Part shown: in pieces, positions 1-35,558 of the stretch
Layout: each line of letters starts with the position of its first letter
Numbering within the stretch: the stretch's first letter is position 1
Origin: a virus
Strand: one strand, 5' to 3'
Length of the DNA stretch: 35,558 bases
Virus record (IMG/VR): IMGVR_UViG_3300029448_000075
Coordinates: 11,676-47,233 of that record
Notes under the pieces: generated by a model
Databases searched by the model: none
The model's input: the letters and a program-made list of their open reading frames with translations, nothing else
Told to the model about the DNA's origin: nothing
Program-made: the position numbers and the translations under genes

Positions 1-8
1 AATTCGTA

Positions 9-2306
9 ATGGCTAACGGTATACAAAGTTTTCTAGGTGCTCCAACTCCTTTTGAAATACCATCGATTCAAGACTCGACTGGTTTAATTCCTGTTGATCA
101 AACATTCGAGCAAACATTTGAAAATGAGTTCATGGAGCAATTATTAAACCCACAAAACGAAGCAGCATCTCTCATTAGTGCTCAGGCTCGAGCCACAATG
201 AACAGAGAAGATGCAACTGAAGAAGAGAAAGAAATCACATGGGGAGACGCAATTGGTGCAATGTCCTTGTATAATACTTTCGATGCACCAACACAACAAG
301 ACATATTAAATGCCTATAAAAGACAACTAAACGACGAATTCGGTATAGATATAGAAGACTTTAGAGACATTAATCGTTCTGGAGACCCCTATATCGCTGC
401 TGGAGACACTTTAATCGAAGCAAATAGAGCTGGGTACTCTCCAGCTCAAGCTATTGGTAAAGCATTAAGTGCGTATAATGCAGAGAAAAAAGCGTCTCAG
501 CTCCCTGATGCTAACTATGTGAACTTAGCTCTAGGTCTTTTAGATAAAAGTGCCACACAGGCTGCAGCCTATGCAAAAGCAGGTAAAGGCTCAGGTGTGA
601 GTAAAGATTATAAGATAACAGGAATGCTCGATGGTGTAGAAAGAACGGACATCGTTCCTCTGACACAAGAAGAATTAGCAAGAACCAAGCTGTTCGTTCC
701 TAAAGGGACGGAAATATTTGAAGCCACTGCAGACGATAAAGGCACAAAAAATTATGCTTTTCTAACTCCTGGAGGAAAAGTCAAGCACACTGCAATGCGA
801 CCATACCAATACGATCAATGGGTAAAGAATAACCCCGATAGACAAATACGAGAAATAGACGATAAATGGTACGATACAAGATATGCGGTAGACGGTGAAG
901 GTAATGTGTTTAGTGGAGACATGGACTATATGCTTTCAAAAGAAGGCTCAATTACTCCTTTGAAAAACACAACTGTAACCACTATGTTTGATAAAAAGAG
1001 AGGGAAAGAAGTTAAAGTTCCTAATGAAGCTGTTCTTGAAGACATGAAAAAACCTCCTGGGCAACGAAGATATTCTGCTCCTTCTGGCAGTGGGTTTTCA
1101 ATTAGTATAGGCGAAGATGGTACTGAAATATCACAAGGAAATTTATCCACTTCTGGAACTCTACCACTTACTCAAATAAACAGGCAAAACGCAAGAATAG
1201 AAAAAGCAGTTACACCTATTGTTAAAATGGCAAACGACAAAGCACTGGTTCAAAGTGAATTAAGCGATATAATCACAAACATGGAACCATTGATGGCGAA
1301 TCAAGGCGGTGGTGCTGCTTCAAGAGCAATAGCGACACTCACAGGAATAACAGACTCTTTCTCAGAAGTTGTCGATATACTTGGTTATGGTGATTCACCA
1401 AACACTGTGTTTTTAGACGCAGGAACTGGAGAAAACATAAGCTATAACGAGATGTACGAAAGGTTTAAACAAGAAAACGCATCGATCCAGAATTCTACTT
1501 TTTATAGAAGATTGTCTAATCAAGGCGCAGACCAAGATCGATTAGATCGAATGATTTTTCATTTAGCTATCGCAGGTGCTAGTGCTAAAGGATTCACAGG
1601 CAGAGCATTATCAGACAGAGATTTAGCACTTTGGATGACAGGATTTGGTGGAGATGCAATGACTGGGGAAAGATTTAGGGCGGTTCTTTTCGACACACAC
1701 GATATGATATTGAATCAATACGACGATTATTTAGAAGCACTTCCGTTAAGTGCTGGTAATATGCTTATAAATGTTCAAAAATATGGAACCTCTGAGTCTG
1801 GTGAGTCAATTCCGACCATAGGACAAGAAACAATAAACCCATTGGAAAAAATGAAATACATCCGAAGAACAGACGAAGGGTTTGAAATCGATCCAGCACA
1901 AATCAACATTTACGACACGACAATGGATCGAGAAAGAATAAAAGCATATCAAGGAAATATGGCGCCAACTGTTGGAGTAGACAGAGAAGTAATCACGATA
2001 GATCGCAACCCAGATACAATTTCTTCTTGGATCGAAAGCCAAGACGACAGTGCTGCGGTCAGTGAAGTGGGACAGACATTTGGTGAAATTATGTTGCCGT
2101 TACAACAAAAAATGGGAGAAGAAATAAATATTATTTTAAACAATCGGTCGGCAGACCAAGACGATGACGAAATCAGGAGACTCATTCAAGGAATCACTAA
2201 ACGAAACTTAGAACAGATAAAAGCACAATATTTTCCAAACGACAACAGCAGATTCCAGTCTTTCCTTATGTACAACAGAGCGTACAACACTAGAAAAAGA
2301 AAGTAA
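9..2306 (+). CDS. Large virion-associated protein, unknown function (765 aa)
   Basis: I do not recognise a specific family. The 765-residue product is hydrophilic, rich in Asp, Glu, Gln and Asn, without a signal peptide or clear membrane segment. The first third is predominantly helical in character; a Gly/Ser-rich stretch lies around residues 350-385. It starts at the left edge with an ATG, and its TAA stop overlaps the ATG of the next gene, so the two are translationally coupled. Position beside another giant ORF and a Gly-rich protein, and at the far side of the genome from terminase in a presumably circular map, suggests an internal virion or tail-associated component. That role is inference from size and location only. 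Confidence 0.55.
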   Translation: MANGIQSFLGAPTPFEIPSIQDSTGLIPVDQTFEQTFENEFMEQLLNPQNEAASLISAQARATMNREDATEEEKEITWGDAIGAMSLYNTFDAPTQQDILNAYKRQLNDEFGIDIEDFRDINRSGDPYIAAGDTLIEANRAGYSPAQAIGKALSAYNAEKKASQLPDANYVNLALGLLDKSATQAAAYAKAGKGSGVSKDYKITGMLDGVERTDIVPLTQEELARTKLFVPKGTEIFEATADDKGTKNYAFLTPGGKVKHTAMRPYQYDQWVKNNPDRQIREIDDKWYDTRYAVDGEGNVFSGDMDYMLSKEGSITPLKNTTVTTMFDKKRGKEVKVPNEAVLEDMKKPPGQRRYSAPSGSGFSISIGEDGTEISQGNLSTSGTLPLTQINRQNARIEKAVTPIVKMANDKALVQSELSDIITNMEPLMANQGGGAASRAIATLTGITDSFSEVVDILGYGDSPNTVFLDAGTGENISYNEMYERFKQENASIQNSTFYRRLSNQGADQDRLDRMIFHLAIAGASAKGFTGRALSDRDLALWMTGFGGDAMTGERFRAVLFDTHDMILNQYDDYLEALPLSAGNMLINVQKYGTSESGESIPTIGQETINPLEKMKYIRRTDEGFEIDPAQINIYDTTMDRERIKAYQGNMAPTVGVDREVITIDRNPDTISSWIESQDDSAAVSEVGQTFGEIMLPLQQKMGEEINIILNNRSADQDDDEIRRLIQGITKRNLEQIKAQYFPNDNSRFQSFLMYNRAYNTRKRK

Positions 2307-5300
2307 TGGGAATTTTAGACGACACTGGTGATCCAAATGATGATATGCTTGACGAGTATACGTTAGGGCTAAGTGAACTGTATGTACCACAGACCACACC
2401 TCCTCCCTTCCCAGGAATAGACACATACATAAGAGAACGAGGGTTTAATCCTGCAAACATTCGTAACGACATCACTGAAGAACAATTAGCAGAGATCACT
2501 GCTCAAGGAGAAAAAGCATGGTCCAGGCAACAAAGTGGAGATCAATTTTTCGACAGTGGACTACAAAGCCCTGCTGCTCGAGTAATGAACATCATACAGG
2601 GTCCAGAGCCTTCTCAAGTTTTTGATTCAAAAATTCAAGCAGTGTTGGACGATCAGTTTGAAAGAGCAAAAGAAGCAGGTGTAGACTTTGATGGTGCTCC
2701 AAGATCTTTACAGAATCAAATGTGGTTTGTTCCTGAAACAATGGACTCTCCGAGAGCGATGAATAAACTTTTAGGAGATTATTATACAGATGCTTTTGAC
2801 GACGACAAATATCTAGTACACGATTTCAAAGTTCAAAGAGAACCACACACTAATCGTTTAATGTATGAAAATCCAGAAACTGGTCAAGCTACATTCTTTT
2901 TTGCTCCAGGAATGCAAGGAATGGACATTGCGATGGAGCTACCTAAAATCGGAGCAATGATCGGTACAAATTTAGCTTTGTTGCGTGGCACTAAAGGACA
3001 AGGGGGAATCCCACTACAATTAACATCAGATATTTTAAGTTATTCAGGTGCAAGATATGCAGAATTAGCACTTGCAAGAAGAAGAGGATTATTAAAAGTT
3101 GACTTAGGCGAAGGAACTAGAGATTGGACAAACGAAGAAATATCAGCACAGGTGGGCAAAGAACTGTTGTTGGTTGGTGGTGCTTCTGCAAGTGTGCCTT
3201 TAGCTATTCGATGGATGAGTCCTGTTATGAAATCTCTCACAGGTTCTAAAATGTTCGATCGAGTAAAAGATTTACCTTTTGAAATAGCACCTTTTGTTCA
3301 AGCCTTTGACCAAGTCAAAAACTATTACGCTGGTCTTGGTCCAAAAGCATTAGAGCTTTTTGAAACTATGACTGCTCCACAAATAATGAAAGCAGCAACA
3401 CAGATGGACAATGTCCGTGTAGTTCCTGCAAGTCCTATGGGTCGAATGGCTGCAGAAGCAGAGGGTGTACCCTATACCCCTGAAGCATTTCCAGACACGA
3501 TGATTAGACAAATGGACGAGATCCGTGTCGCTGAAGCTGGAGATGTTCCAAAATTATTAGAGGGTCAAAAAAGAGCACAAGACGAAGCGTTTGATAGATT
3601 TACAGGAGACGTGTTAGAGGAAGGCGGTGGTCAAAGAACTGTATCGGAGATTATAGACGAAACAGGTCAAGCCTCTAGAACACAGCTAGGTGAAGGCATG
3701 ATTGATGTAGCAGAACGTGTTGCAGCACCAGCCATTGCAGCAGAGACTCGAGTTCTAACGGAAATAACAAAAGAACCGTTAGAGCAGGGTAGAAATTTTG
3801 TTAAAGGTGCTACTGAAGGTCCAGAAGCAGCAGCACCAATTAGAGGAACATTAGAAAAGGCTAAACAACAACGACTGGATGATTATGTTTTAGAAATGAA
3901 TAACATCTCTTCAGGTCTGAAGTTCGGTAGAACCATCGATACTGGTCCAGTCATACAGAACGCTAAAGATTTATTGGCAGGTGTGAGAAAATCTTTTTAT
4001 CCAGCAATGGAAAGAGAAGCAACAGAAGGACTATTAGACCCAATCGTTTTCGGAGTTACGAAAAAAGGACAACCTAAAAAAGTCACGATGGACGAAGTAG
4101 ACGGATATATTAAAAGCATTAGAGAGCAAAAAAGAAAAGCAATGGATGCTGGGGATTATCCCCGATACAATGCAATGAAAGAAGTCGAAGGCGTCTGGAT
4201 GGACATACAAGAAAATGCCATCCGAGAACAAGCAGAAGCACTGGGTGGAGATGCTGGGGAAGAATTGATTGAGCGATTGGCTGCTAATAAACAGCAGTAT
4301 AGACAATACATCGCAGATTTTGAAGAAGGAATAATGGAACAACTGCTTGGTCGAGTTAAGGGAAGCACAAAATCTGTAGGTCAATACAGTTTAGACGATG
4401 TCGCTTTTATCAATCGGTTGTTGGCAAACTCCAGCGAAGCAGACACCATAATGTTGAGAGAAATTTTAGAAAAAGCAGAGAATCAAGATGCTTTAAATTT
4501 AGTTAAAGGTACAATCAAGCAGTCGTATAAAGATAAAATGTACACTGGTCCAGGACAACTCAAGCCTTTAACCAAAGAACAGCACGATGCTTGGTATCAG
4601 CAAAATCGTAGAAACATTGAACGATGGCTCGATCCAGACGAACTTAAAGCCTTTAAGAATGCCAGTGATGCAGCAGAAGCGATAGAACAAAGAATGTTAG
4701 GTCAAAATGAAATCCTTGCAGGATTGAGAAAAACTCCTTGGGGCAAGGAGCTTGGTCAAACTGTTGATAAACCATCAACCTTGTTCAATAAAACATGGGG
4801 TAAAGACAACTTTAAACAAACTAAAGAACTTTATGACATTTTAGGCAAAGGTGGTTCGGCAGGGGACGAAGTAATAAATGGGTATAAATCTCAAATCATG
4901 AGAGACATTCTCGATAAAAGCAAAAACATGACTAACACAGACATGTTAGAAAAATATTTAAACACAAATAAAGATTCGCTTGATGTATGGTATGGTCCAG
5001 AATTTGCAAAAGGGTTAGAAACCCATCTAAGGATAATGAAGGTTTTCGATCCATCGAAAGGCGGTACTTTAAAAGGTCCAGGATTAGCCAATAGAAATGT
5101 AATATACAAAGCAGCAACAGATGCAGCAAGAGTGTACGTGGGCTTATTTACACGTCCAGGAAGAATATTAACAGCAGTTAGTCGATTAGGCTTTAATGCA
5201 AAACAGAAAAGAGTAGTCAAAGATTTATTAGACCCACAAGGGTTGGTCGATCGAGCTAAAGCCACTCAATGGATGACTGATCCTTATATACAATCTACAC

Positions 5301-5452
5301 TCAGAGCTCTACAAGTATTTAACATAACGGATCGAAATCCTATTCCCATGGAGGGAGGAAAAAATATCCCTACTGCACCAGAACTTACTGCTATCGACAA
5401 AAAGTACGATCTGGGGTATTATGGACCAATGAAATTGAGGTATGATTTATGA
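2306..5452 (+). CDS. Very large putative internal virion / DNA-ejection protein (1048 aa)
   Basis: The largest gene in the window. The acidic N-terminus (rich in Asp and Pro-Pro-Pro near residue 32) is followed by a more hydrophobic patch at roughly residues 210-230 and 285-305 (Gly/Ala/Leu-rich helices) and then a long, charged, mostly helical C-terminal half with many Lys/Glu/Gln. This pattern (long helical protein with one or two weakly hydrophobic helices) is common in phage ejection proteins, but I see no catalytic motif such as a transglycosylase Glu or protease residues. The start overlaps the stop of the preceding gene, and its end overlaps the next start (ATGA), indicating one late transcription unit. 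Function is inferred from size and context. Confidence 0.5.
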   Translation: MGILDDTGDPNDDMLDEYTLGLSELYVPQTTPPPFPGIDTYIRERGFNPANIRNDITEEQLAEITAQGEKAWSRQQSGDQFFDSGLQSPAARVMNIIQGPEPSQVFDSKIQAVLDDQFERAKEAGVDFDGAPRSLQNQMWFVPETMDSPRAMNKLLGDYYTDAFDDDKYLVHDFKVQREPHTNRLMYENPETGQATFFFAPGMQGMDIAMELPKIGAMIGTNLALLRGTKGQGGIPLQLTSDILSYSGARYAELALARRRGLLKVDLGEGTRDWTNEEISAQVGKELLLVGGASASVPLAIRWMSPVMKSLTGSKMFDRVKDLPFEIAPFVQAFDQVKNYYAGLGPKALELFETMTAPQIMKAATQMDNVRVVPASPMGRMAAEAEGVPYTPEAFPDTMIRQMDEIRVAEAGDVPKLLEGQKRAQDEAFDRFTGDVLEEGGGQRTVSEIIDETGQASRTQLGEGMIDVAERVAAPAIAAETRVLTEITKEPLEQGRNFVKGATEGPEAAAPIRGTLEKAKQQRLDDYVLEMNNISSGLKFGRTIDTGPVIQNAKDLLAGVRKSFYPAMEREATEGLLDPIVFGVTKKGQPKKVTMDEVDGYIKSIREQKRKAMDAGDYPRYNAMKEVEGVWMDIQENAIREQAEALGGDAGEELIERLAANKQQYRQYIADFEEGIMEQLLGRVKGSTKSVGQYSLDDVAFINRLLANSSEADTIMLREILEKAENQDALNLVKGTIKQSYKDKMYTGPGQLKPLTKEQHDAWYQQNRRNIERWLDPDELKAFKNASDAAEAIEQRMLGQNEILAGLRKTPWGKELGQTVDKPSTLFNKTWGKDNFKQTKELYDILGKGGSAGDEVINGYKSQIMRDILDKSKNMTNTDMLEKYLNTNKDSLDVWYGPEFAKGLETHLRIMKVFDPSKGGTLKGPGLANRNVIYKAATDAARVYVGLFTRPGRILTAVSRLGFNAKQKRVVKDLLDPQGLVDRAKATQWMTDPYIQSTLRALQVFNITDRNPIPMEGGKNIPTAPELTAIDKKYDLGYYGPMKLRYDL

Positions 5453-6210
5453 CAACCCCAGCACCAGGAAACACACAAACACCACCTAATTATCCCATGT
5501 ACGGCATGATGGGAGGTGGTCTTGGAAGTATGGGAAACCCCTACGGAACAACATGGCAAAACTACAGAGGAGGATATCAGCCTCCTATGATGTACGGTGG
5601 TTTGGGAAGCATGTATGGTGGAATGGGTGGTTATGGTAATTATGGTGGAATGGGTGGCTATGGTGGAATGGGTGGTTACGGTGGTGCAATGATGAGACCA
5701 CAAATGAACCCATATGGTTCTCCATTAACAAATCAATATGGGATGGGGTTAATGGGTGCAAACCCTTACGCATACTCTCAGTCGTTAAGAAACATGGCTT
5801 ATTATCAACCACAAATGGGAACACAAACCGATTTACAAAATTTAATGGGTTATCAACAACAATCTTTTAACCCATATCTTCAGGGAGGAACGACTGACCC
5901 TAATGCAACAACTACAGGAGATCCATCAACTACAGGAGATCCATCAACAACAGGAACACCAACAACAGGAACACCAACAACAGGATACCCAACGACACCT
6001 TACTATGGTACGACTGGTGCACCACTAGGAACTACAGGTATGCCAGCAACTACAGGTATGCCAGGATATACTACAGTTGCGCCACAACAACAGTATGGTC
6101 TTGGGAGTATGGGTGGTTATGGTGGTTATGGTGGTTATGGTGGTTATGGTGGCGGTCTTCGTGGTGGTGGGTACAACCCCTACGGATTCAACCCATTTCT
6201 TCGTTATTAG
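5449..6210 (+). CDS. Gly/Tyr/Met-rich low-complexity repeat protein (253 aa)
   Basis: The product is built from low-complexity blocks. Residues about 20-90 carry GGYGGMGGYGG-type repeats rich in Gly, Tyr and Met. The middle is Asn/Gln/Tyr-rich. Residues about 150-205 carry Thr-Thr-Gly-x-Pro repeats. A second GGYGGYGG tract lies just before the C-terminus. There is no signal peptide or globular domain. Such composition resembles silk-like, fibre or aggregation-prone proteins; in a phage it could decorate the virion, form a flexible tail fibre or phase separate, but none of these is shown. It overlaps the preceding gene by 4 nt (ATGA), so it is probably expressed with the virion genes. Its last 23 nt overlap the 3' end of the opposite-strand gene. 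Confidence 0.7.
   Translation: MTTPAPGNTQTPPNYPMYGMMGGGLGSMGNPYGTTWQNYRGGYQPPMMYGGLGSMYGGMGGYGNYGGMGGYGGMGGYGGAMMRPQMNPYGSPLTNQYGMGLMGANPYAYSQSLRNMAYYQPQMGTQTDLQNLMGYQQQSFNPYLQGGTTDPNATTTGDPSTTGDPSTTGTPTTGTPTTGYPTTPYYGTTGAPLGTTGMPATTGMPGYTTVAPQQQYGLGSMGGYGGYGGYGGYGGGLRGGGYNPYGFNPFLRY
5605..5695 (+). repeat. Tandem coding repeats for Gly-Gly-Tyr-Gly
   Basis: Imperfect tandem units of about 12-21 nt built on ggtggttatggt / ggtggaatgggt. A related tract of four near-perfect 9-mers (ggtggttat) occurs at about 6112-6150. These encode the Gly/Tyr/Met repeats and are candidates for slippage or recombination-driven length variation. Confidence 0.75.
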
Positions 6211-6376
6211 CTTTTCTTTCTAACTGTCTGTTTATGAAGTGTTTCAGGAACGCTCTCCAGAACTCTTTTTCATCTAATAGACAACAGTCAACACAAAGAT
6301 AAAATGCTTGAGGAGTTCCCCGAGCTCTGTGTAATCTGCTCATTTTTACTGGGGCTTTATAGCAACACTGACACAT
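6188..6376 (-). CDS. Small Cys-rich, probably zinc-binding protein (62 aa)
   Basis: A 62-residue minus-strand product with two cysteine clusters: Cys-x-Cys-Cys at the N-terminus (residues 2-5) and Cys-x-x-Cys-Cys at about 28-32, which could bind one zinc ion; the C-terminal half is basic and helical. A longer reading of 92 residues from 6466 exists, but the ATG at 6376 lies one base past the stop codon of the helicase (TGA-g-ATG), a typical coupled start, so I prefer the short form. It is therefore the second gene of a two-gene minus-strand operon. Its 3' end overlaps the 3' end of the plus-strand Gly-rich gene by 23 nt. No specific function can be assigned. Confidence 0.65.
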   Translation of the reverse strand: MCQCCYKAPVKMSRLHRARGTPQAFYLCVDCCLLDEKEFWRAFLKHFINRQLERKANNEEMG

Positions 6377-6377
6377 C

Positions 6378-7874
6378 TCAACGAATCCAGTCTTTCCACG
6401 CTTCTTCGCCGAGGACTTGGGCTGCAATGTTTTGTTTTGCCAAAAGCGATTTAACAATTTTCTCATCTACTGTTCCTTTACAGACTATGTCTATGTATGT
6501 GACCTTGTTTACTTGACCTATACGGTGAGCTCGATCTTCTGATTGTAAGCGTTTTTCTAAGTCGAAATTGTTTGAATAGTATATCACAGTAGATGCTTTG
6601 GTTAAGTTTATTCCATACCCACCAGTCTGTGTATTACCAACCATAAACCTTAAAGGCGATTTAACATCTTGAAACTGTTTAAGATACAGCACCCTATTAT
6701 CATCGCTTGTATCACCATAATAAGAGCCTACAGAGTCGTCTCCATAGACCTTTTTGATTTCGTTTACAATACGTTTTATATCGTATCGATAATTTGCCCA
6801 AATAATCGCCTTCCCTTCAGTTTCCTCTAAGATGCTCATAAGTTCATTTAACCTTGTAGACGTTAACTCTATGTTTTCCCCTAAATCTGTGGTTGTGTAA
6901 CCACAAGAAATTTGATGGAGTCGAAGCATTTTAGTTAAAACAGAAGTGACCGAGACTTGTTGTCTTTGTTCTTGTTCGTCATATAGGTCTGTTATCGCAT
7001 ACTTTTTAATTTCGTCGTAAACTTTTTTCTGTTCTGGTGTAAGTTCTATTTTTCTTGTTATGTAGATTTTATCGGGTAAGTCTAAACAATCTTTTTTAAG
7101 TATCCTGGAGCTAAATTTATGTAAACTTTTAGTTAATTCATCAAGGTTTTTATACCCCACCACTTGTTTAAATGTTCTTCCCCCAGCACTTCTATTGATC
7201 ATTTCAGCATATCTTGCTCTAAAACTATAGAAACTGGTAAACCCCAACAACTCAGGGTCTAAAAATTCACACTGGGTGTACAGGTCTAAAGGGCTACGAG
7301 TGACAGGAGAGCCAGTTAAAATCCTGCGGTACTCTGCGTACTTAGACAATCTCACAATGTTTTTGGTTCTTTTTGCACTGGGAGATTTAATGGTCGTGCT
7401 TTCATCGATGGCGAATAATGCCCTTTTGCTTAATAAAAACTTCCCTGCGAACTTAGCACCCTTAACTGTGCTGAATGCTTCAACATTCATAACAAGTATT
7501 ATTAAGTCTTTGCTGTGCTCCAGAGCTGATTCTCGAAGCTCTTTATTCCCTTTAGTTTCAGAAGGAGACCACTTTATAACTTTTGATTCTATGTAGTCGG
7601 GAAGATGAAGGGGAAATTCTCCACTTACCCAATTATCATACACCCCTTTCGGTGCAACAATAAGTGCACTGTCTATTTTGCCTTGGTTATAAAGGATGGC
7701 TATGTTGTCGATGAGTATTTTACTCTTACCACATCCCATTTCTAGAAATAAAGCATGTTCTATATCAGACCAACTTTTCTCTAGAGCATCCTTTTGATGT
7801 TCATAGGGTTTTGTTTTATATTTATACGCTAACAATATCTTCTCTCTTTTCTTTCTTAGTAAAAACAACGACAC
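6378..7874 (-). CDS. SNF2-like superfamily 2 DNA helicase/translocase
   Basis: ATP-dependent DNA translocase of the SF2/SNF2 type. Walker A is MGCGKSK (residues 46-52); the Walker B position reads DEST (157-160) rather than DEAH; TGSP (187-190) fits motif III; and the C-terminal QSEDRAHRIGQ (444-454) is the hallmark SNF2 motif VI. About 498 residues is a minimal two-RecA-domain enzyme with no added DNA-binding domain. Phage members of this group are usually placed with replication or recombination functions. It lies on the opposite strand to every other large gene. The first codon is GTG, with a poor Shine-Dalgarno, and it sits inside a 9-bp inverted repeat (7865-7893); a downstream start a few residues in is possible. 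A matching promoter lies at 7947-7974. Confidence 0.9.
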   Translation of the reverse strand: MSLFLLRKKREKILLAYKYKTKPYEHQKDALEKSWSDIEHALFLEMGCGKSKILIDNIAILYNQGKIDSALIVAPKGVYDNWVSGEFPLHLPDYIESKVIKWSPSETKGNKELRESALEHSKDLIILVMNVEAFSTVKGAKFAGKFLLSKRALFAIDESTTIKSPSAKRTKNIVRLSKYAEYRRILTGSPVTRSPLDLYTQCEFLDPELLGFTSFYSFRARYAEMINRSAGGRTFKQVVGYKNLDELTKSLHKFSSRILKKDCLDLPDKIYITRKIELTPEQKKVYDEIKKYAITDLYDEQEQRQQVSVTSVLTKMLRLHQISCGYTTTDLGENIELTSTRLNELMSILEETEGKAIIWANYRYDIKRIVNEIKKVYGDDSVGSYYGDTSDDNRVLYLKQFQDVKSPLRFMVGNTQTGGYGINLTKASTVIYYSNNFDLEKRLQSEDRAHRIGQVNKVTYIDIVCKGTVDEKIVKSLLAKQNIAAQVLGEEAWKDWIR

Positions 7875-7893
7875 AGACAGCCCATGTCGTTGT
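7865..7893 (-). promoter_or_regulatory. Inverted repeat over the helicase start codon
   Basis: ACAACGACA (7865-7873) and TGTCGTTGT (7885-7893) form a perfect 9-bp stem with an 11-nt loop. On the minus-strand mRNA it would include the GTG start of the SNF2-like gene and could limit its translation. Confidence 0.45.
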
Positions 7894-7946
7894 AAATACT
7901 ATATAAGGAGTTATGAACTTTAAAAATAAAGATAATAACACACATA

Positions 7947-7974
7947 AGCATATCTAGTTTTTAAAAAAAGTAAA
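7947..7974 (-). promoter_or_regulatory. Minus-strand promoter, phage consensus type
   Basis: Read on the minus strand, TTTACT (7974-7969, within ACTTTACTTT) is followed after 16 nt by TATGCT (7952-7947). Both boxes match the plus-strand promoter family in this window. It would give a leader of about 65 nt ahead of the SNF2-like gene. Confidence 0.65.
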
Positions 7975-8064
7975 GTAATTAGATGTCATTATTGCTATTT
8001 TATGGGTAATACCCCTTCAATAACCACAGGTAATAATCAAATTTTTGTTAAAAAACAAATGTTT

Positions 8065-8124
8065 ACACGATTGGGTATTGGCTTATTGCCTGAAATCGTG
8101 TGTTTTGTAAAAATAAAATCGTGT
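8065..8124. promoter_or_regulatory. Triplicated octamer, candidate operator
   Basis: ACACGATT at 8065-8072 is inverted relative to two direct copies of AATCGTGT at 8094-8101 and 8117-8124 (23 nt apart, about two helical turns). The third copy lies where the -35 of a TATAAT box at 8143-8148 should be, so a protein bound here could switch that promoter. Confidence 0.45.
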
Positions 8125-8142
8125 TTTCTTCCACAGATAATA

Positions 8143-8235
8143 TATAATATTTTTCGGAGAGGTCGACAGCAGACCAGTTATTTATATACCCCCTTCAAAC
8201 TAGCTCCGTTGGGCTCTCCAACTTTAGTGCTTTAC
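8143..8235 (+). ncRNA. Candidate structured small RNA or leader
   Basis: A TATAAT box (8143-8148) is followed 8 nt later by a segment that can fold into a three-helix junction: GGAGA (8156-8160) with TCTCC (8215-8219), GGTC (8161-8164) with GACC (8172-8175), and AGCTC (8202-8206) with GGGCT (8211-8215). A T-rich run follows. It could be a small RNA or a leader element. It is too short and lacks a proper T loop, so it is not a normal tRNA. Folding is by eye only. Confidence 0.3.
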
Positions 8236-8259
8236 TTTTCTATTTAGAGAAGTTATGCT
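8231..8259 (+). promoter_or_regulatory. Early promoter, phage consensus type
   Basis: TTTACT (8231-8236, in GCTTTACTTTT), a 17-nt spacer, and TATGCT (8254-8259). It precedes the GTG start at 8299 by about 40 nt and would drive the first replication operon. Confidence 0.7.
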
Positions 8260-8298
8260 TTGGTTTAAGAAATAAGAACTCAGACAGGAGAGCAAATA

Positions 8299-8604
8299 GT
8301 GACAGTGTATGTCGTCCAAGAACCTAACGCCAATAAGAACATCTTATCTGCTACGGATTTTGGAGAGTTGAAAATGATTCTCCCAGCTAGGGAGAACATG
8401 ATGTTTAGTCCTGCACCGACAGTTTCTAAAATAAAAGCAGCATTGAAAGACTACAGCGACGATGATTATATTCTTTGCATAGGCGATCCTGCAGCTATCG
8501 GTATAGCCATACATTATGCACTCATGGCTAATCGACAAAGAGTGAAGATTTTAAAATGGGACAGAAGAGAATATAGATATTATCCAGTAGAGGTGGAAAC
8601 ATGA
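8299..8604 (+). CDS. Conserved early phage protein, unknown function (101 aa)
   Basis: Small soluble protein with alternating hydrophobic strands and a short segment LCIGDPAAIGIAIHYALMANR (about residues 60-80, shown here in part as GDPAAIGIA) that resembles a nucleotide-binding-like loop; it ends in a KWDRREYRYYPV segment. Similar short proteins open early operons in many phages, but I know of no assigned role. The start is GTG at 8299 with AGGAG at 8286-8290 and a 40-nt leader after the promoter. It overlaps the next gene by 4 nt (ATGA), so it belongs to the replication operon. Confidence 0.7.
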   Translation: MTVYVVQEPNANKNILSATDFGELKMILPARENMMFSPAPTVSKIKAALKDYSDDDYILCIGDPAAIGIAIHYALMANRQRVKILKWDRREYRYYPVEVET

Positions 8605-9170
8605 AAGAAGAAAGCGTACTAGACCAAATCTTATCAGACCAAGAGGAGCAGATTAGTGTTTCGGATGACGGAATACAAACTATTGCTGTTTTGGCAGAGT
8701 CACAAGTTGACTTAGAAGAACAAATAGAAGAACTGAATAATCAGTTAAAGGTGGTTAAGGAAAAACACCGAAGGATTTCAGAGGAACAGTTGCCAGAAGC
8801 ACTACAAGAGGCAGGTGTTTCGGAGTTTAAATTAAAAGACGGCACAAAAGTAAGTACATCTACTTATTATAGTGCACGCATAACTCCAGACAACAAGGAA
8901 GAGGCTTTTAAATGGCTCCGTGAAAATAGATTTGCGGATCTGATTAAAAACACAGTATCGGTCAGTTTCGGAAGAGACGAGGACGATTCTGCACGGGAAC
9001 TTCGTGAGGAACTCACTAGGAATAGGTACACCACTGCTCAAAAACAGTGGGTAGAACCTATGACCTTAAAAGCGTTCGTCAGGGAGCAGGTTGAAAAAGG
9101 CACTGACCTGCCTTACGAGACCTTTAATATATACATAGGTCAAAAGTCCAAAATCAAACGAGGAACTTAA
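8601..9170 (+). CDS. Coiled-coil early phage protein, unknown function (189 aa)
   Basis: A charged 189-residue protein. Residues about 30-70 have the heptad-like pattern of a coiled coil (DLEEQIEELNNQLKVVKEKH is the core), followed by a mixed region with FKLKDGTKVSTSTYYSARI and a C-terminal helical part. It overlaps the gene before it by 4 nt and is separated by one base from the SSB-like gene, so the three are co-translated. Proteins of this design next to phage SSB-like genes may assist recombination or replication; I cannot name a family with certainty. Confidence 0.65.
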   Translation: MKEESVLDQILSDQEEQISVSDDGIQTIAVLAESQVDLEEQIEELNNQLKVVKEKHRRISEEQLPEALQEAGVSEFKLKDGTKVSTSTYYSARITPDNKEEAFKWLRENRFADLIKNTVSVSFGRDEDDSARELREELTRNRYTTAQKQWVEPMTLKAFVREQVEKGTDLPYETFNIYIGQKSKIKRGT

Positions 9171-9171
9171 A

Positions 9172-9942
9172 ATGGAAGAAAATGAAACAGTTAATCAAGA
9201 ACCTAAAGCTCAAAACCAAGTTGCGACCCTGTCTATGGAAGATCTTTCCGCAGACGCAGGGTCGGGGTTAGAGAATGTCACACCAGAGGATCTAATCATA
9301 CCACAACTAAAGTTGGTACAAACTAATAGCCCTATTGTTGATAGAAACGAAGGCGCATATATTGAAGGCGCAAAAGTTGGAGATATAGTCAACAGTGTTA
9401 CTGGTGAATTTTACGATGGAGATAAAGGAGTACAGGTTATTCCTGTTGCCTACCGTCGTGTTTTCTTGGAGTTTGTTGATAGAGAAATGGGAGGTGGGTT
9501 AGTTCAAATACATGATAATCCCAGCATTCTTTCTAAAACTACGAGAAGCGAAAAAGGGCAAGATGTGCTAGAAGGCGGTAACTATATACAAACGACCGCT
9601 AACCACTACATCTTAATCATAGAGGGAGATAAAGCAACTCCTGTTATGTTAGCCATGTCTTCAACGCAACTCAAAAAATCAAGAAGATGGAACTCCATCA
9701 TGGCTGGTATAAGGATAACTGGCAAAGATGGAAATTCTTTTGTTCCAGCTTCTTATAGCCACATGTATTCACTTTCTAGTTCTCCAGAAAAGAACAACAA
9801 AGGAAGTTGGTACGGTTGGAGAATAGACCTCGTAGGTCGGTTAGAAGATCTAAATGCATACAACCAAGCAAAAGCATTTGCCCAAAGTGTTTCCACGGAA
9901 ATCGGTCAAGTTGCTAAAGTGGAAGAAGTAGAAGCATTTTAA
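9172..9942 (+). CDS. Putative single-stranded DNA-binding protein
   Basis: A 256-residue protein with a disordered acidic N-terminus, then the segment PEDLIIPQLKLVQTNSP (about 39-55), frequent in phage proteins annotated as ssDNA-binding or recombination partners, then a beta-rich core ending in WYGWRIDLVGRL. The C-terminal tail is acidic and finishes with Phe (EEVEAF), as in bacterial SSB and T7 gp2.5 where the acidic-aromatic tip recruits partners. It lies directly upstream of primase and helicase. The assignment combines composition, tail and neighbourhood; no catalytic residues are expected. Confidence 0.55.
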   Translation: MEENETVNQEPKAQNQVATLSMEDLSADAGSGLENVTPEDLIIPQLKLVQTNSPIVDRNEGAYIEGAKVGDIVNSVTGEFYDGDKGVQVIPVAYRRVFLEFVDREMGGGLVQIHDNPSILSKTTRSEKGQDVLEGGNYIQTTANHYILIIEGDKATPVMLAMSSTQLKKSRRWNSIMAGIRITGKDGNSFVPASYSHMYSLSSSPEKNNKGSWYGWRIDLVGRLEDLNAYNQAKAFAQSVSTEIGQVAKVEEVEAF

Positions 9943-9948
9943 CTTCTC

Positions 9949-9998
9949 GGGACGAGGTCAGTCAGAAAACCCATCCCTCACTGACCTCGTTCCTATTT
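9949..9998 (+). terminator. Strong hairpin between SSB-like gene and primase
   Basis: GGGACGAGGTCAGT (9949-9962) pairs with ACTGACCTCGTTCC (9980-9993), a 14-bp stem with one G-T wobble and a 17-nt loop, followed by TATTTTAT. It could be a partial terminator or an mRNA stabiliser that lowers primase and helicase expression relative to the SSB-like protein. Confidence 0.6.
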
Positions 9999-10011
9999 TA
10001 TAGGAAAATGA

Positions 10012-11520
10012 ATGGAAGAGATAGCAACCAAGTTTTACAGACTATTCGGAGGATCTAACAGAGCTCATGGAATATTTGAAATTGATGCGTTGTCTACTGA
10101 TGTTAAACAAAAGGGAAAAGCTAAAACTGTTAGAAGCGGTGGTGCAGAACATAAGCACTGGATAGGACATTTAAACGGGGAATACGGATTAGGTATTATC
10201 CCCATAACTAAAAAGAATCAAGTTTCCTGGGGATGCATAGACATAGACACATACCCCTTAGATATTCCTCACATCGTTAATTTGGTTGAATACCAAAAGT
10301 TCCCATTAGTTGTTTGCAGAAGTAAAAGCGGTGGCGCACATGTTTTCTTGTTTACAAATGAGTTAGTTCCTGCAGGAGACATGCAAGATAAACTAAGAGA
10401 ATTGTCTGCTGCATTGGGTCATGGTGGTGTAGAAATATACCCTAAGCAGAGAGAAATTTTAGTAGACAGAAACGATGTCGGTTCTTGGTTAAACATGCCA
10501 TATTTTGGTGGCGACGGATCTACAAGATATGGACTTAACCATAAAGGAGATTCTCTTTCTATGGTGGACTTTTTAGACTTTGTAGAGTCTCGTAAAATTT
10601 CTAGAAAACAATTAGTCGACATCAAAGTCCCAGAAGTTAAAGACATAGACGGTGGTCCGCCTTGTCTTAAAGTACTGTTGAAGCAGGGATTCCCAGAAGG
10701 AACAAGAAACAATGGATTGTTTAATGTTGGGGTGTATTTGAAAAAAGCATTTGCCGATGAGTGGGAACAAAAGATTGAGGACTATAACCGAAAATATGTA
10801 AACCCACCTCTGCCTGCACAAGAAGTGTTAGGTTTGATAAAAACACTACAAAAGAAAGAGTATAACTATCGTTGCTCTGACGAACCAATCCGTTCTTATT
10901 GCAACAGAAGTAAGTGCCTTAGTTGTAAACATGGTGTAGGCGGTAATCAGGGTTCACCAACCTTTTCAAGTTTAGCCAAACTAGACACCGATCCTCCTCT
11001 TTGGTTTCTATCTGTCAGCGATAGGAGGTTAGAACTCACCACGGAGCAACTTCAAAACCAAATGCGGTTTCAAAGAGTTTGTATGGAACAATTAAATATG
11101 ATGCCACCGAGACTGAACGAAAGGCAATGGCAAAATTTAATACAACATTTAATGGATAATGGAATGGAAATCATAGAGGTTGGAACAGATGTCTCTATAG
11201 AGGGTCAGTTTATGGAACTTCTTGAGTCTTTTTGCACAGACTTAGCACAAGCATCCGTCAAAGAAGAAATATTATTAGGAAAACCATGGAATCATGAAAA
11301 CAGTTCTTACTTCAGGTTGAAAGATTTAAAAGACTACCTTATAAAGCATAGATTTACAGAGATGGACACCAATAAAATTGCTGCAAGGTTACGAGACATA
11401 GGTGCGCAAAGGCATTTTTGGAATATACGAAAGAGAGGATGTAACATCTGGGAAATACCATCCTTTGAATACGACGAAGAACCTTTAGTGGTCCCAGAAA
11501 TGCAACAGGAAGAATTTTAA
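10012..11520 (+). CDS. Archaeo-eukaryotic-type (AEP) DNA primase
   Basis: The N-terminal half is an AEP superfamily primase: metal-binding IDID at residues 76-79 (WGCIDIDTY), a nucleotide-binding SKSGGAH at 104-110, and EIYPKQ at 141-146. These are the three core elements of the Prim-Pol fold in phage and TOTE-type primases. Residues 215-280 look like a helical PriCT-type region (EGTRNNGLFNVG), and Cys at 288, 297, 302 and 305 could bind zinc or an Fe-S cluster, as in the accessory modules of such primases. The C-terminal 150 residues are helical and of unknown role. AGGA at 10002-10005 supports the ATG at 10012. The stop overlaps the helicase start (TAATG). Confidence 0.85.
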   Translation: MEEIATKFYRLFGGSNRAHGIFEIDALSTDVKQKGKAKTVRSGGAEHKHWIGHLNGEYGLGIIPITKKNQVSWGCIDIDTYPLDIPHIVNLVEYQKFPLVVCRSKSGGAHVFLFTNELVPAGDMQDKLRELSAALGHGGVEIYPKQREILVDRNDVGSWLNMPYFGGDGSTRYGLNHKGDSLSMVDFLDFVESRKISRKQLVDIKVPEVKDIDGGPPCLKVLLKQGFPEGTRNNGLFNVGVYLKKAFADEWEQKIEDYNRKYVNPPLPAQEVLGLIKTLQKKEYNYRCSDEPIRSYCNRSKCLSCKHGVGGNQGSPTFSSLAKLDTDPPLWFLSVSDRRLELTTEQLQNQMRFQRVCMEQLNMMPPRLNERQWQNLIQHLMDNGMEIIEVGTDVSIEGQFMELLESFCTDLAQASVKEEILLGKPWNHENSSYFRLKDLKDYLIKHRFTEMDTNKIAARLRDIGAQRHFWNIRKRGCNIWEIPSFEYDEEPLVVPEMQQEEF

Positions 11521-13019
11521 TGTGGAATATTGTTGTGGGTCCACCAGGAACTGGAAAAACCACGTTTCTTTTAAGCCAAACAGAAAGATATTTAGAGCAA
11601 GGTATTAACCCCTCTAGAATTGGGTACTTAGCGTTTACTAAAAAAGCTGCAACAGAAGCACTGAACCGTGCGATTTCAAAATTTGAATTAGATCCTGACG
11701 AACTACCCTATTTCAGGACAATACATTCTCTTTGTTATAAGTGTCTTAATCTTAAAAGGTCGGACGTCATAGGTGGGGAACATTTTAAAGAGTTGGGAGA
11801 ACTTTTAGGAGAAAGGATAACAGGTTCTTGGAACATGTCTGAGGGGCAAATAAAAACATTAACAAAAGCAGATAAAATGTTGTTTTTAGAAAACATAGCT
11901 AGAAATAAAACAAGACCCTTCAAACAGGAATGGTCTTCTACTTCCCCCAACTACACATGGCTCCATTTTGAGTGGTTTTGTAGTTCATACAGAAAGTATA
12001 AAGACACTCGTTTTTTGCTCGACTACACAGACATGTTAGAACAGTTCTTAGAGTGTAGCAACATCCCAACCCTAGATGTGTTATTTATAGACGAAGCACA
12101 AGACCTTTCCTCTCTGCAGTGGAAGTGTATTCGTAAATTAGCAGAATCTTCAAGGGAAGTTTTTATCGCAGGAGACGACGACCAAGCTATTTACAAGTGG
12201 GCAGGTGCAGATGTTCAACAGTTTATAGACTTAAAGGGCAAAGAAATACAACTAACACAATCTTACAGAGTTCCTAAGAAGATACATTTATTGTCTAACC
12301 AAATCATACAAAGAACTAAAAACAGAAGACAGAAGGTTTGGAAGCCACAAAAAAGAGAGGGAACTGTTGATTTTCAAACTTCATACGAGCATATTGATTT
12401 AACAAAAGGGAATTGGTTAGTTTTGGGAAGAAACAACTACTTATTAAATTCTGTTGAAGATCATTTAAAATTAGTTGGTGTTCTGTACGAGAGAAGCAAC
12501 AAAGTCTCAGTGAGAAACAGTTTATTAGAAGCGATTTATTCCTGGGAAACTTTAAGAAAGGGAGGAGTGGTCACTTTAGATAAAGTTAAATCAATTTATT
12601 CATTTATTTCCTCAAAAATTGGCATAGAAAGGGGGAAGAAAAATCTAAAAAATGCTTCAGAAGAAGAGATGTTTAGTATGGATAAATTAAGGAAAGAACA
12701 CGGTTTATTGGTTGATGGTATTTGGCATGAGGTTTTTGATCGTGTCGGAGCAGAGGAAAAGGAGTATTTAATTTCTTGTTTAAGGAAAGAGGAGAAGCTA
12801 AGTTCTCCTAGGATAAAGTTAAGCACTATTCATGCTGCAAAAGGTGGGGAAGCAGATAATGTTTTACTCATGACGGACATAGCCAACAGCACTTGGAAAG
12901 AATTGTATAAAAACTCCGACAACGAAAACAGAACATTTTATGTGGCGGTCACGAGGGCGAGAGAGAATTTATGCATAATCCAACCCACCACGAATAAATT
13001 TTACCAAATAATTTTCTAA
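11520..13019 (+). CDS. UvrD/Rep-like superfamily 1 DNA helicase
   Basis: ATP-driven DNA unwinding enzyme. Walker A is GPPGTGKT (7-14), starting almost at the N-terminus; motif Ia AFTKKAA (38-44); Walker B FIDEAQD (189-195); motif III AGDDDQAIYKWAGA (217-230); motif IV QSYR (247-250); motif V STIHAAKGGEA near residue 437; and motif VI VAVTRARE (475-482). The 499-residue length is shorter than bacterial UvrD, as in phage versions with reduced 1B/2B domains. It is coupled to the primase gene by a TAATG overlap, so it probably acts with it at the fork. No DnaB-type helicase is seen in this window. Confidence 0.92.
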   Translation: MWNIVVGPPGTGKTTFLLSQTERYLEQGINPSRIGYLAFTKKAATEALNRAISKFELDPDELPYFRTIHSLCYKCLNLKRSDVIGGEHFKELGELLGERITGSWNMSEGQIKTLTKADKMLFLENIARNKTRPFKQEWSSTSPNYTWLHFEWFCSSYRKYKDTRFLLDYTDMLEQFLECSNIPTLDVLFIDEAQDLSSLQWKCIRKLAESSREVFIAGDDDQAIYKWAGADVQQFIDLKGKEIQLTQSYRVPKKIHLLSNQIIQRTKNRRQKVWKPQKREGTVDFQTSYEHIDLTKGNWLVLGRNNYLLNSVEDHLKLVGVLYERSNKVSVRNSLLEAIYSWETLRKGGVVTLDKVKSIYSFISSKIGIERGKKNLKNASEEEMFSMDKLRKEHGLLVDGIWHEVFDRVGAEEKEYLISCLRKEEKLSSPRIKLSTIHAAKGGEADNVLLMTDIANSTWKELYKNSDNENRTFYVAVTRARENLCIIQPTTNKFYQIIF

Positions 13020-13027
13020 TTAACCCC

Positions 13028-13056
13028 TTTACTAAGTAAAGCGAATGAGATATGAT
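13028..13056 (+). promoter_or_regulatory. Promoter of the putative base-modification block
   Basis: TTTACT (13028-13033, in CCCCTTTACT), a 17-nt spacer, and TATGAT (13051-13056). The -10 covers an in-frame ATG at 13052, so the true start of the next gene should be the ATG at 13067. Confidence 0.65.
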
Positions 13057-13066
13057 AAAGGACACC

Positions 13067-13882
13067 ATGAAAGACTTTTTTAAATTCATAAGCGAAAGAC
13101 ACCAGATTTATTTAAACAGGCAGACAGGCATGTCTTTCCCTTGGACAGAAGACGAAATATTACAAACCTATAGTTTTTGTAATGTGTTTAGAGAATTAGA
13201 CACAGTTACTATATGGCTTCGTGAAAACTGGCGAGAACCATATGCCGACCACCCCAACTTACCTTTTGCTATGGCAATGGCGAGACAGATCAACTGGACA
13301 GAGACACTATCAGAGATTGGCTTTCCTGAGGAATGGAACCCAGAGCATGCTAAAAATGTCATGCGAGCCAGACAACTTAAGAAAGAAAAAGTGTATACTG
13401 GTGCATACATGTTAACTGGTACGCTAGGTGGTCCAAAAATAGACCAAACGATAGATAAGATTTTAACACCCTTGTACGAAGACCAACCCGAAATAGACAA
13501 CGATTCACTTGAAAATACTTGGAGAGAGTATTTAAGATATAAGGGTTTCGCAAAGTTTATTTCATACGAGGTTGTCACAGATTTAAGACACACTAAACAT
13601 TTAAATCAAGCAAAAGACATAATGACTTGGGCAAACGCTGGTCCAGGAGCAAAACGAGGATTAAATAGAATTTTTGAAAGGGACATAAAAACTCCATTAA
13701 AAAATGAACAGTCAAACCATGAAATGATGGATTTATTGGACATTTCGGTCGAAATGCTAGAACCCCATGTTCCAGCATTGGAGATGAGAGACATAGAGCA
13801 TTCATTGTGTGAGTTTGATAAATATGAACGAACCAGATTAAACCAAGGGAGACCACGTGCTAAATATCACAGACCTGTTTAA
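13067..13882 (+). CDS. 5-hmdU DNA kinase helical-domain / aGPT-pyrophosphorylase-type protein
   Basis: I recognise the all-helical domain linked to thymine hypermodification (HMUDK helical domain and the alpha-glutamyl/putrescinyl-thymine pyrophosphorylase group). With the start at 13067: ERH (10-12), PWTEDEIL (25-32), FCNVFRELD (37-45), VYTGAYML (109-116) and a hairpin-like GPGAKRGLNR (192-201) appear in the expected order. The family acts on hydroxymethyluracil in phage DNA or on its pyrophosphorylated form. No P-loop kinase domain is present, so this is the helical part alone, and its exact reaction is unknown. The 276-codon form from 13052 is unlikely because that ATG lies in the -10 box. 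AAAGGA precedes 13067. Its end overlaps the cupin gene by 26 nt. Confidence 0.7.
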   Translation: MKDFFKFISERHQIYLNRQTGMSFPWTEDEILQTYSFCNVFRELDTVTIWLRENWREPYADHPNLPFAMAMARQINWTETLSEIGFPEEWNPEHAKNVMRARQLKKEKVYTGAYMLTGTLGGPKIDQTIDKILTPLYEDQPEIDNDSLENTWREYLRYKGFAKFISYEVVTDLRHTKHLNQAKDIMTWANAGPGAKRGLNRIFERDIKTPLKNEQSNHEMMDLLDISVEMLEPHVPALEMRDIEHSLCEFDKYERTRLNQGRPRAKYHRPV

Positions 13883-14189
13883 AACAGTAAAAGAAGACGA
13901 GCGATACCTCGTTGAAGACAACACCGATCTAGAAACATTGGTAGTCAGTAAGACTTGCTTAAAGCCTGAGAAAGAAACCACAGGACACTCACATAGCGGT
14001 CAAGAAGAAGTGTATATATTTACTACAGGGGAGGGCTACCTTGAGTCAAACGACGAGGTCATAAAGGTTAAAGAGGGAGACATTGTTATAATAGACGACG
14101 GTGATTTCCATAGAGTCCATAACCCACACCCTTCTATTAATTTAAGTTTTATATGTATATTTCCAGGAAAACGATATGACCATAAGTGA
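13857..14189 (+). CDS. Single-domain cupin protein
   Basis: A 110-residue beta-barrel protein with both cupin motifs: His44-x-His46-x3-Glu50 in motif 1 (GHSHSGQEEVYIF) and His85-x3-Asn89 in motif 2 (DGDFHRVHN), so the metal site is intact. Small cupins include sugar isomerases/epimerases, dioxygenases and ligand sensors, so the reaction cannot be fixed. The start is GTG at 13857, with AAGGGA at 13845-13850, and it overlaps the previous gene by 26 nt and the next by 14 nt. Its place between a hmdU-pathway protein and a methyltransferase/glycosyltransferase pair suggests it shapes the group added to DNA, possibly a sugar; this is inference. Confidence 0.8.
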   Translation: MLNITDLFKTVKEDERYLVEDNTDLETLVVSKTCLKPEKETTGHSHSGQEEVYIFTTGEGYLESNDEVIKVKEGDIVIIDDGDFHRVHNPHPSINLSFICIFPGKRYDHK

Positions 14190-14886
14190 AAAAGAAGCTT
14201 CAGCAGAAACAGTTTTTGACAAGAAGTCTGGTCTTTGGTATAGACCCGAACTTGGTGAACTCTTTGTTATAGGGGAACAAACTCAGTATAAGTCTTTAGA
14301 TTTTGACAATAAAACTGTAATGGATGTTGGTGCACACATTGGTTGTTTTGCAGACTTAGCGATAAAGTATGGTGCTAAACATGTTTGGTGTTATGAACCA
14401 ACCAGAGAAAGTTTCGAATTATTAGAGAAAAATTTATCCACAAGAATGCAGTGGGCACAACTATACAACTCTGCACTCACAGGAAACAAAGAGGATACTG
14501 TTGATTTTTATTTGTCTAAAAAGTATCCAACATGCCACACTCACATGCCCGTCCGAGGAAGAGAAAAGGTCACAGTGGATGCTATGAATTTTTGGGACAG
14601 AGTAGACCTTCACCAACCAGAAATATTAAAAGTCGATGTAGAAGGTGGGGAATATGATTTTATATTTCAACAAGAAATACCTGATTATGTTGAGCAAATA
14701 GCAATTGAACTGCACCTCGGTAAGAAAGGGTACAGAGATTTAGGAATAAAAACTGCCAAACTATTTAGCGACTGGCATTATCATGCTTCTTTTCGTTTTA
14801 GTTGGCACATCACAACATTAATCCTACATCGGAATAAAAAAGGTAAGGGAACTGTAAAAGAAAGAATAAAGGAACTAGAATTATGA
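14176..14886 (+). CDS. FkbM-type SAM-dependent methyltransferase
   Basis: Class I methyltransferase. Motif I VMDVGAHIGCFA (48-59) binds SAM; the acidic residue ending beta-2 lies in YEPT (73-76); and LKVDVEGGEY (151-160) is the FkbM family signature. FkbM enzymes O-methylate sugars and polyketides, not DNA bases directly. The gene overlaps the cupin by 14 nt and the glycosyltransferase by 4 nt, so it is made with both. I infer it methylates a sugar or similar moiety handled by the neighbouring glycosyltransferase. A target on phage glycan or host surface glycan is the main alternative. Confidence 0.85.
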   Translation: MTISEKEASAETVFDKKSGLWYRPELGELFVIGEQTQYKSLDFDNKTVMDVGAHIGCFADLAIKYGAKHVWCYEPTRESFELLEKNLSTRMQWAQLYNSALTGNKEDTVDFYLSKKYPTCHTHMPVRGREKVTVDAMNFWDRVDLHQPEILKVDVEGGEYDFIFQQEIPDYVEQIAIELHLGKKGYRDLGIKTAKLFSDWHYHASFRFSWHITTLILHRNKKGKGTVKERIKELEL

Positions 14887-16220
14887 AAATATTAATAACA
14901 TTGTACGACATCAACAATCCTGGAGGGATTGTTAACCACATAGAAAACTTAATCTCAGGGTTCATTGAACTTGGTCATGAAGTTAATTTTGTGCAGCTTC
15001 TTTGGAAGGATAAGGTCAAAGGCAGAACAACAAAGTTCCCAGAGAGGTTTACTAAAAACCAGCTAGGAATGTTGTACCATCAGAAAGCTGGTTGGATTTT
15101 CCCCTCTGATAAAAGGTTTGCGTATAAGGGGCAATATAACATAAACAAATGGAAACAGTTTGCTGAAGGGTATGACCTTATTATATGGGAAGTGCCTGTA
15201 CCAACTAAACAACAACAGAACAGAGGAAACTTAGATTGGCTTGAGGTGTATAACCTGTCGCCGAGTGTTAAACAAATCGGTATAGTTCATGATGGAAATT
15301 TAAGAAAAAGTTATCCTTGGATTCAAAATGTAAAAGAATACTTCAATGGGTTGGCTTGTGTGCATCCCTGTGCTTATCATGGTGCAGATGTTATAGAAAT
15401 ACCAAGGGCGCTCATACTTAACCCACAAGACCTTAGGGATGTTAAACCTGCAAATGGTTTATTTTGGGATGCTCGCAAAAGAGGATTTCTCTCCTTACAA
15501 ACATTCAAAGGTTGGAAACATGTTGATGATTTAATTCGTGCAATTCCCCATATGGATCGAAACATTGAAAAGTACGTTGCTGGTGGTGGTATTGAATATC
15601 GGTACATGACTTCGAAAGAAAAGTGTAAAGAAAAGTATTTCGTTTCAAGGGAGCTCGACCCAGATATCTCGGAACAACACATGGGGAAAAAGATTTGGGA
15701 TGTTGCACTGGAAAAAGGTATGGAATGGTTAGGGTATATACACCCAGAAGAAGTCGACCAAAGGATGAAAACACTGCGTTGTGTTATCGATCCTTCTTGG
15801 TCTAAAAATTATGCTAAAATTGGCGACCACTTCAACAGAGTTGTGGTTGATGGAATAATGAGGGGACTAATCCCTATTGCTAGGAATTTAGGTATTTCCA
15901 CAAACCTTGAGGGAGAGGGTGAAGTTTTCACACCTAATAAAAACTATGTCATGGTTCCATTTGATGCGAAACCAAAAGAGTTTGGTGAAATTGTTGAAAA
16001 CACCATCAATTTATCGTCCTATCAGGCAACGGAGTATTACGAAAATAATTTGGAGTTACTTCCATTGTTTGAGAGGAAAAAAATAGCGCAAGAATATATA
16101 GACTTAGGGAATGGTCTTCCTACAGGATTCTATAACAAACTAGAAACAGGAACTGTAGACCCTAAGACCACAGCAAAAGCAGAAAAAGTCATTAATGAAT
16201 TTTTCGGAGAAGAAGCATGA
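14883..16220 (+). CDS. GT-B fold glycosyltransferase (GT4-like)
   Basis: A 445-residue two-domain glycosyltransferase. The N-terminal Rossmann domain starts MKILITLYDINNPGG with the Gly-Gly loop at 14-15 that contacts the acceptor or phosphate. The C-terminal domain has GWKHVDDLIRAI (210-221), VAGGG (232-236), WLGYIHPEEV (282-291) and VVDGIMRGLIPIARNLG (321-337), which corresponds to the donor-binding E-x7-E region of GT4 enzymes, although the canonical Glu pair is altered here. The gene overlaps its neighbours by 4 nt on both sides. Phage GT-B enzymes can glucosylate hydroxymethylated bases, which fits the neighbours, but glycosylation of another acceptor cannot be excluded. Confidence 0.8.
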   Translation: MKILITLYDINNPGGIVNHIENLISGFIELGHEVNFVQLLWKDKVKGRTTKFPERFTKNQLGMLYHQKAGWIFPSDKRFAYKGQYNINKWKQFAEGYDLIIWEVPVPTKQQQNRGNLDWLEVYNLSPSVKQIGIVHDGNLRKSYPWIQNVKEYFNGLACVHPCAYHGADVIEIPRALILNPQDLRDVKPANGLFWDARKRGFLSLQTFKGWKHVDDLIRAIPHMDRNIEKYVAGGGIEYRYMTSKEKCKEKYFVSRELDPDISEQHMGKKIWDVALEKGMEWLGYIHPEEVDQRMKTLRCVIDPSWSKNYAKIGDHFNRVVVDGIMRGLIPIARNLGISTNLEGEGEVFTPNKNYVMVPFDAKPKEFGEIVENTINLSSYQATEYYENNLELLPLFERKKIAQEYIDLGNGLPTGFYNKLETGTVDPKTTAKAEKVINEFFGEEA

Positions 16221-16669
16221 TTCTTCCTGTTGAAATGGTTATATTAAATCCAGATGTGGAAAAATATGGACTGCCTAAATGGGCAACAACAGGTTCTGCA
16301 GGAATGGATTTAAGAGCGCTCAAGGACGCTGAACTTTATCCAGGAGACCAAGAAGAGTTTTCTTTGGGGTTTTCTATTAGCCTACCTTTTGGCTCTTTTG
16401 GATTGCTTGCCCCTCGATCAAGCCTAGGAATACAGCGAATTCATTTGAGTAATTTAGTTGGGATTATTGATTCAGACTACCAAGGAGAACTCGTGGTGAA
16501 CCTCACTAACAACTCTAGACATCCCGAACCCTTTAAAATTAAGGCTGGGGATCGCATAGCGCAATTAGTTGTATTGCCTTTTTGCCATGCAGATTGGGAT
16601 ATAGTTACAAAGTTCAGCAATGAAAGCGATCGAGGTGATGGTGGTTTTGGGAGCACTGGTGTAGATTAA
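16217..16669 (+). CDS. dut: dUTP diphosphatase (dUTPase)
   Basis: Hydrolyses dUTP to dUMP, keeping uracil out of DNA and supplying the substrate of thymidylate synthase-type enzymes. All five trimeric dUTPase motifs are complete: AGMDLRA (28-34), APRSSLG (65-71), GIIDSDYQGEL (82-92), GDRIAQLVV (111-119) and RGDGGFGSTG (139-148). The 150-residue length is normal. It overlaps the glycosyltransferase by 4 nt (ATGA) and is followed by the TS-like gene, so the dUMP producer and user are adjacent. Confidence 0.97.
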   Translation: MILPVEMVILNPDVEKYGLPKWATTGSAGMDLRALKDAELYPGDQEEFSLGFSISLPFGSFGLLAPRSSLGIQRIHLSNLVGIIDSDYQGELVVNLTNNSRHPEPFKIKAGDRIAQLVVLPFCHADWDIVTKFSNESDRGDGGFGSTGVD

Positions 16670-16683
16670 TTAAGGAGAAAACA

Positions 16684-17739
16684 ATGCAAGTAATTAGAGT
16701 AAGAAATGTAAACGATGCCCTTATATTGGGCACACAGTTGCTTAGAGATGGTGGAGTTTGGCGAGAGAGTCGTGCAGGAAGGGTTATTGAGTACCCTGAG
16801 CCTGTCACAACTGTTTATGAAAAGCCATACGAAAGGTTGCTATTTTCTCCTGCCAGGGATGCAAATCCGTTTTTTCATTTCATGGAAGCGTTGTGGATGC
16901 TAGATGGAAGAAACGATGTTAAAAGTATCAGCTATTATGTGAAAAGAATGGAAACTTTCAGCGACGATGGTGAGACACTTCATGGTGCATATGGTTATCG
17001 TTGGAGAAATTACTTTGTTCAAGATCAAATATTAAATGTTATAAATAGATTAAAAACTTCTCCAGAGGACAGAAGGGTTGTTTTAGGAATGTGGGATCCT
17101 GCGGGAGATTTTTATATGGGTGAATCAGACGCTAGGGATGTCCCTTGTAATACTCATATTTATTTTAAAATCAGAGATAAAAACCTGCACATGACTGTGT
17201 GTTGTCGCAGTAATGATATGATTTGGGGTGCTTATGGAGCAAATGCAGTTCACATGTCTATGCTTCAAGAATTTATTGCATACTCCGTTGGTGTGGGAAT
17301 CGGAAGGTACACTCAAATCAGCGATAGTTTCCACGCATACGAAGATGTGTATACAAAAGTAGAGCAAGAACAACCTGATATAGATGTTTTCAACAGTTCT
17401 TCTCTTATACTTGGTGGTCGATATAACACCCAATCTGTCAGTTCTGATGGTCCAGGCATGATTCAAGAGTTCACTGACCACGAGCAATGGTTAGAAATAT
17501 TGAATGGGTTTCTGGCTGATGCATTCATAAGAAACGAAGAACACAAAGAAGAACACTACACTGCAGACTATGACGACCCTTATTTTGATTTAGTTGCCGA
17601 ACCCATAGCAAAGGCATACTGGGAACATAAGAATGGGCACACAAGAAAAGCTATAGAAACAGTCAGTATGTGTGTTGCTTCTGATTGGAGATTTGCTTGT
17701 AAGGAATGGTTGGAACGGAGGTTGTTGAGTGATAACTAG
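16684..17739 (+). CDS. Thymidylate synthase family: TS or dUMP hydroxymethylase
   Basis: A ThyA-superfamily enzyme acting on dUMP with methylene-tetrahydrofolate. The catalytic Cys is Cys155 in VPCNTH; the phosphate-binding pair is Arg130-Arg131; RSNDMIWGAYGANAV (175-189) replaces the usual RSxDxxLGxPFN loop with one added residue but keeps Asn187, expected for uracil rather than cytosine specificity; His217 and Tyr219 (SFHAYED) match the sugar-binding HxY. The length of 351 exceeds classic ThyA, with a C-terminal extension rich in acidic residues. Divergent TS homologues in hmdU phages make 5-hydroxymethyl-dUMP. Its neighbours favour that activity, but sequence alone cannot separate it from dTMP synthesis. 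It starts at ATG 16684 after AAGGAG. Confidence 0.85.
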   Translation: MQVIRVRNVNDALILGTQLLRDGGVWRESRAGRVIEYPEPVTTVYEKPYERLLFSPARDANPFFHFMEALWMLDGRNDVKSISYYVKRMETFSDDGETLHGAYGYRWRNYFVQDQILNVINRLKTSPEDRRVVLGMWDPAGDFYMGESDARDVPCNTHIYFKIRDKNLHMTVCCRSNDMIWGAYGANAVHMSMLQEFIAYSVGVGIGRYTQISDSFHAYEDVYTKVEQEQPDIDVFNSSSLILGGRYNTQSVSSDGPGMIQEFTDHEQWLEILNGFLADAFIRNEEHKEEHYTADYDDPYFDLVAEPIAKAYWEHKNGHTRKAIETVSMCVASDWRFACKEWLERRLLSDN

Positions 17740-18400
17740 GTGGTCAAACAGTCGGTTAGGGACATACGAGAGCTGTCCTAAGAGAGCATTCTATCGGTAT
17801 ATAGAAAAGATAGAGGAAGACCAACACCCAGCAGCAGAAAGAGGAATAAAGATACACACTCTGGCTGAACAATACATCAAGGGCGAAATAGAGGAAATGC
17901 CGAGAGAACTTTATTTGTTTTATGAAGGGTTTGAGCAATTAAAAGAGTCTTTTAAAGAGGGCGACGTTTCTGTAGAAGAGCAGTGGGCATTTAACCTAAG
18001 TTGGGAGAAAACTGATTGGGACGGTGAAGACACTTGGGGCAGGTATATTGTCGATGCGTTTGTTAAGCAGGGGTCTTATGCAAAAGTTATCGACTTTAAA
18101 ACTGGAAGATACAAAGAAAATAATCAGGGGTATAAAAACCAGTGTTCTCTGTATGCTTGTTGTGTTTTCAACAGGTTCCCAGAACTGGAGACAATAGACA
18201 CAGAACTTTGGTACTTAGACCATCACAAAATAACTCGCTACCATTTTGGTCGAGAAGAGCTAAGAGAAGTTCAAGAAGATTTTCATAAACGAGCATTAAC
18301 TATGACAACCGACACGGAGTTCAAAACAACTCCTTCGGAGTTTGCCTGTCGTTGGTGTTCATTCACAAAAATATGTAAGGATAATTTTTATGCAAGATAA
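17729..18400 (+). CDS. Cas4/RecB-type PD-(D/E)XK exonuclease with Fe-S cluster
   Basis: A 223-residue nuclease of the RecB/Cas4 group. The active site shows His43, Asp109 (VDAF), Asp122 and Lys124 (VIDFKTGR), and Gln138. Four cysteines in the Cas4/AddB arrangement, Cys16 (YESCPKR) and Cys207, Cys210 and Cys216 at the C-terminus (CRWCSFTKIC), should hold a 4Fe-4S cluster. Phage copies process DNA ends during recombination or degrade DNA; no cas1 or cas2 is present, so a CRISPR role is unlikely. The start overlaps the TS-like gene by 11 nt. It sits in the replication block ahead of polymerase. Confidence 0.88.
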   Translation: MITRWSNSRLGTYESCPKRAFYRYIEKIEEDQHPAAERGIKIHTLAEQYIKGEIEEMPRELYLFYEGFEQLKESFKEGDVSVEEQWAFNLSWEKTDWDGEDTWGRYIVDAFVKQGSYAKVIDFKTGRYKENNQGYKNQCSLYACCVFNRFPELETIDTELWYLDHHKITRYHFGREELREVQEDFHKRALTMTTDTEFKTTPSEFACRWCSFTKICKDNFYAR

Positions 18401-18411
18401 AGGAGAAAAAA

Positions 18412-18756
18412 ATGAAACCAGAAAACCTTAGAAAACTAACAGAAGAGGATATTGAGTGCCTAGCTAAAGCTGAAGAGTCATATGGTGACTCGTGGAAAAA
18501 GCGTGGCGGTGTTGGTGCGTTTATGATGTTAGCCCGTAAATGGGACAGATTGGAAAATAAAACAAATGAGTATGGCTGGGATATTTTTGAGGCAATACAG
18601 GACGACAATAGACCAGAAGGTATATTAGACGACATCCGAGACTTACGCAGGTATTTACTATTGGTCGAGGAGGAGATGCAGAGGGAGTCAGAACTCCGTA
18701 TGCCCATCCCTGACGAAATGACTGAGGGAATAGAATTACCAAAGTTTGGAGTATAA
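18412..18756 (+). CDS. Nmad1/DUF1599-like all-helical protein
   Basis: A 114-residue helical protein with SYGDSWKKRGGVGAF (23-37), LARKWDRLEN (40-49) and ILDDIRDLRRYLLLVEEE (71-88). The order Y-G-D-x-W, K-x-x-R-L, and then D-D-x-x-D-x-x-x-Y resembles DUF1599, called nucleotide-modification-associated domain 1 and related in design to MazG-like all-alpha pyrophosphohydrolases. If so it may cleave a nucleotide triphosphate that competes with the modified one, but I cannot verify the family without a profile search. It has AAAGGAG before the ATG and lies 2 nt before the polymerase gene. Confidence 0.5.
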   Translation: MKPENLRKLTEEDIECLAKAEESYGDSWKKRGGVGAFMMLARKWDRLENKTNEYGWDIFEAIQDDNRPEGILDDIRDLRRYLLLVEEEMQRESELRMPIPDEMTEGIELPKFGV

Positions 18757-18758
18757 AC

Positions 18759-20657
18759 ATGCAACAGACACCCATGTTTCAAAGCGAATCTGATTGGGCA
18801 CCGCCCTCTTTACTCCCCGATCTCACAGACGAAAAAGAAATAGCTGTTGATCTTGAGACCAGAGACCCTAATTTAATGAAAAGAGGACCAGGATGGGCTA
18901 CTGGGGATGGAGAAGTCGTGGGCATAGCCGTAGCAACCAAGGGTTGGTCGGGATATCTACCTATAAAACATGAAGCTGGGGGAAACCTTGATAGGTCTTT
19001 TGTTTTGGCTTGGCTAAAAACTCAGTTGCAGGGAACTGGTGATAAAATTTTTCATAATTCTTTGTACGATGTTGGTTGGTTAAAACGAGAGGGAATAGAG
19101 CTGAATGGCAAAATACAAGACACTATGATTTCTGCCCCACTCATAAATGAAAATCGAAATCGATACTCCTTAGACTCACTTGGTGCTGAGTATTGTGGTG
19201 AAAGAAAGGATGAAACTCTACTCAAACAAGCAGCACAGGAGTGGGGGATCAATCCTAAAGCAGAGATGTGGAAGTTGCCCTCCAAGTATGTTGGACCCTA
19301 TGCCGAGCAAGATGCTGTATTGACATTGAAACTATGGCAAGAAATGAAAAAAGAGATAGTAAAACAGAACCTCACTCAAATCTACGAATTAGAAAGCGGT
19401 ATTTTACCACTTCTTATACAAATGAGGTGGAATGGAATGTTGATCGACTCTTCCAAGGCAGAACAAACTGCAGAAGAGCTTAAGAGTAAAGAGATGCAAC
19501 TGCTTAAAGAGATCAATAGAAAATTTGGCGGTCGGGTAGAGCTATGGGCTTCTGCGTCTATTGCAAAGGTGTTTGATAAAAACGGACTGACCTACCCTAG
19601 AACCCCTAGAACCAACACTGCAAGTTTTACGGCAGAGTGGTTAGAAAGACACACACACGAGCTCCCTCAAATGATTGTCAAAGCAAGAAAAATAAATAAG
19701 GCAAGAACCACATTCATTGAAAAGATGATTTTTGAACATCTCCATAAAGGCAAAATACATGCTCAAATAAACCCACTCAGGTCAGACAACGGTGGGACTG
19801 TGAGCGGTCGTTTTAGTTACAGCAGTCCTAATTTACAGCAGGTTCCAGCAAGAGACCCCGAAATTGGTTCATTAATCAGAGGATTATTTATACCAGACGG
19901 TCATGATTATTGGGGTGCTTTTGACTATAGCCAACAAGAACCTAGATTAACAGTGCATTATTCTGCCCTAACAAGACAAACTGGTGCAGACAGAGCAGTG
20001 GAGCAGTATCAGAACGAAGATGCAGACTTCCACCAGATTGTAGCAGATATGGCAGGCATTGATCGAAAGAAGGCTAAGATGATCAATTTAGGGCTTAGTT
20101 ATGGAATGGGTAAAAAGAAACTCACCGATGCTCTTGGTCTTTCTGAATTTGAAGCAGAGGAATTATTTTCTAAATACCATTCTAGAGTTCCTTTCATTAG
20201 AGGTCTTTCTAATGCTTGTTCTAGGAGAGCATCTAATAAAGGATATATAACAACACTTCTTGGAAGAAAATGTAGATTTAATTTGTATGAACCCAGAAAT
20301 GAAAGAAGCGTTCCTTTGCCTTACGACCAAGCAATTGAGAAATGGTCAGGGAAGCAATTAGAAAGGGCATACACATATAAAGCACTTAACAGGCTTATAC
20401 AGGGTTCAGCATCGGACATGACTAAAAAAGCGATGCTAGACTTATGGAAAGAAGGTTATGTTCCCTATGTTCAAGTTCACGATGAATTGGATTTAGGAGT
20501 ATCAACAAAGAAAGAGATAGAGCGAATCAAAGAAATAATGGAACAATGTGTCAAGATACAAGTCCCAAATCTGGTCGATGCAGAAATAGGAAAAACTTGG
20601 GGATCCGCAACTAAATCTTATTTGGAGGTATTCAGTGAAAGGAATAGACAGGGATAA
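18759..20657 (+). CDS. polA: DNA polymerase I (family A) with 3'-5' exonuclease
   Basis: Replicative phage polymerase. The proofreading domain is complete: Asp31/Glu33 (VDLET), Asn100/Asp104 (FHNSLYDVG) and Tyr181/Asp185 (YAEQD). The polymerase domain has motif A DYSQQEPRL (389-397, catalytic Asp389), motif B with Arg436, Lys440, Leu444 and Tyr448-Gly449, and motif C VHDEL (573-577, His574, Asp575, Glu576). There is no 5'-nuclease domain, and 632 residues is normal for a phage PolA. Leu444 corresponds to position 762 of E. coli Pol I, the Leu variant. It overlaps the HTH gene by 23 nt. Confidence 0.97.
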   Translation: MQQTPMFQSESDWAPPSLLPDLTDEKEIAVDLETRDPNLMKRGPGWATGDGEVVGIAVATKGWSGYLPIKHEAGGNLDRSFVLAWLKTQLQGTGDKIFHNSLYDVGWLKREGIELNGKIQDTMISAPLINENRNRYSLDSLGAEYCGERKDETLLKQAAQEWGINPKAEMWKLPSKYVGPYAEQDAVLTLKLWQEMKKEIVKQNLTQIYELESGILPLLIQMRWNGMLIDSSKAEQTAEELKSKEMQLLKEINRKFGGRVELWASASIAKVFDKNGLTYPRTPRTNTASFTAEWLERHTHELPQMIVKARKINKARTTFIEKMIFEHLHKGKIHAQINPLRSDNGGTVSGRFSYSSPNLQQVPARDPEIGSLIRGLFIPDGHDYWGAFDYSQQEPRLTVHYSALTRQTGADRAVEQYQNEDADFHQIVADMAGIDRKKAKMINLGLSYGMGKKKLTDALGLSEFEAEELFSKYHSRVPFIRGLSNACSRRASNKGYITTLLGRKCRFNLYEPRNERSVPLPYDQAIEKWSGKQLERAYTYKALNRLIQGSASDMTKKAMLDLWKEGYVPYVQVHDELDLGVSTKKEIERIKEIMEQCVKIQVPNLVDAEIGKTWGSATKSYLEVFSERNRQG

Positions 20658-20955
20658 AGCAACTTTTTATTTAGAAAGAAATCAATCGATCTATAGGGAG
20701 TATGTAGAGACGAAACAAACAATGGAGCAACTTGCTGAACGGTACAACATCACAAAACAAAGAGTTTGGCAAATCATTAGAAGATGCACTTTAGGAGAGG
20801 GGGACTATTACAAAGGGTTTGAAAACTTTAAACATAAAGAAGAGTCTTTAAAAGAATTGGGAATACAGGGTGGTCGAAGACACGAATTACTAAGAAAATG
20901 GATGTCTGAAAACTACGAAATAAAAACCATTCCTCTTCAAAATGAGGGAGAATAG
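20635..20955 (+). CDS. Small helix-turn-helix DNA-binding protein (106 aa)
   Basis: Residues about 23-46 (TMEQLAERYNITKQRVWQII) form a helix-turn-helix like sigma-70 region 4 or a small response-regulator HTH. No other domain is seen; the rest is charged and helical. It may regulate transcription or load proteins onto DNA. It starts with GTG at 20635 after TTGGAGG, inside the end of the polymerase gene, and overlaps the nuclease gene by 14 nt. The role is inferred from the motif only. Confidence 0.65.
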   Translation: MKGIDRDKATFYLERNQSIYREYVETKQTMEQLAERYNITKQRVWQIIRRCTLGEGDYYKGFENFKHKEESLKELGIQGGRRHELLRKWMSENYEIKTIPLQNEGE

Positions 20956-21340
20956 TCTCTGGCAAACCTTTAAAAGAAACTTAAAAGAACCGCTCTGGCA
21001 AAGAATAGAAACTGGGGGAACAGGAAGAGGGATTCCAGATGTATTCGGTGTATTGAATGGTCAGTGTTGTTGGGTTGAATTAAAGATTGCTCGAGGGAAT
21101 AAAGTTAATTTGTCTGCCGAGCAGGTCGCTTGGTTGATTAAATTTGGTCGAACTGGGCTTCCCACGTATATATTAGTGGGAACAGATAAAAGAATTATGT
21201 ATCTTTTTTCTGGTATGGAGGCAAGGGAAGTGTTAGACAATGGTCTAAAACATGAACCACTTCTAAAGTTGAAAGCACCCTACGATTGGAGTAAACTACA
21301 AGAAGAGCTATTTAATGAAAATAGGAATAATTGCAGGTAA
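20942..21340 (+). CDS. VRR-NUC-type PD-(D/E)XK endonuclease
   Basis: A 132-residue single-domain nuclease. The core GTGRGIPDVFGV (27-38) carries the catalytic Asp33, followed by WVELK (44-48), which supplies Glu46 and Lys48, and a helix with Gln61. This is the VRR-NUC arrangement seen in phage junction-resolving or nicking enzymes. The gene overlaps the HTH gene by 14 nt and the next gene by 26 nt. Position next to polymerase supports a role in processing recombination or replication intermediates; substrate unknown. Confidence 0.85.
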   Translation: MRENSLWQTFKRNLKEPLWQRIETGGTGRGIPDVFGVLNGQCCWVELKIARGNKVNLSAEQVAWLIKFGRTGLPTYILVGTDKRIMYLFSGMEAREVLDNGLKHEPLLKLKAPYDWSKLQEELFNENRNNCR

Positions 21341-21728
21341 TTTTGACATCATCCATATGGGGTATATCCATATGTTTAATGATTGTAAAAACTATTGTGA
21401 CAAATTGCTTGTTTTACTGCACGAAGACCCATCAATCGAAAGACCACATAAATTAAAACCCATACACACAGTAGAAGAAAGAAAAATGCTTTTATACTCT
21501 TTACGACAAGTTGACGGTATACTTTGTTATAGACTGGAAAAAGACCTTTTAGAATTATTGAAAAAAGTAGAGATCCATGTTCGCTTCCTTGGAACGGATT
21601 ACATAGATAAATCATTTACAGGGGACGACCTTGATATCCCTATCCAGTATATAGATCGGTCTCATGGTTGGAGCACTACAAAATACAAAACTTTAATTTC
21701 TGAGTCCTTTACTTTCTCTGAAAAATAG
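21315..21728 (+). CDS. Cytidylyltransferase-like nucleotidyltransferase
   Basis: Transfers a nucleotide onto a phosphorylated small molecule. GNFDIIHMGYIHMF (8-21) is the HxGH-type motif, with Tyr17 at the second-His position and a further His19; FLGTDYID (91-98) and RSHGWSTTK (115-123) match the later substrate and STT motifs of glycerol-3-phosphate or sugar cytidylyltransferases. Length of 137 is typical. Being the last gene of the block, it could make an activated donor (for example a CDP- or nucleotide-linked polyol or sugar) for the glycosyltransferase. That link is inference; the substrate cannot be read from sequence. Confidence 0.75.
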   Translation: MKIGIIAGNFDIIHMGYIHMFNDCKNYCDKLLVLLHEDPSIERPHKLKPIHTVEERKMLLYSLRQVDGILCYRLEKDLLELLKKVEIHVRFLGTDYIDKSFTGDDLDIPIQYIDRSHGWSTTKYKTLISESFTFSEK

Positions 21729-21735
21729 ATATGCT
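21708..21735 (+). promoter_or_regulatory. Promoter, phage consensus type
   Basis: TTTACT (21708-21713, in TCCTTTACTTT), a 16-nt spacer, and TATGCT (21730-21735). The start point expected at about 21742 coincides with an ATG of the next gene. Confidence 0.75.
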
Positions 21736-21741
21736 ATGAAT

Positions 21742-21948
21742 ATGGAAATGATGCGTTTATATGAAATTTTCGAAGAGGACACTTCTAATTTATTGTCTAT
21801 GGCAAGATGGGCAATGGAAGAACACCCTGAAGATGTGAAGGAATATCTAGGTATAACGCAGGATTATTATGTTAAACTCCTTGTTCTAGTTTGTCATTTA
21901 TCCATGCATTATCAACAAACAACGGAGAATGAAGATGGTACACACTAA
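21742..21948 (+). CDS. Small helical protein, unknown function (68 aa)
   Basis: Acidic, mostly helical, with a Leu-rich stretch near the C-terminus and no recognised domain. Four in-frame Met codons lie at the start (21736, 21742, 21748 and 21751). The ATG at 21736 touches the -10 box, so the transcript should begin near 21742, making a leaderless start there likely. Overlap with the next gene suggests co-translation. Function unknown. Confidence 0.55.
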   Translation: MEMMRLYEIFEEDTSNLLSMARWAMEEHPEDVKEYLGITQDYYVKLLVLVCHLSMHYQQTTENEDGTH

Positions 21949-22195
21949 ACCTATGTGGGATGCTCAAGACAGTTGTCACCGTTGTGACGAACCGATATCT
22001 TGGGGCAAACCTTTGGCAACTGGAAACGGCAATGTCGATGAAGTTTTTCACATAGATTTCGGATTAAAAGTGGTGAGTAAATCTTATGAGGGTGGTCAAA
22101 CTCTCTCATTACAAAAGGACAACAATGTTTTTGCAACTGTTTGTCGTCCATGCATTGTGCATTTCGAAATGACAAAAAACAAGAAAACCAATTGA
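21935..22195 (+). CDS. Small putative zinc-binding protein (86 aa)
   Basis: Two Cys pairs, Cys14-x-x-Cys17 (SCHRCDEP) and Cys70-x-x-Cys73 (VCRPC), could form one zinc ribbon. Two starts are possible; the ATG at 21935 has GGAG at 21924-21927 at better spacing than the ATG at 21929. It overlaps the previous gene by 14 nt. No known family is evident. Confidence 0.6.
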   Translation: MVHTKPMWDAQDSCHRCDEPISWGKPLATGNGNVDEVFHIDFGLKVVSKSYEGGQTLSLQKDNNVFATVCRPCIVHFEMTKNKKTN

Positions 22196-22202
22196 GGAAA
22201 AA

Positions 22203-22370
22203 ATGGCACACGATGAAATGAATTTTATGAAGCAAACGAAACATGGTCGTTCTAAAATAGAAACCCACGAGCAGGGAGAAATACGAATGCTGACTCGTAA
22301 GGTTTATGAGCTGACCGTAGAGAACGGCACACTCAAGCAAAAAATCGCAAAATTAAAAGCAAGGATGTGA
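22203..22370 (+). CDS. Short coiled-coil protein (55 aa)
   Basis: The second half (about residues 28-53, including VYELTVENGTLKQKIAKLK) has leucine-zipper spacing, while the first half is polar. A strong GAGGAAA precedes the ATG at 22203. It lies in the cassette started at the 21708 promoter. No function can be assigned. Confidence 0.6.
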   Translation: MAHDEMNFMKQTKHGRSKIETHEQGEIRMLTRKVYELTVENGTLKQKIAKLKARM

Positions 22371-22371
22371 T

Positions 22372-22458
22372 GTGTTTCGTCTCGTTTTATCTCTCGTCGG
22401 GAGAGCAGTCTTTGCCATATACATGGTCTTTTGGTTCTTTATAGTTATCGTCTTATAG
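22372..22458 (+). CDS. Putative single-pass membrane peptide (28 aa)
   Basis: A GTG start at 22372 opens a 28-codon frame with one almost fully hydrophobic helix (GRAVFAIYMVFWFFIVIVL). AAGGATG lies about 5 nt upstream, at the end of the previous gene. The frame stops 4 nt before the next promoter. Short size keeps confidence low; it may be a real small membrane protein or chance. Confidence 0.35.
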   Translation: MFRLVLSLVGRAVFAIYMVFWFFIVIVL

Positions 22459-22461
22459 TCC

Positions 22462-22490
22462 TTTACTTTTAAAATACATAGGTATATGCT
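22462..22490 (+). promoter_or_regulatory. Promoter, phage consensus type
   Basis: TTTACT (22462-22467, in GTCCTTTACTTTT), a 17-nt spacer, and TATGCT (22485-22490). The expected start point at about 22497 is the A of the next ATG. Confidence 0.75.
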
Positions 22491-22496
22491 AAGAGC

Positions 22497-23117
22497 ATGT
22501 CTTATTATTTTAGCAATTACTTAACAGACGAGCAACACGAAGCTGTAGAAAGCAAGGGTACTTGTCCTGTATGTAAAAAGAATCAAATAAAAGGCAGACA
22601 AACAAAATATTGTAGTGCTGAGTGCAGAATAATTGCTCATAGTGAGACTCACCACCCCACCAATCAACCTGTAGATAGAAACTGTGTTGAGTGTGGTGTT
22701 GAGTTTACAGGAACAGGGTTCTACTGTTCCGAAAAATGTGATCAACAAAACAAACTAAAGAAGCATCAAAACCCTTTCAGTGAGTATGGAACTAAGGGTA
22801 AAAAAAGACAGAAGAAAGCAAAACATAAACAAGAAGAACGATATGGTCTAGGAGATCCTACATGGATGGACGGAAGTTTTGTAGGCAATATCCCTGACAA
22901 TGTTCGATACATTGTTGCTTCAATACCCGACGAACCCTACACGCAGGAAGACATGCAAGAAATTGATAAAGTAATAATCGAAGAACTTACTAAGTGCAAA
23001 GCCAAAAAAGCACCCGCCATTTCTAGAGAAAACAGAATACAACGAGCCAAAAAATCACTTGCTTGGGAAAAGGGTTTGGAGTTCGACTATAAAAGAAGGA
23101 AATACTTAAAGAATTAA
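22497..23117 (+). CDS. Double zinc-finger protein, unknown function (206 aa)
   Basis: Two similar zinc modules: Cys23-x2-Cys26...Cys39-x3-Cys43 and Cys63-x2-Cys66...Cys77-x3-Cys81. A strongly basic region (about 100-112) follows and then a charged C-terminal half. It probably binds nucleic acid. No Shine-Dalgarno sequence is placed before the ATG, which lies 6 nt after the -10 box, so translation from a leaderless mRNA is expected. No in-frame Met follows for a long way, so this start is the only sensible one. Confidence 0.7.
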   Translation: MSYYFSNYLTDEQHEAVESKGTCPVCKKNQIKGRQTKYCSAECRIIAHSETHHPTNQPVDRNCVECGVEFTGTGFYCSEKCDQQNKLKKHQNPFSEYGTKGKKRQKKAKHKQEERYGLGDPTWMDGSFVGNIPDNVRYIVASIPDEPYTQEDMQEIDKVIIEELTKCKAKKAPAISRENRIQRAKKSLAWEKGLEFDYKRRKYLKN

Positions 23118-23122
23118 AGTCC

Positions 23123-23151
23123 TTTACTTTAGAAAAAAGATGAGATAGATT
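23123..23151 (+). promoter_or_regulatory. Promoter, phage consensus type
   Basis: TTTACT (23123-23128, in GTCCTTTACTTT), a 17-nt spacer, and TAGATT (23146-23151). It precedes a gene with an ordinary ribosome binding site. Confidence 0.65.
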
Positions 23152-23180
23152 AAAAATATTTAGAAAGCAGAGAGGAACAA

Positions 23181-23447
23181 ATGATTAATCAATACGAAAT
23201 TAGAACCGTCGATTCACACGACCAAGAGAATTTTTTTATTATTCGTGCAAAAGACGAGGGGAGTGCGTTTAATGCATTATTGGGTATTTATCCCAAAGTG
23301 TTCAAACATTTAGACATAACACTTCTCGCCGAAAACATCGATAAACACGACGACACACCTGTGGATGAGTTTAATAAAAACACAAATAAGGAAGCACTTA
23401 TCAATTTTGAAAGTTTCTTCACTGAAGATCTCGACAACATTAGATAG
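23181..23447 (+). CDS. Hypothetical small protein (88 aa)
   Basis: An acidic, soluble protein without recognisable domain; it opens with a beta-like YEIRTVDSHDQENFFIIRA segment. GAGAGGAAC precedes the ATG. It is a single-gene cassette between two phage-type promoters. Function unknown. Confidence 0.6.
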   Translation: MINQYEIRTVDSHDQENFFIIRAKDEGSAFNALLGIYPKVFKHLDITLLAENIDKHDDTPVDEFNKNTNKEALINFESFFTEDLDNIR

Positions 23448-23450
23448 TCC

Positions 23451-23479
23451 TTTACTTTTCTTCTATATTACGAGAGAAT
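23451..23479 (+). promoter_or_regulatory. Promoter, phage consensus type, weak -10
   Basis: TTTACT (23451-23456, in GTCCTTTACTTTT), a 17-nt spacer, and GAGAAT (23474-23479). The -10 is poor. The ATG of the next gene again lies 6 nt after it. Confidence 0.6.
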
Positions 23480-23485
23480 ACTTTT

Positions 23486-24016
23486 ATGAATATATTTATA
23501 TTAGACGATAATCCTGTCATCTGTGCTGAATATCACCTCGACAAGCATGTTGTCAAAATGCCACTTGAGACTGCTCAAATGTTATGCACTGCTCACTGGA
23601 TCACACACCTTTTTGGTCACACTCCACAATTTATCGACTCTGATCAGTCTAAGGAATTGCGTGAGTATGTGACGTCACATAGTGTAGCCCCCTATAAACC
23701 TGCTATGCCCAACCATCCATGCAGTGTGTGGGTTCGTAGCTCTATGCAAAATTATTTATGGCTTATGCTTCTAGGCATTTCTCTAGGTCACGAGTACACC
23801 CATCGTTATGGCAGAAAGCATAAATCATCAGAGCTTTTATCTGATTTACCAGACATCGACCTCCCTAACCATGGTCTTACGACATTCGCTCAGGCGATGC
23901 CCGACGAGTATCGCAACACTGACCCGATCACTGCATATCGCGAGTATTACCGAAACGACAAAGCATATATTGCTAAGTGGTCAAAGCGAGATGTCCCTTC
24001 TTGGTGGGCTGTGTGA
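23486..24016 (+). CDS. Conserved phage protein of unknown function (HVVKM/NHPCSVWVR family)
   Basis: I recognise the pattern from many tailed phages: N-terminal ILDDNPVICAEYHLDKHVVKM, then NHPCSVWVR (75-83), EYTHRYGRKHKS and FAQAMPDEYR...DPITAYREYY. No activity is known to me. Conserved His, Asp, Cys and Arg residues suggest an enzyme. It heads a cassette with an AlkB-like oxygenase, overlapping it by 4 nt. The start has no clear Shine-Dalgarno and follows the -10 by 6 nt, suggesting a leaderless transcript. Confidence 0.7.
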   Translation: MNIFILDDNPVICAEYHLDKHVVKMPLETAQMLCTAHWITHLFGHTPQFIDSDQSKELREYVTSHSVAPYKPAMPNHPCSVWVRSSMQNYLWLMLLGISLGHEYTHRYGRKHKSSELLSDLPDIDLPNHGLTTFAQAMPDEYRNTDPITAYREYYRNDKAYIAKWSKRDVPSWWAV

Positions 24017-24594
24017 TTTTATTAAAGAGAGTTGCTAAAGGATTGAAACCAGAAATCACGGACTGGGATCAGCCAACTATCCGAAATTTTGAAGGTAAGA
24101 TGGTCGAAGGTCGACCAACAAAGGGTTATGGTGTTTCTGCCTTTAATTATGCTGGTAAACTATACGAGCCTGAGCCATGGAATGAGCAGATGTTGCACTT
24201 AAAAGAGCATCTTCAAAAATTAGTTCGAGTGGAGCTAAAACGCAAAATTGAATTTACATTTTGTCTTTGTGGTTTGTATAAAGATGGTCGTGCTTCAATC
24301 CCTCACCATTCAGACACTGTACCCACTCGAAAGGATATTGTTGTTGGGGTCTCTTATGGGGCTCCCAGAGTGCTTGAGTGGAGAGAGTATAACTTACTCA
24401 TAAAAAAGAAAACGAACACCAGCAAAACTCATCTGGATTCAATGTTTTTAAAACCCAAAACCAAGCGATATCTATTAGAGGATGGCGATGTTTATTTATT
24501 TGATGGTAAATCACAAATGAAAAGTACACATTCCATCCCTTCAATTGAAGGAGTGGGAGAACGGATCAATCTAACATTTAGGAGTGGAATATGA
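24013..24594 (+). CDS. AlkB-like 2-oxoglutarate/Fe(II) dioxygenase
   Basis: Oxidative demethylase or hydroxylase of the AlkB fold. The metal triad is His99-x-Asp101 (PHHSD) and His173 (STHSIP), and 2-oxoglutarate is held by Arg184 with the family end motif ERINLTFR (183-190). A Phe-Asn-Tyr segment (44-46) and VVGVSYGAPRVLEW match the nucleotide-lid and core strands. I place the start at GTG 24013, overlapping the previous stop, rather than at 23977. It may repair alkylated phage DNA or RNA; a role in base modification is possible but not indicated beyond co-presence. Confidence 0.88.
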   Translation: MILLKRVAKGLKPEITDWDQPTIRNFEGKMVEGRPTKGYGVSAFNYAGKLYEPEPWNEQMLHLKEHLQKLVRVELKRKIEFTFCLCGLYKDGRASIPHHSDTVPTRKDIVVGVSYGAPRVLEWREYNLLIKKKTNTSKTHLDSMFLKPKTKRYLLEDGDVYLFDGKSQMKSTHSIPSIEGVGERINLTFRSGI

Positions 24595-24998
24595 AAGAAG
24601 AGATATTATTTAAACCTTGTGTGTCTGGAACCGAACGAATAGCTGGTACTTGCAAGCAGGGAGAAATCGAAGCATCTTTTGCTGATTTGGAAGAGATGTT
24701 TGGTGAACCAGCATTCGAGGGCAAAGGCGATAAAATCACAACAGAATTTGTGATCGATTATGAATATCTCTATCCAATAACTGGGGAATACGAGTATGGT
24801 CAGTTCTGTTTGTATGACTGGCGTTATGCAAGAGACTTCAATGACGATTGTAAAAAAATCACTTGGAATATCGGAGGAAAAGGGTTTGTGGATAGTTGGG
24901 CTGTTGACTATGCTATGATGCTTTTCGAAAAGACCGATATTCGTGAGGAATATGAACAAGCAGTCCTGTGCCATGCTAATTGGCATATAATAAACTGA
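24591..24998 (+). CDS. Hypothetical phage protein (135 aa)
   Basis: A soluble acidic protein with several aromatic strands (FVIDYEYLYPI, GQFCLYDWRYARDF, ITWNIGGKGFVDSW) and no catalytic motif I can identify. The start overlaps the AlkB-like gene by 4 nt (ATGA), so the two are probably co-expressed. It recalls accessory phage proteins that carry an Asp-Trp-Arg-Tyr segment, without known role. Confidence 0.6.
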   Translation: MKEEILFKPCVSGTERIAGTCKQGEIEASFADLEEMFGEPAFEGKGDKITTEFVIDYEYLYPITGEYEYGQFCLYDWRYARDFNDDCKKITWNIGGKGFVDSWAVDYAMMLFEKTDIREEYEQAVLCHANWHIIN

Positions 24999-25004
24999 GG
25001 AACG

Positions 25005-25253
25005 ATGATGGGAAAACTTAAAGACTGGGCGATAGGCGAAGGAATCGAATTTACATCCGAAGACTTACCAACAAACATTTACAAAATTGAGTTGGTTACA
25101 CCTACAATTGAAACATTCAAGGTCGAATCCGATGTACCTTTGACTCGAGATGAAATACTTTCTCGTGTAAAATGGCGACATCCAAAACAAACAGACTTTG
25201 GTAACTCTGTTCACGATGTTCATGTGGTTCAAGGAAAGATTGAAAAGGAATAA
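25005..25253 (+). CDS. Hypothetical small protein (82 aa)
   Basis: A soluble 82-residue protein with beta-like strands in the middle and no domain. GAGG at 24997-25000 precedes the first of two adjacent ATGs at 25005. It is the last gene before the next promoter. Function unknown. Confidence 0.55.
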   Translation: MMGKLKDWAIGEGIEFTSEDLPTNIYKIELVTPTIETFKVESDVPLTRDEILSRVKWRHPKQTDFGNSVHDVHVVQGKIEKE

Positions 25254-25259
25254 AACTCC

Positions 25260-25287
25260 TTTACTTTTATTCCCACATGCATATAAT
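25260..25287 (+). promoter_or_regulatory. Promoter, phage consensus type
   Basis: TTTACT (25260-25265, in CTCCTTTACTTTT), a 16-nt spacer, and a perfect TATAAT (25282-25287). The following leader carries AAGGAGG, suggesting strong expression. Confidence 0.75.
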
Positions 25288-25328
25288 GATCAATGCTATT
25301 AATAATTCTATATATAAGGAGGAAAATT

Positions 25329-26351
25329 ATGGCACATCAAGTAGAAACAATGGCTTACGCAGGAGAAGTTCCTTGGCATGGGTTGGGAGTGCAGGTCGAA
25401 GACGACCTAACACCAGCAGAGATGCTTAAAAAGGCAAAACTCGATTGGACTGTAAGCAAAAGGGCAATGTACACCACTAACAAATCTGGGAAGGATGCTA
25501 AAATCCAAGTCCCCAGTCATGCGGTGCTCGTTAGAGATAGCGATAACAAACCCCTTGGTCCAGTGGGACCGAAATTCATCCCTACACAAAACAGCGAGGC
25601 ATTCGAGTTTTTCGATAAATTCGCCAGTGCAGGAAAAATCAAAATGGAAACAGCAGGATCCTTGCGTCAAGGTCGCCAAATATGGGGACTGGCTAAAATG
25701 CAGGAAGGATTCACTGTTGCTGGAAAAGATCGAGTCGAAGGGTACATGCTCGTTGCCGTCTCCCATGAGTGGGGTCGAGCCAATGAGATTCGCTTCACTC
25801 CGATTCGTGTTGTTTGTAACAACACATTGACGATGGCTCTGACCAGAGGTTCTAATAGTGGGGTATTTAAAATGCCACATGTGAAGGCTTTTGATTCAGA
25901 GATCATTCGCTCTGCAGAGGAGGCACTCGGATTGGCAAACGATAAGTTGGCTGAATACGAGGAGCGGTCTAAATTCTTGGCGAGTAAACAATATAAGGAA
26001 GATGATGTCGTAAGATACATCGCCGAGTTGTTTCAGCCAGAGTTAGTTAAACAAGAGGAAATTATCGAGAACTCTAAAAATGTTTCTAAGATTATAACTA
26101 GTCTTGAAATAAAAGACGAGTTTAAGAAAGTTCCTTCTCTCGTTTATCAGGCACTCGAGCAAGGTGCGGGAGCCAATCTAAAATCTGCCAAGGGCACTTG
26201 GTGGGGAGCATACAATGCGGTGACTTTTGTGACCGACCACAAATGGGGTCGCGATCGTGAGTCAGCATTGAATAATGCTTGGTTTGGCTGGAGAGCAAAC
26301 TTGAAAAATAAGGCTCTTCAAAAAGCAACCGAATATGCGAATGTAGCATAA
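25329..26351 (+). CDS. DUF932 family phage/plasmid protein (340 aa)
   Basis: Recognisable as the DUF932 family of phage and plasmid proteins: MAHQVETMAYAGEVPWHGLG at the N-terminus, FEFFDKFASAG, and FTPIRVVCNNTL in the middle, ending near HKWGRDRESALNNAWFG. The family function is unknown, though members are often highly expressed. The start at 25329 follows AAGGAGG; an upstream ATG at 25293 lies close to the -10 and lacks a ribosome binding site. It forms a single-gene unit between a perfect promoter and a strong terminator. Confidence 0.85.
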   Translation: MAHQVETMAYAGEVPWHGLGVQVEDDLTPAEMLKKAKLDWTVSKRAMYTTNKSGKDAKIQVPSHAVLVRDSDNKPLGPVGPKFIPTQNSEAFEFFDKFASAGKIKMETAGSLRQGRQIWGLAKMQEGFTVAGKDRVEGYMLVAVSHEWGRANEIRFTPIRVVCNNTLTMALTRGSNSGVFKMPHVKAFDSEIIRSAEEALGLANDKLAEYEERSKFLASKQYKEDDVVRYIAELFQPELVKQEEIIENSKNVSKIITSLEIKDEFKKVPSLVYQALEQGAGANLKSAKGTWWGAYNAVTFVTDHKWGRDRESALNNAWFGWRANLKNKALQKATEYANVA

Positions 26352-26370
26352 TTAGTTCTGCCTACAGAAG

Positions 26371-26404
26371 TCCCCCAAGTTTCACAGCTTGGGGGATTTT
26401 TTTA
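26371..26404 (+). terminator. Rho-independent terminator
   Basis: TCCCCCAAG (26371-26379) pairs with CTTGGGGGA (26388-26396), followed by a run of T. It closes the DUF932 gene. Confidence 0.92.
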
Positions 26405-26410
26405 TAGTCC

Positions 26411-26438
26411 TTTACTTATGTGTGCTTTTTAGTATGAT
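26411..26438 (+). promoter_or_regulatory. Promoter, phage consensus type
   Basis: TTTACT (26411-26416, in GTCCTTTACTT), a 16-nt spacer, and TATGAT (26433-26438), directly after the terminator. Confidence 0.75.
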
Positions 26439-26443
26439 TCGTC

Positions 26444-26463
26444 TGTTGGTAATTAAGCCAACA
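26444..26463 (+). promoter_or_regulatory. Leader hairpin ahead of the 26483 gene
   Basis: TGTTGG (26444-26449) and CCAACA (26458-26463) make a 6-bp stem at the 5' end of the transcript. It may stabilise the mRNA. Confidence 0.45.
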
Positions 26464-26482
26464 CAATTATAAGGAGTCAATT

Positions 26483-26737
26483 ATGACACAAGTAAATATC
26501 ACTGTAGTCAAAACCTACATAGACCCGTATACAGCGGAACTGTTCGCCAACTATACCAAAGCTAACTACGACCGAATCGCTGATGACATCAGCTATTCAG
26601 ATGAGCAATGCTTTGAGGCTTTAATAGAGGACGCTGAAAACTTCATTGAGATTGTGACTAGCGATTTCACTGGACTCAGCATTAACCATACTGCGGAGGA
26701 GTATGCTAAAAACTTCAGCCTGGACACGCAACAATAA
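26483..26737 (+). CDS. Hypothetical small acidic protein (84 aa)
   Basis: An acidic protein with a Thr/Val-rich beginning and a long helical acidic stretch. No domain is recognised. AAGGAG precedes the ATG. It is a single-gene unit with its own promoter, leader hairpin and terminator, so it is probably made in quantity early; the role is unknown. Confidence 0.6.
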   Translation: MTQVNITVVKTYIDPYTAELFANYTKANYDRIADDISYSDEQCFEALIEDAENFIEIVTSDFTGLSINHTAEEYAKNFSLDTQQ

Positions 26738-26760
26738 GCGCATAAGTCTTCTGGGCCAAT

Positions 26761-26795
26761 AAAAGACCCCTTTTTAAATAAAGGGGTCTTTTTTA
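26761..26795 (+). terminator. Rho-independent terminator
   Basis: AAAAGACCCCTTT (26761-26773) pairs with AAAGGGGTCTTTT (26780-26792), with a short loop and T run. Confidence 0.92.
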
Positions 26796-26814
26796 GTTAT
26801 TTAAGTGCATTTTA

Positions 26815-26873
26815 CCCACTCCAGATCGTCTGTGGAGCGTTTTCTTAAGAGGGCAAAGGGCTTAGTATACCCA
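26815..26873 (+). repeat. 59-bp intergenic element, copy A
   Basis: Same length as the copy at 30391-30449. The first 14 nt (CCCACTCCAGATCG) and the last 24 nt (AGGGC then AAAGGGCTTAGTATACCCA) are identical, while the middle differs. Copy A can form CTCCA...TGGAG (26819-26836); both can form GGG-9 nt-CCC at the 3' end (26858-26872). It lies between a terminator and the 26914 promoter. Confidence 0.8.
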
Positions 26874-26913
26874 AAAATACCTCCACATGCATGTTTGAAT
26901 AGGGATGTACTCC

Positions 26914-26943
26914 TTTACTTTACATTTGCTTTTAGCCTATAAT
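26914..26943 (+). promoter_or_regulatory. Promoter, phage consensus type
   Basis: TTTACT (26914-26919, in CTCCTTTACTTTAC), an 18-nt spacer, and TATAAT (26938-26943). Confidence 0.75.
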
Positions 26944-26979
26944 GACTGTGTTGTTAAATTATAAAGAAAGGAGAAAGTT

Positions 26980-27816
26980 ATGCAACAGTTAGAATTAAAT
27001 CAACCAAAGAGCCACGACTTAGAGTTTCATATTTCAAGGTACTTGAAAAATGCAGAACTCGCACGTCGTCGTATGTCGACTCGGCATAAACTTGTAGAAG
27101 AATTTCGCAACTACGAGGAAAATGGTCACACACTAGAAGGAGCGATCAGCTACATCAAAGGCGGTGCTAATTATCTTCAAAAAGAAAGACAAGCACTGTT
27201 GATTGACGAAGTTAGATACGACAGTCCCCTTCGTAAAAAAATCCGATCCTACTGGATAGCGAAAGGGATCGCCGATAGTTTTATCGACCAACACGACTCA
27301 GGCAGAACATTGTCAGAAAAACAACTTAATTGTTTATGTACAATGATTGACGAGGCTCGTGGGAAAAACTCAAAAACTCCGAGCGTTGGTACTTTACCAA
27401 ACATTGTTGGAGTCTACGAGGTATTCAACAGAAACACTGCTTTGAAATATCCTAAAATCTGGCTTAAATTACCAGACGGCACGGATATTAAGATTAGTCG
27501 TCTTGGCAGTCTTTCTAAATATGAAGGTCAACTTTCTATGGCGAATGGAACTTATGGTGACGGCATGTATTTTGGTCGCATCACTAAAGAAGGTGACATT
27601 CACTTACTGAAAGACGGCATTGATCGCAAGGACGAAATACTGACCTTGCTCAATGAATTAGCAGACAACCCAGAAGAAGTTGCTACGAAATATGGTCGCT
27701 TAACTGGTAATTGTTGTTTCTGTGTTCGTCAGTTATCAGACGAAAGAAGTTTAGAAGTGGGATATGGGGAAACCTGTGCTTCTCACTATAATCTTCCATG
27801 GGGTGAAAGTGTTTGA
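26980..27816 (+). CDS. DUF6011-like zinc-ribbon protein (278 aa)
   Basis: An N-terminal helical region of about 150 residues, a middle beta-rich part, and a C-terminal zinc module like DUF6011: Cys245, Cys246, Cys248 (NCCFCVRQLSD) and Cys266 (GYGETCASHY), followed by NLPWG. The same module ends many phage early proteins. AAAGGAG precedes the ATG. It is the first gene of a four-gene cassette. Role unknown; nucleic-acid or protein binding is likely. Confidence 0.7.
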   Translation: MQQLELNQPKSHDLEFHISRYLKNAELARRRMSTRHKLVEEFRNYEENGHTLEGAISYIKGGANYLQKERQALLIDEVRYDSPLRKKIRSYWIAKGIADSFIDQHDSGRTLSEKQLNCLCTMIDEARGKNSKTPSVGTLPNIVGVYEVFNRNTALKYPKIWLKLPDGTDIKISRLGSLSKYEGQLSMANGTYGDGMYFGRITKEGDIHLLKDGIDRKDEILTLLNELADNPEEVATKYGRLTGNCCFCVRQLSDERSLEVGYGETCASHYNLPWGESV

Positions 27817-27825
27817 ATACACTTT
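27806..27825 (+). other. Small stem at the end of the 26980 gene
   Basis: AAAGTGT (27806-27812) and ACACTTT (27819-27825) pair around the stop codon. There is no T run, so it is not a clear terminator; the 90-nt leader to the next gene also holds two copies of GTCGGC. Confidence 0.3.
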
Positions 27826-27906
27826 AATCCGTTTCATCGGTCGGCTGTGTGTTTACGCAGTCGGCTTCTTGTTTATCTTATTCATGTTTATATAAGGAGA
27901 ATTATT

Positions 27907-28509
27907 ATGAATGATAAAGAATACCCAACGTATATTGTCCAGTACGAGTATGGGTTTGTAATTAAATTTGTTGACTACATCAACAAACTGGACTCGAACA
28001 ACAGGATCACTTCTGTTGCCGAATGGCGTTTTCAAATCTGGTGTGACAATGCTCTGTTTTTTGACAGCTTCACATACACACGTGAAGATGAGCGAACCAT
28101 TTTCACATACACTAGTGAAGATTTTATTGATGCTGAAAAAGGAAATTTTTTGCTGTCCTATCAACATGAACTGCAAATCGATAATCTGGTTTCAGAAGCA
28201 CTCGCCGACGAAACATATGATCTTGGTGCGAAAACACACGACATCGATGGTTTTGCTCTTCACTATCCTGAAGGTGTGAACGAAAACCCATATGACATTA
28301 CACACTACGATAATAAGCATAGCCCCACTCTGTATTGGGATGCTTCCTGCGAGTCGTGCAGTGGTTATGGAAAGATAGATACTGATCGTGGTGGTACATA
28401 TGCTTGCATGTGTGTCGGAACCATGAAATTAGCCGATCAAAACAGGTCTATAAAAATCAATGAAGACGGTGGGATGTACCTTTCCAAAGAAGTAGAGGTG
28501 ACATCATGA
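27907..28509 (+). CDS. Hypothetical protein with CxxC motifs (200 aa)
   Basis: Strand-rich acidic protein. Near the C-terminus CESCSGYGK and CMCVG resemble a DnaJ-type zinc knuckle with two Cys pairs. The start is placed at ATG 27907 because AAGGAG stands just before it, and the reading from 27847 has none. It overlaps the next gene by 4 nt. Function unknown. Confidence 0.65.
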   Translation: MNDKEYPTYIVQYEYGFVIKFVDYINKLDSNNRITSVAEWRFQIWCDNALFFDSFTYTREDERTIFTYTSEDFIDAEKGNFLLSYQHELQIDNLVSEALADETYDLGAKTHDIDGFALHYPEGVNENPYDITHYDNKHSPTLYWDASCESCSGYGKIDTDRGGTYACMCVGTMKLADQNRSIKINEDGGMYLSKEVEVTS

Positions 28510-28919
28510 CTGATTTAAATAAATCCATCATAGAGAAAGGTTTCGTACAATGGCTCAAGGACAAATACGAAAGACAAGCATACCATGGTGTCGCCTACAA
28601 CGACAACGATGCTGGGATCGTGGATCTTGGGGTTCATTACGAAGAATGGGACGAAGTACCTTGGGAAATTCGCAGTGAAATCGACGATCGCATAGAGGAT
28701 CTTCCTTTGGTTGATCTAGCCTTGATTTATGGCAATGAACTAAGGAAAGAATGTGACTATTGGAAAGAGCATTCCGTGCACAAGGAACTGTTTGGTCGGA
28801 AAGAAGAAGACAAGGGTGAATTGTTTAACAACATCATTCGCTGGGCATACGTCGAAGTTGCTATGGAATATCTAGACGAACTAGAAGAAGGCATTAAATT
28901 GCAAAGGAGGTTTCGATAA
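28506..28919 (+). CDS. Hypothetical acidic protein (137 aa)
   Basis: Rich in Glu, Asp and aromatic residues, predominantly helical, without recognised motif. GAGGTG precedes the ATG, which overlaps the previous stop. Its end overlaps the next start (TAATG). Function unknown. Confidence 0.6.
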   Translation: MTDLNKSIIEKGFVQWLKDKYERQAYHGVAYNDNDAGIVDLGVHYEEWDEVPWEIRSEIDDRIEDLPLVDLALIYGNELRKECDYWKEHSVHKELFGRKEEDKGELFNNIIRWAYVEVAMEYLDELEEGIKLQRRFR

Positions 28920-29092
28920 TGAATAGTCTATATGTTTTGATACTCTTCATGAGTGTCCTCGGAGCGATTGGTACATGGTCTGCTTTCTTAACATTGCCTA
29001 ATCATAACTTCTTTCTTAAAGTGGTTTCGATGTTCTTGTTTGTTCTTTGTTTAATGGTCAGTTGGGGATGCTTGTTATTACTCCTTTCATAA
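28919..29092 (+). CDS. Small two-helix membrane protein (57 aa)
   Basis: Two hydrophobic segments (about residues 4-25 and 31-56) with a short polar loop (PNHN) mark an integral membrane protein of about 57 residues. GGAGG and a TAATG overlap with the upstream gene support it. It could be a holin-like or host-membrane-acting protein, but it lies in the early cassette rather than beside lysis genes, so its function is open. Confidence 0.65.
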   Translation: MNSLYVLILFMSVLGAIGTWSAFLTLPNHNFFLKVVSMFLFVLCLMVSWGCLLLLLS

Positions 29093-29110
29093 TCCCCCAA
29101 CCCATTAAGA

Positions 29111-29139
29111 AATGCCCCTTGAAAAAGGGGCATTTTTTT
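29111..29139 (+). terminator. Rho-independent terminator
   Basis: AATGCCCCTT (29111-29120), a GAAA loop and AAGGGGCATT (29125-29134), with a T run. It closes the 26914-29092 cassette. Confidence 0.95.
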
Positions 29140-29190
29140 ATGCCCAATGCACATGGACATCTTACGTGCGCAATTTAAGGTATTAAGTCC

Positions 29191-29220
29191 TTTACTTTAA
29201 AACGCATTTAGAACTATAAT
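29191..29220 (+). promoter_or_regulatory. Promoter, phage consensus type
   Basis: TTTACT (29191-29196, in GTCCTTTACTTT), an 18-nt spacer, and TATAAT (29215-29220). The -10 overlaps an ATG at 29219, excluding that start. Confidence 0.75.
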
Positions 29221-29248
29221 GAACTGGTTGTTAAGAAAGGAGAAAGAA

Positions 29249-30082
29249 ATGAAAGACACACAAAGATCAAAATGCTACCGCTGGGAAAATAAACTCCGTG
29301 GGGCAAATATGGTTGAAAACGTGGTAATCTACCTTGTTCGTTACCTAGACTGGAAGGTTAGAAATATGCCTGCTAAAAACAGGGGTGCTGGCTACAACAG
29401 AAAATTCGTCGCATCAAACGGCACGGAACGATATTTTCAAAACCGTGTTTGTTTTGTTAAAAATAACAAATCAGCCCACAGCTGGAGCCAAGGAATGATC
29501 GACGGCAAGGCAATCGTTAATATGATGTTGCCCACTTCTTGGGCACTTCAATATGCGGTCGTGTTGCACGAGTTTGCCCACAGCATTGAACCTTACGATA
29601 GCCATGGTCCTAATTGGATGTCTACCTTTTGTATCTTGCTTAATCGGTTTCACCCCGACCATCCTTCTTTAGAAAGTTTGGCTAGATCGCTTGACGCATC
29701 AGGTATTAAATATGTGCCCTTCAAGGACAATCCCTGGTATCGTGGATTTTGTCGCGTTAAGTTTAATGCGGATAAGGCACCTGCGTTCACTAAATTGATC
29801 GCCAAGGCTTGGGCGGACGGCAAGGAAATGTACGGTAAAAAGCACAACGCCACTAACTGGAAATTGCGTGTAATGAACTTAATCAAAAGGCACAATCTTG
29901 ACATGGTTGATCAGGTCGGCTTTGATAATAGGTGGAACGACGGAATGTTAGAAGGTCAGTTCACCGTCTATTTTGAAAACGGTGAATCTGTGTATTTTTA
30001 TGCGGATGGCGAAGAAACCCCTGACGAAAAACAGGCTTTCTGGAAAGACGTTTACGAAGAATTAAATATCAATTATAAATAA
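29249..30082 (+). CDS. SprT-like zinc metalloprotein (277 aa)
   Basis: Carries HEFAH (107-111) and, eight residues later, HGPNW (119-123), the HExxH...HGxxW arrangement of SprT-like zincins, with Glu108 as catalytic base. SprT-family proteases include Spartan, which cuts DNA-protein crosslinks; phage copies have no agreed role. The C-terminal part is unlike the family core and may be specific. The start at 29249 is set by AAGGAG; the earlier ATG lies in the -10 box. It is followed by a small gene and a terminator. Confidence 0.75.
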   Translation: MKDTQRSKCYRWENKLRGANMVENVVIYLVRYLDWKVRNMPAKNRGAGYNRKFVASNGTERYFQNRVCFVKNNKSAHSWSQGMIDGKAIVNMMLPTSWALQYAVVLHEFAHSIEPYDSHGPNWMSTFCILLNRFHPDHPSLESLARSLDASGIKYVPFKDNPWYRGFCRVKFNADKAPAFTKLIAKAWADGKEMYGKKHNATNWKLRVMNLIKRHNLDMVDQVGFDNRWNDGMLEGQFTVYFENGESVYFYADGEETPDEKQAFWKDVYEELNINYK

Positions 30083-30091
30083 GGAAAAATT

Positions 30092-30319
30092 ATGAATAAA
30101 ATAATAATCAAAAATATAAAGCAAATCTATAACGCTGGTAACCGTGGGGACGATCTATGGTTTGGTAGTACATACTCGTTGATGGACAACACCAACTACT
30201 ATATTCTGCTGAATCATAAGTCAAACACATTTGACACTTATGGTAGCCTAGAGGATGCTATTAAAGACATCCCTGAAGAACTGGTTCAAGAATTGGTTGA
30301 CTGGTATAACGAAAATTAA
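30092..30319 (+). CDS. Hypothetical small protein (75 aa)
   Basis: Short soluble protein with a beta-type first half and an acidic helical end (PEELVQELVDWYNEN). TAAGGAAAA precedes the ATG. It lies 9 nt after the SprT-like gene and is its cassette partner. Function unknown. Confidence 0.55.
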   Translation: MNKIIIKNIKQIYNAGNRGDDLWFGSTYSLMDNTNYYILLNHKSNTFDTYGSLEDAIKDIPEELVQELVDWYNEN

Positions 30320-30336
30320 ATAACCCCATCCCCCAT

Positions 30337-30370
30337 AAAGACCCGTATTTGAATAATACGGGTCTTTTTT
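30337..30370 (+). terminator. Rho-independent terminator
   Basis: AAAGACCCGTATT (30337-30349) pairs with AATACGGGTCTTT (30355-30367), with a T run after. Confidence 0.93.
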
Positions 30371-30390
30371 CGTTGTTATCCCTAAAAATG

Positions 30391-30449
30391 CCCACTCCAG
30401 ATCGCCTGTAAATGGCGTTTGGCATAGGGCAAAGGGCTTAGTATACCCA
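30391..30449 (+). repeat. 59-bp intergenic element, copy B
   Basis: Counterpart of 26815-26873 with identical ends and a different middle; here the middle can form CGCC...GGCG (30404-30417) instead of CTCCA...TGGAG. The 3' GGG-9 nt-CCC is conserved (30434-30448). It follows a terminator, as does copy A. Confidence 0.8.
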
Positions 30450-30801
30450 TATTATCTAAGTAAAGGTGTATAATCTCCTTTACTCGTGTTGTAAAGGGGT
30501 TGCCGTTGTACCCTGTACTCCTTTATTTCGCTCTGCAGATGGTTTCGCTCAATAAGTGGGGTTATGTATACCCCTGTGTTATTAAGGGTTATTGTCGCTA
30601 TTAGTATGACTGGAAAAGAATGATGGTTCACTTTGTTAGAAAATGCATGTTTCAGCCAATAAGGGAATATCTTTTTCATGAAAGGTAGGTGTTGCTTAAT
30701 GTGTGGATTATTGCCCATGGTTATTGGTTGGGTATTGGTTGAAGTTGGGTAATAAATGAGTAACGAAAGGGTAATGATGACGAGAAGAATGTAAATGGTG
30801 T

Positions 30802-31022
30802 ATGGTGCTTGTAAGGTATATTCTGTGTAGTTGTTATATGGTTATTTGTACATGGTGCTTGTACTTGGTAAAAGGGACTCGGCACTCGCGATCTTTTTAC
30901 AGCCCACGCACCACGCACCACGATCATGAAAGTAAATGAGAAAGGGAATCGTCCTTGCTTCATTCACCAAGCACCTTGCACCAATCACAGCTGGCACCAA
31001 GCACCACTCACCAAGCACCATG
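30802..31022. repeat. Inverted and direct repeats around GGTGCTTG / CAAGCACC
   Basis: ATGGTGCTTG occurs at 30802-30811 and 30852-30861. The complement CAAGCACCAT lies at 31013-31022, and CACCAAGCACC is repeated at 30965-30975, 30995-31005 and 31009-31019. This could act as an origin, a protein-binding cluster or a large hairpin. Confidence 0.6.
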
Positions 31023-31174
31023 GCGAAGGGTGCAAAGACCAAGGTCATTGTACCTTAATTTTAGGCTCTGGGATCGCTCCCCCCTCCCCCTTTATGGAGA
31101 CGATGTGATAGCTTTGTCCTTGGCTAAGTTTTTGAGGCACATTCACGAAATTTCTTGCAGCAAGTTTTTTTGAC

Positions 31175-31204
31175 TTTACTCCTTGGTTAAAAAACAGTTA
31201 TCAT
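31175..31204 (+). promoter_or_regulatory. Probable promoter, weaker match
   Basis: TTTACT (31175-31180, in GACTTTACTCC), an 18-nt spacer, and TATCAT (31199-31204). It would start transcription of the lysis/terminase block. Confidence 0.5.
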
Positions 31205-31231
31205 TGGAGAAAATTTTTCGGAGAAAAAATT

Positions 31232-31390
31232 ATGGCAATCGGACTAACGAATTGGTTCAAAAAGACTTTTCTCAGCTATGAGGAAGAAACTGTTCGCAAC
31301 CGCACAAAGAAAGGAAGGTTCGTGGCAGACGATCCTAAGACTAAGGACATCAACGAAGCATACACCAAGACTTATAGAAAAAAGAAGTAA
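31232..31390 (+). CDS. Small basic phage protein (52 aa)
   Basis: Basic, soluble protein carrying KKGRFVADDPKTKDINEAYT, a short conserved pattern seen in many phages near packaging genes; no function known to me. TCGGAG at 31219-31224 precedes the ATG. Its stop is followed at once by the GTG of the holin-like gene. Confidence 0.65.
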   Translation: MAIGLTNWFKKTFLSYEEETVRNRTKKGRFVADDPKTKDINEAYTKTYRKKK

Positions 31391-31391
31391 T

Positions 31392-31832
31392 GTGGGCTTC
31401 CCATTTGAGATAATAACCATGCTCGGTTCTACCCTTTTGAGTAGTTTGTTAAGCATATGGTCGCAAAGTCGTAAAGCCAAGGCGGAAGAACAGAAACTTT
31501 TGATCACAAGAGGCGAGTTTGAAATGAAAGCGAAGAAACAGTCGCTGGACCATGGCTTAAAAGACAAGGGTTTCGCTTGGACAAGGCGGATTATAGCCCT
31601 AACTGCTATATTTGCCATCGTTTTACTGCCAAAACTAGTCGCAGTCTTCTATCCACAGGTCGATGTAACAGTAGGGTACACCAATTGGATGCCTGGATTC
31701 TGGTTTTTTAAAGAAGGAAGGGAAGTTTTTGAGTGGGTGACGTTTCAAGGGCTTGTTATTACGCAATTAGACACGAATTTAGTGTCTGCAATCATTGGAA
31801 TGTACTTTGGAGGAAGTTTAGTAAAAAGATGA
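31392..31832 (+). CDS. Holin-like membrane protein (146 aa)
   Basis: A GTG start at 31392 gives VGFPFEIITMLGSTLLSSLLSIW, then a charged linker and two hydrophobic stretches (IIALTAIFAIVLLPKLVAVFY and the Trp/Phe-rich segment to GLVITQLDTNLVSAIIGMYFGG). The design matches three-helix holin-like proteins of phages and gene-transfer agents. ATG 31419 is an alternative start. Its end overlaps the next gene by 4 nt, whose product resembles a transglycosylase, supporting a lysis pair. Confidence 0.6.
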   Translation: MGFPFEIITMLGSTLLSSLLSIWSQSRKAKAEEQKLLITRGEFEMKAKKQSLDHGLKDKGFAWTRRIIALTAIFAIVLLPKLVAVFYPQVDVTVGYTNWMPGFWFFKEGREVFEWVTFQGLVITQLDTNLVSAIIGMYFGGSLVKR

Positions 31833-32413
31833 AACAATCAATTGACTTTTTAACCACTCAGATAGCCCGATTAGAAGAAAAAGGCTATGAAATACCCGAT
31901 AAACAAGCCTATATAGACAATATTTTAGACTATATGGAAGTTGTGAGAGAAATTGAGTCCAGTAACGATAATACTCAAGTTAATGCTGAAAGTGGAGGAG
32001 CAGGATTTTATCAGTTTATAAAAGACAGCATTCCCACGGCTAAAAATAGAGCAAAACGAATGCATACAGCCGAAGACTATGTAGCCAACATTCCAGACAA
32101 TGCGCTCGAATGGGACGACGATCAAGCTGGTCTAATGTTTTTAGCACATGCTTTTGGTGCTCCAATTAACGAAAAACGAACTTCCGTTGGTTCGGATGAG
32201 CTGTTTCACCGTATTGGCACTAATTTTGACCCACAAGCACAACAAGACTTGTATATGAACTATCATTATCGTGAAGTCCCTGACGACGCAACGGTCAATA
32301 GAGCAAATAGTGTAATTGGTGAATTTTACCTTGAAAATTACCCCGAAACCGCTAAAAATAGCGGTGGACCTATTACCAGTCCCCTATATTCTGATAAAAG
32401 GTACTTAATTTAA
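31829..32413 (+). CDS. Lytic-transglycosylase-like protein (194 aa)
   Basis: VREIESSNDNTQVNAESGGAGFYQFI (39-64, quoted only in part: ESSND and GAGFYQF) resembles the SLT-type transglycosylase active site, with Glu43 as the catalytic residue and a GAGxYQF segment in place of GLxQF. These enzymes cut peptidoglycan for entry or lysis. The start at 31829 overlaps the holin-like stop; an upstream start at 31733 is unlikely. Adjacent holin-like gene supports an endolysin role, but a virion-borne role is possible. Confidence 0.6.
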   Translation: MKQSIDFLTTQIARLEEKGYEIPDKQAYIDNILDYMEVVREIESSNDNTQVNAESGGAGFYQFIKDSIPTAKNRAKRMHTAEDYVANIPDNALEWDDDQAGLMFLAHAFGAPINEKRTSVGSDELFHRIGTNFDPQAQQDLYMNYHYREVPDDATVNRANSVIGEFYLENYPETAKNSGGPITSPLYSDKRYLI

Positions 32414-34068
32414 TGGCTTTGAGACCTCTACAAGAAACAATCGACGAATCACTGTCGAATCTTAGGGATGCTCGTTTTCTAGAAACACCTGATGGACAAA
32501 TCATTCCTTATGCCAGTGAAGAAGAAAAAGAATATCGACCGCTAGAAGAAATAGAGCCTAAATGGTGGCATCTTCGCGAACAGCTTCGTAAACAGCTAAT
32601 TAACTCAGGAGTTCCTCGTTATCGAGTTAGAGAATTGATTGGTAAGAACCCTGAAGAGTTTCAGCGAATGACTGAACTGCGACAAGAAGCTGGATTAGAG
32701 CCAATGGGCATGTTTGAAGGCATGACTCAGGGGTTAGGTACTTTAGACGCAGCATTAGGGATCACTTCCCTTCCAGCATTTACAAAAACAATGGGTTCAA
32801 TGTCTTTGCCCTATGCAGCAATGGGAACAGAAGCGACAACAGCATTCACGGACAATTTAAAAGCAATAAAAGAAGAACCAGAGAATCAGCCAAAAGATTT
32901 TGGTTATTATGCTCGAAGAGCAGGACTACCCCTTGCTGGAGCAGCAGGGCTAATGGGTTTTAGTCGTTTCGTACCTAAAACAGATGTGCCACCGACTTTG
33001 CCTAACCAACAGACTCCAAAAATAGACCAAACTCGAAGAAATATACTTAAAACAGGTGCCATAGGGGCTGGGCTGGCAAGTCTACCTCGCCCACTCACCA
33101 GTACGATAAAGTATGGAAGCAAAGCACCTGTAGTTCCTGCAGCAGCAGGAAAGTCTTTTATCGAAATGATGGGACCAAATTTAAGTAGACCTAATATCAG
33201 AGACAAATTATCTAATTCGCTTGAAGAATTTATTGTAAGAGACGGTCCAGATTATGAAGAATATCTTGCACAGTATGAAAGATACCCAGACAAAGATGCT
33301 GTTCGTTTAGCGAGACAGGAACATTTATTCGACACTGAACACTTTAACAAAGGGTTTGACGAGTCTATACCTTTTCTTGATGAATTTGATATTAAGCCAG
33401 GAAAAAATCCAGCAAGTATTAAAGTATTAATCGACGACGACTTTAACGTCACAAATACGTTTAAAGATTTAAAGAAAAACGCTCAGAAACAGGCTTTTGG
33501 TCAAGAAACCATTCATCGACATCTAGCAGACGATGCCAACATTATCGAGATAGAAACCATAGGACATACGGGACAAAAACATTTTAAAAATTACGGTCTT
33601 AAGCCTGATGAAGTTCACATCATAGCCGAATACGATTTCGAGGGTTTTGTTCCACAAAAAGACTTCACTGTAGGTTCTGGCACTCAATTTGAAGAATCGT
33701 TTACAAAAGGCATTTCGGTTTCGGACAGTGAATTACAAAACATCGATGATTTTGAAAGATATTATCTTAGTGAACACGGTCGAAAAATCAATAAAGAGGT
33801 AGATCCTGGAATTCCTTACGAAGGAGGAGACATGGGCTTTGTTGGCATTAACTATTATGAAATAGACGGTGTACCAATAGCAGTAGGGAGATATACATCT
33901 GCAGATGGAGGACACTTCACAGACGCAATTATTATACCTAATCAAAAAGGCATACAGAGAATCACAGGAATGATAGAGGAAGAGGTCGCAAAACTGCTAA
34001 AAGTGGAAAAGGAAGGGAAGTTTGAGGTGGGGTATTCTGGAGAACCTAATTGGACAGTAGATGACTAA
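32413..34068 (+). CDS. Large virion-type protein with internal Tat-like motif (551 aa)
   Basis: The N-terminal half is helical, with hydrophobic Ala/Gly/Leu stretches at about 120-140 and 165-187. Residues 208-222 read RRNILKTGAIGAGLA, resembling a twin-arginine signal but far from the N-terminus. The C-terminal half is acidic, with several strand-rich segments. No enzyme motif is recognised. The A of the upstream TAA is the first base of its ATG, and it overlaps terS by 8 nt. A virion or head-related role is inferred from position. Confidence 0.5.
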   Translation: MALRPLQETIDESLSNLRDARFLETPDGQIIPYASEEEKEYRPLEEIEPKWWHLREQLRKQLINSGVPRYRVRELIGKNPEEFQRMTELRQEAGLEPMGMFEGMTQGLGTLDAALGITSLPAFTKTMGSMSLPYAAMGTEATTAFTDNLKAIKEEPENQPKDFGYYARRAGLPLAGAAGLMGFSRFVPKTDVPPTLPNQQTPKIDQTRRNILKTGAIGAGLASLPRPLTSTIKYGSKAPVVPAAAGKSFIEMMGPNLSRPNIRDKLSNSLEEFIVRDGPDYEEYLAQYERYPDKDAVRLARQEHLFDTEHFNKGFDESIPFLDEFDIKPGKNPASIKVLIDDDFNVTNTFKDLKKNAQKQAFGQETIHRHLADDANIIEIETIGHTGQKHFKNYGLKPDEVHIIAEYDFEGFVPQKDFTVGSGTQFEESFTKGISVSDSELQNIDDFERYYLSEHGRKINKEVDPGIPYEGGDMGFVGINYYEIDGVPIAVGRYTSADGGHFTDAIIIPNQKGIQRITGMIEEEVAKLLKVEKEGKFEVGYSGEPNWTVDD

Positions 34069-34534
34069 ATTAAACGAAAGACAAGAAAAGTTTGCCCAGA
34101 ATGTTGCTAAGGGGTTGTCCAAGACACAAGCAGCAATCGAAGCAGGGTATTCACCTAAAAACGCAGGTCGTGCAGGAATTATGATGAGTGGTAAGAACCA
34201 TCCTAAAATACAAGCACGAATAGAAGAACTTCAAAAACGAGGTGCCGACAGGGCTTCGGTCAGTTTGGCTACACACTTAACCGATCTAAAAGATATTCGC
34301 GACCAAGCTCTACAAAATGGTTCATATTCTTCGGCAGTTTCTGCTGAGGTTGCAAGAGGTAAAGCAGCAGGGTTGTATGTAAATAAGTCGGAATTAGTCA
34401 TTAATCAAGTCGAACAGATGAGTAAACAAGAGGTTATTGAACGACTGAACCAAATTTACCAAATGACTGGTGGAGCGTTGCCAGACAGTAAAATTATTGA
34501 TATTCAATTAAAAAATGGCTCAAAAACTAACTAA
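34061..34534 (+). CDS. terS: Terminase small subunit (Terminase_2-like)
   Basis: DNA-recognition subunit of the packaging motor. The N-terminus carries LNERQEKFAQNVAKGLSKTQAAIEAGYSPKNA (positions 4-35, quoted in part: KTQAAIEAGYS), the helix-turn-helix typical of the Terminase_2 family, and a helical C-terminus for oligomerisation. Length of 157 residues is usual. It overlaps the large subunit by 20 nt. Confidence 0.9.
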   Translation: MTKLNERQEKFAQNVAKGLSKTQAAIEAGYSPKNAGRAGIMMSGKNHPKIQARIEELQKRGADRASVSLATHLTDLKDIRDQALQNGSYSSAVSAEVARGKAAGLYVNKSELVINQVEQMSKQEVIERLNQIYQMTGGALPDSKIIDIQLKNGSKTN

Positions 34535-35558
34535 CCTCCCCGAAGAAACTCTAAAAGAGTATTTCGAGCTGAGCCAACGCTACCATGAGATTTCTGAAGT
34601 CGAAGGTGCTCAAAATGAATTTTTATCGTTTGTTAAGAGCCAGTGGCCAAGCTTCATCGAAGGTCACCATCATAAAATAGTCGCAGAAGCCTTTGACGAT
34701 ATAGCCACAGGCAAATTAAAGCGATTAATCATCAATATGCCTCCAAGACATACAAAAAGTGAGTTTGCGAGCTTTTTACTCCCAGCGTACCTAATAGGGC
34801 GCAATCCTGCACTTAAAATCATACAAGCAACTCACACCTCTGACCTTGCAGTTCGTTTTGGTCGTAAAGTAAGGGATTTAATTCAGTCTGAAGTGTATAA
34901 ACGTATTTTTCCCAACACAATGCTAAACCCAGACTCAAAAGCAGCAGGAAAGTGGGAAACGATGAAAGAGAACGAACCGACAGTGCGAGGGGAGTATTAT
35001 GCGGTGGGTACAGGAGGTGCGATCGCTGGACGTGGTGCCGATCTGTTTATTATTGATGATCCACACTCAGAGCAAGACGCTATGTCAAAAACTGCTCTGG
35101 ATGAAGCGTATGAGTGGTACACCTCTGGACCAAGGCAAAGGCTACAGCCTGGAGGAGCTATAGTAGTGGTTATGACTCGTTGGTCAGTTAAAGACTTAAC
35201 AGGTAGATTAGTCAAAGACATGTCTAAAGGTTCTAAAAACGATCAATGGAAAGTAATTGAGCTACCAGCCATACTACCTAGTGGAGAAGCAGTTTGGCCA
35301 GAATATTGGAAAATAGAAGAACTCGAGTCAATTAAAGCAGCACTGGGTAATGGACCGAAATGGTTTGCTCAATATATGCAAACACCGACTTCTGAAGAAG
35401 GTGCGTTAATTAAACGAGATTGGTGGAAAACTTGGGCAGAGAAAAAGCCACCCGAGTGTGAGTACATCATACAAAGCTACGACACGGCATTTTTAAAGTC
35501 AGAAACCGCCGACTATTCGGCAATCACGACTTGGGGTGTTTTTTACCCTCACGGAAGG
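34515..35558 (+). CDS. terL: Terminase large subunit, truncated by window end
   Basis: ATPase-nuclease that pumps DNA into the capsid. Walker A-type MPPRHTKS (about 75-82) and Walker B LFIIDDPH (about 178-185) are present, with a coupling motif VMTRWS (about 219-224). The nuclease domain begins with SYDTAF near the end of the window, where the first catalytic Asp lies; the rest is missing. 348 codons are visible. The ATG at 34515 lies inside terS. Confidence 0.95.
   Translation, partial: MAQKLTNLPEETLKEYFELSQRYHEISEVEGAQNEFLSFVKSQWPSFIEGHHHKIVAEAFDDIATGKLKRLIINMPPRHTKSEFASFLLPAYLIGRNPALKIIQATHTSDLAVRFGRKVRDLIQSEVYKRIFPNTMLNPDSKAAGKWETMKENEPTVRGEYYAVGTGGAIAGRGADLFIIDDPHSEQDAMSKTALDEAYEWYTSGPRQRLQPGGAIVVVMTRWSVKDLTGRLVKDMSKGSKNDQWKVIELPAILPSGEAVWPEYWKIEELESIKAALGNGPKWFAQYMQTPTSEEGALIKRDWWKTWAEKKPPECEYIIQSYDTAFLKSETADYSAITTWGVFYPHGR

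Follow-up and report, generated by a model that had tools for sequence, protein, structure and literature searches.

The locus raises the question of why a phage genome keeps two copies of a 59-bp intergenic element with constant ends and a variable middle, and whether the element is kept as a structured RNA, as a DNA site bound by a protein, or otherwise. The window analysed (35,558 nt) is part of a 47,233-base IMG/VR virus record from a marine phage, whose nearest named relatives, according to the large terminase subunit (54–62% identity) and DNA polymerase (47–51%), are phage 023Pt_psg01, Pelagibacter phages HTVC027P and HTVC023P, and Phage DSL-LC04. The region 13052–17739 encodes a 5-hmdU DNA kinase helical domain (13052), an FkbM methyltransferase (14176), a glycosyltransferase-like protein (14883), a dUTPase (16217) and a thymidylate synthase (16684); the kinase, FkbM, glycosyltransferase-like and thymidylate synthase genes are likely thymidine hypermodification genes.

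A duplicated unit of terminator and 59-bp element

The features referred to below are as follows.

26761–26792, plus strand: intrinsic terminator upstream of copy 1 (13-pair stem-loop and T-run), within the self-BLAST match
26815–26873, plus strand: copy 1 of the 59-bp element (14-nt block 26815–26828, spacer 26829–26849, 24-nt block 26850–26873)
26912–26943, plus strand: promoter of the 26980 operon (CCTTTACT box, -35 TTTACT at 26914, TATAAT ending at 26943), outside the repeat
26980–30319, plus strand: accessory gene block between the copies, with genes at 26980 (DUF6011 protein), 27907, 28506, 28919, 29219 and 30092
30337–30367, plus strand: intrinsic terminator upstream of copy 2 (13-pair stem-loop and T-run), within the self-BLAST match
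30391–30449, plus strand: copy 2 of the 59-bp element (14-nt block 30391–30404, spacer 30405–30425, 24-nt block 30426–30449)
30457–31220, plus strand: conserved non-coding region starting right after copy 2 and holding a CCTTTACT hairpin at 30478, a neighbour outside the repeat

The two copies with their identical 14-nt and 24-nt ends, as given in the preliminary description, are confirmed and lie far beyond chance. Compared without gaps, the copies are alike at 47 of 59 positions, with unbroken runs of 14 at the 5' end and 24 at the 3' end. With up to three mismatches allowed, the 24-mer is found exactly twice in the window (0.00 expected), and its 23-nt core occurs twice in the whole 47,233-bp record. 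If the 12 mismatches are placed at random between the copies, the probability of a longest run of at least 24 is 0.010 and that of the two longest runs summing to at least 38 is 0.0004, which shows the mismatches to be clustered in the middle. Most of this middle can nevertheless be aligned by gapped BLAST (82% over 61 columns), and the copies are equal in length because small indels in it cancel out; the alignment reads as a spacer that diverged while keeping its length, not as one segment replaced by another. The 5' block has no strict edge, as the relative L007 carries a G one base upstream of copy 1, as does copy 2, while the 24-nt block contains only an imperfect dyad, GGGnnTAnTAnnCCC, read by eye.

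The duplicated unit, as delimited by sequence comparison, is larger than previously described, and consists of a predicted intrinsic terminator, 20 nt following its T-run and the 59-bp element, in register at both copies. Self-BLAST matches 26762–26873 with 30337–30449 (74.8% over 115 columns, E 7e-12). The terminator stems are unlike in sequence (ACCCCTTT/AAAGGGGT versus ACCCGTATT/AATACGGGT), and pairing is intact in both. Between the copies the 20-nt spacer is alike at 7 of 20 positions and the 60 nt downstream at only 15 of 60, both at or near background, whereas the end blocks are 100% identical. From these two values the duplication seems old enough for sequence free of constraint to have drifted, and the 38 end positions of the element did not drift. 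Terminators with short flanks are duplicated in the cousin contig L019 as well. In L002, the inner 15 nt of the terminator hairpin of copy 2 are exactly inverted (GTATTTGAATAATAC versus GTATTATTCAAATAC), a pattern that strand switching at a hairpin would produce.

Occurrence in a single phage lineage

Only two IMG/VR contigs contain the exact 24-mer. Both copies are unchanged in each of them, and the two belong to one species-level lineage (98–99.6% identical). The element (up to 6 mismatches, and profile search) is absent from the other terminase relatives fetched, which included several at 87–90% TerL identity with 5–10 kb of upstream sequence, and from 78 contigs with a related DUF932 gene (profile search and 24-mer). 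No real match was found in annotated phages by megablast or distant BLAST, nor an exact 21-mer match in GTDB genomes. At the junction orthologous to copy 2, the cousins L027, L030, L031 and L035 run from other sequence straight into a conserved TAAGTAAA without the unit; L037 starts 19 nt upstream of TAAGTAAA, and those bases are unlike the element. The element is thus confined to one species-level phage lineage. A lack of copies in relatives had been named in advance as what would refute the preliminary reading; that lack is found beyond the species, whereas within the species two contigs carry both copies.

Three weaker matches were rejected. The 18-mer AAAGGGCTTAGTATACCC has one further place in IMG/VR (L092), apparently intergenic and with no other similarity, which was judged to be chance; CCCACTCCAGATCGNCTGT in L093 and L094 is a short word within unrelated, apparently coding sequence; and the gapped pattern CTCCAGATN{22,50}TTAGTATACC returned 34 further stretches, none of them like the element.

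Within the species, copy 1 has 0/59 substitutions relative to L007, and the next 102 nt have 12/102 (Fisher P 0.004, an approximate value, as some of the 12 differences stem from a re-aligned promoter spacer). At copy 2 no such contrast is readable, since the element and the sequence around it hardly differ between the window and L007. Selection on the constant ends is supported by the contrast at copy 1, together with that between the identical ends and the near-random spacer and downstream sequence. The 59-bp element is a real and probably functional feature, but a small and lineage-specific one.

Neighbouring promoters and the conserved non-coding region

Both copies had been thought to precede one shared downstream CCTTTACT element, which proved to be two different things. 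At copy 1, the promoter that drives the 26980 operon, a member of a phage promoter class, has the CCTTTACT at 26912 as its -35 region. At copy 2, the CCTTTACT at 30478 is one arm of a hairpin with GTAAAGGGG, at the edge of the conserved non-coding region, and has no -10, and the arms are kept in L027, L030, L031, L035 and L037. The plus strand of the record holds the word CTTTACTTT 8 times, where shuffles give 0.16; copies of CCTTTACTT lie 15–18 nt ahead of a TATAAT-like hexamer, and this box is enriched in the cousin contigs L027, L031, L034 and L035 too.

The promoter class with a CCTTTACTT(T) box at -35 is represented in the window at 21706, 22460, 23121, 23449, 25258, 26409, 26912 and 29189, and is common to cousin phages (L027, L034, L035). 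The boxes sometimes stand in tandem, about one helical turn apart (CCTTTACTTTCCACTTTACTTT), an arrangement that suggests a putative activator. A small HTH protein (20635–20955) matches the Mor transcription activator family (PF08765, E 3.5e-7); no other gene resembling a transcription activator was found. The protein is a candidate regulator of the promoters of the phage.

The non-coding region 30457–31220 shares 60–65% identity with the cousins L027, L030, L031, L035 and L037, and its core (30620–30780) is present also in L018, L024 and L055–L060. It contains CCAATA/TATTGG repeats in both orientations, lies upstream of the terminase genes, and looks like a replication origin or packaging region. 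Cousins (L030:6560–7290, L035, L027, L031) have AAGAACAAGAAC/TTCTTCTTGTTCTT repeat arrays near the conserved region, and the window has CACCAAGCACC/GGTGCTTG repeats at a comparable place (about 30800–31030). Beyond the region, the ORFs 31232–31390 and 31278–31832 overlap and are read in different frames; the protein encoded from 31278 has 95% identity in L030–L036, while neighbouring proteins are only about 55–65% identical, and the DNA at the start of the 31232 frame is nearly identical in L030 too.

A proposed bipartite DNA site and its alternatives

Each of two neighbouring gene blocks has the unit at its 3' boundary. As sequence is kept rather than structure, the position is behind a terminator and the length is preserved, a bipartite double-stranded DNA site is favoured: with a probability of about 0.42, the element is a lineage-specific, terminator-linked site at accessory-block boundaries, which is conserved for its sequence and to which a protein probably binds. 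The preliminary description had offered structure or a protein site as the object of selection, and the latter is plausible. The 59 bp would be recognized by a sequence-specific, probably phage-encoded protein, with the 14-nt and 24-nt blocks as contacts held 21 bp (two helical turns) apart, so that the length of the spacer would matter more than its sequence. With a terminator before the site and the next control region after it (the promoter at copy 1 and the origin-like region at copy 2), the bound protein may mark, or control, where the following block begins. The Mor-like HTH protein would be a candidate binder only.

Such a site is consistent with conserved blocks in diverged surroundings (between the copies and, for copy 1, within the species), with the clustered mismatches, with a total length kept despite indels, with the lack of a fold common to the copies, with a plus-strand position at which little transcript is expected, and with the presence of the Mor-type gene. 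Against it, there are only two distinct sequences, in few relatives that are too close to show long-term constraint; the downstream contexts differ, being a promoter and a non-coding region, respectively; the dyad of the 24-nt block is imperfect; and the sequence at 30558 that could be a third core (edit distance 2, with 0.2 expected) was discounted for not being kept in cousins. The element resembles phage operators or regulator binding sites in general in being short, sequence-conserved, intergenic and beside control regions, and differs from them in having only two copies, an unusual bipartite 59-bp span and a binder that is putative rather than known. No pair of CtrA sites is common to the copies.

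The main rival, in itself unlikely, is a boundary repeat or linker that provides homology at block edges for exchange by homologous recombination and gene conversion, with no need of a bound protein. In T4-like phages, promoter early stem-loops (PeSLs) are described, in PMC4503421 citing Arbiol 2010 and Comeau 2014, as terminator stem-loop units at gene-block boundaries in a plastic region, and as boundary repeats serving block exchange. The present unit is likewise intergenic, with a terminator stem-loop in both copies (26761–26792 and 30337–30367) at a block boundary, and a promoter follows copy 1. However, this promoter is outside the conserved sequence and there is none at copy 2, only two copies are present in 47,233 bp rather than a high density in a shuffled region, and the repeat carries an extra 59-bp segment; because of the promoter and the copy number, the unit falls outside the definition of a PeSL. 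Exchange at block edges would fit the direct repeats on either side of an accessory block that was found in this lineage alone. In IMG/VR, proteins related to those of 26980 and 29219 (the latter with a HEFAH zinc-protease-like motif) come from the same lineage only, and none of the block's genes had a match in the cousins, which plug in other genes at this junction. It would also fit the abrupt divergence between the window and L007 just upstream of the copy 1 terminator, where the alignment breaks off at 26508 and is taken up again at 26733, and the duplicated terminators of L019. Gene conversion, however, should keep the spacer and the middle similar, and instead two separate blocks are kept; moreover, no genome was found with one copy and no block.

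A minus-strand small RNA gene is quite unlikely. It would use TATACT (5/6), which sits in the constant 24-nt block, as a -10, and run leftward through the element to a bidirectional terminator, giving an RNA of about 100 nt. The in-register terminator belongs to the repeat, and the hairpin at copy 1 scores as a minus-strand terminator too, yet no -35 is common to the copies, the promoter scan gave no minus-strand promoter able to start such an RNA, minus-strand folding is ordinary relative to dinucleotide shuffles (z -0.89 for copy 1 and -1.19 for copy 2), and no Rfam family matches.

That the unit is a neutral leftover of an old duplication, its conserved runs being due to chance, has only a slim probability: occurrence in one lineage agrees with it, whereas the clustering of mismatches (P 0.0004) and the fall of identity to background outside the blocks do not.

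A structured plus-strand RNA, whose constant ends would close the variable stems, is very unlikely. In copy 2 the constant 5' block pairs with the variable block somewhat above shuffles (P 0.02), but in copy 1 this pairing is unremarkable (P 0.40); plus-strand folding is no better than that of dinucleotide shuffles (z +0.47 and -1.02 for copies 1 and 2), the predicted stems occupy different positions in the two copies, and no promoter separates the element from the terminator that precedes it. Neither a stable fold nor covariation common to the copies was found, two distinct sequences giving little power for covariation, and Rfam gave nothing at the gathering score in the whole window and nothing credible in 26700–31300 at E up to 5. 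Nothing thus favours an RNA, and selection for structure is not supported.

Two other candidates were rejected. TAGTAT inside the element is a possible -10 of a promoter, yet no -35 is common to the copies. A coding remnant, read by eye in a minus-strand frame with GYTKPFAL and DLEW common to the copies, lacks a start and, in copy 2, runs into a stop two codons upstream, and the 24-nt block shows no silent changes.

That the two direct repeats are recombination sites, one at the 3' end of each gene block, at which a putative phage or host recombinase would insert and remove accessory cassettes in an integron-like manner without attC, is scarcely credible. Integron attC sites ('59-base elements') share with the element the length of about 59 bp, conserved ends, a variable middle and a place at the 3' end of gene blocks, but no exact match to the core sites RYYYAAC/GTTRRRY is present in or beside the copies, words with one mismatch are not at the ends in both, and in place of an imperfect palindrome between core sites there are plain hairpins, differing by copy and no better than shuffles. 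The element is neither an RNA family nor an attC site nor a complete PeSL.

The cis-acting signals of such phages are hardly described, promoters and intergenic motifs being unmentioned in the genome paper and the transcriptome paper covered by a word search. The repeat is otherwise one more lineage-specific phage intergenic repeat, and the conserved non-coding region next to copy 2 is arguably more interesting than the 59-bp element itself.
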